Part shown: in pieces, positions 1 through 64,000 of the stretch
How the letters are laid out: every line of letters begins with the position of its first letter
Numbering within the stretch: the first letter of the stretch is position 1
Origin: Zunongwangia sp. ESRF-bin46
GTDB taxonomy: Bacteria; Bacteroidota; Bacteroidia; Flavobacteriales; Flavobacteriaceae
Direction: 5' to 3'
DNA: 64,000 bases
Assembly (NCBI GenBank): GCA_002631855.1
Contig: NTLF01000020.1
Location: 248,001 to 312,000 of the forward strand
Program-made: the position numbers and the translations under genes
The notes under the pieces: generated by a model
Databases searched by the model: none
The model's input: the letters and a program-made list of their open reading frames with translations, nothing else
Told to the model about the DNA's origin: nothing

Positions 1-97
1 ATATGATAATTTGTTAAAGGTGTTTCTCAATAAGAAATAATAATGAGTTTATAAAAAATATAAAAGTGTTGAAATATGATTAGAGATATATTTAATT

Positions 98-105
98 TAT
101 TTTTG
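98..105 (+). promoter_or_regulatory. Putative -7 box of yaaA
   Basis: TATTTTTG fits the Bacteroidota sigma-A -7 consensus TAnnTTTG and ends 17 bases before the yaaA start codon. No well-spaced TTG -33 element is visible, so the call rests on the -7 match and its position. Confidence 0.45.
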
Positions 106-122
106 GGTAAAATTGAATAATT

Positions 123-884
123 ATGAAGATTGTAGTATCGCCAGCTAAAACATTAGATTACGAAACTAACTTACCTACAAAAAGAGCTACACAGCCTGAG
201 TTTCTTGAAGAGGCTGAAACTCTAAATAAAAAACTATCCCGAAAAACAAAAAAGGAAATTGGCAAACTAATGAGCATTAGTGATAAGTTGGCCGATTTAA
301 ACTACCAGCGATACAAAGATTTCTCCACCCCGTTTAATAAAAAAAATGCCCGTCCCGCAGTATATGCCTTTGCGGGTGATGTTTATAATGGCCTTGATGC
401 ATATACAGTTCCAGAAAATAAATTAGACAAGCTACAAGATACGTTACGAATTCTTTCAGGAATGTATGGCATATTAAAACCATTAGATTTAATGCAACCG
501 TACCGTTTGGAAATGGGCACCAGTTTGAAAATTCAGCAACATAAAAATTTATACGAATTCTGGGGAAATTCACTTACTGAATCGCTTAATAAGGAGATGA
601 AAGACGATGAGCTTTTTGTAAATCTTGCCAGCAATGAATATTTTAAAGCGATTAATACAAAAGAATTGAAAGTTCCGGTGATTTCTCCAATCTTTAAAGA
701 TTTTAAAAACGGAAAACTGAAAGTGATTGCTTTCTTCGCAAAAAAAGCTAGAGGAAGTATGGTGCGGTATATTATTGATAAGGATGTAAAAACCTTAAAA
801 GGCATAAAAGGGTTTGATTATGATGGGTATGCTTACAGTGAAAAATATACCGATAACGAAAACGAACCGGTTTTTATACGGTAA
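123..884 (+). CDS. yaaA: Peroxide stress protein YaaA (DUF328)
   Basis: A 253-residue full-length member of the YaaA/DUF328 family, whose E. coli member limits intracellular iron and oxidative damage to DNA during peroxide stress. The N-terminus [14 protein letters not shown] is the family signature (IxxSPAKTL), and the internal segment [20 protein letters not shown] and the YF-containing region around residue 173 are also characteristic. The protein is cytosolic with no signal peptide. Its stop codon overlaps the start of the next gene by one base (TAATG), so the two are probably cotranscribed and translationally coupled. The pairing with a DNA-glycosylase-like gene suits an oxidative-damage theme, but that link is inference. 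Confidence 0.95.
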
Positions 885-1549
885 TGTTTAAACATACACA
901 CCCATACCCTCCCTTTATACCTAAATATGCCACCAAATTAATAGTTGGCACATTACCACCTCCGCGATTTACAACTGGAGAATTTAAACCGGGTGATGTA
1001 AATTTCTGTTATGGCAGTAGGGATGGTCAGCTTTGGCCTATTCTGAATGAAATATTTAATCTCAACCTTTCTTTTGAAACTACAGAAAAAGCCATTAAGC
1101 AACGTAAAGATTTTTTGCAAAAAGCGGGAATAGGGATCTGTGATATGGTTTCAGTGGCGTATCGTGAAAAAATAGATGCTTCAGATATAGGGATGCAAAA
1201 AGTGATATTGCGCGATTTAATAAAAATACTTCAAGAGCATTCTACGGTCGATACCTTATTGTTTACTGGTGGAAACAGTAAAAATGGTCCAGAATATTTT
1301 TTCAGAAAAAAAATGAAGGATTACAATTTGAAATTAAAAATTGTTAAAAATACAGTGCCTCGAATCCATGAATTCGTACTTCCCAAATCAAACAGAAAGA
1401 TAAAAACCGTATCCCTTACGGCTCCTTCCGGTGCTGCAAACCGAGCTGTTGGAAGTCTTCAAGAATATAAAAAAATGAAAACTGAAAACCCTGACTTTAA
1501 TACGTTAGATTTTAGGGTTTGGCAGTACACCCCTCACTTTAAAGGGTAG
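884..1549 (+). CDS. Uracil-DNA glycosylase superfamily protein
   Basis: A 221-residue cytosolic protein that I assign to the UDG superfamily. The N-terminal segment IVGTLPPPRF matches the position of motif 1 (GxxPG-like, near residue 22). A central FTGGNSKNGPEYFF segment follows, and a late LTAPSGAANRA segment resembles the HPSP/SPSxAN motif 2 that grips DNA. Members remove uracil or related lesions, but the motifs here diverge from canonical Ung or Mug, so the substrate is not clear. It starts on the last base of the yaaA stop codon. No terminator of convincing strength follows. Confidence 0.7.
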   Translation: MFKHTHPYPPFIPKYATKLIVGTLPPPRFTTGEFKPGDVNFCYGSRDGQLWPILNEIFNLNLSFETTEKAIKQRKDFLQKAGIGICDMVSVAYREKIDASDIGMQKVILRDLIKILQEHSTVDTLLFTGGNSKNGPEYFFRKKMKDYNLKLKIVKNTVPRIHEFVLPKSNRKIKTVSLTAPSGAANRAVGSLQEYKKMKTENPDFNTLDFRVWQYTPHFKG

Positions 1550-1819
1550 TTTTTTGTTACTATCAATCAATAATTGAATTTCATCCTTTTTTAAACTTTA
1601 AGAACCAGCTTTATTTTTTTGCTGGAAATAAGTTAAAAGTTTAAAATTATTTTTTTGGCTGAAGTGTCTTTACTTGTTTAAAAATCAGTTTTTTATAATT
1701 TTATGTCTTTTAATGCAAAGGTGAGCCTTGGAATACTATAGCGAAATATCTTTTCTATTAACACAAATTTTGGTTATATTAACGCCGTATTAACTATTAA
1801 AATCAAATTTTAAATTCTT
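1550..1819. other. AT-rich intergenic region, no gene seen
   Basis: These 270 bases separate the UDG-like gene from the large secreted-protein gene. A weak hairpin (CCAGC...GCTGG around 1605-1626) may act as a terminator. No exact TAnnTTTG box is visible close to the downstream start, so the promoter there is unassigned. Confidence 0.4.
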
Positions 1820-4800
1820 ATGAGAAAAATTACTTTATTAATGGCATTTATTGCGACCACGTTTATGTGGCAAATGAATGCTCAAACGTACAACGGGGAT
1901 AATACGGGGGCCGTCATAGATGGTTCTGCTGATGTCCTTTCTGCTGCTAATGTGCCCCTAATGGGTAATGTAGGAGCTGAAATAATATTGGATAATGTCA
2001 CCATAGATATTACCCATTCCTGGGACAGTGATTTAGATATTTATCTTGAGTCACCTATGGGGACAACTTTAGCTTTATCACTTGCCAATGGTGGTTCTGG
2101 AGATGATTACACAAATACTCAATTTGAAGATGGCGGCGACGATATAAATGGTGCTTCAGCACCTTTTACAGGCGTTTTTGAACCAGAAGGAGGAACTTTT
2201 GCTTCAACTTTTGATGGAGAAGATGCTAATGGTGATTGGATATTGAGAATTGATGATGCTTTTCCTGGGAGTGACGATGGAGTGTTTAATTCATTCTCTA
2301 TTACAGTTACTCAAATAATTGGAGACCCGCCAGTTATAGCGTGTCCTTCCGATCAAATGGTAGACACTGACCCAACAGAATGTGGTGCCATTGTTAACTT
2401 TGCAGATGCAATTGCACTTGATACCGAAGACGGACCAATTACAGCAGTACAGACTATGGGTCCTGCTAGCGGAACACAATTCCCTACAGGTGATACCATT
2501 GTAGAATTTACTGCAACGGATAGCGACGGAAACGAGTCAACCTGTCAATTTACCGTTACGGTAACCGATATGGAAGCACCAGAGGCTTTGTGTCAAAACC
2601 TAACATTAGATTTAATGGGTGGATCGTCGGTATCTATTACCCCAGCTGATATTGACAATGGTTCTTCAGATAACTGTGGAATTGTAGACTACTCTTTAGA
2701 CATGGACACGTTTACGTGTGCCAATACAGGTGACAATACTGTTACTTTAACTGTAACTGACGAAGAAGGAAATTCTACCACATGTACAGCTACGGTTACT
2801 ATTGAAGATACTACAGCCCCTGAGATCACTTGTGTAGGTGAACCAGGGATTTTTAATATCCTAGAAGAATTTGAAGCGGCTACTATCCCAGCAGGATGGA
2901 CAACAGTTGTTGAATCCGGAGTGGACGATTGGGCTTTTGGTTCAGGAGATATGCCTGGGTCAACAGATGATTTCCCAACCAACGCAGCTATTTTTGATGA
3001 CGATGCAGCAGGAAGTGGACAGGTAAACCTAGTAAGGTTACTTTCACCTGTGTACGATATTTCAGCAGCTGCATCAGCCGATCTAAACTTTGATTACTCT
3101 TTACAGGATTTTGCAGGTGATGGAGATTTCTTTGTAGAAGTATGGGACGGTTCTGCTTGGCAGGAAATCCTTTTTGTAACAGAAGACACACCTCCAACAA
3201 GCTTAGGCACAACAGATATGATGCCCTTTGCAAATCCAGATTTCCAAGTGCGTTTTACGTATGATGACAATGGCGGCTTTGCTTGGGGAGCTGGTGTAGA
3301 TAACTTCGCCTTAAACTATGAATTATCTACCTCTCCACCATTAGAAGTTGCACTGGATGCTAGCGGAAATGCTACAATCCCTGCTGACGATCTAATCCAG
3401 ACCGTTACTGAATCTTGTGGTTATACTGTAACCGTAGGAGGCCCTGCTACAGGCGGTGGTTCAACTACTGAAACATTAGAAACTACTTTTGCAGGTGGAA
3501 ATGGTCTTGATGGTGCTATGTTTGATATTGTAGCCATTAACGAAGTTACTATTAACTCTTTTGACGTTAACTTGGATACAGGTATAACTGATGATGTAGA
3601 AGTATATTACAAATCTGGAACGTGGGTAGGTTTTGAAGAAGACGCTGCTGCTTGGACTTTACTTGGTACGGCCAATGTAACTTCGGCAGGTGATGGTCTT
3701 CCTACACCATTGAACCTAAGTTTAGGACAAACAATCGCTGAAGGTGAAACAGGTGCATTTTATGTAACGACTACTGCAGGTGGTATGAACTATACGGATG
3801 GTACAACAACTGGAGCTGTATTTGCTTCTGATGATAATATCGAATTTTTAGAAGGAGCTGGAAAATCATATCCTTTTGGAGGTTCAACATTTGACCCTCG
3901 TGTTTTCAATGGAAATATTATTTATGATGTAGGACCTCCAGTAGACAATAACGTTAGTTTTGACTGTTCTATGTTGGGTGAAAACCAAATAGAGGTGTTT
4001 GTTACCGATGATAGTGGAAACTTTAGTTCTTGTACTGCAACTGTAAATGTGATTGATATCACTGCACCTGTTATTACCTGTGCTGGTAATCCAGGTCCTG
4101 TAAGTATTCTTGAAGAATTTGAAGGAAGTACTATTCCAGATGGATGGAGTACTGTTATAGATGCTGGTGTTCAAGATTGGACTTTTGGTTCAGGTGAAAT
4201 GCCTTCTGGCCCAAGTTTCTCAACTAACGCAGCTATTTTTGATGACGATGCAGCAGGAAGTGGTGAAGTTAACTTTGCTACTTTATATTCTCCTGTATAT
4301 GACATAACAGGTTCTAGTACAGCTTCTATCTCATTTGATTACACTATGGAAGATTTCCTAGGCGCTGGGATATTCATCGTAGAAGTTTATGACGGTTCTG
4401 CTTGGCAAGAAGTACTTTTTGCTGATGCAAGTACAGGTCTTGTAAACTCAGGAATGATTGATATGTTACCATATTTAAATGAAGCCTTCCAGGTTAGATT
4501 TACTTATGATGATGAAGGCTCTTGGGCTTGGGGTGCAGGTGTAGATAACTTCCAGTTAAACTATGAAGTTACCGAAATCACACCTGTTGATATAGAACTT
4601 GGACCTGACGGAACTGCTACTATCGATCCTAACAGCTTGATCCAAAACGTTGACGAAGCTTGTGGGATTTCCACAGTAGCTTCTGATATCACTGAAGTGA
4701 GCTGTGCCGATATCGGTACGCCAATGACCATTACGATTTTTGCAAGCGATGCAAGCGGGAACATTGCCTCTTGTACTGCTGAAATCAACGTGGTTGATAC

Positions 4801-5326
4801 AGTGGCACCAGAAGTGACCTGCCCTGAAGATCAATCTGTAGATCCAGGGGAAGGAAACCTGTTCTATGAAGTACCTGATTATTTTGCAACCGGAGAAGGT
4901 TCTGCACTGGACAACTGTACAGACCCTGTGTCAATAACAACACAAGACCCAGCACCAGGAGAATTAATTCCTGATGGTGAGTACACGGTTACATTGACTG
5001 CTGAAGATGAGTACGGAAATGTAGGTACTTGTAGCTTCCAGTTGACTGTTGAAAGTGTATTAGGTGTAGATGACAACTCTTTGAGTTCTTCTATAGCTAT
5101 GTACCCTAACCCAGCTGATAGCCAGGTTACCATTACCAATAAATCAAACATCGCATTGCAAAATGCAGTGGTTTATGACATCAATGGTAAACTGATCAGC
5201 CAATACGACCTTAGCAATATGCAAGGAGAACGGGTGATCGATGTTTCGGCATTGGCGTCTGGAGTGTACGTGGTACAGATTACAAGCGATAAGTCAAGCG
5301 TTTCAAAACGATTGATCAAGGAGTAA
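1820..5326 (+). CDS. Secreted multidomain protein with P-domain, HYR repeats and T9SS sorting domain
   Basis: A 1168-residue secreted protein. Residues 1-21 form a signal peptide ending in NAQ. Residues about 25-165 resemble a proprotein-convertase P-domain (WDSDLDIYLESPMGT, then DANGDWILRIDD). HYR-like immunoglobulin folds follow at about 168-250 and 252-335. Two copies of a choice-of-anchor-J/MAM-like jelly roll lie at about 343-505 and 765-920 (EEFE, then SPVYDI, then WGAGVDNF), separated by an unrelated segment. Further HYR-type modules follow, and a C-terminal type A sorting domain (MYPNPADSQVTI, SGVYVVQI, KRLIKE) marks export by the type IX system. No catalytic domain is visible, so an adhesive or carbohydrate-binding surface role is the most I would infer. 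The two jelly-roll copies share long identical DNA stretches, pointing to a recent internal duplication. Confidence 0.85.
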   Translation: MRKITLLMAFIATTFMWQMNAQTYNGDNTGAVIDGSADVLSAANVPLMGNVGAEIILDNVTIDITHSWDSDLDIYLESPMGTTLALSLANGGSGDDYTNTQFEDGGDDINGASAPFTGVFEPEGGTFASTFDGEDANGDWILRIDDAFPGSDDGVFNSFSITVTQIIGDPPVIACPSDQMVDTDPTECGAIVNFADAIALDTEDGPITAVQTMGPASGTQFPTGDTIVEFTATDSDGNESTCQFTVTVTDMEAPEALCQNLTLDLMGGSSVSITPADIDNGSSDNCGIVDYSLDMDTFTCANTGDNTVTLTVTDEEGNSTTCTATVTIEDTTAPEITCVGEPGIFNILEEFEAATIPAGWTTVVESGVDDWAFGSGDMPGSTDDFPTNAAIFDDDAAGSGQVNLVRLLSPVYDISAAASADLNFDYSLQDFAGDGDFFVEVWDGSAWQEILFVTEDTPPTSLGTTDMMPFANPDFQVRFTYDDNGGFAWGAGVDNFALNYELSTSPPLEVALDASGNATIPADDLIQTVTESCGYTVTVGGPATGGGSTTETLETTFAGGNGLDGAMFDIVAINEVTINSFDVNLDTGITDDVEVYYKSGTWVGFEEDAAAWTLLGTANVTSAGDGLPTPLNLSLGQTIAEGETGAFYVTTTAGGMNYTDGTTTGAVFASDDNIEFLEGAGKSYPFGGSTFDPRVFNGNIIYDVGPPVDNNVSFDCSMLGENQIEVFVTDDSGNFSSCTATVNVIDITAPVITCAGNPGPVSILEEFEGSTIPDGWSTVIDAGVQDWTFGSGEMPSGPSFSTNAAIFDDDAAGSGEVNFATLYSPVYDITGSSTASISFDYTMEDFLGAGIFIVEVYDGSAWQEVLFADASTGLVNSGMIDMLPYLNEAFQVRFTYDDEGSWAWGAGVDNFQLNYEVTEITPVDIELGPDGTATIDPNSLIQNVDEACGISTVASDITEVSCADIGTPMTITIFASDASGNIASCTAEINVVDTVAPEVTCPEDQSVDPGEGNLFYEVPDYFATGEGSALDNCTDPVSITTQDPAPGELIPDGEYTVTLTAEDEYGNVGTCSFQLTVESVLGVDDNSLSSSIAMYPNPADSQVTITNKSNIALQNAVVYDINGKLISQYDLSNMQGERVIDVSALASGVYVVQITSDKSSVSKRLIKE

Positions 5327-5351
5327 TCCTATCATAATAACCAACCAAAGC

Positions 5352-5383
5352 AAAACCCCTTCACAAATTTGTGAAGGGGTTTT
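5352..5383. terminator. Bidirectional terminator between convergent genes
   Basis: A perfect 32-base palindrome with 16-base arms (arm AAAACCCCTTCACAAA) ends in T-runs on both strands. It sits between the large secreted-protein gene and the minus-strand THX gene, so it can terminate both. Confidence 0.85.
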
Positions 5384-5416
5384 CATTTTATATAATATTA
5401 AAAAGATGGTAAGTTG

Positions 5417-5542
5417 CTATTTGTTTTTAGTTCCTTTTACGGTTTTAGGTTTTATTTTAAACTTCCCACGTTTTGGGCGAAGTTTACCATAACTCCCAAT
5501 AGCAATTTTACCTCTTTTGGTTTTCTTATCTCCTTTACCCAT
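5417..5542 (-). CDS. 30S ribosomal protein THX
   Basis: A 41-residue, very basic protein starting MGKGDKKTKRGKIAIGSYGK and continuing LRPKRGKFKIKPK, which I recognise as the THX (Thx/S31e-like) family. THX is a small-subunit protein described from Thermus that sits in the head of the 30S particle and is widespread in Bacteroidota. About 40% of residues are Lys or Arg, as expected for rRNA binding. Its ATG overlaps the stop codon of the upstream 42-residue gene (TAATG), implying translational coupling. It ends just before the palindromic terminator. The gene is short enough to be missed by standard gene callers. Confidence 0.85.
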   Translation of the reverse strand: MGKGDKKTKRGKIAIGSYGKLRPKRGKFKIKPKTVKGTKNK

Positions 5543-5670
5543 TATTTTTTGTTTTGTTGATCTTTAATGGTTTTCTCATCAATATCTACCTCATTTGTTT
5601 CTTGATTTGGTTTACCGGTAGGATTGGTAGGGTTCTTTTGTTTTTCTTTACGTTCAAACTTCTTAGCCAT
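5542..5670 (-). CDS. Small Lys-rich hypothetical protein coupled to THX
   Basis: A 42-residue hydrophilic protein beginning MAKKFERKEKQKNPTNPTGK, with a basic first third and an acidic second half (EVDIDEKTIKDQQ). I recognise no family. Support for it as a real gene comes from its clean ATG, its TAATG overlap with the THX start and its protein-like composition. It may be a ribosome-associated peptide or mainly a translational-coupling leader for THX; both are inference. It has no signal peptide or membrane segment. Confidence 0.6.
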   Translation of the reverse strand: MAKKFERKEKQKNPTNPTGKPNQETNEVDIDEKTIKDQQNKK

Positions 5671-5753
5671 AATGTTATAATTTTAAATTCAAGAGAAAGC
5701 TAAAAATAATCAATCATAATTTGTATTAATAACCTACTAAAGTATGGTTAAAA

Positions 5754-6515
5754 TTAACGTAACTGCTTAATAAAGGACGTAATACCTGATAATCCATCAT
5801 TTGTTAATGTCTTAATAAAAGCACTGCCTATAATGGCTCCCTTGGCTTTTAGTGTAGCTTGTGAAAAGGTTTCAGCATTATTAATACCAAAACCGACTAT
5901 TTGTGGATTATTCAGTTGTAATTCATCGATTCTATTAAAATATGAAATTTGCTCTTCAGCAAATCCAGAAGTTTTACCCGTAGTACTGGCGCTACTTACC
6001 ATATAAATAAACCCATTTGAAGCTTCATCAATTTCTCTAATTCTTTCTTCTGAAGTTTGCGGGGTGATCAAAAATATATTGGCGAGGTTATGTTTTTCAA
6101 AAAGTTGTCGATAATGTAAATTATATTCAGCTAAGGGTAAATCAGGTAAAATAAGTCCATCAATACCAATTTCAGCACATTTCTTACAAAATGCCTCTAC
6201 GCCGTATTGTAAAACTGGATTAAAATACCCCATAATAATTAATGGAATGGAAATATGGTCACGGATACCTTCCAATTGTTTAAATAAGATTTCAGTGGTC
6301 ATTCCGTTTTTCAATGCTTCCGTAGAACTTGCCTGTATAGTTGGTCCATCAGCTAAAGGATCGCTAAACGGTAAACCTATTTCAACTATATCAACGCCGT
6401 TTTCTTCCAATGATTTCAAAACCGGAATGGTATCATCCAAATTTGGGAACCCAGCTGTAAAATAAATGGATAATAGCTTTTTATCTTGTTGTAATGCTTT
6501 TTGTATTCGTTTCAT
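5754..6515 (-). CDS. trpA: Tryptophan synthase alpha chain
   Basis: A 253-residue TIM-barrel subunit that cleaves indole-3-glycerol phosphate to indole and glyceraldehyde 3-phosphate, working as an alpha2-beta2 complex with TrpB. The catalytic Glu and Asp sit in VEIGLPFSDPLADGPT (E47 and D58). The active-site loop region and the phosphate-binding VGFGINN and GAIIGSAFIK segments are intact. It is the last gene of trpDCFBA, and its start overlaps the trpB stop by one base (TAATG), which fits stoichiometric coupling of the two subunits. Confidence 0.97.
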   Translation of the reverse strand: MKRIQKALQQDKKLLSIYFTAGFPNLDDTIPVLKSLEENGVDIVEIGLPFSDPLADGPTIQASSTEALKNGMTTEILFKQLEGIRDHISIPLIIMGYFNPVLQYGVEAFCKKCAEIGIDGLILPDLPLAEYNLHYRQLFEKHNLANIFLITPQTSEERIREIDEASNGFIYMVSSASTTGKTSGFAEEQISYFNRIDELQLNNPQIVGFGINNAETFSQATLKAKGAIIGSAFIKTLTNDGLSGITSFIKQLR

Positions 6516-7696
6516 TATAAGTTGAAATAATCGATGTATGTATTTAAATCTTTGTCACCGCGACCGCTTAGGTTAATAACGATAACATCGTCTTTTTTAA
6601 ATTGTCTATTTTTAAAAATAGCAAGCGCATGACTGGTTTCGATCGCCGGAATAATACCCTCCAGTTTGCTTAATTCCAATCCAGCCTCCATAGCTTCGGT
6701 ATCGGTAATCGAAATAAATTCTCCGCGTCCACTAGCAAATAGATGAGCGTGCATTGGGCCTACACCTGGATAATCTAATCCTGCCGAAATAGAATAAGGC
6801 TCTGTTATCTGTCCATCGGTTGTTTGCATTAATAGAGTTTTACTTCCGTGGATAATCCCCGGTTTTCCTAAAACCGAAGTAGCAGCACTTTCTCCGCTTT
6901 TTATGCCTTTTCCGGCAGCTTCCACAGCAATAATACCCACATCTGGATTGTCGAGATAATGATAATAAGCTCCGGCGGCATTACTTCCTCCGCCTACACA
7001 TGCGACAACATAGTCTGGATTCTCTTTTCCTTCTTTTTCTAATAGTTGGGTTTTTATTTCCTCTGAAATCAAACTTTGGAAGCGTGCCACCATATCAGGG
7101 TACGGATGCGGACCTACCACGCTACCAATAATATAATGGGTGTCGGTAGGATTGTTAATCCAATCCCGAATCGCTTCGTTGGTAGCATCTTTTAGTGTTT
7201 TACTGCCGCTCGTTGCAGGAATTACAGTAGCGCCAAGCATTTTCATACGAGCTACATTAGGAGCTTGTCGATCCATATCAATTGCTCCCATATACACAAC
7301 ACATTCTATGCCCATAAGTGCACAGACCGTTGCTGTTGCTACACCGTGTTGTCCAGCTCCAGTTTCGGCAATAATACGATTTTTGCCTAATCTCTTTGCC
7401 ATTAATATCTGCCCAATGGTGTTGTTTACTTTATGTGCTCCGGTATGGCAAAGGTCTTCCCTTTTTAGATAAATATTGGTGTTATATGTTGAAGAAAACC
7501 GTTTGGCATAATATAATGGGGTAGGGCGACCAACATATTCTTTAAGAAGTTGTTTAAATTCCTCTTGAAAGCTAGTTTCCTGCATCACATCAAGGTATTG
7601 TTGACGCAACTCTTCTACGTTGGGGTATAGCATTTCGGGTATATACGCCCCGCCAAACTCGCCATAATAGCCATTTTCATTTACGTGATAACTCAT
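6515..7696 (-). CDS. trpB: Tryptophan synthase beta chain
   Basis: A 393-residue PLP enzyme that condenses indole with serine to form tryptophan. The Schiff-base lysine is in CHTGAHKVNNTIGQ, the catalytic Glu is in AETGAGQHGVAT, and the phosphate-binding glycine loop is CVGGGSNAAG. Length and motifs match the classical TrpB1 type. It sits between trpF and trpA in the operon, overlapping trpF by 4 bases (ATGA) and trpA by 1 base. Confidence 0.98.
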   Translation of the reverse strand: MSYHVNENGYYGEFGGAYIPEMLYPNVEELRQQYLDVMQETSFQEEFKQLLKEYVGRPTPLYYAKRFSSTYNTNIYLKREDLCHTGAHKVNNTIGQILMAKRLGKNRIIAETGAGQHGVATATVCALMGIECVVYMGAIDMDRQAPNVARMKMLGATVIPATSGSKTLKDATNEAIRDWINNPTDTHYIIGSVVGPHPYPDMVARFQSLISEEIKTQLLEKEGKENPDYVVACVGGGSNAAGAYYHYLDNPDVGIIAVEAAGKGIKSGESAATSVLGKPGIIHGSKTLLMQTTDGQITEPYSISAGLDYPGVGPMHAHLFASGRGEFISITDTEAMEAGLELSKLEGIIPAIETSHALAIFKNRQFKKDDVIVINLSGRGDKDLNTYIDYFNL

Positions 7697-8334
7697 AAGT
7701 TTGATTGTATTGTCTTCAGTTTATCCATAAACTGTTGTAGTTGTTTTGTGTTTTTTAAGCCGGACCTGTCTTCAAATTTACTGTTTACATCAATAGCAAA
7801 GATTGGGAGGTTGGTTTTTAGTATTTCTGAAAGTTGCTCTACTTCATCCAAACCAATTCCGCCACTAAGTACAAAAGGTGTTGATGAAGGATAATTTTTT
7901 AAAATATTCCAGTTAAAAGCGTAGCCATTTCCGCCTTTTTCTTTTCCTTTCGTGTCAAAAAGAAAAGCAGAAACATAGGGCTCATACTCTTTTAATATTG
8001 AAAAATTGAAAGTGTCTTTTATGCCAAAAACTTTCCATATTTCACAACTTATCTCTTCTGAATTAGCCAATTCTTCACAAAAGGAAGGGGTTTCATCTCC
8101 ATGTAATTGAATAACGTCTAACTGAAATTGCTTTGCTTTGTTTAAAACTTCAGAAATAGTGGCATTAACAAAAACACCTACTTTTTTTACTTCAGAAGGA
8201 AGCGAAGGGATGTCACCTTCAAAGTTACGAGGCGAATCCTCGTAAAAAATAAAACCTACATAATCCGGTTGCAGAGCAGCTACCTTCAATAGGTTGTGTT
8301 TTATCCCACAGACTTTTAATTGAATGTTTTTCAT
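7693..8334 (-). CDS. trpF: Phosphoribosylanthranilate isomerase
   Basis: A 213-residue TIM-barrel enzyme that isomerises N-(5'-phosphoribosyl)anthranilate to the carboxyphenylamino-deoxyribulose phosphate. The catalytic Cys lies in the N-terminal LKVCGIK motif and the general acid Asp in the late FAIDVNSKFE segment. The VQLHGDE-type strand appears as VIQLHGDE. It is a separate gene, not fused to trpC as in E. coli. Overlaps of 4 bases with both trpC and trpB indicate one tightly coupled operon. Confidence 0.96.
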   Translation of the reverse strand: MKNIQLKVCGIKHNLLKVAALQPDYVGFIFYEDSPRNFEGDIPSLPSEVKKVGVFVNATISEVLNKAKQFQLDVIQLHGDETPSFCEELANSEEISCEIWKVFGIKDTFNFSILKEYEPYVSAFLFDTKGKEKGGNGYAFNWNILKNYPSSTPFVLSGGIGLDEVEQLSEILKTNLPIFAIDVNSKFEDRSGLKNTKQLQQFMDKLKTIQSNL

Positions 8335-9113
8335 TGTAGCTGATCTATAAATTGTTTGGCGCTTTCTCCCGGATTGTCAGTTTTCATAAATGTTTCACCT
8401 ATTAGAAATCCTTTATAACCGTAGTTGCTCAAGGTTTTAATGGTTTCTGGGTTGCTAATGCCACTTTCCGAAACCTTCACAAAGTCATTCGGTATTTTTT
8501 CTGAAAGTTCTTTACTAATGTCAATAGAAACCTCAAATGTTTTTAAATTTCTATTGTTTACACCTAACATATCGACAGTTGGCAACAAGGACCGTTGAAG
8601 TTCTGCTTCATTATGTGCTTCCAATAAAACATCCAATCCTAAATTTTTTGCCGTTTTTGAAAATTCCTTTAATTGATTATCACTCAAGGAAGCAGCAATT
8701 AGTAGAATGGCATCGGCACCATACGCTTTCGCTTCATAAATTTGATACGGATCAATGATGAATTCTTTACGTAACAGCGGAATATCCACACAGTTTCTAG
8801 CCAATACCAAATCATCTAAGGATCCGCCAAAATATTTGGTGTCCGTTAAAACCGAAATGCCGCAAACGCCTGCATTGCGGTAACCTGTGACAACTTCAGG
8901 TAAATTTACTTGATCATTGATAACCGATTTACTGGGCGAACGCCTTTTGTGTTCAGCGATAATCCCAGTGGTTGAATTGCGTAGCGAGGTAGCTAACGAA
9001 ATAGGGGTGCGGTTAAATGCTTCCGATTTCTCTAAAAGGGTTATAGGAAAGAGCGCTTTTTTAGCGTTAACTTCCTTTATTTTATTCTGAATAATTTTGT
9101 CTAAAATAGTCAT
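8331..9113 (-). CDS. trpC: Indole-3-glycerol phosphate synthase
   Basis: A 260-residue TIM-barrel enzyme that closes the indole ring from carboxyphenylamino-deoxyribulose phosphate. The catalytic signature IIAEHKRRSPSKSVI includes the conserved Glu and Lys, and the strands LLRKEFIIDPYQI, LLEAHNEAEL, GVNNRNLKTFEV and VSESGI are all present. It follows trpD with no intergenic bases and overlaps trpF by 4 bases. Confidence 0.97.
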   Translation of the reverse strand: MTILDKIIQNKIKEVNAKKALFPITLLEKSEAFNRTPISLATSLRNSTTGIIAEHKRRSPSKSVINDQVNLPEVVTGYRNAGVCGISVLTDTKYFGGSLDDLVLARNCVDIPLLRKEFIIDPYQIYEAKAYGADAILLIAASLSDNQLKEFSKTAKNLGLDVLLEAHNEAELQRSLLPTVDMLGVNNRNLKTFEVSIDISKELSEKIPNDFVKVSESGISNPETIKTLSNYGYKGFLIGETFMKTDNPGESAKQFIDQLQ

Positions 9114-10106
9114 TTAAGCGCTCAGTTTTTGAAGTTTCTGCAATACTTGTAGGGCTTTTCCAGACTGTAATGACTCTTTTGCTTTTTCAATTCCCGTTTC
9201 AATACTACATTGATTCGCTACAGAAATAGCCATCCCAGCATTGGCGCAAACTACATTATTTTGCTCCTCGGTGCCGTTACCTGAAATAATATTCTTGAAA
9301 ATTTTAGCAGAAGACGCTACCGTATCACCACCATGAATATCGGATTGTTTGATGGTCTTAAAGCCAAAATCTTCAGGTTGCATAATTTTTTCCGAAGCAT
9401 TCGAAATTATTTTTACTGGTCCAGTCAATGAAATTTCATCATAGCCGTCCATCGCATGCAAAATAGCATATTCTTTTTGGCTATTTTGGTATAAATAACC
9501 ATATAAACGAGCCAATTCCAGGTTAAAAACGCCCACTAATTGATTTTTTGGAAAAGCAGGATTTACCATAGGTCCCAACATGTTAAAGAAGGTTTTTACC
9601 GCTAAATCCCTTCTTATGGGTGCTACATTTTTCATAGCTGGGTGGAAAAGTGGCGCATGTAAAATACAAATTCCTGCTTCGTCTAAGCTTCGTTTTAAAA
9701 AGTCAGTTTCGTTACTGAATTTTATTCCCAATTCTTCCATTACATTACTACTTCCGCTAATAGAAGAAACTCCATAATTACCGTGCTTGGTAACCAAAAC
9801 ACCAGCTCCAGCAGTAACAAAAGATGAGAGCGTAGAAATATTAAAAGTGTCTTTGCTGTCGCCTCCAGTTCCACAAAGATCGATGGTGTTATAACCTTTT
9901 AAGTTCACTGCAAGACACAAATCTAGCAGTGCATCACGAAAACCTTCCAATTCCTCGAGTGTGACGCTTCGCATCATAAATACGGTTAAAAAAGCGGCTA
10001 TTTGGCTTTGATTAAAATTTCCTTCACTAATAGAAACCAAAATGTTCCGGGCTTCTTCTTTGGTTAAGTGTTCATGATTTATAAGTCTATTAAGTACTTG
10101 TTTCAT
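9114..10106 (-). CDS. trpD: Anthranilate phosphoribosyltransferase
   Basis: A 330-residue enzyme that transfers phosphoribose from PRPP to anthranilate. The PRPP/Mg loop DLCGTGGDSKDTFNIST and the substrate loop KHGNYGVSSISGSSNVMEE are both intact, as is the N-terminal helical domain (LTKEEARNIL). It is the first gene of the trp cluster here. The usual partners trpE and trpG are not upstream, where cysS lies instead, so anthranilate synthase must be encoded elsewhere in the genome. Confidence 0.97.
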   Translation of the reverse strand: MKQVLNRLINHEHLTKEEARNILVSISEGNFNQSQIAAFLTVFMMRSVTLEELEGFRDALLDLCLAVNLKGYNTIDLCGTGGDSKDTFNISTLSSFVTAGAGVLVTKHGNYGVSSISGSSNVMEELGIKFSNETDFLKRSLDEAGICILHAPLFHPAMKNVAPIRRDLAVKTFFNMLGPMVNPAFPKNQLVGVFNLELARLYGYLYQNSQKEYAILHAMDGYDEISLTGPVKIISNASEKIMQPEDFGFKTIKQSDIHGGDTVASSAKIFKNIISGNGTEEQNNVVCANAGMAISVANQCSIETGIEKAKESLQSGKALQVLQKLQKLSA

Positions 10107-10160
10107 TCTGTTTTTAAATATTGCGAAACTGATAGTGGTTTAAAAAACCAATTAGAGCAT

Positions 10161-10168
10161 CAAAAATA
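10161..10168 (-). promoter_or_regulatory. Putative -7 box of the trpDCFBA operon
   Basis: On the minus strand the sequence reads TATTTTTG, matching TAnnTTTG, 54 bases before the trpD start codon. No Trp-codon-rich leader peptide or attenuator-like alternate hairpins are visible in the 202-base gap between cysS and trpD. Only a small GGTTT/AAACC hairpin occurs in the leader. Confidence 0.4.
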
Positions 10169-10308
10169 TAGATTGCTTTTTTAAAAATAGTGTTCCTGCT
10201 AGTATAAAATACAGGGAAGGTTAATTTTAAAAAGAAGTTTTTTAAAATAGTAAACTGGCTTTCTACATTGAGAAACCTTGCTTACACAAAATCAGTAAAA
10301 AAATGTGT

Positions 10309-11793
10309 TTAATTAAGTGAAAAGGTAGTGCCTTCTTTTCCGTCTTTAAGTTGTATCCCTGCTTTTTGCAATTCGTCCCGAATTCGGTCGCTCGTTGCAA
10401 AATCCTTATTGGCACGAGCTTGATCTCTAAGTTCGATAAGCAATTGAATGGCTTCATTTAATTTGTTACCATCTTGGGAATCGCTTTCTGCTATATCGAC
10501 CAATCCTAATACATCGAAAATAAAATCTTGCATAGTCTGTTGTACTATTTGCAAGTCTTTTTCAGTAATAGTTTCGTTGTTGTCTAATAACGCATTGATA
10601 AACTTAGCTGCTTCAAACAATTGTGCGATAAGAATAGGACTGTTAAAGTCGTCATTCATGGCATCATAACAAGATTGACGCCATCGGGTTACGTCTATAC
10701 TACTACTTTCAGATGTTTTTACGCCACCAATTGAGCGGTAAGCATCCATTAAGCGGTTAAACCCTTTTTCGGAAGCTTCTAACGCTTCTTTTGAAAAGTC
10801 TAAAATGCTACGATACTGCGCTTGGTACATGAAAAACTTAACCACAGTTGGCGCAAACGGCTTGTTGAAAATATCATTGTTACCCGTAAACATATCTCTT
10901 GGAAGAATAAAGTTTCCGGTAGATTTAGACATTTTTTTTCCGTTTAGCGTAAGCATATTGGCGTGCATCCAGTAATTTACTGGATTTTGATCATTAGCAG
11001 CTTCGGCTTGAGCAATTTCACATTCGTGATGAGGGAATTTTAAATCCATTCCACCACCATGAATATCAAATTGATTGCCTAAATATTTAGTGCTCATTAC
11101 TGTACATTCTAAATGCCAACCCGGGAAACCGTCACTCCAAGGTGATGGCCAGCGCATAATATGCTGTGGTTCGGCTTTTTTCCATAGTGCAAAATCCTGT
11201 GGATTTTTCTTATCACTTTGGGCTGTCAATTCACGAGTGTTAGCGATCATATCCTCTAAATTCCGACCACTTAGAATACCGTAATGATGATCTTCGTTGT
11301 ATTTCATCACATCAAAATAAACAGAGCCGTTTTTTTCATAGGCATAGCCTTGTTTAATGATGTTTTCTACAATTTGTATTTGCTCAATAATATGCCCTGT
11401 TGCCGTAGGTTCAATACTTGGTGGGTGTGCATTGAAGGTTTCCATAATAGTATGGAAATCGACCGTATATTTCTGAACCACTTCCATCGGTTCTATTTGC
11501 TCGATACGGGCTTTCTTCAAAATAGGATCGTCCCCACTTTCACCGTCATTTTCAAGATGTCCTGCATCGGTGATGTTACGGACATAGCGAACTTTATATC
11601 CAAGATGTTTTAAATAACGAAAAACAAGATCGAACGATAAAAACGTACGGCAATTCCCTAAATGTACATTACTATAAACAGTTGGGCCACATACGTACAT
11701 ACCGATAGCGCCTTCGTTTATAGGTGTAAATATCTCTTTCTGTTTAGAAATGGAATTGTAAATGGTAAGTTCTTGTTCTTCGTAACGTTTCAT
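10309..11793 (-). CDS. cysS: Cysteine--tRNA ligase
   Basis: A 494-residue class I synthetase that charges tRNA-Cys. The HIGH-type motif is [14 protein letters not shown] (HLGN), the zinc-binding Cys/His residues are in [15 protein letters not shown] and HHECEIAQ, and the KMSKS loop is [12 protein letters not shown]. The C-terminal helical DALR-type anticodon-binding region ([20 protein letters not shown]) is complete. It lies 28 bases downstream of folE on the same strand and is probably cotranscribed with it. Confidence 0.98.
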
Positions 11794-11821
11794 CTAATTG
11801 AGTAAAGTTTCAACTTAAATA

Positions 11822-12499
11822 TTAAAATTCAGTATCCAGATTGATGTAATCTAAAAAGTCTCTTCGTGTTTCAGCATTTTTAAACTTTCCGCCAAATTCA
11901 CTAGTAACAGTACTGCTGTCTATGTCGCGTATTCCTCTAGAGTTTACACATAAATGCTTCGCATCGATTACACAAGCTACATCCTCTGTATTCAGTACTT
12001 TTTGTAATTCTTTGACTACCTGCATGGTAAGACGTTCCTGAACTTGTGGTCGTTTAGCAAAATAATCGACAATACGGTTCATTTTTGAAAGTCCTACAAC
12101 GGTTCCGTTTGAAATGTAAGCGATATGCGCTTTTCCAACAATAGGGAGTAAATGGTGCTCACAAGTAGAGTAGAGGGTGATGTTTTTTTCAACCAACATT
12201 TCTCCATACTTATACTTATTATCAAAGGTTGAGGCCTTTGGTTTCCTGTCGGGATGTAATCCTCCAAAGATTTCTTGAACAAACATTTTGGCGACCCGAT
12301 TAGGTGTTCCTTTTAGGCTATCGTCTGTTAAATCGAGCCCAAGTGTTTCCATAATACTATGGACATCTTTTTTAATTCGCTCAATTTTTTCAATATCACT
12401 AAGTTCGAAAGCATCTGGGCGTAATGGGGTATCTGTAGAACTCCCTACGTGGTCATCACCCATTGCTTCAATATCTTTTAGCTGTTTTTCTAAATCCAT
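11822..12499 (-). CDS. folE: GTP cyclohydrolase I
   Basis: A 225-residue enzyme that converts GTP to dihydroneopterin triphosphate, the first step of folate (and queuosine precursor) synthesis. The zinc and catalytic residues are in YSTCEHHLLPIVGKAHIAY and CVNSRGIRD, and the C-terminal family signature is present. I chose the ATG that gives MDLEKQLKDIEAM. A longer in-frame start 42 bases upstream would lie beyond the putative promoter. It leads a likely folE-cysS operon, and folP lies 21 kb away. Confidence 0.96.
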   Translation of the reverse strand: MDLEKQLKDIEAMGDDHVGSSTDTPLRPDAFELSDIEKIERIKKDVHSIMETLGLDLTDDSLKGTPNRVAKMFVQEIFGGLHPDRKPKASTFDNKYKYGEMLVEKNITLYSTCEHHLLPIVGKAHIAYISNGTVVGLSKMNRIVDYFAKRPQVQERLTMQVVKELQKVLNTEDVACVIDAKHLCVNSRGIRDIDSSTVTSEFGGKFKNAETRRDFLDYINLDTEF

Positions 12500-12530
12500 T
12501 TGTGTGTAAATGAGAACTAAATAATGGTTG

Positions 12531-12538
12531 CAAAGATA
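12531..12538 (-). promoter_or_regulatory. Putative -7 box of folE
   Basis: The minus-strand sequence is TATCTTTG, an exact TAnnTTTG match, placed 31 bases before the chosen folE ATG. Its position supports the shorter folE start. Confidence 0.5.
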
Positions 12539-12620
12539 CACATTCGTTACATGCTATAAAAAATTGCTTATCACTATTTTTAATGTTGAAATTCGGTCTT
12601 TTTATACCACTTTTAAAATT

Positions 12621-12650
12621 AAAAAACCCTACGATATTCGCAGGGTTTTA
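12621..12650 (-). terminator. Terminator after the DUF1573 gene
   Basis: Stem arms AAAACCCT and AGGGTTTT with a short inner extension are followed on the minus strand by a T-rich tail. It lies 20 bases past the stop codon of the DUF1573 gene. Confidence 0.75.
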
Positions 12651-12669
12651 AAAATATATATACTGTTAT

Positions 12670-13065
12670 TTATTTAGTCTTTTCCAGAACACTTTTGTCG
12701 TCAGATAAGACAGTACCTTTTATTTTTAGGGCTTTAACAGGTTCGTCTGCATTCGAGTAAACCGTAACGGTTTTTCTAATGGGGCCTAGGCGATTTGTAT
12801 CATATTTAACCTGAATAGTACTAGATGCTCCTGGAGCAACGGCACCTTCTGGTTTTTTAGGGACGGTACAACCGCAACTGGATTTAACATCAGTAACTAC
12901 TAATGGTTCGTCTCCAACGTTGGTAAATTCAAAAACACGCACACCATCACTACCTTTTGCGATTTCGCCGTAATCTATTGTTTCAGATTTAAATTCAAAT
13001 TTTGCTTGGGCGTTTGCGGCAAATCCAAAAAGTGCTACAAATGCAATTAATGCTAATTTTTTCAT
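12670..13065 (-). CDS. Secreted DUF1573 domain protein
   Basis: A 131-residue exported protein. The signal peptide MKKLALIAFVALFGFAANAQ is followed by one DUF1573 (ASH-like immunoglobulin) domain with the diagnostic segments FEFTNVGDEPLVVTDVKSSC, then GCTVPKKPEGAVAPGAS and a late VYSNADEP. The Cys pair in SSCGC is conserved in the family. Its function is unknown; such proteins are very common in Bacteroidota. I took the ATG that begins the signal peptide, because an in-frame start 54 bases upstream would add a non-signal-like leader. Confidence 0.88.
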   Translation of the reverse strand: MKKLALIAFVALFGFAANAQAKFEFKSETIDYGEIAKGSDGVRVFEFTNVGDEPLVVTDVKSSCGCTVPKKPEGAVAPGASSTIQVKYDTNRLGPIRKTVTVYSNADEPVKALKIKGTVLSDDKSVLEKTK

Positions 13066-13156
13066 GATTTCTAAAATTTTAGAGTATGCTAATGTACATA
13101 TCTTTGGTACAATCTGCAAAATAAGTTATTCACTTTTATAATCTTGCAGATATAGC

Positions 13157-13164
13157 TACTTTTG
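13157..13164 (+). promoter_or_regulatory. Putative -7 box of valS
   Basis: TACTTTTG matches TAnnTTTG and lies 30 bases before the valS ATG. A TTG upstream at 13144 is too close to be a standard -33 element. Confidence 0.5.
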
Positions 13165-13194
13165 TAGGCTATAGTTCAAAAATTAGACCAAATT

Positions 13195-15825
13195 ATGGCA
13201 GTAGCAGCAAAATATAGTGCTCAAGACGTTGAAAACAAATGGTATAGCCATTGGATGGAAAATGGATATTTTCATTCTGAAGTAAATGAAAAAGAACCTT
13301 ATGCTATTGTAATACCCCCGCCAAACGTAACGGGAGTATTACATATGGGGCATATGCTTAATAATACCATCCAAGATGTATTAATACGTAGAGCTCGTTT
13401 AAAAGGCTACAATGCTTGCTGGGTGCCGGGTACAGACCATGCTTCTATTGCAACCGAAGCCAAGGTGGTTGCTAAATTAAAAAGCGAAGGGATTGATAAA
13501 AACAGCCTGACACGTGAAGATTTCTTAGAACATGCTTGGGAATGGACGCACAAGCATGGAGGGATTATTCTAGATCAATTGAAGAAACTTGGAGCTTCCT
13601 GCGACTGGGAGCGTACAAAATTTACGATGGATGACGATATGTCAGCGTCTGTAATCAAGGTTTTTGTTGATTTATATAAAAAAGGGCACGTATATCGCGG
13701 GTACCGAATGGTAAACTGGGATCCCCAGGCCAAAACTACATTGTCTGACGAAGAGGTGGTTCACATTGAAAAACAAGGTAATTTATACTACCTAAACTAT
13801 AAAATTGAAGGAAGTGATGAATCGTTAACCATTGCAACTACACGTCCTGAAACTATATTAGGTGATACCGCAATCTGTATAAACCCAAATGATGAGCGCT
13901 TTATACACCTAAAAGGAAAGAAAGCAATTGTACCTATCTGTAATCGAGTTATTCCTATTATTGAAGACGAATATGTTGATCTTGAGTTTGGTACGGGTTG
14001 CTTAAAAGTAACGCCAGCCCACGATGAGAACGATAAAATATTGGGTGATAAGCACAACTTGGAAGTTATCGATATTTTAAATGACGATGCTACGTTAAAC
14101 GAATACGGCTTGCACTTTCAAGGAAAGGATCGTTTTGTGGTTAGAAAAGAGATTGTAGCCGAATTAAAAGAATTAGGTGTTCTTGATAAAATTGAGCAAC
14201 ATACTAATAAAATTGGAACGAGCGAGCGTACTGGAGCTGTTATCGAGCCGAGGCTTAGTGATCAATGGTTCTTAAAAATGAAAGAATTAGCACAACCTGC
14301 TTTAGATTCTGTACTTGAAAAAGACATTAAGTTAGTTCCAGAAAAATTCATCAATACGTACCGCCATTGGATGGAAAATGTTCGCGATTGGAATATTTCA
14401 CGTCAGTTGTGGTGGGGACATCAAATTCCTGCGTATTACTACGGAAACGGGAAAGAAGACTTTGTTGTCGCCGAAACTGCTGAAGAAGCTTTGCAGATAG
14501 CGAAAGAAAAATCGGGCAATGCAGATTTGAAAGCAACCGATTTAATTCAAGATGCTGATGCGCTGGATACTTGGTTTTCATCTTGGTTGTGGCCAATTAG
14601 TGTTTTTAACGGAATTCTAGAGCCGGATAATGATGAGATAAACTATTATTACCCTACAAAAGACTTAGTGACCGCACCCGAAATATTATTCTTCTGGGTG
14701 GCGCGTATGATTATCGCAGGATACGAATACCGTGATGAGAAACCATTTAGCAGTGTTTATTTAACAGGAATTGTACGCGATAAACAACGTCGCAAGATGA
14801 GTAAATCGTTAGGAAACTCACCAGACCCTATCGAGTTGATGAATAAATACGGAGCCGATGGGGTTCGTGTTGGGATGCTGTTGAGTTCACCTGCCGGAAA
14901 CGATTTAATGTTCGAGGAAGACCTTTGTAAGCAGGGTAGTGGTTTTGTAAATAAAATATGGAATGCATACCGATTAATTGATGGTTGGGAGATTTCAGAA
15001 GAAAAATCTGAAACACAAACCGATGCTATTGCTATAAACTGGTATAAAAATAAGTTTGCTAAGACCATTACCGAAATTGAAGATCATTACAGCAAATACC
15101 GAATTAGCGACGCGCTAATGGCTACTTATAAGTTAGTTTGGGACGATTTCTGTTCGTGGTTGTTAGAGATGGTGAAACCAGGATTTGGGGAGCCTATTTC
15201 GGCTACAACCTATAAAAAAGTAATTGAGGTATTAGAAGACAATCTAAAAATACTGCATCCGTTTGTGCCTTTTATTTCTGAAGAAATTTGGCAAAACATT
15301 ACAAAACGTTCTAAAGACGAAGCTTTGATTGTTGCTGAATGGCCAACCGATACTGAGTTTGACAAAAAAATAATTAAAGAATTTGAGTTTGCTTCGGAAG
15401 TAATTTCAGGAATTCGAACGATTAGAAAAGAAAAGAACATTTCATTTAAAGATACCATTTCGGTGTTTGTAATCAATAATGAAAAGGTAGACGCTACGTT
15501 CGATTCAGTAATAAAGAAGTTAGGGAACCTTTCTGAGTTAAATTATATTTCAGAGAAAATTGATGGTGCTTTAACCTTCAGAATTAAAAGTAACGAATAC
15601 TTTGTGCCTATTGAAGGGGCAATCGATGTTGAAGATGAAATAGCTAAGCTAAGTGAAGAATTAAAATACACCGAGGGTTTTCTAAAAAGTGTACAGGGCA
15701 AACTAAAAAACGAACGTTTTGTAAATAATGCACCTGAAAAAGTGGTGGCTATGGAAAAGCAAAAAGAAGCAGATGCGCTGGCTAAAATAGAAACTTTAAA
15801 AACTAGTTTGGCTAGTTTAAAATAG
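13195..15825 (+). CDS. valS: Valine--tRNA ligase
   Basis: An 876-residue class I synthetase that charges tRNA-Val. It shows the HIGH motif in PPPNVTGVLHMGHMLN (about residues 42-57), the CP1 editing domain (TTRPETILGDTA around residue 217), the KMSKS loop DKQRRKMSKSLGN (about 528-540), the anticodon-binding helical domain and a C-terminal coiled coil (from about 800) that contacts the tRNA. The length is normal for the bacterial enzyme. It is monocistronic or paired with the small gene that follows. Confidence 0.98.
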   Translation: MAVAAKYSAQDVENKWYSHWMENGYFHSEVNEKEPYAIVIPPPNVTGVLHMGHMLNNTIQDVLIRRARLKGYNACWVPGTDHASIATEAKVVAKLKSEGIDKNSLTREDFLEHAWEWTHKHGGIILDQLKKLGASCDWERTKFTMDDDMSASVIKVFVDLYKKGHVYRGYRMVNWDPQAKTTLSDEEVVHIEKQGNLYYLNYKIEGSDESLTIATTRPETILGDTAICINPNDERFIHLKGKKAIVPICNRVIPIIEDEYVDLEFGTGCLKVTPAHDENDKILGDKHNLEVIDILNDDATLNEYGLHFQGKDRFVVRKEIVAELKELGVLDKIEQHTNKIGTSERTGAVIEPRLSDQWFLKMKELAQPALDSVLEKDIKLVPEKFINTYRHWMENVRDWNISRQLWWGHQIPAYYYGNGKEDFVVAETAEEALQIAKEKSGNADLKATDLIQDADALDTWFSSWLWPISVFNGILEPDNDEINYYYPTKDLVTAPEILFFWVARMIIAGYEYRDEKPFSSVYLTGIVRDKQRRKMSKSLGNSPDPIELMNKYGADGVRVGMLLSSPAGNDLMFEEDLCKQGSGFVNKIWNAYRLIDGWEISEEKSETQTDAIAINWYKNKFAKTITEIEDHYSKYRISDALMATYKLVWDDFCSWLLEMVKPGFGEPISATTYKKVIEVLEDNLKILHPFVPFISEEIWQNITKRSKDEALIVAEWPTDTEFDKKIIKEFEFASEVISGIRTIRKEKNISFKDTISVFVINNEKVDATFDSVIKKLGNLSELNYISEKIDGALTFRIKSNEYFVPIEGAIDVEDEIAKLSEELKYTEGFLKSVQGKLKNERFVNNAPEKVVAMEKQKEADALAKIETLKTSLASLK

Positions 15826-15922
15826 CTTAAAGCCGTTAAATTTTCTTAATTTCCTATAAATAAGGCGTTAATTTCCTTTTAAAATCAATCGTTTGACTGT
15901 AATTTGAGTAAAAATTTAAATT

Positions 15923-16165
15923 ATGGATCAAGCTAAGTATGACCAAATGCAAGGTATGTTGAATAAGTTAGAAGACATTAAAAACAGCCAAGAAAGCATT
16001 ATTGATAAAATTAACCACGTAATAACCGATCTTTTTCAGAATCCTGACAAAGATTTGGAAAAAGCAATGGAAACTGCGCACGAAAAGGCTTCGGCTAATG
16101 TTGATAAGATTGCAGAAGCTATTGATGAGTATGAAATTAAGTTCAATAAAGCGCAGCAAGAATAA
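15923..16165 (+). CDS. Small coiled-coil hypothetical protein
   Basis: An 80-residue, highly charged, probably all-helical cytosolic protein (MDQAKYDQMQGMLNKLEDIK at the N-terminus) with heptad-like spacing of Leu, Ile and Ala over most of its length. I do not recognise a named family. The gap after valS is 97 bases and a clear terminator follows, so it could be a separate unit or the end of a valS transcript. No signal peptide or membrane segment is present. Confidence 0.65.
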   Translation: MDQAKYDQMQGMLNKLEDIKNSQESIIDKINHVITDLFQNPDKDLEKAMETAHEKASANVDKIAEAIDEYEIKFNKAQQE

Positions 16166-16185
16166 AGACTATAAATTTATATTCG

Positions 16186-16218
16186 AAAGCCTCAATTAGT
16201 AAATAATTGGGGCTTTTT
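16186..16218. terminator. Terminator between convergent genes
   Basis: The stem runs AAAGCC then CAATTA, paired with TAATTG then GGCTTT around a short loop, with T-runs on the plus strand. It separates the coiled-coil gene from the minus-strand acyl-CoA-binding-protein gene and may serve both. Confidence 0.75.
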
Positions 16219-16485
16219 CTATTTTCGGTAGAGAAAATAGGTGTTTACCGCTTCTATATATTTTAATTTGGCTTCACGAGTGGTCATTCCCTTTGTTTGG
16301 AAGAGCGCATTTGTTTTAAATGCTGAAATGAGCGGTTTACTGCTTCGTGCAGAATCGGCATCACTAGTGGCTCTTTTATAGTAGGCATAAAGCCGTAGCA
16401 GAACATCGGCAGGAAAGGGTTCCGTATGTTCGTTGATGCTATCGACCGCTTTTTGAAAGGCGGTATCTAATTCTTTATCGTTCAT
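16219..16485 (-). CDS. Acyl-CoA-binding protein
   Basis: An 88-residue ACBP-family four-helix protein. The family pattern is visible as LLRLYAYYKRAT (about residues 26-37) and the late MTTREAKLKYIEAVNTYF helix. The central KWDAW region typical of ACBP is replaced by KTNALFQTKGM, so binding should be confirmed. Members bind long-chain acyl-CoA esters and act as a cytosolic pool or carrier. It overlaps psd by 4 bases at the end of a phospholipid operon (cdsA-psd), a context that supports a role in acyl-lipid metabolism. Confidence 0.85.
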   Translation of the reverse strand: MNDKELDTAFQKAVDSINEHTEPFPADVLLRLYAYYKRATSDADSARSSKPLISAFKTNALFQTKGMTTREAKLKYIEAVNTYFLYRK

Positions 16486-17132
16486 TTTGATGCCAATAGG
16501 GTAATTCCTCCTTTAACTTTTTGATTCAAGGATACGTTAATTTTTGCATCTAAAGGTAAAAAAACATCTACTCTGGAGCCAAATTTTATAAAGCCACTGT
16601 CGTCTGTTTGGTTTACCGTTTGTCCTTCTTTGGCATAATTAACAATGCGTTTTGCCATGGCACCGGCTATTTGGCGGTGCAATACATCTCCAAATTCTTT
16701 AGATTTCACAACAACTGTAGTGCGTTCGTTTTCTTCGGAAGATTTGGGGTGCCACGCCACTAAAAATTTACCGGGATGATACTTGCTGTAAACTACTTCC
16801 CCGCCAACAGGATATCGTGTAACATGTACATTTACTGGTGACATAAACACCGAAACCTGTATTCTTTTTTCGTTGTAGTATTCTTTATCAAAAACTTCTT
16901 CTATAACAACTACTTTACCATCTACTGGTGATAAAACGTGGTTGTCATCTGTTTTAAAAGCTCGTTTTGGATTTCTGAAAAATTGTAGTATCAACACCAA
17001 TAAAATTATTAGTGAAATAACAATTCCTCCTTTTATAAAGGAATTTTCAACAAAATAATCAGCTACAAGGCTCAACACAATGCAAACTGCAAGTGCTACT
17101 AAAATGATTTTATGTCCTTCTTTATGAAACAT
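16482..17132 (-). CDS. psd: Phosphatidylserine decarboxylase (short type)
   Basis: A 216-residue membrane-associated proenzyme that decarboxylates phosphatidylserine to phosphatidylethanolamine. Two N-terminal membrane segments (about residues 8-50) precede the catalytic region with SPVDGKVVVIEE, MSPVNVHVTRYPVGGEV and the self-cleavage site FIKFGSRVDVFLP, where the Ser of the FGS tripeptide becomes the pyruvoyl group. This is the short archaeal/Bacteroidota type, about 220 residues, not the long E. coli type. It overlaps cdsA by 11 bases and the ACBP gene by 4, so it belongs to one operon. Confidence 0.94.
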   Translation of the reverse strand: MFHKEGHKIILVALAVCIVLSLVADYFVENSFIKGGIVISLIILLVLILQFFRNPKRAFKTDDNHVLSPVDGKVVVIEEVFDKEYYNEKRIQVSVFMSPVNVHVTRYPVGGEVVYSKYHPGKFLVAWHPKSSEENERTTVVVKSKEFGDVLHRQIAGAMAKRIVNYAKEGQTVNQTDDSGFIKFGSRVDVFLPLDAKINVSLNQKVKGGITLLASK

Positions 17133-17949
17133 AATAAACTATTTGTAAAAATGCGTAAATAAATGGACTGGCAAAAATAATACTGTCAAGTCTGTCGTAC
17201 AATCCGCCGTGACCGGGCATTAATATACCACTGTCTTTTACGCCGGCTTGTCTCTTAAATTTCGATTGAATTAAATCGCCGATAGTTCCAAAAACGGAAG
17301 CTATAATTGCCATTATGATCCAAACTATAAGATTAAACTGAATCGTTAATTCTGGCTTGTAAGCCTCTAAACACTTAAATATAAGAAAACTTGCTAAAAT
17401 AGCGCCTGCCAAACCACCTATAAATCCTTCAACTGTTTTTTTAGGTGAAATACGCTCCAAGAGTTTTCTTTTTCCGAAGTTTTTACCTACTAGATAAGCG
17501 AATGAATCGTTGAACCAAATTAAGAAGAATACACCACCAATTATTTCAGGGGTGAAGTCTCCTGCATAAACTGGGATAAGTGTTAAAAAGACAAACCCGC
17601 TGATTAAATATAATATAATAGCAACGTATTTTTTCTTTTCGAACATAGGTATTTTGCTTACCCAGAGTACATCTTTCAAAAGAAAAAGGTTTACAAAGCA
17701 ACAAAGTATAAGTAATAAAGTGACAGCATTATTGTCGAAAATTGAATAACTGAAAAAGTATAGGGCTCCAGCCAATAAGGCATAAGCAAGATAACTTTTT
17801 AAATGTACCAGTTTTAAAAATTCACTTAATGTAATAACGGAAAGTATAAAGAAAAGACCCATAAACCATTCGCGCGAGGTAAACATAGAAATAATAACTA
17901 TCGAAATGTAAAGCACACCCGATAGGGTTCGCACAATGAGTTCCTTCAT
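17122..17949 (-). CDS. cdsA: Phosphatidate cytidylyltransferase
   Basis: A 275-residue inner-membrane enzyme with about eight hydrophobic segments. It makes CDP-diacylglycerol from phosphatidate and CTP, the branch point of phospholipid synthesis. The C-terminal family signature is intact: SKFKRQAGVKDSGILMPGHG followed by GLYDRLDS. It sits one base after the LUD-domain gene and overlaps psd, so CDP-DAG synthesis and PE formation are cotranscribed. The phosphatidylserine synthase needed between them is not in this window. Confidence 0.96.
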   Translation of the reverse strand: MKELIVRTLSGVLYISIVIISMFTSREWFMGLFFILSVITLSEFLKLVHLKSYLAYALLAGALYFFSYSIFDNNAVTLLLILCCFVNLFLLKDVLWVSKIPMFEKKKYVAIILYLISGFVFLTLIPVYAGDFTPEIIGGVFFLIWFNDSFAYLVGKNFGKRKLLERISPKKTVEGFIGGLAGAILASFLIFKCLEAYKPELTIQFNLIVWIIMAIIASVFGTIGDLIQSKFKRQAGVKDSGILMPGHGGLYDRLDSIIFASPFIYAFLQIVYYVS

Positions 17950-17950
17950 A

Positions 17951-18556
17951 TTATAGGTCTTCCAGTAGCAACAAATATAGGTTTTTTGTGCTACTTCCGT
18001 AACTCATAAAGTCCTTTTCTTTGTCAGTTTCAAAGTCCTGAATAGTAGTGATATTGGTAGGAATTTGGTTTGGATTTCGCGTTTTGATGATGCGAAGCCC
18101 TTCACTTATAGTGTCGACCAACTGGCTTGTAGTTGCAAAAACAACAAAATTAAAGGGTAGTTCACTAAGTTTCTTTTCTTTAATTTGGTTTGAAGAAAGT
18201 AGGATAGAACCGTTTTTTGCGACTAAAGATTCGCAGGTGGTTAAAAAGAATGTAGTGTCTCCTTTTTTAGTAAAGTTTAAATTAAATCCATCAAAACGGG
18301 AAGAGAGGTTTTCATCAACACAGAAAACATCTTGTTCGTACCAATCGTTTTCAATCAAAATATTGTCAAACGTTTCTAAGACTTCGTCCATAGATTCACA
18401 GTACAGAAATTTACCACCGTTTTTATTGAAGTTATACGTAAACTTTTCATCTACAGGAAGTTTTTCTTCTGGGTAATATTTGCTCGTGTCAGATTGTTTA
18501 GCTTTTTCATCTGACTTGTGTTTCTTAGGGTTTAAAAGTCTTTTAAACAGACTCAT
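17951..18556 (-). CDS. LUD domain protein (LutC/YkgG-like)
   Basis: A 201-residue cytosolic protein with a degenerate LUD (DUF162) fold: VFCVDENLSSRF, then TTFFLTTCESLVAKNGSILL, then FNFVVFATTSQLVDTI. LUD proteins such as LutC take part in lactate oxidation complexes, but this single-domain form lies next to cdsA and ftsH and has no lutA/lutB neighbours, so a lactate role is doubtful. This gene order recurs in flavobacteria as far as I recall. It begins the LUD-cdsA-psd-ACBP operon. Confidence 0.8.
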   Translation of the reverse strand: MSLFKRLLNPKKHKSDEKAKQSDTSKYYPEEKLPVDEKFTYNFNKNGGKFLYCESMDEVLETFDNILIENDWYEQDVFCVDENLSSRFDGFNLNFTKKGDTTFFLTTCESLVAKNGSILLSSNQIKEKKLSELPFNFVVFATTSQLVDTISEGLRIIKTRNPNQIPTNITTIQDFETDKEKDFMSYGSSTKNLYLLLLEDL

Positions 18557-18593
18557 TCATTGTTTATTGAGGAGTTCGTAATACGTTTAACTT

Positions 18594-18601
18594 CAAATAT
18601 A
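18594..18601 (-). promoter_or_regulatory. Putative -7 box of the LUD-cdsA-psd-ACBP operon
   Basis: The minus-strand sequence is TATATTTG, an exact TAnnTTTG match 37 bases before the LUD-gene ATG and downstream of the ftsH terminator. This supports separate transcription of the phospholipid operon. Confidence 0.5.
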
Positions 18602-18645
18602 TAAAATCTAAGGGGAAGAATAGATACTTAAAACCAAACTTTATA

Positions 18646-18663
18646 ATAAAAAAGATAGGTGGC

Positions 18664-18680
<17 letters not shown>
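18646..18680 (-). terminator. Terminator overlapping the ftsH stop codon
   Basis: Stem arms AGGTGGCT and AGCCACCT (minus strand) enclose the last sense codons and the stop codon of ftsH and are followed by ATCTTTTTT. One arm lies inside the coding sequence. Confidence 0.75.
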
Positions 18681-20667
<1,987 letters not shown>

Positions 20668-20681
20668 ATGGCTTAATTTCT

Positions 20682-21053
20682 TTAGTAAGTTGTTTCAATT
20701 TTTACAGATTTGGCATCTCCCCACAATCCTTCAATATCGTAAAATTCACGAATATGTTTTTGGAATACATGAACCACTACGTGCACAAAATCCATTAGTA
20801 TCCACTCGGCATTGTTGCTACCTTCAATATGCCAAGGCTTTTCTTTTAAAGATTTACTAACGGTTTTTTGAATGGAGTTAACAATAGCGTTAACTTGTGT
20901 GTTTGAGGTACCGTTGCAGATGATAAAATAATCGCAAACGGTGTTTTCTATATCCCTAAGGTCCAATATTTCAATATCTTGACCTTTAACATCTTCAATC
21001 CCTTTTAAAATATGCGTAATAAGTTGATCTGTTTCTTGTTCTTTCTTCGACAT
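20682..21053 (-). CDS. rsfS: Ribosomal silencing factor RsfS
   Basis: A 123-residue Iojap-family protein that binds ribosomal protein L14 and blocks 30S-50S joining when nutrients are limiting. Family features are the DLRDIENTVCDYFIICNGTS segment, the HIEGSNNAEWILMDF core and the VVHVFQKHIREFYDIEGLW signature. It is encoded directly before ftsH on the same strand, a conserved order in this phylum, and it diverges from birA. Confidence 0.96.
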   Translation of the reverse strand: MSKKEQETDQLITHILKGIEDVKGQDIEILDLRDIENTVCDYFIICNGTSNTQVNAIVNSIQKTVSKSLKEKPWHIEGSNNAEWILMDFVHVVVHVFQKHIREFYDIEGLWGDAKSVKIETTY

Positions 21054-21072
21054 TAACCTAATTTAATTTTCG

Positions 21073-21080
21073 CAAAGTTA
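21073..21080 (-). promoter_or_regulatory. Putative -7 box of rsfS-ftsH
   Basis: The minus strand reads TAACTTTG, an exact TAnnTTTG match 19 bases before the rsfS ATG. No clear -33 TTG lies at standard spacing. Confidence 0.45.
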
Positions 21081-21136
21081 TTACTTTTTTGTTTCTTGAT
21101 ACCCTAAAAAAAGGATATAGTAGTAAATTATTACAT

Positions 21137-21868
21137 GTGAAGATAATCAAACTTAATGCCATTGACTCCACGAATACTTACCTTAAGAACTTAAGTAAAG
21201 AAGTTATATTGGAAGATGAAGTGGTCGTGTTGGCAAAAGAACAGCTTTCCGGAAGGGGACAACGAGAAGCAATATGGTTGTCAAAAGCAGGGGAAAGCCT
21301 TACATTTAGTATGTTTAAGCGTATTGATAAGTTGCCTGCAGAACATCAATTTTTATTAGTGATGCTAACCTCTTTGGCCTTAAAAGATGCATTAAAGGAA
21401 TTGCAAATTCCAAATATTGCCATAAAGTGGCCTAACGACATCTTGTCACGTTCTAAGAAACTTTGCGGTGTTTTAATCGAAAATACCTTGCAGAAAACAA
21501 TGATAACCTCTTGTATAGCAGGTGTGGGGCTTAATGTGAATGAAACTGAGCTTAATGCACTGCCACAAGCAACTTCAATGCGATTAGCAAGTGGTAAAAA
21601 GCTTAATATGGATGAAGTATTTAATCTGGTGGTCGACGCTTTGCTTATTAGATTTAAAAATATTCAATCAACCGATTTTCCAAAAGTAAAAAAAGAGTAC
21701 GAAGCTTCACTTTTCAGAAAAGATGCGGTTTCAGTTTTTGAACGTCCTTCGGGAATACGATTTAATGGTGTGATAAAAGGTGTTATGGATACGGGTGCTC
21801 TACTAATTGAAAATGAACAGGAAGAAGTAGAGCAGTTTCAGTTAAAAGAAATTAAATTACTGTATTAA
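21137..21868 (+). CDS. birA: Biotin--[acetyl-CoA-carboxylase] ligase
   Basis: A 243-residue monofunctional biotin protein ligase that adenylates biotin and attaches it to carboxylase carrier domains. The catalytic loop is GRGQREAIWLSKAGE and the lysine motif is IAIKWPNDIL. The C-terminal SH3-like domain is present and there is no N-terminal DNA-binding domain, so unlike E. coli BirA it is not expected to be a repressor. No in-frame ATG precedes the fold. I start it at GTG 21137 (VKIIKLNAIDSTNTYLK), where homologues begin. A TTG at 21089 would add 16 residues and is the alternative. It overlaps the convergent SRPBCC gene by 4 bases. Confidence 0.92.
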   Translation: MKIIKLNAIDSTNTYLKNLSKEVILEDEVVVLAKEQLSGRGQREAIWLSKAGESLTFSMFKRIDKLPAEHQFLLVMLTSLALKDALKELQIPNIAIKWPNDILSRSKKLCGVLIENTLQKTMITSCIAGVGLNVNETELNALPQATSMRLASGKKLNMDEVFNLVVDALLIRFKNIQSTDFPKVKKEYEASLFRKDAVSVFERPSGIRFNGVIKGVMDTGALLIENEQEEVEQFQLKEIKLLY

Positions 21869-22257
21869 AGCGTTTCCATATTTGTGGTAAGCGTTTCCAG
21901 AAATTTTGAAATAGGGCTCTTTATCATCATCGCCATCATGCTGTTAAACTCACCTTCAAATAATAGTTCGGCTTGCGAAGTCGAATCGTCAACAGGTTCA
22001 ACATTTGCAGTGAGTGTAAAGGGAAGCTTATCACTTATAGCACCTAAAACTACTTTGTTTGGCGGGTTTACTTCTTTTACTTCCAAAGCTATTTCTGGCA
22101 TGCCTTTAAGGGCAAATACAAAGGCGTTCTCTCTTATTACTTCAAACTTGCTGATGTTTTCAGGCATTAACTGCTCAAAATTTTTAACATCACTTAAAAA
22201 AAGACAAAGCTCTTCGCCTGATTTATTTACGGTTACTTTTTTACTTGTTAGGTTCAT
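21865..22257 (-). CDS. SRPBCC family protein
   Basis: A 130-residue cytosolic protein of START/SRPBCC-like fold, with a beta-rich core (FVFALKGMPEIALEV, then KLPFTLTANVEPV, then SQAELLFEGEF) and a long C-terminal helix (SPISKFLETLTTNM). No substrate can be deduced. It lies 19 bases downstream of pyrE on the same strand and so is probably cotranscribed. Its 3' end overlaps the convergent birA by 4 bases. Confidence 0.82.
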   Translation of the reverse strand: MNLTSKKVTVNKSGEELCLFLSDVKNFEQLMPENISKFEVIRENAFVFALKGMPEIALEVKEVNPPNKVVLGAISDKLPFTLTANVEPVDDSTSQAELLFEGEFNSMMAMMIKSPISKFLETLTTNMETL

Positions 22258-22276
22258 CTATATATTTTAGTAGGTT

Positions 22277-22939
22277 CTATTTACCTGTTTTTTTTAATTG
22301 TGGGTCCCAATTGGCAGGGTCGGTACGCCAATTTGATAATAATTCTTTTTCTTCAGCAGAAATATAACTGGATTTTTCAGCTTGTTGCAACAAATGATCG
22401 TAATCGCTCAAGGTATGCAGTTCGATACTTGCTTTTTTGAAATTTTCTTCAGAAATATTAAAACCATACGTGAATATAGCCAACATTCCTTTTACGTTTA
22501 AGTTTGCCTCTTCCAATGCTTTTGCAGCCAATAAGCTACTGTTGCCGGTGCTGATAAGGTCTTCAATGATAACCACATTTTGATTGGCTTCTACAAATCC
22601 TTCTATTTTATTTTGTCTGCCGTGTTTCTTAGCTTCAGGCCTAACATAACAAAACGGGAGGCCTAAAATATCGGCCACTAAAGCGCCAATGCCAATAGCA
22701 CCAGTGGCTACTCCAGCGATAACGTCTGGCTTTCCGTAGAGGATTTCTACTTGTTTGGCTAAATTTTCCCGAAGGTAATTTCTTATGGCGGGATACGATA
22801 AAGTAATCCTGTTATCACAATATATTGGAGAATTCCAGCCAGATGCCCACGTAAAAGGTTTTTGTGGTTGTAATTTTATTGCATTAATTTGCAATAATAA
22901 TTCGGCCGTTTTTTGCGCGGTTTCTTTGTTTAAAATCAT
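22277..22939 (-). CDS. pyrE: Orotate phosphoribosyltransferase
   Basis: A 220-residue pyrimidine biosynthesis enzyme that forms OMP from orotate and PRPP. The PRPP-binding loop NVVIIEDLISTGNSSLLAA is intact, as are GVATGAIGIGALVADILGLP and the lysine-rich loop (YVRPEAKKHGRQNKIEG). I chose the ATG at 22939 (MILNKETAQKTAELLL), where the fold begins; a longer in-frame start would read across the divergent NUDIX gene. It is separated from the NUDIX ATG by only 7 bases. Confidence 0.95.
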   Translation of the reverse strand: MILNKETAQKTAELLLQINAIKLQPQKPFTWASGWNSPIYCDNRITLSYPAIRNYLRENLAKQVEILYGKPDVIAGVATGAIGIGALVADILGLPFCYVRPEAKKHGRQNKIEGFVEANQNVVIIEDLISTGNSSLLAAKALEEANLNVKGMLAIFTYGFNISEENFKKASIELHTLSDYDHLLQQAEKSSYISAEEKELLSNWRTDPANWDPQLKKTGK

Positions 22940-22943
22940 ACTG

Positions 22944-22951
22944 CAAATGTA
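22944..22951 (-). promoter_or_regulatory. Putative pyrE -7 box overlapping the NUDIX start codon
   Basis: The minus strand reads TACATTTG, an exact TAnnTTTG match ending 4 bases before the pyrE ATG, which predicts a leaderless or nearly leaderless pyrE mRNA. The same bases contain the ATG of the divergent NUDIX gene. Confidence 0.4.
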
Positions 22952-23576
22952 TAAAGTTTTTGTTAAAGATATTCCTATAATTCTCTCAACCGAAGAAAAT
23001 ATAGGTAAACAATATAAAGCCATTCCCCTTAAACTGGCCCGGTTTAAAAAACTGATTAAAAAAATAAATAAAGGTGAGCTGCTGTATGTGAACCTATACC
23101 ATAAAAACCCAGAGAAATTAGAAAAATTTCTTCGGAAAAAACTACCAGTAGTCGAAGCTGCTGGCGGAATGGTTTTTAACGATAAAAAAGAAATTCTCTT
23201 TATCTACCGAAATAAAAAGTGGGACCTGCCAAAAGGTAAAATTGAGAAAAAGGAGACCCATGAAGAAGCTGCCATACGTGAAGTTCAAGAAGAAACAGGT
23301 ATAAAGGAACTTGAAATCCGTGAGTTTTTAACGAAAACCTACCACGTTTTTAAAAGGAATGGAAAATTTAAATTAAAAGTCACTTATTGGTATAAAATGC
23401 ACAGCAATTATGAAGGGCCTTTAACTCCTGAAAAAAAGGAAGGAATTAAAAAAGTGAAGTGGAAAAACTTTGAAAAATCCCAAAAAGCACTTACCAAAAG
23501 TTATGAAAACATTAAGCTTCTTTTTCCGAAGGAATACTTAACCACCCACCCTAATGATCGGGTAGCGAAGGTGTGA
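22947..23576 (+). CDS. NUDIX hydrolase
   Basis: A 209-residue protein with an N-terminal region of about 65 residues (KVFVKDIPIILSTEENIG) followed by a NUDIX domain. The NUDIX box GKIEKKETHEEAAIREVQEE continues TG, with the catalytic REVQEE motif intact. The domain hydrolyses nucleoside diphosphates linked to another moiety, and the specific substrate is not evident. I chose the ATG at 22947 because an upstream in-frame start would run antisense through pyrE. Its 3' end overlaps the convergent M14 peptidase gene by 39 bases. Confidence 0.9.
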   Translation: MYKVFVKDIPIILSTEENIGKQYKAIPLKLARFKKLIKKINKGELLYVNLYHKNPEKLEKFLRKKLPVVEAAGGMVFNDKKEILFIYRNKKWDLPKGKIEKKETHEEAAIREVQEETGIKELEIREFLTKTYHVFKRNGKFKLKVTYWYKMHSNYEGPLTPEKKEGIKKVKWKNFEKSQKALTKSYENIKLLFPKEYLTTHPNDRVAKV

Positions 23577-25286
23577 CTTTTCATAATTGGGAGATTGTTT
23601 GTGTATCCAGTCTAACTGCGCGTACCAGTTTTTAGCAAAGTCAGGGTCATTTTCCTTTTTCTCTTCAAACGCTTTCTTTATTTCCGGATTGTTGTTTAAA
23701 AAAGCTTCAGCTTTGTCTTCCCACACATAGGGTGAAAAACCTTCCTTTTGTTGAAGGATAGTATCGAAAAAGTTCCAATTGAAAAAAGAATCTGTTGCTG
23801 TGGGCTCTAATGTTTCAACCAAATATCGAACACCTTCTTGGTCGGTTTTTGCTATATAATCACCTTTCTTAACCTTAACATTCTCTGTTTTAGTTGAAAC
23901 TTCGGTGTTATAATGTAAATAATGGCCTTCGTAAGGGCTTTTTACGGTTTCAAAGTTTTCAATCTTATATACTTCCGCAGTCATAACCGTATCTTTCTGT
24001 ACTTTTTCAAGTTTAATTTTATTTTGTTTTAATAAATTGATTACGTTCCAATACCCCTTAGGGATAATATAAGATTCTGGAATGGTAACTGATTTTTTGG
24101 GTTTAAAATAATCGTAATAGGTTATTTCTTTAGTGAAGGGTTTGTCTCGATTATATTTTAGTCGTTTGGCACCGGTAATTTTACTGTCAATCATTTCGCC
24201 TTCATAACCTTTAAATTGTATGGTAGATGACTGACTACTATCAATTTGCCATTGTACAGGGTAGGTGACGCCTGCTTTATAAGTTAAACGGTTAGAGTTT
24301 CGGAGTTGGTGTATAAGTTCTGCGTCTTTATCGGCAATATTAATCATGCTCTTCATAAGTTCGTAGGTGCCTTCAACTCGATCTTTGTATGGTTTCAGCA
24401 TATGTGTCTCTACCATCATTCCTAAGGTGTTGAACAACGTGGTGTAGCCAGTAGAGTAGCGGGGAGAGTCTTTAAATTGAGAAAAGCCACTTTCAGGAGT
24501 TCTATTAAAGACGTTTACATACGGAGTAATATCCCATTTTTTTTGTTGAAGGGAATCTTCTAGTTGTGGCATTAATGAGCTCTGAACATATTTTCCCAAT
24601 TCTCCACCTAGCTTGTTGTGTTGTGTAAAAAGGTGTGTAAGGGTATATTGATAATCAGCGCCATTACTTACATGGTTATCGATAAAGACATCAGGTTTTA
24701 CCGTGCGAAACAAATTTGCAAATGCTCTTGCGTTTTTTGTATCTGCTTTTATAAAGTCGCGGTTAAGGTCATAATTACGTGCGTTCCCTCGAAACCCATA
24801 CTCTTTTGGTCCATTTTGATTGGTACGGCTTGTACTATTTCTGTTTAAAGCACCTCCTATATTGTAAACAGGGATTGCTGCAACAATTACATGTTTAGGA
24901 GTCTTGATTTTTCCTTCGGCCAAATCACGCATCAATAGCATGGTGGCGTCTATACCATCACTTTCTCCAGGATGGATGCCGTTATTGATAAGTAGGACTA
25001 GTTTATCTTCCCGGTTTGAAAACTCAGATTCAAAACTACGGTTGGGGTTGAATGTTATTAAACGTAGGGGTTCCCCAATGTCTGTTTGTTGCATTTTGTA
25101 TAAAGCAATTGAGGTGTAATTCTTTGCTAAAGTTTCATAAAAATCAATTACTTTTTTATAAGTAGCTGTCTCTGTGCCTTTAGTGTTTTCAAATGTTGTT
25201 GTAAGCGGTTTGCTGTCTTTATGCTTATTAGGTGAGCAAGAGGCTAATGTTATGATAATTAAACATGTATATAATATTTGTCTCAT
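23538..25286 (-). CDS. M14 family zinc carboxypeptidase, lipoprotein
   Basis: A 582-residue exported peptidase. The N-terminus MRQILYTCLIIITLASCSPN carries a lipobox (LASC), indicating a lipoprotein. The zinc site of M14 carboxypeptidases is visible as NNGIHPGESDG (about residue 100), with the third ligand His in DVFIDNHVSNGADYQ. An Arg/Asn substrate segment follows the first pair (RNYDLNRDF), and VETHMLKPYKDRVEGTYELM lies in the catalytic C-terminal half. The C-terminal 200 residues are an extension of unknown role. I start at the ATG that opens the signal peptide, 7 codons inside a longer frame. It overlaps the convergent NUDIX gene. Confidence 0.87.
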   Translation of the reverse strand: MRQILYTCLIIITLASCSPNKHKDSKPLTTTFENTKGTETATYKKVIDFYETLAKNYTSIALYKMQQTDIGEPLRLITFNPNRSFESEFSNREDKLVLLINNGIHPGESDGIDATMLLMRDLAEGKIKTPKHVIVAAIPVYNIGGALNRNSTSRTNQNGPKEYGFRGNARNYDLNRDFIKADTKNARAFANLFRTVKPDVFIDNHVSNGADYQYTLTHLFTQHNKLGGELGKYVQSSLMPQLEDSLQQKKWDITPYVNVFNRTPESGFSQFKDSPRYSTGYTTLFNTLGMMVETHMLKPYKDRVEGTYELMKSMINIADKDAELIHQLRNSNRLTYKAGVTYPVQWQIDSSQSSTIQFKGYEGEMIDSKITGAKRLKYNRDKPFTKEITYYDYFKPKKSVTIPESYIIPKGYWNVINLLKQNKIKLEKVQKDTVMTAEVYKIENFETVKSPYEGHYLHYNTEVSTKTENVKVKKGDYIAKTDQEGVRYLVETLEPTATDSFFNWNFFDTILQQKEGFSPYVWEDKAEAFLNNNPEIKKAFEEKKENDPDFAKNWYAQLDWIHKQSPNYEKSHLRYPIIRVGG

Positions 25287-25304
25287 TATATTTAGTGTTT
25301 TCAA

Positions 25305-25312
25305 CAAAGATA
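25305..25312 (-). promoter_or_regulatory. Putative -7 box of the M14 peptidase gene
   Basis: The minus strand reads TATCTTTG, an exact TAnnTTTG match 18 bases before the chosen ATG. A good -33 element is not visible. Confidence 0.45.
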
Positions 25313-25370
25313 GGATATCATGATAATATTTTATTGTGTTTATTTAACATATTATTTTTGTAAAAAATCA

Positions 25371-25399
25371 TTGTTTTTTAAATCACTTTACTATATTTG
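25371..25399 (+). promoter_or_regulatory. Promoter of the second sorting-domain protein
   Basis: TTG at 25371 and TATATTTG at 25392-25399 are separated by 18 bases, matching the flavobacterial -33/-7 consensus in both elements and spacing. The start codon follows 32 bases later. Confidence 0.65.
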
Positions 25400-25431
25400 T
25401 TTGTAGAATATTAAACTTTAAACTTTAAATT

Positions 25432-26385
25432 ATGAAAAAAACTACATTATTAATTGCATCTTGTTTTGTTACTACATTTGCTTTTTCTCAGTTTACAGGT
25501 ACTCCATCTGGGGAAACAGCATTAAGTTCTGAAAGACAAGCTGTAATTCAAGAACAGACAGAAGACGGTGTGAATACTATCGTTTCGGCTTCAAATCCAA
25601 GTGAAAATGCAATTATTTTATGTGCTGATGATTTTACAATCTCAGAAGCTACTACAATTACATCTATTACTATTCGTGGTACAGTAAATAATGGATTGGC
25701 CTCGAACATAACGGGATGGGATCTATACATTTTTTCTGATAATGCGGGAGCCCCAGGTGAAAACCCTGCTAATACAGCAGGCGCACCTTTAGCTCTAGAA
25801 AATGTAAGTGGAGCAGGAATAACAGTAACCGACGATGGAGCTACAGCAGTTGATGTTGAGTTTGATATCACAGCGCTTGCTGGAGCAAATGTGGACTTAG
25901 ATGCAGGAACATACTGGGTATCTATGGGTCCTATTATGGATATTACTGATATTACTGATAATACAGCTACAGGAGAACGTTACAACTGGGATTCATCAGG
26001 AGATGTAAATGGTGCTGAACCTCACCTTATTGATATCAATGATACTTTTGGAGGTGGCTTTACTACATATACACCTTTTTCTGCATTAGGAGTAACCGTT
26101 GGTGCTTTAGCTTTTATTGTAGAAGGTGATCCGGTATTGGGAGTAGATAATCAAATCCTTTCTCAAGTTTCTGTTTACCCTAATCCTGCATCTGATGTTT
26201 TAAATGTTAAAACTCCAGCTGGTGTAAGTGTAAATAGTGTTGCTGTTTATGATGTATTAGGGAAAAGATCAAATGTATCTTTAGTTAATGGTCAGATAAA
26301 TATTGCTAATCTTGCTAAAGGTGTTTACATTCTTTCATTAGACACTAGCGCAGGTACGTTAACTGAAAAAGTTGTTAAGAACTAA
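25432..26385 (+). CDS. Secreted protein with T9SS type A sorting domain
   Basis: A 317-residue exported protein. The signal peptide MKKTTLLIASCFVTTFAFSQ is followed by a beta-rich central region (about 45-225) rich in Thr, Asp and Ala with no recognisable catalytic site. The C-terminal sorting domain (VSVYPNPASDVLNVKTPAGV, AKGVYILSLDTSAG, EKVVKN) directs it through the type IX secretion system. Its function is unknown. It is monocistronic, with its own promoter and a strong terminator. Confidence 0.85.
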   Translation: MKKTTLLIASCFVTTFAFSQFTGTPSGETALSSERQAVIQEQTEDGVNTIVSASNPSENAIILCADDFTISEATTITSITIRGTVNNGLASNITGWDLYIFSDNAGAPGENPANTAGAPLALENVSGAGITVTDDGATAVDVEFDITALAGANVDLDAGTYWVSMGPIMDITDITDNTATGERYNWDSSGDVNGAEPHLIDINDTFGGGFTTYTPFSALGVTVGALAFIVEGDPVLGVDNQILSQVSVYPNPASDVLNVKTPAGVSVNSVAVYDVLGKRSNVSLVNGQINIANLAKGVYILSLDTSAGTLTEKVVKN

Positions 26386-26409
26386 TTATTTCTTAATCAA
26401 TTAAATTAC

Positions 26410-26437
26410 AAGCCTCGCTTTTAGCGAGGCTTTTTTT
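26410..26437 (+). terminator. Terminator after the second sorting-domain gene
   Basis: Perfect 10-base arms AAGCCTCGCT and AGCGAGGCTT with a 3-base loop are followed by a T-run, 24 bases past the stop codon. Confidence 0.9.
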
Positions 26438-26619
26438 GTGCTACACAATTCATTTATTTTGTTGAATATATTGTGTCTAAAACACTTTTGCTATAATCTA
26501 TGATAACCCTGAGGCCCACTCTCGAGCAAAACTAATTTACACCTTAGGGTAAGTACAAAGTATAGAATATTGCTTTCGATAATAAACAATAATAAGGTGT
26601 CGTGTTTTCAATTAGATAG

Positions 26620-26654
26620 AATAAAAAAACCGGGTGTATCATACACCCGGTTTT
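26620..26654 (-). terminator. Intrinsic terminator of rho
   Basis: Perfect 14-base arms (AAAACCGGGTGTAT and its complement) with a one-base centre are followed on the minus strand by a run of seven T. It lies just past the rho stop codon. Confidence 0.88.
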
Positions 26655-26679
26655 AAGTTTGTTACTATTCTTTTTATCC

Positions 26680-28311
26680 TTACCCGTTCATCGATACTAA
26701 AAACTCTTCGTTGTTTCGGGTTTGCTTTACTTTATCATTTATAAACTCCATAGCTTCTATAGGGTTCATATCTGCTAGATATTTACGTAATACCCACATA
26801 CGTTGTATTACATTCTCATCAAGCAGTAAATCATCTCTACGTGTACTTGAGGAAGTAAGATCGATTGCTGGGAAGATTCTTCGGTTGGATATTTTTCTAT
26901 CCAATTGAAGTTCCATATTACCGGTACCTTTAAATTCTTCAAAAATAACCTCGTCCATTTTAGATCCGGTTTCCGTAAGCGCTGTTGCAATAATACTTAG
27001 TGAACCACCATTTTCAATATTACGGGCAGCACCAAAGAAACGCTTTGGTTTATGTAGTGCATTGGCATCTACACCACCACTTAATATTTTACCACTGGCA
27101 GGTTGTACGGTATTATAAGCGCGTGCCAATCTAGTGATAGAATCTAATAGGATAACTACATCATGGCCACATTCTACCAATCGCTTTGCTTTATCAATTA
27201 CAATATTAGCGACACGCACGTGTTCTGTAGCTTCTTTATCAAAAGTTGAAGCAACTACTTCACCTTGTACGTTACGTTGCATATCGGTAACCTCTTCGGG
27301 ACGTTCATCTATAAGAAGGATAATTTGATATACTTCCGGATGATTTGCAGCAATGGCGTTGGCAATGTCTTTTAAAAGCATTGTTTTACCAGTTTTAGGC
27401 TGCGATACAATCATACCACGCTGTCCCTTTCCAATAGGGGCAAACATATCGATAATACGAGTTGAAATAGTACTTTGTCGCTCAGCGATATTAAATTTTT
27501 CTTGTGGAAATAAAGGTGTTAAGTGTTCAAAAGCTACACGGTCACGAACCACGTGAGGGTTTAACCCGTTTATTTTTGATATTTTAATTAGTGGGAAGTA
27601 TTTTTCTCCTTCTTTTGGGGGGCGTACTTCACCAAAAACAGTATCTCCTGTCTTTAATCCAAATAAACGTATTTGTGATTGTGATACATAAATATCATCT
27701 GGAGATGATAGGTAATTATAGTCACTAGAGCGTAAAAATCCATATCCGTCCTGCATAATGTCCAGAACACCTTCACTTTCTATAATACCGTCAAACTCAT
27801 AATCTGGTTCTTTGTATCGGTTTCGGTTGTCTTTGTTACCGTTGTTTCTGTTATCTTTTTGGTGGCTTTTGTTGCCATTGTTTTTAGGCTTTGAATGCTT
27901 TTTCCTGTTATCTGAAGAATTGCTGTTATTCTTCTTATTGTCATTCGTGTTTTTGTTCCGTTTATCAGAATCAGAAGAATTTTTAGAATCGTTTTTTTGA
28001 TTCTGGTTTTTTTTCTGGTTACGACTATCGTTATTATCATTACGTTTTGAACGCTGATGTGGTTTGTTTTGTTGTTGTGAAGATTTACCACTATCGCTTT
28101 TAGAGTCTTCTTTTTTAGAAGAAGGGTTCTTGTCAGCAGGCTTTTCTTTAGCAATCTCTTTAACCGCACTAGGATTTGCCGCTTGGTAGTCGAGTATTTG
28201 ATATACCAAGTCTAACTTTTTGAAGCTACGGTATTTAGGAACATTCAGTTTTTTTGCTAATTCCTGAAGTTCAGGTAGCTTTTTTGCTTTTAATTCTGAA
28301 ATTTCAAACAT
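26680..28311 (-). CDS. rho: Transcription termination factor Rho
   Basis: A 543-residue hexameric RNA helicase. The N-terminal Rho_N helical domain (about 1-45, [13 protein letters not shown]) is followed by a low-complexity Lys/Asn/Ser-rich insert of about 115 residues (about 50-165), then the cold-shock-like RNA-binding domain ([20 protein letters not shown]), then the ATPase core with Walker A SQPKTGKT (about 303-310), Walker [17 protein letters not shown] and the arginine-finger region. E. coli Rho is 419 residues, and the extra length is almost all in the disordered insert, which is usual in Bacteroidota. Transcribed alone. Confidence 0.97.
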
Positions 28312-28481
28312 TTAAAAATTTTGTGTGTTTAATTATAATAATTAGGGACCTTTGAGAAGGTGCTATTATCGAATATTTTTTTTGAAGACTAAGTAACCGT
28401 TATTGAAGTGGTTACGAATAGATACTGCAATGATACAATAATATTTTAAATTTTGCTTGTAATTTTTTTAAAAAGAAACCC

Positions 28482-28489
28482 TATTTTTG
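28482..28489 (+). promoter_or_regulatory. Putative -7 box of the DUF4293 gene
   Basis: TATTTTTG matches TAnnTTTG. A TTG at 28457-28459 lies 22 bases upstream, an acceptable -33 spacing. The ATG follows 20 bases later. Confidence 0.5.
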
Positions 28490-28509
28490 CCAATAACAGG
28501 AAAAAGTAT

Positions 28510-28920
28510 ATGTTACAGCGCATACAGACAATCTATTTAATTATTTCAGCACTTATCATGGGAGCCTTGTACATATGGTTTCCTGTTGTGCAAAATGAAG
28601 CTGGCGTTATAGTAATTGACCGTGGCGAACCTTTGGTTTTCGGTTTAATTTTCGGTTCAATTGCATTAACTATTATTTCAATTTTAAGTTTTAAAAAACG
28701 GCAACGACAGTTTGTTCTTAACCGTTTAAATATCATATTAAACTTTGTATTACTGGGAGTTTTCGTTTACAGGTCGCTAACCATATCCGGAGAAATATTG
28801 ATTTCAGAGAAGGGTATTGGGGTCGTGCTTCCCATCATTTCTATCGTTTTTTTAGTGTTGGCCAATAAGGCCATTAAAAGGGATGAAGACCTTGTAAAAT
28901 CTGTGGATCGTTTACGATAA
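28510..28920 (+). CDS. DUF4293 family membrane protein
   Basis: A 136-residue inner-membrane protein with four predicted membrane segments (about 6-26, 44-62, 73-92 and 105-122), starting MLQRIQTIYLIISALIMG, which is typical of the DUF4293 family. The C-terminus is charged (NKAIKRDEDLVKSVDRLR). The function is unknown. The start is the ATG just after the putative promoter; an in-frame upstream start would overlap that promoter. In Bacteroidota it commonly sits beside rho, as here, where it is divergent from it. Confidence 0.82.
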   Translation: MLQRIQTIYLIISALIMGALYIWFPVVQNEAGVIVIDRGEPLVFGLIFGSIALTIISILSFKKRQRQFVLNRLNIILNFVLLGVFVYRSLTISGEILISEKGIGVVLPIISIVFLVLANKAIKRDEDLVKSVDRLR

Positions 28921-28949
28921 ACCATTACATCTTAGTATATTTTAGTGCG

Positions 28950-28983
28950 AACCCCCAAAGGATGCCACCTTTGGGGGTTTTTT
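28950..28983 (+). terminator. Terminator after the DUF4293 gene
   Basis: Arms AACCCCCAAAG and CTTTGGGGGTT are separated by an 8-base loop and followed by a T-run. Confidence 0.88.
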
Positions 28984-29024
28984 ATTATAAGTTGTGAGTG
29001 TTGAGAGAGGCAGAAGTTTTTAAT

Positions 29025-29516
29025 TCACCGTTTAAATTCAATAACTTCCAAGTTTTGAATGTTCCCCTTGTCAATTTCAAATCTAAGCATAGTGCGTACG
29101 GTATGAAAACCATGTTTTCCTATTGCTCCGGGATTCATATGTAATAAGCCTGTTTTTTTATCGGGCATAACTTTTAATATATGTGAATGTCCACAAATAA
29201 ATAGCTTAGGGGGATTTTGATAAATGTTGTCTCTTACGCGTTTATCATATCTACCGGGATAACCGCCAATATGTGTAATCCATACATCCACACCTTCACA
29301 TGTAAAACGGTTATGCAAAGGAAATTCCCTCCGAGCTTCATCATTATCTATATTTCCATATACTGCCCGTAGCGGTTTTAGTTTTTGGAGTGTATCGGTT
29401 ACCGTTAAGTTTCCTATATCACCGGCGTGCCATACTTCATCGGCTTGTTTGGCATATTTCAAGATATCATTATCAATATGACTGTGTGTATCACTAAGAA
29501 GCAAGATTTTTTTCAA
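29025..29516 (-). CDS. YfcE/MJ0936-type metallophosphoesterase
   Basis: A 163-residue cytosolic phosphodiesterase with the metal-binding motifs of the calcineurin-like family: LLLSDTHSHID, then WHAGDIGN, then VYGNIDND, then CGHSHILKV and MNPGAIGKH. Homologues hydrolyse artificial phosphodiesters, and the physiological substrate is unknown. The only plausible start is a TTG (minus strand, 29516) giving the family-typical (L/M)KKILLLSDTH N-terminus. It diverges from truA. Confidence 0.9.
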   Translation of the reverse strand: MKKILLLSDTHSHIDNDILKYAKQADEVWHAGDIGNLTVTDTLQKLKPLRAVYGNIDNDEARREFPLHNRFTCEGVDVWITHIGGYPGRYDKRVRDNIYQNPPKLFICGHSHILKVMPDKKTGLLHMNPGAIGKHGFHTVRTMLRFEIDKGNIQNLEVIEFKR

Positions 29517-29579
29517 ACCAATTTATTTTATGATTGTTAAACTATCCGGAAGCCGTTACCTTTCTGAGGTAGTATTTTG

Positions 29580-29587
29580 TACTTTTG
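29580..29587 (+). promoter_or_regulatory. Putative -7 box of truA
   Basis: TACTTTTG matches TAnnTTTG. It overlaps an upstream in-frame TTG (29585), which argues that translation starts at the later TTG at 29612. Confidence 0.5.
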
Positions 29588-29611
29588 TATTTTTCAAAAA
29601 TAAATGATTCT

Positions 29612-30355
29612 TTGCGATATTTTATCGAAATAGCTTACAACGGTACAAATTATTATGGATGGCAAATACAACCGGACGCCATAACCGTTCAAGGGGTTTT
29701 GGAGGATAAGCTTTCCACTTTGTTCAAAACCGAAATAAAAGTTACTGGAGCTGGACGCACCGATGCAGGAGTGCACGCAAAACAATTGTTCGCTCATTTT
29801 GACTGTGATGAAATAACAAATATTTCAGAACTGTTGTTCAGGTTAAATTCATTTCTTCCTAAGGATATAGCTGTAGTAAATATAATAAAGGTTGAAAATG
29901 ATGCTCACGCCCGTTTTGATGCAATACAAAGGGAATATGAATATGTAATTTCTTTAAAAAAGGATCCTTTTTCCGAAGGATTAGCGTATCAAATACATAA
30001 TAAGCCCGATATAGGGCTAATGAATAAAGCCGCAAAGGTATTATTAGACTATAAGGATTTTCAATGCTTTTCAAGAAGCAAAACCGATGTAAAAACGTAT
30101 CATTGTAATATAAAAAAAGCCTTTTGGGAAGAGGTAAACGAAGGGTTGGTCTTTACTATTTCGGCAGATCGCTTTTTACGGAATATGGTTCGTGCTATTG
30201 TAGGAACTCTTTTAGACGTTGGGTATAATAAAACTACCTTAGAGGCATTTCACGAAATACTAAAAAGTAAAGATAGGAGTAAGGCGGGTGCTTCGGCTCC
30301 TGCACATGGGCTGTATTTAACTAAAGTACAATACCCAAAAACAATACTAAATTAA
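29612..30355 (+). CDS. truA: tRNA pseudouridine synthase A
   Basis: A 247-residue enzyme that makes pseudouridine at positions 38-40 of tRNA anticodon stems. The catalytic Asp lies in VTGAGRTDAGVHAKQ, and the RYFIEIAYNGTNYYGWQ N-terminus and the FLRNMVRAIVGTLLDVG motif are typical. No ATG is available. I use the TTG at 29612 (LRYFIEIAYNG), because the alternative TTG at 29585 lies within the putative promoter. It overlaps the ABC transporter start by one base (TAATG). Confidence 0.93.
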   Translation: MRYFIEIAYNGTNYYGWQIQPDAITVQGVLEDKLSTLFKTEIKVTGAGRTDAGVHAKQLFAHFDCDEITNISELLFRLNSFLPKDIAVVNIIKVENDAHARFDAIQREYEYVISLKKDPFSEGLAYQIHNKPDIGLMNKAAKVLLDYKDFQCFSRSKTDVKTYHCNIKKAFWEEVNEGLVFTISADRFLRNMVRAIVGTLLDVGYNKTTLEAFHEILKSKDRSKAGASAPAHGLYLTKVQYPKTILN

Positions 30356-32118
30356 TGGCAAACTCAGGAAAAGCATTCGATTTTAAGCTTTTTAAACGCT
30401 TATTGAAATTTACCAATGCATATCGCTTGGTATTTTACTTTGTAGCACTTGCGGCCATAATTATGGCTGGCTTAGCGATACTCCGGCCAGAGTTAATACA
30501 ATTGGCGATAGACAATTCCATTGTGCCTAAAGATAGTAGTGGTTTACAGTACTATATTATCATGATGGTTGTGGTTTTAGTGTTAGAAGTGCTGTTTCAG
30601 TTCGCTTTTATATTTTACGCCAACTGGTTAGGACAAAGTGTGGTTCGCGACATGCGTGTAAAACTTTTCAACTTGATGATGAGTTTCCGGATGAAATATT
30701 TTGATAAAAGTGCCGTAGGACGGTTAACTACCCGTGCGGTAAACGATATCGAAACCATTTCGAGTATTTTTAGCCAAGGGTTGTTTATGATTTTAAGCGA
30801 TTTGCTTAAGATGTTTGTCATTGCTGGGTTTATGTTGTATAAAAGTTGGCAGCTTGCTTTGATTGTTTTTGCAATTTTACCATTGATTTTATATGCTACA
30901 CGAGTATTTCAACGAGCTATGAAAGTAGCTTTTGAAGACGTTCGTAACCAAGTGGCCGATTTAAACTCCTTTGTACAAGAGCGGATTACGGGAATGAAAA
31001 TCGTACAAATATTTACAAGAGAAGACACAGAGTATAAGCGTTTTAAAGAAATAAACGAAAAACATAAAAAAGCATGGATTAGGACTGTTTGGTACAACTC
31101 TATCTTTTTCCCTATTGCTGAAATGGCATCTTCTATTGCTATTGGGCTCATTGTTTGGTATGGAGGTCTTAACGCCGCTGGTGGCGGAGTTATAACCTTG
31201 GGTATCATCACAGCTTTTATTCAGTTGTCGCAAATGTTGTTCCGCCCACTTCGGCAGATTGCAGATAAGTTCAATACACTACAAATGGGGATGGTTGCTG
31301 CCAACCGGGTGTTTGGTATTTTAGATACAAAATCACATATAGATGATTCGGGTACGGTTGACATGCCACGTGCTATTGGTCACATAGAATTTAAAAATGT
31401 ACACTTTGGTTACACAGAAGATGAAAAAGTTATAAGAGGAATATCCTTTACTGTACAGCCGGGCGAAACGGTCGCGATTGTAGGGGCCACGGGCGCTGGA
31501 AAATCGACCATCATCAACTTATTGAATCGGTTTTATGAGATTCAGGAAGGGGAGATTTTAATTGACAGTGTAAATGCAAAAGAATATACATTAGAATCCC
31601 TTCGGAAGCAAATAGCAGTAGTATTACAAGATGTATTCTTATTTGCCGATACCATTTTAAATAATATTACGCTAAACGACCCTTCAATTACAGAAGAAGA
31701 GGTGGTTGCAGCTGCAAAAGAAATTGGGGTGCATAAATTTATAAAAACACTTCCCAACAGCTATCATTATAATGTAAAAGAGCGTGGTTCGATGCTCTCT
31801 TCTGGGCAACGGCAACTCATTGCTTTTTTACGGGCATATGTAAGCAAACCAGGAGTTTTAATTCTGGACGAAGCTACTTCTTCTGTAGACACGTATTCTG
31901 AAGAACTAATTCAAAATGCGACCGAAAAAATAACAAAAGGAAGAACTTCTATCGTGATTGCTCACCGTTTGGCAACCATTAAAAAAGCCGATAAAATCTT
32001 GGTTATGGACGCAGGTAAAATTGTGGAGACAGGAACCCATAAAGAACTGCTTAAAAAAGAGGATGGATATTATCGTAATTTATACGAAGTCCAGTTTATG
32101 GCAGATGAAGCGGTGTAG
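30355..32118 (+). CDS. ABC exporter, fused permease and ATPase (MsbA-like)
   Basis: A 587-residue half-transporter that should homodimerise in the inner membrane. A six-helix exporter-type domain (about 20-320) precedes an ATPase domain with Walker A VGATGAGKST (about 375), an unusual signature LSSGQRQ instead of LSGGQRQ (about 482), Walker B VLILDEAT (about 500) and the H-loop IVIAHRLAT. The substrate is unknown; lipids or drugs are typical for this MsbA/LmrA-like group. It is translationally coupled to truA. Its 3' end overlaps the convergent DUF3667 gene by 49 bases. Confidence 0.92.
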   Translation: MANSGKAFDFKLFKRLLKFTNAYRLVFYFVALAAIIMAGLAILRPELIQLAIDNSIVPKDSSGLQYYIIMMVVVLVLEVLFQFAFIFYANWLGQSVVRDMRVKLFNLMMSFRMKYFDKSAVGRLTTRAVNDIETISSIFSQGLFMILSDLLKMFVIAGFMLYKSWQLALIVFAILPLILYATRVFQRAMKVAFEDVRNQVADLNSFVQERITGMKIVQIFTREDTEYKRFKEINEKHKKAWIRTVWYNSIFFPIAEMASSIAIGLIVWYGGLNAAGGGVITLGIITAFIQLSQMLFRPLRQIADKFNTLQMGMVAANRVFGILDTKSHIDDSGTVDMPRAIGHIEFKNVHFGYTEDEKVIRGISFTVQPGETVAIVGATGAGKSTIINLLNRFYEIQEGEILIDSVNAKEYTLESLRKQIAVVLQDVFLFADTILNNITLNDPSITEEEVVAAAKEIGVHKFIKTLPNSYHYNVKERGSMLSSGQRQLIAFLRAYVSKPGVLILDEATSSVDTYSEELIQNATEKITKGRTSIVIAHRLATIKKADKILVMDAGKIVETGTHKELLKKEDGYYRNLYEVQFMADEAV

Positions 32119-32923
32119 CTTATTTCTTTCTTTGCATTTTCAACTTCTATAAAACTGTCAAGGTTTCCTGTAACAAGCATAACCATAAACATTATCATAA
32201 TTAAAATAATATACAGTGGAATCAGAAGCCCGAAGAAATATAAGGTTTTTACTACTAGTTGTATTCTGGAAACCTTAAAAAGGCGCTTTAAAACATAAGC
32301 GAAATAACCAATTTGAATTACCAGGGAAGCCATAGAGAAAATCCCGAAAAGAGTCTGATTCCAAAACGTCAGGAATAGCAAACCAATAGTTATAATGGAA
32401 GCTTGCGAATAGCAATAGAGGTTTATTATTAAGTGTTCTGCATAATTGTATTTCTTTTTGTTAAAAAAAAAATAATCCATGACAACAAAGCTAGCATAGG
32501 TACAAATGCAAAGAACATCAAAGTTTGGTATTCAAAAACACTACGAAAAATGCTACGGCCCAGTTCCATTTGGGCTACGTTGTTGTTTTGAAACATTAAC
32601 ATGCCATCCAATGTTTCGGGAAAAAACTTTAAGAAAATGAAATAAAATATACTGGAAAAAGTCACCGCAATGGTGAAATAACCGAAAGCGTGAATGTATT
32701 TTTTACGAACCCCATCAATATAACCACCAATAACTTGTTCGGGTTTCTTTAAAAGATCTATAAATGTTCGTACGGGTTTATTAGAGTCGATGCTAAAAAA
32801 AGCGTGGTAAATTTCAGATAAAAGGTAGCGAAGGGTCAATCGGTTTGTAAGTACCTTGGCACCACATTCTGGACAATACTTAGTGCCTAAGGCAAGTGTT
32901 TCTTCACAATTTTTACAGTTCAT
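32070..32923 (-). pseudogene. DUF3667 family membrane protein gene split by a frameshift
   Basis: Two overlapping frames together make one DUF3667 protein. The 5' part (32923 to 32429) encodes the zinc-ribbon N-terminus (CKNCEE, then CPECGAK), the family segment TFIDLLKKPEQVIGGYIDGV and two membrane segments. The 3' part (32480 to 32070) continues with FNKKKYNYAEHLIINLY, the usual next family segment, and further membrane helices. The frames meet at a run of ten T (minus strand, 32463-32472), and one extra T would fuse them into about 280 residues. It may be a pseudogene, phase-variable, rescued by slippage, or a sequencing error. It lies 5 bases after cdaA. Confidence 0.8.
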
Positions 32924-32928
32924 TTTTA

Positions 32929-33702
32929 CTAGCTTAAATCATTTTCCAATTGTTTGGCAAGGTCGTCTATTTCGTTGAATAGCACAAATTCACCATCTTT
33001 TAGATAGGAAATCTGCCCGTTTTCTTCTGAAACCACAATACAAACAGCATCTGTTTTTTCTGAAATGCCTACAGCAGCACGATGTCGTAATCCAAAACGT
33101 AGCGGAATATTTCGGTCGTTCGATACCGGTAAAATAACCCTTGTGGCAGTAATTGTGTTATTTTCAATAATCATGGCTCCATCGTGCAACGGGCTGTTTT
33201 TATAAAAAATACTTTCTATAATGGGTTTGTTAATTTCAATATTCATCTCGTCCCCTGTATTTTTTACAAAATCGAGGCTATTATTGCGTTGTATCACAAT
33301 AAGCGCCCCCATATTCTTGCGGCTCATGGATTGGCAAGCATTCATAATAGCCTGGATATTGGTAGTGATTCCAGCTTCTTTTGAAAGCAACCGGAATTGC
33401 CTGAAAAAACGTTTACGGGCGTTGAGATTGGTAGAACCCAACATCAATAAAAACTTCCTGATTTCCTGTTGAAAAACAACAATAAGCGCAAACATCCCAA
33501 CTCCTAGAAAACCACCTAATATTTTGCTTAAAAGCTCCATTTGTAGAAGTTTGGTAACTTCAGAAATAGCAATGATGATTACAATCCCAATAAAAATATT
33601 GATAGCGACCGTTCCTTTTATCAACCTGTACAGGTAGTACAGCAAAAAGGCTACCAGTAAAATATCAATAATATCTATTATGCGCAGGTCTAAAAATTCC
33701 AA
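32929..33702 (-). CDS. cdaA: Diadenylate cyclase CdaA
   Basis: A 257-residue membrane-anchored enzyme that makes cyclic di-AMP from two ATP. Three N-terminal membrane segments (about residues 10-75) precede the DAC domain, which carries the catalytic DGA motif in NSPLHDGAMIIE and the RHR motif in FGLRHRAAVGISE. Domain order matches the CdaA (TIGR00159) class. It lies 43 bases downstream of folP, a neighbour pair common in Bacteroidota, and just upstream of the broken DUF3667 gene. Confidence 0.95.
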   Translation of the reverse strand: MEFLDLRIIDIIDILLVAFLLYYLYRLIKGTVAINIFIGIVIIIAISEVTKLLQMELLSKILGGFLGVGMFALIVVFQQEIRKFLLMLGSTNLNARKRFFRQFRLLSKEAGITTNIQAIMNACQSMSRKNMGALIVIQRNNSLDFVKNTGDEMNIEINKPIIESIFYKNSPLHDGAMIIENNTITATRVILPVSNDRNIPLRFGLRHRAAVGISEKTDAVCIVVSEENGQISYLKDGEFVLFNEIDDLAKQLENDLS

Positions 33703-33745
33703 AGGGTGTTCGCTTTTTTATGTCTATTGGTTAAAAGTATAAAAT

Positions 33746-34579
33746 TTATAAGTAGGGATTAAGCATTTCGGTTAACTTAATACATTCTACAGCTTCTTTT
33801 ACGTCGTGTACCCGTAAAATCGATGTTCCTTTTTGTAAAGCAAGGGTGTTTAAAACAGTAGTTCCATTCAAGGCTTCTTTTGCTGAAACGTCTAAGGTTT
33901 TATAAATCATGGACTTTCGTGAAACCCCTGTTAAAATAGGAAGGTCTAATTGTTTTAGCAAAGCTGATTTCTGTAATAATTCAAAGCTTTGTTCTTTTGT
34001 TTTTGCAAATCCGAAGCCTGGATCTATAATTATATCGTTAATGCCTGTTTGCCTCGCCTGGGCTACCCTTTCAGAAAAGAAATAGATTACTTCTTTAATA
34101 ACATCATCATAATTCGCTTGCTGTACCATTGTTTGGGGTGTACCTCGCATATGCATTAAAATATAAGGTGCCTTTAGCTTGGCAACAGTAGAAAACATCG
34201 CAGGGTCTAGAGAACCGCCACTAATATCATTTACCATACAGGCACCAGCTTTTACAGCTTCATTGGCAACGTTGCTTCTAAAGGTATCTACGGAAATTAA
34301 AGCTTCTGGAAATTGTTTTAAAATAGATTCTATGGCAGGTACAACGCGGCTTATTTCTTCCTTTGTTGAAATATCTGTGGCATTTGGCCTAGAACTGTAC
34401 CCGCCCACATCTAAAAAAGTAGCACCTTCACTAAGCATTTTTTCTGCTTGGTGTAAGATACTGTTTTGTTTTGTGGTTTTGCCACCGTCGTAAAACGAGT
34501 CTGGCGTTACGTTTATAATGCCCATTACCTTGGGTTTGGACAAGTCTATAAGCGAACCGTTACAATTGATTGTTTTCAA
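33746..34579 (-). CDS. folP: Dihydropteroate synthase
   Basis: A 277-residue TIM-barrel enzyme that joins p-aminobenzoate to dihydropterin pyrophosphate in folate synthesis, the target of sulfonamides. Motifs are MGIINVTPDSFYDGGK (pyrophosphate loop), FLDVGGYSSRPNA, MVNDISGGSLDP, DPGFGFAKT and GVSRKS. The protein is full length with no sign of insertion near the drug-binding loops. First gene of folP-cdaA-DUF3667, divergent from the DUF1599 gene. Confidence 0.97.
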   Translation of the reverse strand: MKTINCNGSLIDLSKPKVMGIINVTPDSFYDGGKTTKQNSILHQAEKMLSEGATFLDVGGYSSRPNATDISTKEEISRVVPAIESILKQFPEALISVDTFRSNVANEAVKAGACMVNDISGGSLDPAMFSTVAKLKAPYILMHMRGTPQTMVQQANYDDVIKEVIYFFSERVAQARQTGINDIIIDPGFGFAKTKEQSFELLQKSALLKQLDLPILTGVSRKSMIYKTLDVSAKEALNGTTVLNTLALQKGTSILRVHDVKEAVECIKLTEMLNPYL

Positions 34580-34631
34580 TTTTCTATTTTGAATTATTTA
34601 AGCGAAATTTACGGAAAATCTTAAAAACCCA

Positions 34632-35180
34632 ATGGCTGAAACCCTAAAACAATACGATGCGGTAATTGCTACTTGTAAAGAGTTGTTTATCAATAAAATG
34701 AAAGATTACGGGAGTGCTTGGCGCATTTTGCGGTTAACTTCCTTGACCGATCAAATTTTTATAAAAGCCCAACGCATACGTGGCTTGCAGCAAAATGCGG
34801 AACAAAAAGTAGATGAAGATGAAGCCAGTGAGTTTATTGGTATCATCAATTACTCCATTATGGCATTGATACAACTGCAAAAAGGCGTAGTAGAACAGCC
34901 AGACCTTTCGCAGGAAGAAGCTATAAAACTATATGACGAGCAAGTGGCCATTACCCGCCAACTTATGATAAACAAAAACCACGATTACGGCGAGGCATGG
35001 CGCGATATGCGGGTATCTTCATTGACCGATTTAATCCTTCAGAAGTTATTACGGGTAAAACAAATTGAAAATAATAAAGGGAAAACATTGGTTTCTGAAG
35101 GGATTGATGCTAATTATCAAGATATGATCAATTATTCTGTGTTTGCCATGATTCATCTAGAAGCACAAACTAACAACTAA
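34632..35180 (+). CDS. DUF1599 (Nmad1-like) domain protein with internal duplication
   Basis: A 182-residue cytosolic protein made of two similar halves: KDYGSAWRILRLTSLTDQIF (about residue 26) recurs as HDYGEAWRDMRVSSLTDLIL (about 118), each followed by an INYS(I/V) segment. This is the DUF1599 arrangement, a family also called nucleotide modification associated domain 1. The biochemical role is not established. It begins the plus-strand gene run leading to clpS and lies 10 bases before the DoxX-DUF6624 gene. Confidence 0.85.
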   Translation: MAETLKQYDAVIATCKELFINKMKDYGSAWRILRLTSLTDQIFIKAQRIRGLQQNAEQKVDEDEASEFIGIINYSIMALIQLQKGVVEQPDLSQEEAIKLYDEQVAITRQLMINKNHDYGEAWRDMRVSSLTDLILQKLLRVKQIENNKGKTLVSEGIDANYQDMINYSVFAMIHLEAQTNN

Positions 35181-35190
35181 ACGATACAGC

Positions 35191-36903
35191 ATGAAAATAT
35201 TAGTAGGAATTTCAAGAGTATTGGTAGGGATACTTTTTATATTCAGTGGTCTTATAAAATTAAACGACCCTATTGGGTTTTCATTTAAGCTACAGGATTA
35301 TTTTGCGCCAGAAGTATTAAACTTGGAGTTTCTAATTCCCTATTCACTGCTCATCGCTATTTTCGTTGTTATTTTTGAAGTCCTACTAGGTGTCATGTTG
35401 TTAATAGGATATTTGCGTAAGTTCACCGTTTGGAGTCTCTTGTTAATGATTATCTTCTTTACGTTCCTAACATTTTACTCAGCCTACTACAACAAAGTGA
35501 CCGATTGCGGTTGCTTTGGCGACGCCATTCCATTAACGCCTTGGGAGTCGTTTACCAAAGACATTATATTACTGATTCTTATACTTATTTTATTCTTCGG
35601 AAGTAAATATATTAAACCATTCTTTACCCGAAACATCCGTAGTCTGGTAATATTTGTTTGTTTTATTGGTTGTCTGGGAGTTACTTATCACGTGCTAATG
35701 CATTTACCCATCCTTGACTTTAGAGCTTATAAAATAGGTGCAAATATAGAAGAGGGAATGACCATTCCTGAAGGAGCACCAAAACCTATTTATGATTATA
35801 ACTGGAAGTTTAAGGTAGACGGAAAAGAAAAAATAGTCACCACAAAGGGTGATTACCCAAAACAAGAAGGGGAGTTTTTAGGAGTCGAGACTACCGAGAT
35901 TCAAGCAGGTTATGAGCCGCCTATACACGATTTCACTATTGAACGGGATGGCAAGGATTATTTAGATGAATTTTTAGAAGAAGATAATTTGATTATAGTG
36001 GTAGCCTATAATTTAAATAAATCTGAAAAGGATGGATTCTTCCCAGTCCAAGATATTACCAACGAAGCCTTGAAAAAAGGGTATAGGGTAATTGGGATGT
36101 CAGCATCTTCTGCGGAACGCACTAAAACCTTGACTGAACGTTATAAGTTGAACTTTGATTTTTATTTCTGTGATGAAACCACGTTGAAAACCATTGTGCG
36201 AAGCAATCCAGGTGTGTTACACCTTCAAAATGGAACCATAAAACAGAAAGTTCATTGGAACGATGTGGAGGATTTACAATTACCAGAATTGGAAAATGCC
36301 AAACCTAATTTAGATTTCAATCTAAAACAGCGACTTGATAGCATTGCGGTATTAGATCAACGTTACCGGAAATTAATGCAAGCCAAAACACCGGAAGAAC
36401 GAGCGCAATTAGGGGAGGAAATGGGATTAACGCCAGAAGAATATAACGGAGACCTTTGGGCTATGCAAACAGTTATTGACAGTAGTAATATGCTATTTGT
36501 TGAAAAAGTGTTCAACAATATGGGGTATCCGGGGAAATCTGTAGTGGGCGAACCTACCAATACCGCCGCTTGGTATGTATTACAACACAACCCAGATAAA
36601 ATAGAAAAATACTTGCCTCTAATAAAAGAAGCAGGGGAGCAAGGTGAAATACCGTTCCGTTTGGTAGCGATGATGGAAGACCGTTATTTAATGAACCAAG
36701 AAAAACCTCAGGTATACGGAACACAGGGAAGAACCTATAACGATGAACGCGGCAGTTTTATCTGGCCCATCGAAAACCCAGAGACAGTAAACCAACGCCG
36801 TACAGAAGCCGGTTTTGATCAAACCATTGAAGAATATGCAAAGCTATTGTTTGGTGAAGATTTTGAGTACGAAGTAAAAACAATCGAAGACGTAAAACAA
36901 TAA
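35191..36903 (+). CDS. BT_3928-type DoxX/MauE membrane protein fused to DUF6624
   Basis: A 570-residue inner-membrane protein. Residues 1-140 form a four-helix DoxX/MauE-like domain with the conserved TDCGCFGDAIPLTPWE loop. About residues 150-375 form a soluble region with a thioredoxin-like core lacking a CXXC site (LIIVVAYNLNKSEKDGFFPV, then HWNDVEDLQL). Residues about 385-555 match DUF6624 (LDQRYRKLM, WYVLQHNPDKIEKYLPLIKE, MMEDRYLMNQEKPQVYGTQ). BT_3928 proteins normally end before the third part, so this looks like a fusion. The Cys pair suggests redox or thiol chemistry at the membrane, by analogy with MauE. Part of a DUF1599-to-clpS gene run. Confidence 0.82.
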   Translation: MKILVGISRVLVGILFIFSGLIKLNDPIGFSFKLQDYFAPEVLNLEFLIPYSLLIAIFVVIFEVLLGVMLLIGYLRKFTVWSLLLMIIFFTFLTFYSAYYNKVTDCGCFGDAIPLTPWESFTKDIILLILILILFFGSKYIKPFFTRNIRSLVIFVCFIGCLGVTYHVLMHLPILDFRAYKIGANIEEGMTIPEGAPKPIYDYNWKFKVDGKEKIVTTKGDYPKQEGEFLGVETTEIQAGYEPPIHDFTIERDGKDYLDEFLEEDNLIIVVAYNLNKSEKDGFFPVQDITNEALKKGYRVIGMSASSAERTKTLTERYKLNFDFYFCDETTLKTIVRSNPGVLHLQNGTIKQKVHWNDVEDLQLPELENAKPNLDFNLKQRLDSIAVLDQRYRKLMQAKTPEERAQLGEEMGLTPEEYNGDLWAMQTVIDSSNMLFVEKVFNNMGYPGKSVVGEPTNTAAWYVLQHNPDKIEKYLPLIKEAGEQGEIPFRLVAMMEDRYLMNQEKPQVYGTQGRTYNDERGSFIWPIENPETVNQRRTEAGFDQTIEEYAKLLFGEDFEYEVKTIEDVKQ

Positions 36904-36907
36904 GCTG

Positions 36908-37984
36908 GTGACAGGATATGTATTACAAAAATTAGGATATGCTTTACTAACGCTTTTTGGTGTAGTAACGGTTATCTTTTTCTTGTTTACTATTTTGCCC
37001 GGCGATCCCGCGAGGATGATGTTAGGTCAAAACGAGAGTGCCGAACAGATTGCCGTAGTGAAAAAAAAGTATGGTTTTGATAAACCGGTGGGGCTTCAGT
37101 ATCTGTACTATTTAAACGATTTATCTCCAGTATCCTTTCATAGCACTAACAAAGAGGACTACACATTTCTTTCTAAAGGAAAATATAACTCAGCTCAGCT
37201 ATTCACCATAGGAAATACAACGGTTGTACTAAAAACTCCGTATCTTCGGGAATCATTTCAAAAAAATGGGAAGAAAGTAAGCAAGGTAATTTCAGAGACA
37301 TTGCCTAATACGGTAGTTTTAGCTGTGTCAGCTATTATTATTGCGATGTTCTTAGGAGTGTTCTTAGGGATTGTTTCGGTGTTGTTTAAAGATGGTTGGA
37401 TCGATAAATTGATACAGTTGGTAAGCACATTGGGTATGAGTGTACCGTCATTCTTTAGTGCCATTCTGTTTGCTTGGTTGTTTGGCTTTGTATTGCATGA
37501 ATATACCAACCTGAATATGACAGGAAGTCTATATGCAGTAGATGACTTTGGTGAAGGCAAACACATACAATGGAAGAATTTGATATTACCAGCCATAGTA
37601 TTGGGTATTCGTCCGTTGGCGGTGGTCTCGCAATTAATGCGGAACTCGCTACTGGAAGTACTTAACCAAGATTATATTCGTACTGCCAAGGCAAAAGGGT
37701 TATCCTTTGCAACAATTATTAGAAAGCACGCTTTAAAGAACTCTTTAAACCCAGTGGTGACTGCTATTTCAGGATGGTTTGCATCTATGTTGGCAGGAGC
37801 GGTGTTTGTAGAGTACATTTTTGGCTGGAACGGATTGGGAAAAGAAATTGTGGATGCTTTAAACACATTAGACCTTCCAGTAATTATGGGGGCGGTACTG
37901 GTTATTGCGATTGTGTTTATAGTTATCAATATTTTAGTGGATATCATCTATGGGTGGCTGGATCCGAAGATAAGTATGCAGTAA
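36908..37984 (+). CDS. Opp/Dpp-type ABC transporter permease
   Basis: A 358-residue inner-membrane permease of the DppB/OppB group, with GTG as the start codon. The N-terminal signature (GVVTVIFFLFTILPGDPARM) and the C-terminal binding-protein-dependent permease domain with the EAA-like loop (LNQDYIRTAKAKGLSFATII) are intact. No OppA, OppC or ATPase gene lies nearby, so its partners must be elsewhere or it works with an unlinked importer. It follows the DoxX-DUF6624 stop by 4 bases. Confidence 0.93.
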   Translation: MTGYVLQKLGYALLTLFGVVTVIFFLFTILPGDPARMMLGQNESAEQIAVVKKKYGFDKPVGLQYLYYLNDLSPVSFHSTNKEDYTFLSKGKYNSAQLFTIGNTTVVLKTPYLRESFQKNGKKVSKVISETLPNTVVLAVSAIIIAMFLGVFLGIVSVLFKDGWIDKLIQLVSTLGMSVPSFFSAILFAWLFGFVLHEYTNLNMTGSLYAVDDFGEGKHIQWKNLILPAIVLGIRPLAVVSQLMRNSLLEVLNQDYIRTAKAKGLSFATIIRKHALKNSLNPVVTAISGWFASMLAGAVFVEYIFGWNGLGKEIVDALNTLDLPVIMGAVLVIAIVFIVINILVDIIYGWLDPKISMQ

Positions 37985-38042
37985 GCAGTGGCAGTTTGCA
38001 GTAAACAACCTTTTGAAAAGTGCCTTAAGAATAGTATTTTTT

Positions 38043-38098
38043 AACTAACAACTAACAACTAACAACTAACAACTAACAACTAACAACTAACAACTAAC
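38043..38098 (+). repeat. Eight tandem copies of a 7-base repeat before tpiA
   Basis: The unit AACTAAC is repeated eight times without interruption in the 129-base gap between the permease gene and tpiA, ending 15 bases before the tpiA ATG. It would lie in the 5' leader of tpiA or in the intercistronic mRNA. Confidence 0.95.
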
Positions 38099-38113
38099 GA
38101 AAAAACCAACTTC

Positions 38114-38866
38114 ATGAGACGAAAAATAGTAGCAGGAAACTGGAAGATGAATAACGATATGGCCGAGACCGAGATGTTTCTGGTTCAATTAAAGAAGCAG
38201 GTAATTCCGGAAGGGGTTTCGCTAATGATTGCCCCATCGTTTACCAACTTAAACCATACGTATCAATCGGTTAAAGACCACCCCGTAACAGTGGTGGCCC
38301 AGAATATGCATCAAAGTGAAAAAGGTGCTTTTACAGGGGAAGTTTCCGCAGCGATGCTTAAAAGTGTGGGGATTCAGACTGTCATTTTAGGACATAGTGA
38401 ACGCCGTTCTATTTTTAAAGAAGATAATGCACTATTGGCGGAAAAAGTAAATACCGCCCTGGTTAACAATATGAGTGTGATTTTTTGTGTTGGGGAGGAA
38501 CTAAGCCATAGGGAGACCGATGACCATTTTAAAGTAATCAATGAACAATTGGAAGAAGGATTGTTTCACCTTTCAGAAGGGAATTGGAAGAACATTATCA
38601 TCGCCTATGAGCCGGTTTGGGCCATTGGTACCGGGGAAACGGCAACACCTGACCAAGCGCAGGAAATGCACGCTTTTATCAGAAAGGCCATTGCTGACGC
38701 CTATTCAAATAGTATTGCTAAAAATGTTTCCATTCTGTATGGTGGGAGCGTAAAAGCAAACAATGCCGCTGAAATATTTAGTCAGAATGATGTGGATGGG
38801 GGATTGATAGGTGGAGCTTCGCTGGATGTATTGAGCTTTATGGAAATAGCGAAATCTTTTAAGTAG
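38114..38866 (+). CDS. tpiA: Triosephosphate isomerase
   Basis: A 250-residue glycolytic enzyme that interconverts dihydroxyacetone phosphate and glyceraldehyde 3-phosphate. The substrate-binding GNWKMNN, catalytic His in ILGHSERRSIF, catalytic Glu in AYEPVWAIGTG and the phosphate-gripping YGGSVKANN are all present. It follows the heptamer repeat array, with prmA and clpS behind. Confidence 0.98.
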   Translation: MRRKIVAGNWKMNNDMAETEMFLVQLKKQVIPEGVSLMIAPSFTNLNHTYQSVKDHPVTVVAQNMHQSEKGAFTGEVSAAMLKSVGIQTVILGHSERRSIFKEDNALLAEKVNTALVNNMSVIFCVGEELSHRETDDHFKVINEQLEEGLFHLSEGNWKNIIIAYEPVWAIGTGETATPDQAQEMHAFIRKAIADAYSNSIAKNVSILYGGSVKANNAAEIFSQNDVDGGLIGGASLDVLSFMEIAKSFK

Positions 38867-38968
38867 CATTAGGCAGTAGGCTCTAAGCTGTATGCAATGG
38901 GAAGGGGCAAAAACCACGATGTTTAAACACTCAATAACCAATACCTTAGTAACTCACTAAACTAAATT

Positions 38969-39805
38969 ATGCCAGAAACATACTTAGAATACACCTTTAC
39001 AGTCAAGCCGGTGCAACCTGGTACGGATATTTTAATAGCCGAGCTGGGCTATGCCGGGTTTGAGAGTTTTGTTGAGACCGAAACAGGGGTGCTTGCCTAT
39101 ATACAGAAAGGGGAGTGGCAGGAAAATATTTTAGATACCGTGCAGATTCTTTCTTCGGAAGGGTTTACCATTGAGTATACCACTCAAGAGATTGCACAGA
39201 CCAATTGGAATGCAGAGTGGGAACAGAACTTTAAACCCATAGAGGTGGATGGTACCTGCCTAGTACGGGCTCCTTTTCACGAGGCACGGGATGTGCCGTA
39301 TGAGATTATTATCGAGCCTAAAATGTCGTTTGGGACGGGGCACCACGAGACCACATTTATGATGCTACAGCATATTCTGGAAAACGATTGGGGAAACAAA
39401 ACTGTACTCGATATGGGTTGCGGTACCGCTGTATTGGCTATTTTAGCCGAAAAAAGAGGCGCCACTAAGCTAGACGCCATTGATATTGATACCTGGTGCG
39501 TGGAAAACTCGCAAGAGAATGTAGCACGTAATGGGTGTGACCATATCTCGGTTGCTTTGGGCGATGCCACTGTGTTACCTAGTAAACCAACCTATGATAC
39601 CATTATTGCTAATATTAATAGGAATATTTTATTGGCTGATATGGCTACCTACCACCGTTGCCTAAAACCAAAAGGTGAACTTTACTTAAGCGGATTTTAC
39701 AAAGAGGACCTACCGCAACTACAAGAATGTTGCAATAAGTTGGGGCTCACCTTCGTTGATAAAAAAGAACAAGCTAACTGGATTGCCGCAAAATTTGTAA
39801 ATTAG
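38969..39805 (+). CDS. prmA: Ribosomal protein L11 methyltransferase
   Basis: A 278-residue SAM-dependent enzyme that trimethylates L11. The N-terminal substrate domain is followed by the methyltransferase core with KMSFGTGHHETTFMML, VLDMGCGTAVLAI, DAIDIDTWCVENSQEN and NINRNIL. It lies 102 bases after tpiA and 8 bases before clpS, the usual order in Bacteroidota. Confidence 0.96.
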   Translation: MPETYLEYTFTVKPVQPGTDILIAELGYAGFESFVETETGVLAYIQKGEWQENILDTVQILSSEGFTIEYTTQEIAQTNWNAEWEQNFKPIEVDGTCLVRAPFHEARDVPYEIIIEPKMSFGTGHHETTFMMLQHILENDWGNKTVLDMGCGTAVLAILAEKRGATKLDAIDIDTWCVENSQENVARNGCDHISVALGDATVLPSKPTYDTIIANINRNILLADMATYHRCLKPKGELYLSGFYKEDLPQLQECCNKLGLTFVDKKEQANWIAAKFVN

Positions 39806-39813
39806 TTGCTGTT

Positions 39814-40089
39814 ATGAGTACCAAGGAGAAAATACAGGAAGACCTTCTCGTTGCCGAACAAGAAGACAAAGAAAACCAGATCGTGTTGTTTAATGATGAG
39901 GTAAATACCTTTGATCACGTTATCAATATGCTTATTTATGCTTGTGACCATACTCCAGAACAGGCCGAGCAATGCTCCATTATTGTACACTACAAAGGAA
40001 AGTGTACCGTTAAATCGGGTTCTTACGACGATTTGGAACCTCGTTGTACAAAGCTTTTAGAAGCTGGATTGAGTGCTGAGATCCAGTAG
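39814..40089 (+). CDS. clpS: ATP-dependent Clp protease adaptor ClpS
   Basis: A 91-residue adaptor that delivers N-degron substrates to ClpA/ClpC. The core signature LFNDEVNTFDHVINMLIYAC is present with the N-degron-binding Asn/Asp residues, and KGKCTVKSG forms the C-terminal strand region. It starts 8 bases after the prmA stop. Last gene of the run. Confidence 0.95.
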   Translation: MSTKEKIQEDLLVAEQEDKENQIVLFNDEVNTFDHVINMLIYACDHTPEQAEQCSIIVHYKGKCTVKSGSYDDLEPRCTKLLEAGLSAEIQ

Positions 40090-40465
40090 TAGGGTTTTTA
40101 ATGCTTTAGAATAAATATCCTCTTTACTTTCTACTTCAATGAGTTCAGCATATTCCCTCGAATTTATTTTCGTTTCGTCGTGAGTGTTAATATTTCAGTT
40201 CACTCTGTATTTTTTTTTCTTAAAAGAATAACCTATTAAATTAGTAGGATATTACTTTCAAAAATACTAGTGTACCTATTTCTTTTTCAAGGGATTAGAT
40301 GGGGTTTAATAGTTTGTTTTATTTGTTGTAATAATGACGATAAAAGGCATTTTTACCTGTTAGAATGATAATTTTAACGACAAATCTTTGTCATAATGTT
40401 AATTATTACATAATTTTATCTCAGGTTAACCTAACATATTTATTCATTAATACAAACCATTAACT
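40090..40465. other. Non-coding gap between clpS and the HEIGH protease
   Basis: These 376 bases contain no convincing complete gene. The first part, with the end of clpS, carries a stop-to-stop minus-strand frame (40057-40194) that looks protein-like but has no start codon. The rest is very AT-rich and probably includes the promoter of the protease gene, though no exact TAnnTTTG box is seen close to it. Confidence 0.5.
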
Positions 40466-41335
40466 ATGAGAAAATTTAAAATGGGACTTATGGGCTTTTT
40501 TGCCCTGAGTCTGGTATTCGTGTCCTGTTCAAAGGATGAAAACGAAGCCCCAACAACAGATCAAGCCGATTTAACAGTTGAAACTTCACAAAAGAAAATC
40601 CCCAAAGAAGTTAGAGAAGCTGTAAAGGCGCTGAATCTAAATAGTGATTACATTAAGTATGACACGTTCCATTTCCCCGACGGAACGACTGAAGAGCGTC
40701 TCTTTATTGAAAAGGATATCATATTAACGGAAGACCAATTATTTGCTATGGCTGAAGCCGCCGAAGAAAACGATGGCCGACAGTATAGTACCGATAATTT
40801 GGTAAGTCAAGGGAGAAATATCTCCATTATTGGCTACACCGGTGGTAGTCAAGCACTTTCTAGTAAGGAGCAAACCGCTTTACAATGGGCCGTAAATAAC
40901 TACAACCGTTTAAGTGGTGTTTCTATTAGCTTTAGCTTAACGTTTGGTACTAACTACCAAAGCAAAGATATGGTAGTGTACAACAACACTGTTAACAACC
41001 CGAGTGGTGCTGGAGGTAGTGCTGGTTTCCCAAGTAATGGATTGCCGTATAAGTTTGTACAGATTTACGGATTATCTGGTTACAGTACGAATGTAAACGA
41101 GCATGTAATTACCCACGAAATAGGTCACTCTGTTGGTTTTCGTCACACAGACTGGTTTAGCCGTCAAAGTTGTGGACAGAACTCCAATGAAGGAGACGGT
41201 GGTGTAGGTGCTAACCATGTTGATGGTACACCAACGGGGTATGATCCTACTTCTATTATGTTGGCTTGCTTTAGTGCGAGTGCAGACGGGGAATTTAATA
41301 GTAACGATATCATTGCTCTACAAGAGTTATACTAA
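40466..41335 (+). CDS. M57-type (HEIGH) zinc metalloprotease, lipoprotein
   Basis: A 289-residue exported protease. The N-terminal signal ends in the lipobox VFVSC, so it should be a lipoprotein. A charged linker and prodomain-like region (about 30-120) precede the catalytic domain, whose zinc motif THEIGHSVGFRHTDW (about residues 213-227) has the extended HExxHxxGxxH form of metzincin-like enzymes and the HEIGH core of Peptidase_M57. A likely Met-turn follows (TSIMLACFS). It is monocistronic, with a hairpin terminator behind it. Confidence 0.88.
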   Translation: MRKFKMGLMGFFALSLVFVSCSKDENEAPTTDQADLTVETSQKKIPKEVREAVKALNLNSDYIKYDTFHFPDGTTEERLFIEKDIILTEDQLFAMAEAAEENDGRQYSTDNLVSQGRNISIIGYTGGSQALSSKEQTALQWAVNNYNRLSGVSISFSLTFGTNYQSKDMVVYNNTVNNPSGAGGSAGFPSNGLPYKFVQIYGLSGYSTNVNEHVITHEIGHSVGFRHTDWFSRQSCGQNSNEGDGGVGANHVDGTPTGYDPTSIMLACFSASADGEFNSNDIIALQELY

Positions 41336-41360
41336 CTAACTATATTTGACTTAGTCACGT

Positions 41361-41388
41361 AATAGCCTGCCCATTGGGTGGGCTATTA
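41361..41388 (+). terminator. Hairpin after the HEIGH protease gene
   Basis: Arms AATAGCCTGCCC and GGGTGGGCTATT pair with two mismatches around an ATT loop, 25 bases past the stop codon. The downstream sequence is only moderately T-rich. Confidence 0.6.
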
Positions 41389-41472
41389 TTATTTGGGTAG
41401 AAGAGCGTATAGAATAAAGGAAAGAGAGTGGAGAGGATAGAGAAAGGAAAATAGAAAATTTACACCCCCGTA

Positions 41473-41490
41473 GCCCCCCTCAAGGGGGGA
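41473..41490. repeat. GC-rich inverted repeat next to the glxA-like gene
   Basis: Six C, TCAA, then six G form a perfect small hairpin in otherwise AT-rich DNA, 3 bases from the stop codon of the minus-strand regulator gene. It has no T-run, so it is not a standard terminator. It resembles the short C-rich/G-rich interspersed elements seen in flavobacterial genomes. Confidence 0.6.
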
Positions 41491-41493
41491 GTT

Positions 41494-42471
41494 TTAGGCA
41501 ATTTGTTTGCGATATTTGTGCAGGTAATCAATAGGGGTCATATTTGTTACTTTTCTAAAGACATCGCGAAACGCTTTAGGGTCTGAGTAGCCTACCCCAT
41601 ACATCACTTCGTTTACAGTTTTTCGTCCCATTTCCAGTTCCTTTTTTGCGGCTTCCACTTTTACGCGTTGCATATATTCTACAACAGTGTTAGCTGTTGC
41701 TTTTTTAAAGCGCCTTTCGAAGGTACGTCGGCTTACAGCCAAATGATCACAGAGTTGGTCAACCGTCATTTTATCTTGATAGTTCTGCTCTATCTGTTCC
41801 TGAGCTTTTAATATGATAGCATCATCATGTGATTTCTGTCCGGAGAAAATCATAAACGGGGATTGACTGCTTCGGTCAATATCGATCATAAAACCTTTGG
41901 CCGCCATGACCGCAGTATCGCGTCCAGCATATTTTTCAATTAAATATAAAATAAGGTTGGTAAACGAGTATGCACCACCACTGGTATAAATACCATCTGC
42001 TTCGGTTAAAATTCTATCGTCCATTAGGTTTGCTTTGGGAAACTGTTTTCTAAATTCATTTGCGAATTGCCAATGGGTAGAACAGTTTTTACCATCAAGT
42101 AAACCGGTCGAGGCCAGAAAGAAAGAAGCAATGCACAGGCTTACCACTTCTGCGCCTTGTTTGTAGTGTTCAACAATCCAAGGAATGAATTCTGAATTCT
42201 TTTTTAAGTTTTGCTGAAAATCACCGTGAATGGCGGGAATAATGATGAGGTCGGTTTTTGTTACTTGGTCAATGAGCACTTCAGGGTTCACCGTAAAGAG
42301 TCCATGGCTTTGCGTGGTTTCTTTTTCAAGGCCTACCAATTGAATGTTGAACAATGGGTCTCTTCCGGTTTGTTGAAAAAACTCATTGACCCATTCAAAC
42401 ATCTGATGGGCACCCCCAATATTTACTACGCTTGTGTGTCCTTTAGGTATTAATATGGATATGTGTTTCAT
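41494..42471 (-). CDS. GlxA-type transcriptional regulator (DJ-1/PfpI plus AraC)
   Basis: A 325-residue regulator. Residues about 3-185 form a DJ-1/PfpI-like domain with the nucleophile-elbow Cys in VVSLCIASFFLA. Residues about 225-320 form an AraC-type double helix-turn-helix (LCDHLAVSRRTFERRFKKAT, then EVMYGVGYSDPKAFRDVFRK). The first domain usually senses a small ligand and is not a protease in this class. It is divergent from a five-gene VOC/SRPBCC cluster, which it probably controls; that is inference from position. Confidence 0.9.
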   Translation of the reverse strand: MKHISILIPKGHTSVVNIGGAHQMFEWVNEFFQQTGRDPLFNIQLVGLEKETTQSHGLFTVNPEVLIDQVTKTDLIIIPAIHGDFQQNLKKNSEFIPWIVEHYKQGAEVVSLCIASFFLASTGLLDGKNCSTHWQFANEFRKQFPKANLMDDRILTEADGIYTSGGAYSFTNLILYLIEKYAGRDTAVMAAKGFMIDIDRSSQSPFMIFSGQKSHDDAIILKAQEQIEQNYQDKMTVDQLCDHLAVSRRTFERRFKKATANTVVEYMQRVKVEAAKKELEMGRKTVNEVMYGVGYSDPKAFRDVFRKVTNMTPIDYLHKYRKQIA

Positions 42472-42516
42472 ACTGGTTAAATTTTAAGTTAAGGACATTT
42501 CAGAATTTAATCTAAT

Positions 42517-42524
42517 CAAAGATA
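42517..42524 (-). promoter_or_regulatory. Putative promoter of the GlxA-type regulator
   Basis: The minus strand reads TATCTTTG (exact TAnnTTTG), with a TTG 20 bases further upstream at 42545-42547. The start codon lies 45 bases downstream. Confidence 0.55.
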
Positions 42525-42595
42525 GGGAAAGTCAGTGTCGCAATCAACCCGTTAGATTGACGGAAATGCACCCTTTACATTTGAGAAAACCTTTT

Positions 42596-42603
42596 TATCT
42601 TTG
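42596..42603 (+). promoter_or_regulatory. Putative promoter of the VOC/SRPBCC cluster
   Basis: TATCTTTG (exact TAnnTTTG) lies 40 bases before the ATG of the first VOC gene. It also rules out a longer in-frame start at 42557 for that gene. Confidence 0.5.
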
Positions 42604-42643
42604 GGTTAACACTTTTAAAAACAACACTTTATACTGTCATGTT

Positions 42644-43060
42644 ATGAAGCCAAAAAAGATTTGGGCTAACTTAGGGGTAGAAAACATTGAAAGGACGCAA
42701 GCGTTTTACCTAGCCTTGGGTTTCAAGCTAAATGGTAAACCTAACAAAGAGTTGGTGAGCTTTTTGTTTAGCGACGATGATTTTGTGATTCACTTTTTTG
42801 AAAAAGAAAAATTGAAAACAAGTCTTGAAGGTAAACTATCAGATTTAAGTCAAGGCAATGAAATCATGTTTACATTATCAGCAAACAGTAAAAATGAATA
42901 CGACACTTGGGTAGCAGAAGTTAAAAAAGCAGGGGGAACGATTTTCTTTGATTCAAATAATGATAGGAAACTATTTTATGATGAAAATGGATACCACGTT
43001 TGTGCATTTGCTGATCCAGATGGACATAAATTCAACCTTTTTTTTAATTCGAATACATAG
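42644..43060 (+). CDS. VOC (glyoxalase-like) family protein
   Basis: A 138-residue vicinal-oxygen-chelate protein beginning MKPKKIWANLGVENIERTQA, with the second beta-alpha-beta unit ending DPDGHKFNLFF. The metal-ligand pattern of glyoxalase I is only partly conserved. The family covers glyoxalases, dioxygenases and resistance proteins, so no reaction is assigned. First of five tandem genes, 27 bases before the next. Confidence 0.85.
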   Translation: MKPKKIWANLGVENIERTQAFYLALGFKLNGKPNKELVSFLFSDDDFVIHFFEKEKLKTSLEGKLSDLSQGNEIMFTLSANSKNEYDTWVAEVKKAGGTIFFDSNNDRKLFYDENGYHVCAFADPDGHKFNLFFNSNT

Positions 43061-43087
43061 AAATAAATAGTATAAAACAATCAAGTT

Positions 43088-43531
43088 ATGAAACGTAAGG
43101 AATATACAGTAACCATAGCTGCATCCCGTGAAAAAGTATGGGAGATGCTATGGGGTGATAAAACCTACCGAATATGGACTGCACCCTTTGCAGAAGGCTC
43201 TTACGCTGAAACCGACTGGAAAGAAAGCAGTAAGGTTTTGTTTTTAGGACCTAGTGGTAATGGGATGATTAGCCGCATAAAAACCAATAATGAACCTGCC
43301 TATATGTCGATTGAACACATAGGAATTATTGTTGATGGAAAAGAAGAAACCAGCAGCGAAGAAGTAAAAGAATGGGCTGGATCCATGGAAAATTATACCT
43401 TAGAAAATAAGGGTGGAAAAACTAAACTTACTGTACATGTAGATATAGCTGAAGCCTACCTAGATAGTTTTGAAAAAGCATTTCCACAGGCACTTCAAAA
43501 AGTAAAAGAGTTATCAGAAAAAAACGTTTAA
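43088..43531 (+). CDS. SRPBCC (AHSA1-like) domain protein
   Basis: A 147-residue cytosolic protein of the AHSA1/START-like fold. The N-terminal VTIAASREKVWEMLWGDKTY and WTAPFAEGSYAETDWKES segments are typical, and a long C-terminal helix (YLDSFEKAFPQALQKVKELS) closes the hydrophobic cavity. The ligand is unknown. Second gene of the VOC/SRPBCC cluster. Confidence 0.86.
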   Translation: MKRKEYTVTIAASREKVWEMLWGDKTYRIWTAPFAEGSYAETDWKESSKVLFLGPSGNGMISRIKTNNEPAYMSIEHIGIIVDGKEETSSEEVKEWAGSMENYTLENKGGKTKLTVHVDIAEAYLDSFEKAFPQALQKVKELSEKNV

Positions 43532-43550
43532 TAATTAAAATTTCAACACT

Positions 43551-43973
43551 ATGAAAGTAAATCCTTATTTAAACTTTGACGGCCAGGCCGAAGAAGCATT
43601 CACTTTTTACAAATCGGTTTTCGGAGGCGAATTTATTGCCAATATGAAAATGAGCGAGGCGCCGAATAGTGAAAAGCTACCTAAAGAAATACAGAACAGA
43701 ACTATGCACATTTCCCTGCCGATAGGGAAGGATACCGTTTTAATGGCATCGGACACTATTGAAGGCATGGGAGCACCTTTCAAAAAAGAGAATAATGCAT
43801 ACATTTCCTTGCATCCGGACAGTAGGGAGGAAGCCGACCGGTTGTTCAATGGATTATCAAAAGGCGGCGAAATAGAAATGCCTATGGAAGATCAATTCTG
43901 GGGCGATTATTTTGGAAGTTTTGTTGATAAATTCGGTGTGTGCTGGATGGTGAATTATAATAAAGAATTTTAA
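43551..43973 (+). CDS. VOC family protein, PhnB-like
   Basis: A 140-residue protein of the PhnB/3-demethylubiquinone-methyltransferase-like VOC subgroup: NPYLNFDGQAEEAFTFYKSV followed by FGGEF, then MHISLPIGKDTVLMASDT, and FWGDYFGSFVDKFGVCWMVN at the end. Such proteins are small dimers with a ligand pocket and no assigned reaction. Third gene of the cluster, 19 bases behind the SRPBCC gene. Confidence 0.88.
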   Translation: MKVNPYLNFDGQAEEAFTFYKSVFGGEFIANMKMSEAPNSEKLPKEIQNRTMHISLPIGKDTVLMASDTIEGMGAPFKKENNAYISLHPDSREEADRLFNGLSKGGEIEMPMEDQFWGDYFGSFVDKFGVCWMVNYNKEF

Positions 43974-43986
43974 AAAAGAAATAGAT

Positions 43987-44364
43987 ATGTTACAGAAGTC
44001 AAAAGCTTTTAGCGGATTTTCCGTGGACGATCTCAAAAAAGCAAAAACGTTTTATCAAGATATCTTAGGGTTGACGGTTAAAGATGGTCCCATGGGGTTA
44101 ATCGAGCTGCATATTGAAGAGGGAACTCCTATTTTGGTATATCCAAAACCAAACCATAGACCAGCCACGTTTACTATTCTCAACTTTCCAGTATCAAATA
44201 TTGAAAACACCGTTAAGAAGCTAAAAGAAAAAGGAATTGTATTTGAACAATACCCAGAACTCAATACTGATGAAAAAGGTATTTCAAATAATGAGGGGCC
44301 TTTGATTGCTTGGTTTAAGGACCCAGCAGGCAATATTCTTTCAATTATTCAAATAGATGAATAA
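43987..44364 (+). CDS. VOC family protein
   Basis: A 125-residue glyoxalase/bleomycin-resistance-fold protein (FSGFSVDDLKKAKTFYQDIL, then LIELHIEEGTPILVYPKP, then WFKDPAGNILSIIQ). The conserved His/Glu metal ligands of glyoxalase I are partly present. Fourth gene of the cluster, 13 bases behind the PhnB-like gene and 6 before the last one. Confidence 0.87.
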   Translation: MLQKSKAFSGFSVDDLKKAKTFYQDILGLTVKDGPMGLIELHIEEGTPILVYPKPNHRPATFTILNFPVSNIENTVKKLKEKGIVFEQYPELNTDEKGISNNEGPLIAWFKDPAGNILSIIQIDE

Positions 44365-44370
44365 AAGCCT

Positions 44371-44790
44371 ATGAAAAAGAAAGAACAAATTACGGTAAAA
44401 ACCATTGTGCATTCTAACATAGAAATCGTTTGGAATACTTGGACCGAACCAGAACACATAAAAAAATGGAACACAGCTTCAAAGGACTGGCACACTACCA
44501 AAGCAGAGAATAATTTTACTAAAGGCGGTAGATTTACTTCCCGTATGGAAGCTAAAGATGGAAGTATGGGGTTTGATTTTGGCGGTATCTATACCAAAAT
44601 TGTTCCGAAACAACACATCGCATATACGTTAGATGATGATAGAAGAGTAACGATTGATTTTAAGGGACAAGGCGATACGATTGCTATAACCGAAACCTTT
44701 GAAGCAGAAAATGAAAACCCGATTGCCATGCAACGCGATGGTTGGCAAGCTATTTTGGATAACTTTAAAAAATATACAGAAGCGCTATAA
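44371..44790 (+). CDS. SRPBCC (AHSA1-like) domain protein
   Basis: A 139-residue AHSA1-type protein (ITVKTIVHSNIEIVWNTWTE, then HIKKWNTASKDWHT, then a C-terminal helix QRDGWQAILDNFKKYTEAL). It is the last of five tandem genes and is only distantly similar to the other SRPBCC protein here, so it is not a recent duplicate. No ligand is known. Confidence 0.88.
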   Translation: MKKKEQITVKTIVHSNIEIVWNTWTEPEHIKKWNTASKDWHTTKAENNFTKGGRFTSRMEAKDGSMGFDFGGIYTKIVPKQHIAYTLDDDRRVTIDFKGQGDTIAITETFEAENENPIAMQRDGWQAILDNFKKYTEAL

Positions 44791-44831
44791 GCCTAGAATA
44801 GTAAATTTGAATGGGTAAGTATGGAAAGTGA

Positions 44832-45710
44832 TTACTCTTTTTTGATTGCTTTCAATGCTTTTTTTAATGCCATAACCACAACTAAAACCAAAAAGCCTAT
44901 CACGAGTCCTACTACAAACTCGCCTAAAATGGAAGGGAAACTTTCAACAAGATGATGTATAAACTCGATATTGTGGACAAAAAGTCCACCCGATACCAAA
45001 AGTAATGCTATAGTCCCAATTACGCTTAAACTTTTGATCACTTTTGGTAAGGCAGAGATTAAAAACTTCCCGATTTTATCTGAAAAGCTGTCCTCCTTAT
45101 CATTTAAGTCGATGAGCTTAAGGCCAAATTCATCCATGCGTACCAACAGGGCAACAATTCCATATACACCAACTGTGGCAATTAATGCGATGATAGAAAC
45201 CACAATAATTTGCATAGTTAATGTTTCTTGAGCGACAGTACCTAATGCGATAATTACAATTTCAATAGAGAGAATAAAATCAGTCAAGATAGCCGATTTA
45301 ATACGTTCTTTTTCCAAGCTCATCAACTCTTCTTTTGAAAGGTCTTGCAAAGCTTCCTCTTTGTGGTCGTGAGCATGTGGCACCAAAAACTCATATATTT
45401 TCTCGGCGCCTTCATACGCCAAATAGAGTCCGCCTATTAAAAGAATAACAGTAACGGCTACGGGTAAAAAGGCACTCAATACAAAGGCAATGGGAAGGAT
45501 GATGAGTTTGTTTAAAAACGACCCTTTTGTGATTGCCCATAATACGGGCAGTTCTCGCGATGACATAAAACCTGAGGCTTTTTCGGCATTGACCGCTAGA
45601 TCATCTCCCAAAATACCCGCTGTTTTTTTAGCGGCTACTTTGCTCATTACGGAAACATCGTCCATAAGGGCGGCAATATCATCAAGCAGTGCAAAAAATC
45701 CTGAAGCCAT
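44832..45710 (-). CDS. DUF808 family membrane protein
   Basis: A 292-residue inner-membrane protein of the DUF808/YedI family, starting MASGFFALLDDIAALMDDVS with the SKVAAKKTAGILGDDLAVNA segment that defines the family, then about six hydrophobic segments. The function is unknown. It is convergent with the VOC/SRPBCC cluster and lies 133 bases downstream of the copper operon on the same strand, so readthrough is possible. Confidence 0.9.
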   Translation of the reverse strand: MASGFFALLDDIAALMDDVSVMSKVAAKKTAGILGDDLAVNAEKASGFMSSRELPVLWAITKGSFLNKLIILPIAFVLSAFLPVAVTVILLIGGLYLAYEGAEKIYEFLVPHAHDHKEEALQDLSKEELMSLEKERIKSAILTDFILSIEIVIIALGTVAQETLTMQIIVVSIIALIATVGVYGIVALLVRMDEFGLKLIDLNDKEDSFSDKIGKFLISALPKVIKSLSVIGTIALLLVSGGLFVHNIEFIHHLVESFPSILGEFVVGLVIGFLVLVVVMALKKALKAIKKE

Positions 45711-45843
45711 AGGGTGTGTTTTAAAATAGAGCTTTGGTTAGTAAAGATGCAAAAATCAATAGAAAATTTTAAATGTAGCACTTCCTTTACAAAAGTTTAT
45801 AAAATAACTTAGATAATTTATAAACCTTGCTTGCCTTGCGGAA

Positions 45844-47556
45844 TCATTGAATAGAATCGATTACACTACCACACGTCATCATTGCTTCTCCATAATAGGG
45901 ATTTCGAATCTCTGGCTCACTACTTAGCCAAGAAGCCCCTTTGTTGCTATTTGCCATCGGGCATTTTTGGACATAGTAATTGGTTGAGCTTTCTATATTC
46001 ATTGCGATAGGCACGATATTCTCATTTAGAATTACAAAATGAGCGCGCTGATTTTCCAAAATATCATTGTTTACGATGGCATTCAGCATCTCAATACTTT
46101 TGGTTAGGTGTTGTTCTTCCATCTTGCCTAAATCTTCTGTCGATATTGTTTTTAATTTTTCTGAGGTCGCTTTCGCGAAATCGGAAACCTGACTGGCATC
46201 ACTTGCTACAAAAGCATCTTTCATTTTGAGATACGATGGTAATGCATCGTTAAAAGCAGAACTGAAGGCACTACTGAAACTCATTTCCATATCGCCCACC
46301 ATAGCTGATTCGTCCTGCATCATCTGCTGATTCATCATCGATTTTTTGCCTTGTAATTGCGCTGCTGCATCTACGGTAAAGGTTCCGTTAGTAACAATTT
46401 CATCTCCAGAAGCCAATCCGTCGGTTATGGAATAGCTATCTCCAGACTTTGTGCCTAAGGTGACTTCGCGCATTTCAAAAACAGGCGGATTGTCCTTGGT
46501 TTTTATATAGACCAATGACCGTTCACCTGTCCAAAGAACTGCAGTTGCAGGAATAGTAATTTCAGCGGCTCCTGAAGTATTAATTCCTTTAATTTTACCT
46601 GTTACAAACATTCCAGGTTTAAAAATACCTTCTCGATTATTCAACGTAGCCCGAACCGATACCGTTCGTGTTTGGGTGTTTAAAATAGGGTCTACAAAAG
46701 AAAGTTTTGCAGTAAACTCCTTGTCTGGATAGGCATTGGTAGTAACGGTAATAAGTTGGTCTTTATCAATTTGAGAAATCTGATTTTCATACACATCAAA
46801 AGAAGCCCAAACTGTGTTGAGGTTGCTCACCTTGAATATAGGTTTGCCATCCATAATATGAGCGCCTTCTTTTGCCAGTAACTCGGTAACTACACCACTA
46901 ACGTGTGAGTAAATAGTGAAAGAAGTTTGTACTTCTCCCGTACGTTGTATCTTATCTAATTGTGACCCAGGTATTTTCCAATTCTGAAGTTTTTTACGGA
47001 CGGCCTCATATAATTTAGGCTGTGATTCTTTCAATCTATATGCCGTGATGAATTCTTGTTGCGCACTAACCAATTCTGGAGAATAGATTGTTGCGACAGC
47101 TTGTCCTTTTTTTACGGTTTCACCTACTGTATTAACATACAACCGTTCTATTCTTCCATTAAAATGTGCTGGCTGAATGGCGGTTGCCTCTTCATTTTCC
47201 ATAATTTTTCCTGAAAGTGTCAGCACCCCATTTTCAGCATTACTCACATTACCAATAACTGTGGTCTGAATATTGGCCAACGCCATTGCATGTTTAGACA
47301 TGGTAAATTCACTGGCAGATAAACCATTGGTAGTGGTTTCGGCAGGGATCAAATCCATCCCACAAATAGGGCAGTCCCCAGGTTCGGGTTGTAAAATTTG
47401 TGGGTGCATCGAGCAGGTCCATTGTTGGGTTTCTTCTGAATGATTGTGCTTTTCTGTTGTGACTGAGTTACTGTTGTCATTAGTATTTCCGAAGAAAACA
47501 AAACCCAATAACAATCCAACAATTAACAATGCGATATATATGATATATTTTTTCAT
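45844..47556 (-). CDS. cusB: RND efflux periplasmic adaptor, CusB-like, with DUF3347
   Basis: A 570-residue membrane-fusion protein of a tripartite metal efflux pump. An N-terminal membrane anchor (about 4-23) precedes a heavy-metal-binding domain at 46-72 (CSMHP, then CPICGMD), then the barrel-sandwich, hairpin and beta-barrel domains of CusB-type adaptors. A C-terminal DUF3347 domain (about 425-570) carries KCPMANSNKGASWLSSEPEI followed by RNPYYGEAMMTCG, a likely copper-binding segment. Last gene of the operon. The copper assignment follows from the domains and from the CopA-type ATPase; zinc or silver are alternatives. Confidence 0.9.
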   Translation of the reverse strand: MKKYIIYIALLIVGLLLGFVFFGNTNDNSNSVTTEKHNHSEETQQWTCSMHPQILQPEPGDCPICGMDLIPAETTTNGLSASEFTMSKHAMALANIQTTVIGNVSNAENGVLTLSGKIMENEEATAIQPAHFNGRIERLYVNTVGETVKKGQAVATIYSPELVSAQQEFITAYRLKESQPKLYEAVRKKLQNWKIPGSQLDKIQRTGEVQTSFTIYSHVSGVVTELLAKEGAHIMDGKPIFKVSNLNTVWASFDVYENQISQIDKDQLITVTTNAYPDKEFTAKLSFVDPILNTQTRTVSVRATLNNREGIFKPGMFVTGKIKGINTSGAAEITIPATAVLWTGERSLVYIKTKDNPPVFEMREVTLGTKSGDSYSITDGLASGDEIVTNGTFTVDAAAQLQGKKSMMNQQMMQDESAMVGDMEMSFSSAFSSAFNDALPSYLKMKDAFVASDASQVSDFAKATSEKLKTISTEDLGKMEEQHLTKSIEMLNAIVNNDILENQRAHFVILNENIVPIAMNIESSTNYYVQKCPMANSNKGASWLSSEPEIRNPYYGEAMMTCGSVIDSIQ

Positions 47557-47576
47557 AATGTAATAGAATTAATAGA

Positions 47577-48053
47577 CTATTTATTTGCCTCTAAGCGCTT
47601 TATCATCGCTTTCATTTCTTTAATTTCTCTTTTCTGTGCCTTGATAATATCTTCGGCTAATTTCTTTACCTCAGGGTCACTTATTTTAGCTTTATTACTG
47701 GTGAGAATTGCTATGGAATGATGTGGAATCATCGCTTTCATCCAAGCTACATCCTCGATAGGTTTTTGAGCGCGTACCAAATACAATGCACTTATAAATA
47801 GCAGGGTGCTACCGGCATAGATGGCAAGGTTTTTTTTCTTATTGCTATACATATGAAGCATAAGGGACAACATAATAACTGCCATGGCGGCGATACCCAA
47901 GCACGTCATATAAAACCGCGTAAGACTAAAGTATACATGATCAAATTCATAGGTGTTTAGGTACATCGTTATGTACATGGCAATAAATGAAAAACCTAAC
48001 ATTAAAAAAAAGCGAACGTAACTGCTTGTGTTTTTTTCTTTTGAAGCATTCAT
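47577..48053 (-). CDS. DUF305 family membrane protein
   Basis: A 158-residue protein with three N-terminal membrane segments (about 13-33, 45-68 and 77-93) and a short periplasmic or cytosolic DUF305 region (AWMKAMIPHHSIAILTS, then EVKKLAEDIIKAQKREIKEM). The MIPHH motif is the family's likely metal site. DUF305 proteins frequently accompany copper resistance genes, as here between copA and cusB. Confidence 0.88.
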   Translation of the reverse strand: MNASKEKNTSSYVRFFLMLGFSFIAMYITMYLNTYEFDHVYFSLTRFYMTCLGIAAMAVIMLSLMLHMYSNKKKNLAIYAGSTLLFISALYLVRAQKPIEDVAWMKAMIPHHSIAILTSNKAKISDPEVKKLAEDIIKAQKREIKEMKAMIKRLEANK

Positions 48054-48072
48054 AATTTTATTGTTTTAATTA

Positions 48073-50583
48073 TTAATCAATTGATTTGTTTCGTAAACGC
48101 AACGAGTTGGCAATAACCGAAACCGAACTAAAACTCATTGCCAAAGCTGCAATCATAGGTGATAACAATAATCCAAAAACCGGGAACAATACACCAGCAG
48201 CGATTGGAATACCTAATGTGTTATATATTAATGCGAAAAACAGGTTCTGTTTTATGTTTTTCATCACAGCATCACTTAGGTTTCTTGCTTTTACAATACC
48301 ATGCAGGTCGCCTTTCACTAAAGTGATTTCAGCACTTTCAATAGCGACATCGGTGCCGGTTCCCATAGCAATGCCCACATCACTTTTAGCTAGGGCAGGA
48401 GCATCGTTAATTCCATCGCCTGCCATGGCTACTTTTTTACCTTGCTTTTGCAAGCGCTCTACTTCATCTAATTTATCTTTTGGGAGCATCTCGGCTTTAA
48501 AGTTGGATAATTGCAATTCGTCTGCTACGGCTTGAGCAGTGTCGTGATTATCACCGGTAAGCATAATCACGTTAATTCCTTTTTCTTGAAGTGCCTGAAT
48601 CGCCTTTTGACTAGTCTCTTTTATTTTGTCACCAATAGCCACATAACCAACAGCTTCACCATCAACAGCCAAATAGGAAACGGTTTTTCCTTTTTTCTGA
48701 AAGGATTGCGCTGTTTTTTTTAATTCTTCGGAAAGGGTAGCATTGGCCACTTCCATCATCTTTTCATTTCCTAAAGCGGTCTTTTTTCCGTTTACGATAC
48801 CCTCCACACCTTTTCCAGTAACAGAATTGAAGTTTTCAGCTTTCAGAAAGTCAACATTCCTTCCTTTTCCGTAGGCAACAGTTGCTTCGGCCAGTGGATG
48901 TTCACTTAAGTTATTTAAAGAAACAATGTATTGCAACACTTCCTCTTCTGAAAAAGAACCTGTCTCAGCCTTTCCAACTTCTGAAACAGTGGGCTTTCCT
49001 TCGGTTATAGTACCCGTTTTATCAATAATGAGCGTATCAACCTTATTCATCCTTTCTAAGGCTTCTGCATTTTTAATCAATACACCATTTTGAGCTCCTT
49101 TGCCCACACCTACCATAACGGACATAGGCGTTGCCAATCCCAAGGCACAGGGACAGGCAATAATTAATACGGCGATGGCATTTATTAGTGCATATACATA
49201 GGCAGGGTTGGGACCCCAAATAGCCCAAACAATAAACGTAATAATAGATACCAATACCACAATAGGTACAAAATAACCTGAAATGGTATCGGCCAACTTT
49301 TGAATGGGTGCCCGGCTTCGACTCGCATCGTTTACCATTTTAATAATTTGCGACAACAACGTATCGGCACCCACTTTTTCAGCCTTCATTAAAAAAGACT
49401 GGTTACCATTGATGGTTCCGCTGTTTACTTTATCTCCTTGTTTTTTATCGACAGGGATTGGTTCACCAGTAATCATCGATTCATCAACAGACGTGTTTCC
49501 TTCTGTAATATTTCCGTCCACTGGAATTTTATCTCCGGGTTTAACACGTAAAATATCACCCTTTTCAATGGCATCGATAGAAATTACTTCTTCTTGTCCA
49601 TCCACCACACGAACGGCCTTGTTGGGGGCGAGTTTTAGCAATTCCTTTACAGCGCTGTTGGTTTTGCTATGCGCACGGGCTTCCAATACCTGTCCCATTA
49701 AGACTAAAGTTAAAATGACAGTTGCTGCTTCAAAATAAACATGTACCGTCCCTGCTTCGGTTTTAAACTGAGGTGGGAAAAAATCGGGGACTACCATTCC
49801 AAAAACACTAAAGACCCACGCCACTCCGGCTCCAATACCAATTAAGGTAAACATATTGAGGTTCCAGGTTTTAATACTACGGTAGGCGCGTTCAAAAAAC
49901 ATCCAAGTAGCATAAAAAACCACGGGAATTGATAGTCCAAACTGAATCCAATTCCAATACTGTTGGTCCAGTACTTTGTATAATGGATTGTTCGGAATCA
50001 TTTCAGACATTGCAATTAAAAAAATAGGCAGCGTAAAGCCTAAAGCCAACCAGAATTTTTTAATGAGTTTGTTATACGTTTTTTCTTCAGCTGAAAGATC
50101 TGGTTCTTTTGGAACCAAATCCATACCGCAAATAGGGCAGGGGCCAGGTTCATTTTTAATTACTTCTGGGTGCATGGGGCACGTCCATTCTTCTGAAAAA
50201 GTAGAACTTGTACTTGCTTCAGGAACCAAATCCATTCCACAAACAGGGCAGTCACCAGGCTTGTCGTAGGTTTTGTCACCTTCGCAATGCATAGGGCAGT
50301 AATACTTAGTTCCTGCGGAGGCAGGAATCTCCTTCTTACTATCTTTGCTTTCAGTTTCTTTTGGCTTTTCTCCCTCTGGATGTATACTATACAATCCCCC
50401 ATCATCCTCTAATGCTTTTTGAAAAGCTGTTATAGGAATATGCTCATCCATCGTGATAATAGCCTCTTCCTTTTCTAAATTTACTTGAACATTAGTCACG
50501 CCAGAGACTTTAGATAAGGTTTGTTCAACGTGTGAGCGACATCCGTTGCAAGACATTCCGTGTATGTGATAGGTATGTGTCAT
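48073..50583 (-). CDS. copA: Copper-translocating P-type ATPase CopA
   Basis: An 836-residue P1B-type ATPase that should export Cu(I) from the cytosol. An HMA domain (GMSCNGC at 9-15) is followed by two heavy-metal-binding domains at about 94-121 and 132-158 (CPMH, then CGMDLVP), then eight membrane helices. The transport motif is CPC in [12 protein letters not shown] (about 475), the phosphorylation site DKTGT is at about 520, the SEHPLAEA motif follows, and the last helices carry [11 protein letters not shown] and [15 protein letters not shown], the Cu(I)-class (P1B-1) pattern. It overlaps cusC by 4 bases. Confidence 0.95.
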
Positions 50584-51827
50584 TCGTTTGTTGTTAAGTA
50601 ATTAAATGTAGCAAGCTGCGTGAAATAGGTTTTAACGGCTTCAACTTGTTCCATCTGAAACGTTAATTGTAACTCTTGAATGTCCAGCACATCGTTAAAA
50701 TCAATGGTGCCGGTTTCATAGTTTTTCAAGAGAATTTCTTCTGCATCTTTTGCTTGCTGTAGGTTTTTTAGTTGTGTGTTATAGGTTATTCGTGCTGTTT
50801 CCAACCTACTTTGCGTGGCTTTCAAGGCATTTTCGAGTTTGTTTTTTTGCTCTTCTTTCTGTGCTGTGATTTCCTGTTGTTTCAGCTTGTTTTGTTTTGA
50901 AATGGATTTATACTTTGAATTAAATATGGGGATAGATACCGAAACCATAGGCATGACAATGTCTTTTCCGTTATCGGTAAAATTCATATCGGGCCGCTCG
51001 GCAACCGGGATATAATCTAAACCTACTCCTAGATTAGGCTGTAACTCTTTTTGATTCAGTTCTTCAGAAAAAGCGACAGACTCATATAATTTATCATATT
51101 GTAATAATTCAGGATGAAGGTTTAGGTTTTCCACTTCCGAAGTTATTTTTTTTGAAGGAAGAAACAACGAATCTACCACAGTAACCGAAGCCTCTTTATT
51201 TTTGTTTAAAAGCGTATTGAACGCACTTTGTTTTGCTATAAAATCTTGTCGCAACACTTCTTTTTTCTGAAGCAATTCGTTTTGTCTTATTTGTAATTTT
51301 AAAACATCTACCGCTGAAGCATTGGCAACTTCAACCGAAGTTAGCGCCAATTCTTTATAGGTTTTTAAAAGCTCAATGTTTTCATCTAAAATGTTTTGCT
51401 TTGCTTGTAAGGCGTATAACTGATAATACGTTTCAGAAACCGATAAAGCCAACTTACGTTTTGAAATAGCAAGTTTTACATAATCAGCTTCGGCCATCGA
51501 AGTAGCATATTCCTCTCGTGCTGAAAATGTACCAAACCACGGAATCATCTGCTTAACCGAAAACCGTGCCTTTTGTGCTCCGGTACGGGTTTCGGGCTCA
51601 CTAATAAAATATCCGGCACTCACTTCAGTATTCGGAAGTGTGTTGCTTTCATTTACTTTTTCTTCTGAAATGTTATACCGCAATTCCACTGCCTGAATAT
51701 CAGGATTGTTTTGCTGTGCTTCTTGAATATAGCTTTCCAAGTCTTGCCCACTGCTTACTTGACTCAGAAAACAAGCAAAGAGAATCAGGACAAACCTATT
51801 TGTCATATTAATTTTTATTGTTTTCAT
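50580..51827 (-). CDS. cusC: TolC-family outer membrane efflux protein, CusC-like
   Basis: A 415-residue outer-membrane channel protein with a probable signal peptide (about 1-27, ending SSGQ) and the alternating long helices and strand segments of the OEP family in two repeats. It completes the CusCBA-type tripartite pump with the RND protein encoded just upstream and the adaptor two genes downstream. It overlaps both neighbours by 4 bases (ATGA type). Confidence 0.9.
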
Positions 51828-54800
51828 TTTAATTCGTTTTTAGGTCTTGATTCATTATTCTCAATCCTTTGCTTCTTAGAAAGAACTGTTTCCGCACGCC
51901 AACTATACAATACTGGAACTACAAATAGGGTGATTAATGCAATAAGCATCCCACCAAAACTAGGAATCGCCATCGGGATCATAATATCGCTTCCGCGACC
52001 TGTTGCTGTTAAAATAGGTAACAAGGCGAGAATTGTTGTAGCCGTCGTCATTAAACAAGGACGAATTCGTTTCTGTCCAGATTCAATTACAGCGTTTCGT
52101 ATTTGTTGTTTAGTGGTAGGAACATTTCTTTTAAATGTTTGGGTAAGGTAGGTGGCCATCACTACACCATCATCGGTTGCAATACCGAACAATGCAATAA
52201 AACCAACCCATACAGCTACGCTTAAATTTATTGGGTGCATTTGAAAAAGATCTCGCAGATTTTCTCCGAAAAACCCAAAATTTAAAAACCATTCTTGTCC
52301 GTACAGCCAAATCATTATAAACCCACCGGCGAAAGCAACAGCTATTCCGCTAAACACCATAAAAGAAGTTGCTGCCGATTTAAATTGAAAATACAGGATT
52401 AAAAATATAATCAATAACGCTAATGGAACAACTACAGAAAGTGTTTTCTCAGCTCGAACTTGATTTTCATACGTTCCCGTAAATTGATAATTAATCCCTT
52501 TTGGGACGGTTAATTCGCCTGAATCTATTTTGTCTTGAATCGCTTGTTGTGCTTTTTCCACCACATTCACTTCAGCAAAACCATCCAGCTTATCGAAAAG
52601 CACATAGCCCACTAAAAAGGTGTCTTCACTTTTTATAACTTGCGGTCCTTGCTCGTAGCGAATATCAACCAATTCCCCTAACGGAACAGGACTTCCACCT
52701 TCAACCGGAACATAGATGTTTTTTAAATCGGTTGGATTTTCCCGTAACTCCCTTGGATACCGAACACGAACCGAATAGCGTTCCCTGCCTTCTACAGTTT
52801 GCGTTAGCGGCATACCGCCAATGGCTACTTGTAAGGTTTGTTGTACCGTTTCAATGGAAATGCCGTACCTGGCTAAACGATTTCTGTCTATATCTAGTAG
52901 TAAATAGGGTTTTCCTACAATGCGGTCGGCAAAAACAGCTTGCTCTTTTACGCCTTCTACTTGCTTTAAAATAGTTTCAAGTTGCATGCCAAAGGCCTCT
53001 ATTTGTTTTAAATCTTGGCCTTTAACCTTAATGCCCATAGGTGCTCGCATACCAGTTTGTAGCATGACTAAACGAGTTTCAATAGGTTGTAATTTTGGGG
53101 CTGAGGTAACGCCCGGTAATTTGGTGACTTTTACAATTTCATTCCAAATATCGTCTGGCGATTGAATTTCAGGACGCCAATTTCGGAAGTATTCGCCGTC
53201 TTCATCTGGGATTAATTGTTCTCTTGTTACATCAATCCCAGTCGAGGTGTTGTATTTATTTGCTTCAGTGTTCTCGACTGCGCTCGAACTGACATTTATA
53301 TTGACATTTTCAACCAAACTACCATCTTTCAGCATAAACAACCCGTCGTCATTTACTTTAAAACGTTGGGGGTTTCCAGCTTCATTCAGCATATATTCCG
53401 ATTTATATTGAATGATATTTTCATACATGGAAAGTGGCGCAGGGTCGAGGGCTGACTCGGTGCGGCCAGCTTTGCCGACTACCGTTTTAATTTCAGGAAT
53501 ACTGGCAACGGCCATATCTAATTGTTGTAACACCCGTTTGTTTTCTTCTACGCCAGCATGGGGTAGGGAAGTGGGCATCAATAGGAAGGAACCTTCATTT
53601 AGCGATGGCATAAACTCTTTTCCGGTGTTTTTCATAATTAAAAACCCTAGAATAACGATAACGGCAGGGACGGATAAGAATAGTAATTTGTTTTGTAGGC
53701 ACCAATTTAAAATTCGGGTGTAGTAACGCATAAAAATCCAGAATACAGCCAATAGTCCGAAGCAAATAAAGCTTACAAATAATAAATTCATAATCAAACT
53801 TCGGTCAAAACCTAAGGGGCGCCAATATTCAGCTAATAGAAAGACGATCGCTATAGCTGAAATAATAATGTTAATCGTATTGATTCGCTGTTCTCGCAGT
53901 ACTAATTTTTCAGAAAAACGAGCTGCAACTTTTGGGTTTTTTAAGAAACCAGTTGCTCCAAAAGCAATGAGGATAAGTCCTAACCAATACCCATAAGCAA
54001 TGGCTACGATTCCGATAAGTAATAATATGGAATGCAAAATATGGCCGAAAACAGACCGTATGTTTTTCTTTCTGAAAAGAAACGCAGCAAATGGTGGAAT
54101 TAAGAACAGGGCCACAATAATAGAAGCCGTAAGCGCCATGGTCTTCGTAAAAGCCAATGGACGGAACAGCTTCCCTTCGGCACCGACCATTGTAAATACA
54201 GGTATAAAACTGATAATAGTTGTTAATACAGCGGTAAGAATGGCTCCGGAAACTTCAGAAGTTGCATTGTACACTACATTGTTTATAGGAAGTTTGTTTT
54301 TGTTTTCTTCTAGGTGCCTAATAATGTTTTCTGAAAGAATCACCCCAACATCGACCATCGTACCAATAGCAATGGCAATACCCGAAAGTGCAACAATGTT
54401 TGCATCTACATTGAATATTTTCATGGCGATAAAAACCATCAATACAGCAACGGGTAATAATCCTGAAATAAGAATGGACGCTCGAAGATTAAAAACCATA
54501 ATTACGATAACCAAAATGGTTATTAGGATTTCTAAGGTCAAAGCTTCGTTTAAGGTGCCAAGGGTTTCTTGAATTAATTCGGTTCGATCATAGAAAGGGA
54601 CAATAGTAAGTTGTGATGTACGACCATCGGACAATGTTTTGGAAGGAAGCCCGGCACTGAGTTCGTTTATTTTGTCTTTCACATTGTTAATCACTTCCAT
54701 TGGGTTGGCGCCATAACGAGCAACAACCACTCCGCCAACAACCTCGGCACCTTCTTTGTCCAAAATCCCTCGACGGGTTTCGGGACCTAAACTAACTTTT

Positions 54801-55639
54801 GCAATCTCATTGATGCGAATAGAAGTAAAATCTTTGGAAGTAATGACCGCATTTTCAATATCATCAATCGATTGAATATAGCCCAAGCCTCGCACCAGGT
54901 ATTCGGCTTTATTAATTTCTAATGTTTGTGCCCCAATATCTTGGTTGGTTTGTTTTACAGCTGATACAACTTGGTCTAAACTAATGTTGTATTGGCGCAT
55001 TAATTCAGGGTTTACATCAATTTGATATTCTTGAACGTACCCGCCGATGGAAGCTACTTCAGAAACACCGCTGGCAGAGGAAAGTGCATATTTTACATAG
55101 TAATCTTGAATGCTTCGTAGTTCGTGTAAATCCCAACCGCCAGTAACATTGCCATCTTTATCGCGACCTTCTAAAGTGTACCAGAAAATTTGTCCTAATC
55201 CGGTTGCATCGGGACCTAATGAAGGGTTAACTCCTTCAGGAAGTAACCCGGAAGGAAGTGAATTCAGTTTTTCAAGAATACGGCTTCGGCTCCAGTAAAA
55301 TTCTACATCTTCTTCAAAAATGATATAGATACTCGAAATGCCAAACATAGACGAGCTACGGATGGTTTTTACCCCAGGAATACCAAGTAACGAAGTGGTT
55401 AATGGATACGTTATTTGATCTTCAATGTCCTGTGGCGATCGCCCTTGCCATTTGGTAAAGACAATCTGTTGATTTTCACCAATATCTGGAATTGCATCAA
55501 CAGCCACTGGGTCTGTTGGTAAGATACCAGTATCCCAATTAAAAGGAGCGGTAACAATACCCCAACTTACAAACAGGATCAGTAACAAAACAGCTACTAA
55601 TTTGTTTTCTATTAAAAATTTAATGCTTTTATTCAGCAT
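51824..55639 (-). CDS. cusA: Heavy-metal RND transporter, CusA/CzcA family
   Basis: A 1271-residue inner-membrane pump subunit driven by proton influx. The family N-terminus (FPLT-like segment QITYPLTTSLLGIPGVKTIR), the TM4 region with SGIAIAIGTMVDVGVILSEN, and the C-terminal GIATDDGVVMATYL motif are present. It is about 200 residues longer than E. coli CusA (1047). Much of the excess is a membrane-spanning insert at about 528-646 between TM6 and TM7, plus an enlarged periplasmic segment after about residue 745. The metal is inferred as copper from copA and the DUF3347 adaptor in the same operon. Confidence 0.92.
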   Translation of the reverse strand: MLNKSIKFLIENKLVAVLLLILFVSWGIVTAPFNWDTGILPTDPVAVDAIPDIGENQQIVFTKWQGRSPQDIEDQITYPLTTSLLGIPGVKTIRSSSMFGISSIYIIFEEDVEFYWSRSRILEKLNSLPSGLLPEGVNPSLGPDATGLGQIFWYTLEGRDKDGNVTGGWDLHELRSIQDYYVKYALSSASGVSEVASIGGYVQEYQIDVNPELMRQYNISLDQVVSAVKQTNQDIGAQTLEINKAEYLVRGLGYIQSIDDIENAVITSKDFTSIRINEIAKVSLGPETRRGILDKEGAEVVGGVVVARYGANPMEVINNVKDKINELSAGLPSKTLSDGRTSQLTIVPFYDRTELIQETLGTLNEALTLEILITILVIVIMVFNLRASILISGLLPVAVLMVFIAMKIFNVDANIVALSGIAIAIGTMVDVGVILSENIIRHLEENKNKLPINNVVYNATSEVSGAILTAVLTTIISFIPVFTMVGAEGKLFRPLAFTKTMALTASIIVALFLIPPFAAFLFRKKNIRSVFGHILHSILLLIGIVAIAYGYWLGLILIAFGATGFLKNPKVAARFSEKLVLREQRINTINIIISAIAIVFLLAEYWRPLGFDRSLIMNLLFVSFICFGLLAVFWIFMRYYTRILNWCLQNKLLFLSVPAVIVILGFLIMKNTGKEFMPSLNEGSFLLMPTSLPHAGVEENKRVLQQLDMAVASIPEIKTVVGKAGRTESALDPAPLSMYENIIQYKSEYMLNEAGNPQRFKVNDDGLFMLKDGSLVENVNINVSSSAVENTEANKYNTSTGIDVTREQLIPDEDGEYFRNWRPEIQSPDDIWNEIVKVTKLPGVTSAPKLQPIETRLVMLQTGMRAPMGIKVKGQDLKQIEAFGMQLETILKQVEGVKEQAVFADRIVGKPYLLLDIDRNRLARYGISIETVQQTLQVAIGGMPLTQTVEGRERYSVRVRYPRELRENPTDLKNIYVPVEGGSPVPLGELVDIRYEQGPQVIKSEDTFLVGYVLFDKLDGFAEVNVVEKAQQAIQDKIDSGELTVPKGINYQFTGTYENQVRAEKTLSVVVPLALLIIFLILYFQFKSAATSFMVFSGIAVAFAGGFIMIWLYGQEWFLNFGFFGENLRDLFQMHPINLSVAVWVGFIALFGIATDDGVVMATYLTQTFKRNVPTTKQQIRNAVIESGQKRIRPCLMTTATTILALLPILTATGRGSDIMIPMAIPSFGGMLIALITLFVVPVLYSWRAETVLSKKQRIENNESRPKNELK

Positions 55640-55669
55640 AATATTTGATAATTAAACAGTTAAACACGG

Positions 55670-55723
55670 TTGTGAACTAAAGTCACAAACAAAATAATTT
55701 GTCCTTTATGTATGTACAAAGGA
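55670..55723. promoter_or_regulatory. Two inverted repeats before cusA
   Basis: TTGTGA-N7-TCACAA (55670-55688) and TCCTTT-N10-AAAGGA (55702-55723) lie in the 107-base gap between the HYC_CC_PP gene and cusA. They could be operators for an internal promoter or processing hairpins. No exact TAnnTTTG box accompanies them. Confidence 0.35.
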
Positions 55724-55746
55724 TAAAAAGGATACTGTTTAAAATA

Positions 55747-56163
55747 TCAAATGAGGAAAGTCTGGTGTAGTACTGAAATATCTTCTATGAGATAGGGGGG
55801 AGAGTAATCTTTAAAAGAATCGTTATTTTCTTCAACTATCTCAAAAAAATCAATGTACGAATAAACAAAAGTAGCTAGAAAAGTTTGCTGTTCAAGAGAG
55901 AGGTTTTCGAAAGAAAGCTTTATGTTATCTTCTCCCTCTACAATTAATTGCTTGTCTTTACAGCAAGAGTCTTTAGTGATATTGGAGTCACAACTTGTTG
56001 GAGAAGTTTGAACATCCATCCCACAAGTCTTAACGTGCTGGGTAAAACTGTAATCAACTAACATTTCTCCACAATAGTGCATATTTACAGTGAATGACAT
56101 TGTAGTGAAGAGCACTAAAAATGCCATGGAAACTGCACCAAATTTGTGAAATACTTGTTTCAT
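55747..56163 (-). CDS. HYC_CC_PP family exported protein
   Basis: A 138-residue exported protein with a signal-like N-terminus (VSMAFLVLFTTMSFTV). It has the three features that name the family: HYC in NMHYCGEMLVDYS, a CC pair in DSCCKDKQL and PP in YSPPYLIED, with further Cys residues between. The Cys/His content suggests metal binding. It is the promoter-proximal gene of the copper-type efflux operon, 107 bases before cusA, which supports a periplasmic metal-handling role by association only. Confidence 0.85.
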   Translation of the reverse strand: MKQVFHKFGAVSMAFLVLFTTMSFTVNMHYCGEMLVDYSFTQHVKTCGMDVQTSPTSCDSNITKDSCCKDKQLIVEGEDNIKLSFENLSLEQQTFLATFVYSYIDFFEIVEENNDSFKDYSPPYLIEDISVLHQTFLI

Positions 56164-56171
56164 ACTAATTA

Positions 56172-56198
56172 CAAAGATAGTGATTTTTGAAATAGCAA
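56172..56198 (-). promoter_or_regulatory. Promoter of the copper-type efflux operon
   Basis: The minus strand carries TATCTTTG (56172-56179, exact TAnnTTTG) with TTG 16 bases upstream (56196-56198). The ATG begins only 8 bases after the -7 box, so the mRNA should be leaderless or nearly so. Confidence 0.5.
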
Positions 56199-56225
56199 GG
56201 AAGGAATAGAAAATTGAAGCATTTT

Positions 56226-56239
56226 TTGAGCAAGCTCAA
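56226..56239. promoter_or_regulatory. 14-base dyad upstream of the copper-type operon
   Basis: TTGAGC-AA-GCTCAA is a perfect dyad located about 28 bases upstream of the putative -33 element and between the operon and the tRNA terminator. It is a candidate binding site for an activator or metal sensor. No regulator gene is adjacent. Confidence 0.4.
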
Positions 56240-56256
56240 TTTTCTTTTAAAAAAAC

Positions 56257-56284
56257 AAAACCACGCCTTTATGAGCGTGGTTTA
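56257..56284 (-). terminator. Terminator of tRNA-Arg
   Basis: Arms AAACCACGC and GCGTGGTTT around an 8-base loop are followed on the minus strand by TTGTTTTTTT, 10 bases past the tRNA 3' end. Confidence 0.88.
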
Positions 56285-56294
56285 TTTAATGTTG

Positions 56295-56368
56295 TGACCT
56301 TGCCAGGATTCAAACCTGGAACCTCCTGAGCCGTAATCAGGTGCGCTATTCAGTTGCGCCACAAGGCC
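56295..56368 (-). tRNA. tRNA-Arg(ACG)
   Basis: A 74-base cloverleaf. The acceptor arms are GGCCTTG/CAAGGTC with one G-T pair, the D stem GCGC/GCGC, the anticodon stem CCTGA/TCAGG with loop TTACGGC (anticodon ACG), the variable loop AGGTT and the T stem CCAGG/CCTGG. The discriminator is A and CCA is not encoded. A34 would need deamination to inosine by TadA to read CGU, CGC and CGA. The D loop reads AACTGAATA and the T loop TTTGAAT, so the usual G19 and C56 are A and T. Confidence 0.95.
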
Positions 56369-56418
56369 TTTTTGCTTGAAACAAGCTAGGAAAATAAAAT
56401 TCCATTTGTTTCGGGGTG

Positions 56419-56450
56419 CAAATATATTTCTTTTTACCTTTATAGACAAA
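56419..56450 (-). promoter_or_regulatory. Promoter of tRNA-Arg
   Basis: The minus strand has TTTG (56447-56450) and TATATTTG (56419-56426) separated by 20 bases, matching both elements of the flavobacterial consensus. The tRNA 5' end lies 50 bases downstream. Confidence 0.65.
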
Positions 56451-56471
56451 GCACTTTCGTAAAAAATTACA

Positions 56472-56984
56472 ATGGATATAGAAAAATACATTCGTGAAAT
56501 ACCAGACTTTCCAAAAACGGGAGTAAACTTTAAAGATATAACTCCTTTATTGGCAAACCCCGAAGCCACTTCTTTTTGTTTAGAGCAGTTGGTTTTACTT
56601 AGTGAGCGCCAAAAAATAGATAAGGTTGTAGGCATTGAATCCCGTGGGTTTTTATTTGGCACTCTGTTGGCAAAAGAATTAAATGCTGGTTTTGTCCCAG
56701 TGCGTAAAGCTGGTAAATTGCCACATGATACATTAAAACAACCATATGCATTAGAATATGGCATGGACGCCCTTGAAATTCATGAAGATGCTATTAAAAA
56801 AGGGGATACTGTATTGTTGCATGACGATATTTTGGCAACAGGGGGAACAGCAAGAGCAGCCTGCCAGTTAATTGAAAAGCTGGGCGGTAAGATTGTGCAA
56901 TGTAATTTTTTAATCGAATTGGAATTTTTAAAAGGGGCAAGTAAACTAAAATCGTATGAAGTACGATCGTTACTTTGCTATTGA
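56472..56984 (+). CDS. apt: Adenine phosphoribosyltransferase
   Basis: A 170-residue purine-salvage enzyme that converts adenine and PRPP to AMP. The PRPP loop VLLHDDILATGGTARAA and the adenine-site segment VVGIESRGFLFG are intact, as are the N-terminal FPKTGVNFKDITPLL and the flexible loop GKLPHDTLKQPYALEYG. Its last 7 bases overlap the end of the convergent 51-residue gene. Confidence 0.97.
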   Translation: MDIEKYIREIPDFPKTGVNFKDITPLLANPEATSFCLEQLVLLSERQKIDKVVGIESRGFLFGTLLAKELNAGFVPVRKAGKLPHDTLKQPYALEYGMDALEIHEDAIKKGDTVLLHDDILATGGTARAACQLIEKLGGKIVQCNFLIELEFLKGASKLKSYEVRSLLCY

Positions 56985-57133
56985 TTAACCGCATTTTTCG
57001 TCACCCAAAGTTTATAACCAAATATTGCCAGCTGAAACTTTGATGCTTTTGATAAGTCCACATCTTTTTTTGTAAAGCTGGGAAGTAGCTTTTTGTTCAA
57101 TCTTGCCAATGCTTTAAAAAATTGCTTTTTCAT
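56978..57133 (-). CDS. Small basic hypothetical protein (51 residues)
   Basis: A 51-residue basic protein starting MKKQFFKALARLNKKLLPSF and ending in a conserved-looking KLWVTKNAVNQ segment. I recall similar 50-residue proteins in many flavobacteria, sometimes mislabelled as SsrA-binding protein, but I cannot assign a function. It may be an amphipathic RNA- or membrane-associated peptide. It is convergent with apt, overlapping its stop by 7 bases, and sits just past the terminator of the M56 gene. Confidence 0.7.
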   Translation of the reverse strand: MKKQFFKALARLNKKLLPSFTKKDVDLSKASKFQLAIFGYKLWVTKNAVNQ

Positions 57134-57140
57134 ACTTATA

Positions 57141-57175
57141 AAAATAAAAAAACCTTCCTAAAATGAGGAAGGTTT
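57141..57175 (-). terminator. Terminator of the blaI-M56 operon
   Basis: Perfect 10-base arms AAACCTTCCT and AGGAAGGTTT with a 6-base loop are followed on the minus strand by a long T-rich tail. It lies 22 bases past the M56 stop codon. Confidence 0.88.
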
Positions 57176-57197
57176 AAGAAATTTATAAGAGTTTCAT

Positions 57198-58946
57198 TTA
57201 CTGCTTGGTAGTTATTTCAATTACACCGTTTACAGCTTTTCCACCATATTTTTTAATTGCTTTTTTGCCTTTGAGAACGTTTACTTTTTCAATGGATTCC
57301 GGCTTGATTTCTTTTACTTCAGCTTCTTTTGTTTCTTTTCCATCTACATAATATATAGGGTCATCTTGATTGTTTTTACTTGTAGTAATAACTTTTACCC
57401 TTTCATTAGAGGGAGTATTGCTTCTTATTATCATCAAAGAATCTTTCATCTGAGCTCTTATCACCTTTACTCGTTCTTTTTGCTTTTCCACCCGTTCTTT
57501 CATTACTTCTTTTCTTTCCTGCATTTGCTCCTTAATGACTTCTTTTCTTTCTTCAATCTGTTTTTTTCGTTCCGAAATCATTTTATCGCGCTCTGCCATC
57601 ATTTTTTGTCGCTGCATTTCTTGTTCTTCAGTCAAAACAGTTCGTGAACTTATACTGCCATTTTCTGAAACAGCAAGTACAAAATCACTTATAGGCTGAT
57701 CGCTGCTTACACTATAATTATTGTTATTACCACGTTTGTCACTATATGTAATAGAAATACTAGTAATTTCACCTTTACTATTAAAGTTTAGGTTGCTATA
57801 CTTAAAAGTAGCGTTGTGTTCTTTTTTAAGCTTTTGTTTATATGCTTCCAGTTCTTCAACCGTTGTATTTTTAGTGATACGAACTTGAAACCCTTTTACG
57901 GAATCTTGCGAAATAGTATTATTTCTTTGTTTTGAAGTAACCTTTACCTTTTGGAGTGTCTTTTCTGAAACTTCAGCGTTATTGCCTGTTTTGCTTATAG
58001 TATTGGATGCAAGTTGTGTTTCTGAAGTATTCTTGTTGCTTTGAAGACTGGTATTAACAACTGATGCGGGTTCCGCTTCTGTGTAGAGTATCTTTTCATT
58101 AACATTAAAGCTCCATAGGAATAATGCCAATAAAGGCAGTATAACGATAAATTTTAATGCATTTACTTTTTTTGAACTGTTTTTGTTTAACATGATAATT
58201 CGTTTTTTGATAAATGATTGATAAAAATTAGTAGCTAGCGCAGGTACGGGATAGGTAGATGAGGCTTTTACCAGCGCTATTTGATATTCTTTTTTTGATG
58301 AAACCATAGCAGCGGTTTCGTAATCGGCAATGTATTCTAAGTTTTCCTCTACACTTTTTTTATATAGCCAAGCAATAGGGTTAGCCCACTGAAATATGGT
58401 GATCACATGGGCTACTAAAATGTCTATGGAGTGTTTTTGATAAGCATGTACTTTTTCATGATTTAATATCATGGCAAGTTCTTCTTCACTATGTAAAGAA
58501 GGATTGTAAACTATATAGTTGAAGAATGAAAACGGGAGAATGGTTTCATTTGTAGCGATATAGTTAAAACCATTTTCGATAGTAGCGGGATGCTTTTTTA
58601 AAAGCTGTAATAGTGAAAAAAGTTGTTTTAAAAAACGAATAAAAAACACTCCAGCAACCAAGAAGTATAAAATACCAGCTATGAGCCACCAATCGATTTG
58701 CTGAGAGGCAGTAGTTAAATATGCTGGAACTTCTTCAGAATATTCTGCAATGCTTTTTCCGGTAATAGAAACAGTAACCGTTTTGGTAAATTGAATTAAA
58801 GGAAAAATAAAAGATAGCAGGAGTCCGCTCACTAAAAACAGTCTATTCGCTGTAAAATGAGTGTCGCTTTTCAATAATGTTACATATACAATGTAAAACA
58901 AAGAAAGTACTAAAGTGGCCTTACCTATATATATAAGTATATCCAT
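57198..58946 (-). CDS. BlaR1-like M56 metallopeptidase with plug-like C-terminus
   Basis: A 582-residue membrane protein. Four predicted membrane segments (about 5-22, 35-53, 88-108 and 268-285) surround a cytosolic M56 zinc peptidase domain with HEKVH (about residues 162-166) and the downstream ENLEYIADYE ligand. The periplasmic part (about 290-582) lacks a penicillin-binding sensor. It holds a Lys/Glu/Met-rich coiled-coil stretch (about 440-500) and ends in a segment resembling TonB-receptor plug sequences (KYGGKAVNGVIEITTK). It is encoded 2 bases after a BlaI-type repressor, so it should be the protease that inactivates that repressor upon an envelope signal. Confidence 0.88.
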   Translation of the reverse strand: MDILIYIGKATLVLSLFYIVYVTLLKSDTHFTANRLFLVSGLLLSFIFPLIQFTKTVTVSITGKSIAEYSEEVPAYLTTASQQIDWWLIAGILYFLVAGVFFIRFLKQLFSLLQLLKKHPATIENGFNYIATNETILPFSFFNYIVYNPSLHSEEELAMILNHEKVHAYQKHSIDILVAHVITIFQWANPIAWLYKKSVEENLEYIADYETAAMVSSKKEYQIALVKASSTYPVPALATNFYQSFIKKRIIMLNKNSSKKVNALKFIVILPLLALFLWSFNVNEKILYTEAEPASVVNTSLQSNKNTSETQLASNTISKTGNNAEVSEKTLQKVKVTSKQRNNTISQDSVKGFQVRITKNTTVEELEAYKQKLKKEHNATFKYSNLNFNSKGEITSISITYSDKRGNNNNYSVSSDQPISDFVLAVSENGSISSRTVLTEEQEMQRQKMMAERDKMISERKKQIEERKEVIKEQMQERKEVMKERVEKQKERVKVIRAQMKDSLMIIRSNTPSNERVKVITTSKNNQDDPIYYVDGKETKEAEVKEIKPESIEKVNVLKGKKAIKKYGGKAVNGVIEITTKQ

Positions 58947-58948
58947 AT

Positions 58949-59302
58949 TTACTTATTTTCAATTATTTCCAATATTTCCCGAAGCTCTGTAGCGCTTATT
59001 TTTTCCTCTTTTGCAAAAAAGGAAACCATACTTTTATAACTGTTGTTAAAGTATTTTTTTGTCGCAAGGCTCATAAAGCGTTCTGTATATTCAACTTTAC
59101 TAACAATAGGGAAGTATTGATGGGTTTTACCATACGCAGTGTATGATACAAACCCTTTTTCTTCCAAGTTCCTCACAATAGTAGATACCGTGTTGTAATG
59201 GTTTTTCCCGGGCAGTAGCGCTACAATCTCTTTTACAAAGGCTTTTTCCAATTGCCATAGCGCTTGCATTATTTCTTCTTCTTTGTTTGTAAGTCGTTCC
59301 AT
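58949..59302 (-). CDS. BlaI/MecI/CopY-type transcriptional repressor
   Basis: A 117-residue winged-helix repressor (MERLTNKEEEIMQALWQLEK, then the recognition region KNHYNTVSTIVRNLEEKGFV) with a C-terminal dimerisation helix pair (ISATELREILEIIE). Family members bind TACA/TGTA dyads and are cleaved by BlaR1-type peptidases, one of which follows 2 bases downstream. Dyads of this type overlap its own putative promoter, suggesting autorepression. Confidence 0.93.
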   Translation of the reverse strand: MERLTNKEEEIMQALWQLEKAFVKEIVALLPGKNHYNTVSTIVRNLEEKGFVSYTAYGKTHQYFPIVSKVEYTERFMSLATKKYFNNSYKSMVSFFAKEEKISATELREILEIIENK

Positions 59303-59326
59303 AGGTGTAAATATAAAACTATTTAT

Positions 59327-59401
59327 TTAGTTACAAAACTAATTTTATAGTTGTATAACTGAAACTTTAGTTTATTATTGTATTTTCGATACAAATTTGT
59401 A
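59327..59401. promoter_or_regulatory. Putative BlaI operators and blaI promoter
   Basis: Three dyads lie upstream of the repressor gene: TTAGTT-ACAA-AACTAA (59327-59342), AGTT-GTAT-AACT (59349-59360) and the perfect palindrome TACAAATTTGTA (59390-59401). Their centres are about 20 and 41 bases apart, so they lie on one helix face. A minus-strand -7 box TAGTTTTG (59334-59341) sits inside the first dyad, so bound repressor would cover the promoter. Confidence 0.6.
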
Positions 59402-59447
59402 AGCCTTCATAGTCTTACAGATTCACTCAAACACCCAGATATCAAAT

Positions 59448-59490
59448 TGCACTTCGTATTTCATATTTCGTACTTCGAAAATCGTACTTC
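59448..59490. repeat. Short degenerate direct repeats before the exchanger gene
   Basis: Three imperfect copies of a TTCGTAyTTC-like unit occur here in the 219-base gap, ahead of the promoter region of the exchanger gene. Their role is unknown. Confidence 0.5.
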
Positions 59491-59496
59491 CTTTAG

Positions 59497-59504
59497 TATC
59501 TTCG
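59497..59504 (+). promoter_or_regulatory. Possible -7 box of the exchanger gene
   Basis: TATCTTCG differs from TAnnTTTG at one base and lies 17 bases before the start codon. Confidence 0.35.
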
Positions 59505-59521
59505 CAGCTTAAAATAATTTT

Positions 59522-60481
59522 ATGGGAGTTTCTATACTTTTTGTTTTTCTGGGTTTATTATTATTGGTTATAGGAGGGGAATTTTTGGTGCGTTCTTCGG
59601 TTGCTTTATCGTTTAGGTTACGCTTGTCAAAAATGGTGATCGGTTTAACGGTGGTTTCTTTTGCCACTTCAGCACCTGAGTTGCTTGTAAGTGTTCAAGC
59701 AGCACTTGAAGGGTTTAGCGATATTTCCTTAGGTAATGTAATCGGTTCAAATATTGCAAACATAGGATTGGTGCTTGGTATAACGGCTTTTATTGCACCC
59801 CTTACAATAGATCATGATTTCTACAAGTTTAATTGGCCAGTAATGATGCTGCTTTCCATTGCACTTTATTTTTTGCTGAAAAGTGGAAGTGGATTGAGTA
59901 GGCTAGAGGGTGCTGTGTTTGTTATCTTACTTGTGGTTTATTTATTTCTTCTTATAAAAAGAGCTCGTAATCAAAAAGAATCTAAACCTGTTGATGACGG
60001 TATTGACGACGGACTTTCTAAAACGTCTAGCTTTAAAATCATAATTTGGCTTTTACTGGGCGGTTTAGGTTTATGGGGTGGAAGCGAGTTGCTGGTTACA
60101 GGAGCAGTAGATATGGCCACTGCGCTAGGAGTGACTGAACGTGTTATTGCAGTAACCATGATTGCAATTGGGACAAGCGTCCCTGAGTTAGCTGCTTCGG
60201 TAATTGCGGCGTTAAAAAAAGAAAAAGCAATTTCATTGGGTAATTTAATCGGCTCAAATATCTTCAATATTGCTTCTGTATTAGGAATTACTGCAGTTAT
60301 AAAGCCAATAGCAATACAAAGCCAAGAGGTATTAACAAATGATATCTTCTGGATGTTAGGGTTTGCCGCAATTTTAATTCCGTTAGCATTTCTTCCAAAG
60401 AAATTTGAAATTGGTAGGCTTAAAGGATTATTGATTCTTGCAGCCTATGTAGGTTTTATAAGTATGGCCTTAATGGAATAA
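59522..60481 (+). CDS. Ca2+/Na+ antiporter family protein (YrbG-like)
   Basis: A 319-residue inner-membrane exchanger of the CaCA family, with two inverted halves that each carry the alpha-repeat motif: FATSAPELLVS with GNVIGSNIANIG in the first half, and GTSVPELAASVIAA with GNLIGSNIFNIASVLG in the second. It should exchange Ca2+ for Na+ or H+ across the inner membrane. The GSN and (A/V)PEL motifs are intact. It is monocistronic. Confidence 0.93.
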   Translation: MGVSILFVFLGLLLLVIGGEFLVRSSVALSFRLRLSKMVIGLTVVSFATSAPELLVSVQAALEGFSDISLGNVIGSNIANIGLVLGITAFIAPLTIDHDFYKFNWPVMMLLSIALYFLLKSGSGLSRLEGAVFVILLVVYLFLLIKRARNQKESKPVDDGIDDGLSKTSSFKIIIWLLLGGLGLWGGSELLVTGAVDMATALGVTERVIAVTMIAIGTSVPELAASVIAALKKEKAISLGNLIGSNIFNIASVLGITAVIKPIAIQSQEVLTNDIFWMLGFAAILIPLAFLPKKFEIGRLKGLLILAAYVGFISMALME

Positions 60482-60490
60482 TTGTTTCCG

Positions 60491-60515
60491 TTTAAAAGTA
60501 GGAACTACTTTTAAA
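60491..60515 (+). terminator. Hairpin after the exchanger gene
   Basis: Perfect 11-base arms TTTAAAAGTAG and CTACTTTTAAA with a GAA loop begin 9 bases past the stop codon. The following tail is AT-rich but not a clean T-run, so terminator function is probable rather than certain. Confidence 0.6.
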
Positions 60516-60535
60516 AATAACTTTTCTTGACTTGA

Positions 60536-60553
60536 CCCCTAAAATTTTAGGGG
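60536..60553. promoter_or_regulatory. 18-base perfect palindrome upstream of glnN
   Basis: CCCCTAAAATTTTAGGGG is a perfect palindrome about 70 bases upstream of the putative -7 box of the glutamine synthetase gene, a position suited to a dimeric activator. No T-run follows, so it is not a terminator. Confidence 0.5.
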
Positions 60554-60623
60554 TTATCAACATTTTACATCTATTTATTAATAAGTTAACATTAAAAATT
60601 AGGGGGTGTAAAAAAAATAAACT

Positions 60624-60631
60624 TATTTTTG
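60624..60631 (+). promoter_or_regulatory. Putative -7 box of glnN
   Basis: TATTTTTG is an exact TAnnTTTG match 33 bases before the glnN ATG. There is no clear TTG -33 element, consistent with an activator-dependent promoter. Confidence 0.5.
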
Positions 60632-60664
60632 CCCCATTCTAATTCTAAATAAAAGGAAAACTGT

Positions 60665-62851
60665 ATGTCAACTTTACGATTTCACGCAATCAAAGAAACC
60701 TTTAACAGAAAACCTGTTGAGGTGCAAGAACCTGAACGTCGTTCTGCTATCTTCGGAAAAAACGTATTTAACGAGTCGGCCATGCGCCAATACTTGACAA
60801 AAACGTCTTACAATAGTGTAATGGATGCTATTGAAAACGGAAAAAAGATAGAACGTAGTGTAGCAGATCACATTTCAACAGGAATGAAAGAATGGGCCAT
60901 TTCAAAAGGAGCAACCCATTACACACACTGGTTTCAACCATTAACAGGCGCAACTGCTGAAAAGCACGATGCTTTTTTTGAAACGATCGATAACGGTCAA
61001 AGTATAGAAAAATTTGGCGGTGGACAGTTGGTACAACAAGAGCCAGATGCTTCCAGTTTTCCTCACGGTGGAATAAGAAATACTTTCGAAGCTCGTGGTT
61101 ATACAGCTTGGGATCCTACCTCACCTGCTTTTTTATATGGAACCACACTATGTATTCCAACTGTTTTTGTTTCATATACAGGTGAGGCGTTAGACTATAA
61201 AACACCATTATTGCGTGCATTGCAAACAGTAGATCAAGCAGCAACCGCTGTTGCAAAATATTTTGATAAAAGTGTTACAAAAGTAAATCCAACACTTGGA
61301 TGGGAGCAAGAATATTTCCTTATTGATAAAGCACTAGCATTATCTCGCCCAGACATTATGCTATCCGGCCGAACCTTATTAGGTCATTCTTCACCAAAAG
61401 GACAGCAGTTGGACGATCATTACTTTGGTTCCATTCCGTCACGTGTCCTTAATTATATGCGTGATTTGGAAACTGAATGTATGTTATTGGGTATTCCCGT
61501 AAAAACAAGACACAATGAAGTAGCTCCAAATCAATTTGAATTGGCGCCAATTTTTGAAGAAACCAACCTTGCCGTTGATCATAACTCCTTATTAATGGAT
61601 TTAATGGACAAAATAGCTGACCGACATAACTTTAAAGTATTGTTCCATGAAAAACCATTTGCAGGCGTAAACGGAAGCGGTAAACATAATAACTGGTCAC
61701 TGGCTACTAATACAGGAGTTAACTTATTGGGTCCAGGAAGTACACCGATGAAGAACCTTCAGTTTTTAACCTTTTTCATTAATACGTTAAAAGCGGTAAA
61801 CGATCACGAAGAATTATTAAGAGCATCAATTGCAGGAGCAAGCAACGATCACCGTTTGGGAGCTAACGAAGCGCCACCGGCTATTATTTCTGCTTTTATT
61901 GGTTCACAGTTAACCGATGTATTAGATGAATTGGAAAAAGTAACAGATGGAAAACTATCTCCTCAGGAAAAAACAGACCTTAAATTAAACGTGGTAGGTA
62001 AAATTCCTGAAATTTTGATGGATAATACTGACAGAAACCGTACTTCGGCTTTTGCCTTTACTGGTAATAAGTTTGAGTTTCGTGCTGTAGGCTCTACTGC
62101 AAACTGCGCCAACCCGATGACTGTGCTCAATGCGATTGTTGCAAAACAGTTGATTGACTTTAAAGAAAAAGTTGACAAGCTTATTAAAGGTAAGAAGATG
62201 AAGAAAGACGATGCCATCTTTAATGTGCTGAGAGAATATATCAAAGACTCTAAACGTATTCGCTTTGAAGGAGATGGATATGGAGAGGCTTGGGAAAAAG
62301 AGGCTAAAAAACGCGGTTTAAGTAATAATAAAACAACTCCAGATGCTTTAAAAGCAAGAGTTTCTAAAGAATCAATCGCGCTTTTTGAAGAGCTTAACAT
62401 AATGAGCAAAGTAGAAATTGAGGCTCGTTATGAAATTGAAATGGAAGAATACGCTATGCGCATTCAAATAGAAGGAAGGGTGCTTGGCGATATTGCAAGG
62501 AACCACGTGATCCCTACAGCGATTCAGTATCAAAATATATTGATAAGAAACGTTAGGGGCTTAAAGGAAATTTATGAAGACAACTTCAAAAAATTTGCTG
62601 GGGAACAATTAAACCTTATCGAAAAAATTTCACATCATATTGAAAGTATTAATAAGGGAATTACAGAAATGATTGAAGAGCGTAAAAAAGCAAACAAGAT
62701 AGATAATGCTGAAAAACGGGCTAAGGCATACTGTAATAACGTAAAACCATACTTTGATGAAATACGGTATCATAGTGATAAATTAGAGCTTTTAGTCGAT
62801 GATGAGATATGGCCTTTAACCAAATACAGAGAGTTATTATTTACTAAATAA
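60665..62851 (+). CDS. glnN: Glutamine synthetase type III
   Basis: A 728-residue GSIII enzyme that makes glutamine from glutamate, ammonia and ATP as a large oligomer. The N-terminal extension with the GSIII-specific segments (ERRSAIFGKNVFNESAMR and HYTHWFQPLTGATAEKHDAF) and the catalytic motifs (GWEQEYFLID, NGSGKHNNWS, RTSAFAFTGNKFEFRAVGS) match this class, which is the common form in Bacteroidota. It is far longer than type I (about 470 residues). The C-terminal 150 residues are helical. It is monocistronic with a strong terminator. Confidence 0.97.
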   Translation: MSTLRFHAIKETFNRKPVEVQEPERRSAIFGKNVFNESAMRQYLTKTSYNSVMDAIENGKKIERSVADHISTGMKEWAISKGATHYTHWFQPLTGATAEKHDAFFETIDNGQSIEKFGGGQLVQQEPDASSFPHGGIRNTFEARGYTAWDPTSPAFLYGTTLCIPTVFVSYTGEALDYKTPLLRALQTVDQAATAVAKYFDKSVTKVNPTLGWEQEYFLIDKALALSRPDIMLSGRTLLGHSSPKGQQLDDHYFGSIPSRVLNYMRDLETECMLLGIPVKTRHNEVAPNQFELAPIFEETNLAVDHNSLLMDLMDKIADRHNFKVLFHEKPFAGVNGSGKHNNWSLATNTGVNLLGPGSTPMKNLQFLTFFINTLKAVNDHEELLRASIAGASNDHRLGANEAPPAIISAFIGSQLTDVLDELEKVTDGKLSPQEKTDLKLNVVGKIPEILMDNTDRNRTSAFAFTGNKFEFRAVGSTANCANPMTVLNAIVAKQLIDFKEKVDKLIKGKKMKKDDAIFNVLREYIKDSKRIRFEGDGYGEAWEKEAKKRGLSNNKTTPDALKARVSKESIALFEELNIMSKVEIEARYEIEMEEYAMRIQIEGRVLGDIARNHVIPTAIQYQNILIRNVRGLKEIYEDNFKKFAGEQLNLIEKISHHIESINKGITEMIEERKKANKIDNAEKRAKAYCNNVKPYFDEIRYHSDKLELLVDDEIWPLTKYRELLFTK

Positions 62852-62880
62852 TTTTAACATAATTTTAACATTTGCATTTA

Positions 62881-62914
62881 AAAGTCGTTTAACGGTAGTT
62901 GAACGACTTTTTTA
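62881..62914 (+). terminator. Terminator of glnN
   Basis: Arms AAAGTCGTT and AACGACTTT around a 12-base loop are followed by a T-run, about 30 bases past the stop codon. Confidence 0.88.
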
Positions 62915-63034
62915 TATGTACGTCCTTTCTTGTTAATTTAATTAATAAGAAAAAACCTACAAATTTTAAAAAAAATATACTTCTACGTGTTAACACTTAT
63001 TATTGTTTGTGTTTTTTTTCGCAAATTTGGATTG

Positions 63035-63062
63035 TATTTCAGTGGGATAGAAAACTGAAATA
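63035..63062. promoter_or_regulatory. 9-base-arm inverted repeat in the curlin-gene upstream region
   Basis: TATTTCAGT (63035-63043) and ACTGAAATA (63054-63062) are perfect complements with a 10-base spacer. It lies about 75 bases upstream of the -33 element and may be an activator site or a hairpin. Confidence 0.5.
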
Positions 63063-63135
63063 TAACTCCTCACTTAAGTCCCTTAATCGCTCAACATTGT
63101 TATTGTACATAAATGTCTGTTTAGTAGAACAGATA

Positions 63136-63164
63136 TTGATTAAAGTAGTCAAGTTTTAAATTTG
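63136..63164 (+). promoter_or_regulatory. Promoter of the curlin-like gene
   Basis: TTG (63136-63138) and TAAATTTG (63157-63164) are separated by 18 bases, matching the flavobacterial -33/-7 consensus. The predicted transcript start near 63171 leaves a leader of about 80 bases. Inverted repeats TCTGTT-N6-AACAGA (63116-63133) and CACATTA-N5-TAATGTG (63182-63200) flank it closely. Confidence 0.65.
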
Positions 63165-63249
63165 ATTATGTATAAAAGTATCACATTATAAATTAATGTG
63201 TGGATTTTTAAAACCAATATAAATCAATTAGTAACTAAATTTTTAAATT

Positions 63250-64000
63250 ATGAAAAAAGTGTTTTTTTGCGCAGTGGCGCTAATGTTAGGAACTGCAGCT
63301 TTCGCTCAGTTTAACCAGAACTTTGTAAATCAAACAGGTTTGTTTAATTTATCCGTTGAAAATCAAAATGGATTATTAAACTTTAATACTGTAGACCAAT
63401 TCGGTATCGCTAACGATTCTGATGTAGACCAAGACGGAGCATTTAACGTTTCTGATACTGACCAAATTGGGTTAGCTAACGAGTCGGATGTGACTCAAGC
63501 TGGAGTTCTTAATGGTTCTTCTGTATTACAGATAGGAGCATTCAACAGTTCAGATGTTGACCAAACAGGTATATTGAACGGATCTTCTGTTACTCAACTT
63601 GGATTTGGAAACAGTTCAGATGTAGACCAATTAGGTATTGCAAACAGTTCAGATGTAGACCAATTAGGTATTGGAAACAGTTCAGATGTTGATCAAATAG
63701 GTATCGGGAACGATTCTGATGTAGATCAAACTGGAGCTTTCAACTCTTCAACTGTTGGACAGTTAGGTTTTGGAAACGAATCTGATGTTACACAAACTGG
63801 ATTAGGAAACTCTTCTACAGTTGCACAAATAGGTGCTGGAAACGATTCTGATGTAGATCAAACTGGTCTTGCAAACGCTTCAAGTGTTCTTCAAATAGGA
63901 CTTGGAAACGAATCTGATGTTGATCAAACAGGTGCTTTTAACAGCTCTACAGTTAACCAATTTGGAATTGGAAATACTTCAGATGTTGACCAATTAGGAC
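63250..64000 (+). CDS. Curlin-repeat (amyloid fibre subunit-like) protein, 3' end outside window
   Basis: At least 250 residues, open to the window edge. The signal peptide MKKVFFCAVALMLGTAAFAQ is followed, after about 30 residues with looser repeats, by at least 17 tandem 11-residue units of the form N-x-S-(D/S/T)-x-x-Q-x-G-x-x. The Gln, Gly and Asn positions match the curlin repeat (QxGxxN) of CsgA/CsgB, each unit forming one beta strand of a solenoid. Acidic SDVDQ units often alternate with SSTVxQ units, giving a 22-residue super-period like curlin's full turn. The protein is probably secreted and self-assembling. Secretion genes such as csgG are not in view and would be expected downstream. 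The repeats contain adjacent identical 33-base DNA copies. Confidence 0.85.
   Translation, partial: MKKVFFCAVALMLGTAAFAQFNQNFVNQTGLFNLSVENQNGLLNFNTVDQFGIANDSDVDQDGAFNVSDTDQIGLANESDVTQAGVLNGSSVLQIGAFNSSDVDQTGILNGSSVTQLGFGNSSDVDQLGIANSSDVDQLGIGNSSDVDQIGIGNDSDVDQTGAFNSSTVGQLGFGNESDVTQTGLGNSSTVAQIGAGNDSDVDQTGLANASSVLQIGLGNESDVDQTGAFNSSTVNQFGIGNTSDVDQLG

What the first reader, a model, noticed from the sequence alone, without database searches (positions are those of the whole stretch)
63250..64000. Asp-rich 11-residue-repeat curlin-like protein at the window edge
Seen: a signal peptide followed by at least 17 tandem units N-x-S-x-V-x-Q-x-G-x-x. Known: curli subunits use QxGxxN repeats in a beta-solenoid amyloid. 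Unlike CsgA, many units carry D-x-D (SDVDQ), which would line a ladder of aspartates along one face of the solenoid. Inference: the fibre could bind Ca2+ or mineral, or assemble in a salt-dependent way, which would suit a marine organism. This is the most plausible novel system in the window, and its partner genes should lie just beyond it.
Basis: partly seen in the sequence, partly recalled or inferred. Interest (0 to 1): 0.7.

Follow-up and report, generated by a model that had tools for sequence, protein, structure and literature searches.

The report
Curli amyloid operon of marine Flavobacteriaceae
The repeat protein at the window edge is the major subunit of a curli amyloid fibre in a Flavobacteriaceae bacterium; its acid-studded surface has a published precedent, and the less expected part is that a partner gene just beyond the window joins an anti-amyloid-chaperone-like domain to the secretion adaptor CsgE.

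Summary
The ORF at 63250 runs past the window to a complete 338-aa curlin (CsgA): 28 QxG units spaced exactly 11 residues apart plus a half unit, Pfam Curlin_rpt E 5e-25. Six same-strand genes follow; CsgE, CsgF and CsgG pass Pfam cut-offs. The predicted fold is a beta-solenoid whose best PDB match is the cryo-EM CsgA of Pontibacter korlensis.

The "unlike CsgA" part is not new. The Pontibacter curlin carries the same NDADIDQ units, and Sleutel et al. 2023 already reported a D/E grid on it, suggested cation-bridged fibril packing, and saw a crust in CaCl2 that they hypothesise is calcium phosphate. Of 109 relative curlin ORFs, 59 are at least as acidic.

What looks undescribed lies downstream. 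CsgE is fused at its N-terminus to a CsgC/CsgH-like domain (the anti-amyloid chaperone fold). CsgG carries an extra C-terminal barrel-like domain, and a lipoprotein-like gene follows. In one other family of the phylum CsgE mostly carries LysM instead, and in others CsgH is a separate gene nearby. The Ca2+ and chaperone functions are inference.

The parts
63250..64000 (+). csgA-like major curlin gene, N-terminal 250 of 338 codons: signal peptide followed by 11-residue repeats; continues beyond the window to G000:C10:312266 (L005:2266)
   Evidence: ORF; Curlin_rpt; repeats; solenoid model
63313..64000 (+). tandem 11-residue curlin units; 10 units in the window part carry Asp at outward positions 4 and 6 (D-x-D), first mainly on the even-unit face, then on the odd-unit face
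62852..63249 (+). AT-rich intergenic leader upstream of csgA with a CTCCTCA-like element and a strongly conserved last ~50 bases before the ATG; probable promoter and 5' leader (inference)
   Evidence: alignment of 10 leaders; no Rfam match in 62800-63300

Best explanation
This is the fibre subunit (CsgA) of a single-cluster curli system of Flavobacteriaceae: csgA - csgB-like - (CsgC/H-like domain fused to CsgE) - csgF - csgG with an extra C-terminal barrel-like domain - lipoprotein-like gene. SHOWN: gene content, order, homology and predicted folds. INFERRED: CsgA and the CsgB-like protein enter the periplasm by the Sec signal; the N-terminal domain of the CsgE fusion keeps them unfolded while its CsgE half caps and feeds the CsgG pore; CsgF couples the pore to the nucleator; CsgA then folds outside as a 14.5-repeat beta-solenoid and stacks into an amyloid fibre. 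Because the monomer has 29 half-turns (odd), successive subunits would present their Asp-rich stretches on alternating sides, as published for the Pontibacter fibre, so divalent cations could bridge neighbouring fibres or seed mineral.
Confidence: 0.93

Rival explanations
1. The Asp rows are a dedicated Ca2+ or mineral-binding device, selected for that purpose.
For: D-x-D recurs on the same face one turn on (lag 2); no Lys or Arg in the mature chain; a close structural relative forms a crust in CaCl2 with phosphate, hypothesised to be calcium phosphate (PMC10192328).
Against: Acidity is spread over several outward positions in relatives, D-x-D is absent in 34 of 109 ORFs, and there is no lag-4 excess. 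The published test used 30 mM CaCl2 on another protein. No residue geometry for a binding site was tested.
Confidence: 0.3
2. The Asp residues mainly keep the fibre and its unfolded precursor soluble and hydrophilic in salt water, without specific ion binding.
For: Median net charge -10.7 per 100 residues in 109 relative curlin ORFs with varied Asp placement; the CsgB-like protein (net +1) and the CsgE fusion (net +3) are not acidic.
Against: Same-face recurrence at lag 2 exceeds shuffles. CsgF (net -15) and the lipoprotein-like protein (net -53) are acidic too. Habitat was not compared.
Confidence: 0.5
3. The protein is a non-curli repeat surface protein such as an adhesin or antifreeze-type solenoid.
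Against: Curlin profile match, CsgE/F/G downstream and conserved order; phmmer finds 8c50 at E 2.5e-32.
Confidence: 0.02
4. The N-terminal domain on CsgE is an unrelated Ig-like domain, not a CsgC/CsgH homologue.
Against: CsgH and CsgC rank first and second by Foldseek with most of each chain aligned; the profile links to Bacteroidota CsgH-type ORFs (two of which pass the CsgH cut-off) and to E. coli CsgC; it is in the right operon.
Confidence: 0.1

Closest known systems
Pontibacter korlensis CsgA R15.5 (PDB 8c50; PMC10192328)
   Different: 14.5 repeats here against 15.5 (the latter read from the name R15.5); D-x-D units change face half-way here; no Lys or Arg here.
E. coli curli system, csgBAC/csgDEFG
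   Same: CsgA-like, CsgB-like, CsgE, CsgF and CsgG all present.
   Different: One co-directional cluster; no csgD or separate csgC among the ORFs listed and no separate CsgH match in the genome; CsgE fused to a CsgC/H-like domain; CsgG longer (470 aa; E. coli length recalled) with an OMP-like C-terminal domain; an extra lipoprotein-like gene.
CsgC/CsgH anti-amyloid chaperones (2xsk, 2n59; PMC4838910)
   Same: Seven-strand beta-sandwich model, detectable profile homology, curli operon context.
   Different: Covalently joined to CsgE; lacks the cysteine pair; inhibitory activity untested.
Bacteroidetes curli operons of Dueholm et al. 2012 (PMC3521004)
   Same: Curli genes in the phylum without csgD (Spirosoma excepted there).
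   Different: That paper says Bacteroidetes lack csgC; here a CsgC/H-like domain is present inside the CsgE gene.

Membership tests
Curli (type VIII secretion) system | Subunit with curlin repeats and a signal peptide | tested here: met
   Curlin_rpt E 5.4e-25, 87.5 bits against cut-off 20.7; N-terminal helix modelled at residues 2-18. No signal-peptide predictor was run.
Curli (type VIII secretion) system | CsgG pore gene nearby | tested here: met
   E 2.8e-67; gene starts 1.9 kb beyond the end of csgA
Curli (type VIII secretion) system | CsgE and CsgF genes nearby | tested here: met
   CsgF E 2.3e-33, CsgE E 3.7e-13
Curli (type VIII secretion) system | Second curlin-like subunit (CsgB) | tested here: inconclusive
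   Adjacent 175-aa ORF with weak Curlin_rpt match, E 0.056, 13.8 bits below cut-off 20.7; a relative found in 78 of 79 loci, next to CsgE in 77
Curli (type VIII secretion) system | Beta-solenoid fold of the subunit | tested here: met
[quoted passage not shown]
   Needs wet work
CsgC/CsgH chaperone family (N-domain of the CsgE fusion) | Seven-strand beta-sandwich of CsgC/CsgH type | tested here: met
CsgC/CsgH chaperone family (N-domain of the CsgE fusion) | Significant sequence-profile match | tested here: inconclusive
   Pfam CsgC E 0.029 below cut-off, no PF21112 CsgH match in the window's genome; custom profile finds five CsgH-type ORFs at E <= 4.2e-7 and E. coli CsgC at 4.9e-4
CsgC/CsgH chaperone family (N-domain of the CsgE fusion) | Cysteine pair (CxC in CsgC, distant pair in CsgH) | tested here: not met
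   No N-domain has two cysteines: none at all in 26 of 26 (A1) and in 32 of 34 (A2, the other two have one). It is therefore called CsgC/H-like, not filed as CsgC or CsgH.
CsgC/CsgH chaperone family (N-domain of the CsgE fusion) | Inhibits CsgA fibrillation | not testable with these tools
   Needs a ThT assay

The most novel reading that the evidence does not exclude
In Flavobacteriales the amyloid-inhibiting CsgC/H-like module is hard-wired to the secretion adaptor CsgE, so holding the subunit unfolded and delivering it to the CsgG pore would be one step done by one ring. At least one other Bacteroidota family has LysM (cell-wall binding) in that position, and some other lineages keep CsgH as a separate gene nearby. 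If CsgE assembles as a nonamer as in E. coli (recalled), nine inhibitor domains would crown the pore entrance.
Probability: 0.5. Interest if true: 0.5.

Novelty: new variant of a known kind. Interest (0 to 1): 0.36.

Why it matters
The acid-surfaced subunit adds another member to a group in which mineral seeding and cation-bridged fibre packing can be tested. They also suggest that 'Bacteroidetes lack csgC' needs revising.

Tried and rejected
Non-curli solenoid: rejected by profile and operon. Single continuous Asp ladder along one face: rejected by unit parity and by the lack of a lag-4 excess. Electrostatic docking of a basic N-domain on acidic CsgA as a conserved rule: rejected, only 9 of 34 N-domains in A2 and 5 of 26 in A1 are net positive. 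Asp richness as unusual: rejected, 59 of 109 relative curlin ORFs are as acidic or more. Regulatory RNA in the csgA leader: no Rfam match at E 0.1 in 62800-63300. Marine link: not tested; judged by name, few of the named relatives are clearly non-marine, so there was little contrast. Foldseek for the solenoid led nowhere. Two paper searches returned nothing: curli with Flavobacteriia and CsgA, and CsgE with LysM and curli.

Bias to note: the 79 named loci (best 80 matches kept of 172) were found with the fused CsgE as query, so 79 of 79 fused (71 as N-C, 5 as N-N-C, 2 with two N-C copies, 1 with an extra separate N) is not a frequency. In a draw of 395 genomes of the phylum by the Pfam CsgE model, 41 had CsgE. 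Of the 29 loci newly fetched there, the N-domain was in the same frame in 5, in the adjoining frame in 2 and not detected in 22. All 22 were then scanned with Pfam: LysM is over the cut-off in 8 (seven of them in one family, f24, one in f43), just below in 1 (f24), and absent at E 0.01 in 13, among them two of f24. In the 199-genome family draw 42 had a match. The 109 curlin ORFs are those of 200 aa or more with nine or more QxG in the 79 loci, paralogues included. L153-L158 were fetched because they matched Pfam CsgH at E 0.01, so one search is a test of linkage and not of frequency.

Full report
OBSERVATION. The ORF at 63250 is open to the window end. The window is G000:C10:248001-312000; the next stretch (L005) completes the gene at L005:1250-2266, 338 aa. 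It has 28 QxG units spaced exactly 11 and a terminal half unit; the longest such run in 2000 residue shuffles was 2. In the window part 17 of 21 units fit N.S.V.Q.G exactly and 10 carry D-x-D. Pfam Curlin_rpt E 5.4e-25.

NEIGHBOURS. On the same strand follow (L005 coordinates): a CsgB-like ORF 2417-2944, CsgE with a long N-terminal extension 2947-3747, csgF 3758-4156, csgG 4162-5574, a lipoprotein-like ORF with a CarboxypepD_reg domain 5581-7083, then a purM-like gene 7140-8354. CsgG E 2.8e-67, CsgF 2.3e-33, CsgE 3.7e-13, one match each in the whole genome. All curlin-repeat matches at E 0.001 in the genome lie in this one gene. The CsgB-like ORF has only a sub-threshold curlin match (E 0.056). 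'Lipoprotein' is read from the N-terminal sequence; no predictor was run. The names purM, and glnN for the glutamine-synthetase-like gene before csgA, are recalled from sequence and come from no family search. glnN-like, CsgB-like, CsgF, CsgG, lipoprotein-like and purM-like genes occur in 61, 78, 79, 79, 79 and 68 of 79 named loci L045-L123; some misses may be due to short contigs. The CsgB-like hit adjoins a CsgE frame in 77 of 78, and the lipoprotein-like frame follows csgG in 79 of 79, within 600 bases in 78. The organism belongs to Flavobacteriaceae: the genome given as same genus (G054) has a contig of the same length, 852,663 bases, as that of the named MAG UBA3356.

ASP PATTERN. Mature CsgA: D28 E4 K0 R0, net -32, pI 4.05. 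Asp sits at outward positions 4 and 6 of N1-x-S3-x-V5-x-Q7. The count at these positions correlates at lag 2 (same face, next turn), r 0.44, 2 of 500 shuffles as high, and not at lag 1; in 109 relative curlin ORFs lag 2 r 0.18, 0 of 500. At lag 4 there is no clear excess here (r 0.14, 90 of 500) and none in relatives (r -0.04, 244 of 500). The pattern changes face half-way. Acidity is common: median -10.7 per 100 residues against -10.1 here, and 59 of 109 are as acidic or more. In print: Sleutel et al. 2023 (PMC10192328; sections 6 and 11 read, plus passages) describe a square Glu/Asp grid on the Pontibacter subunit, propose divalent-cation bridges between fibrils, and report a crust in 30 mM CaCl2 with phosphate that they hypothesise is calcium phosphate. 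The same 8c50 sequence shows NDADIDQ units.

DISTRIBUTION. In genomes of the same family and order drawn by the Pfam CsgE model, five loci have the fusion in one frame and two have the two parts in adjoining frames (L148, L149, both in genus g127). The 22 others, all outside the order, gave no N-domain; LysM is over the cut-off in 8 of these 22, seven of them in one family (f24), one in f43; one more f24 protein is just below and 13 have none. The lineages with a separate CsgH-type gene (f9, f36, f44) are not those with LysM. Five named loci (L074, L078, L081, L099, L123; Olleya, Lutibacter) have two N-domains in one frame before CsgE.

CsgG AND THE LIPOPROTEIN-LIKE GENE. CsgG is 470 aa here; the extension is in the same frame in 78 of 79 named loci, and OMP_b-brl matches at E <= 0.01 in 16 of 19 aligned members, sub-cut-off in our own protein (27.0 against 28.7). 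Functions of both are unknown; anchoring of the fibre or pore is a guess.

LITERATURE. Dueholm 2012 (PMC3521004, parts 1-2 of 5 and passages) states that Bacteroidetes lack csgC and, except Spirosoma, csgD. Taylor 2016 (PMC4838910, passages) mentions a CsgH sub-family in Bacteroidetes; the words fused or fusion do not occur in its main text, nor in Dueholm's. Searches listed no paper that I recognised, from listing or abstract, as describing a CsgC/H-CsgE or LysM-CsgE fusion or the CsgG extension; only open-access PMC was searched and supplements were not.

VERDICT. Known kind of system, known kind of surface; a lineage-specific operon variant with a domain fusion that I did not find described.

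Noticed in passing
L124, L127, L128, L136, L137, L138, L140, L130 (L131 just below cut-off): CsgE of some other Bacteroidota (eight of 22 loci scanned, seven in one family f24) carries an N-terminal LysM domain instead of the CsgC/H-like domain.
   Followed up: partly
L074, L078, L081, L099, L123 (Olleya, Lutibacter); L104: Two CsgC/H-like domains in one frame before CsgE; L104 (Maribacter antarcticus) has an extra separate copy beside the fusion.
   Followed up: partly
L148:1064-1797 and L149:1489-2219: CsgC/H-like domain and CsgE in two overlapping frames, a natural split form; a sequencing frameshift was not excluded.
   Followed up: partly
L005:4162-5574: CsgG has a ~180-residue C-terminal extension resembling a small outer-membrane barrel, conserved in relatives.
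   Followed up: partly
L005:5581-7083: Lipoprotein-like gene with CarboxypepD_reg domain, net charge -53, follows csgG in 79 of 79 named loci; a possible uncharacterised curli component.
   Followed up: partly
L053:5939-7279 and L058:6493-7320: Some relative curlins carry regular Arg in the turns (GNRN, GRRN) next to Asp on the strands, so acidic and basic rows would alternate.
   Followed up: no
window 62852-63249: Long csgA leader with a CTCCTCA-like element at 63066-63072 shared by several of the 10 aligned leaders and a strongly conserved last ~50 bases before the ATG; a CAAATTTG at 63022-63029 could be a Bacteroidota-type -7 box (motif recalled).
   Followed up: partly
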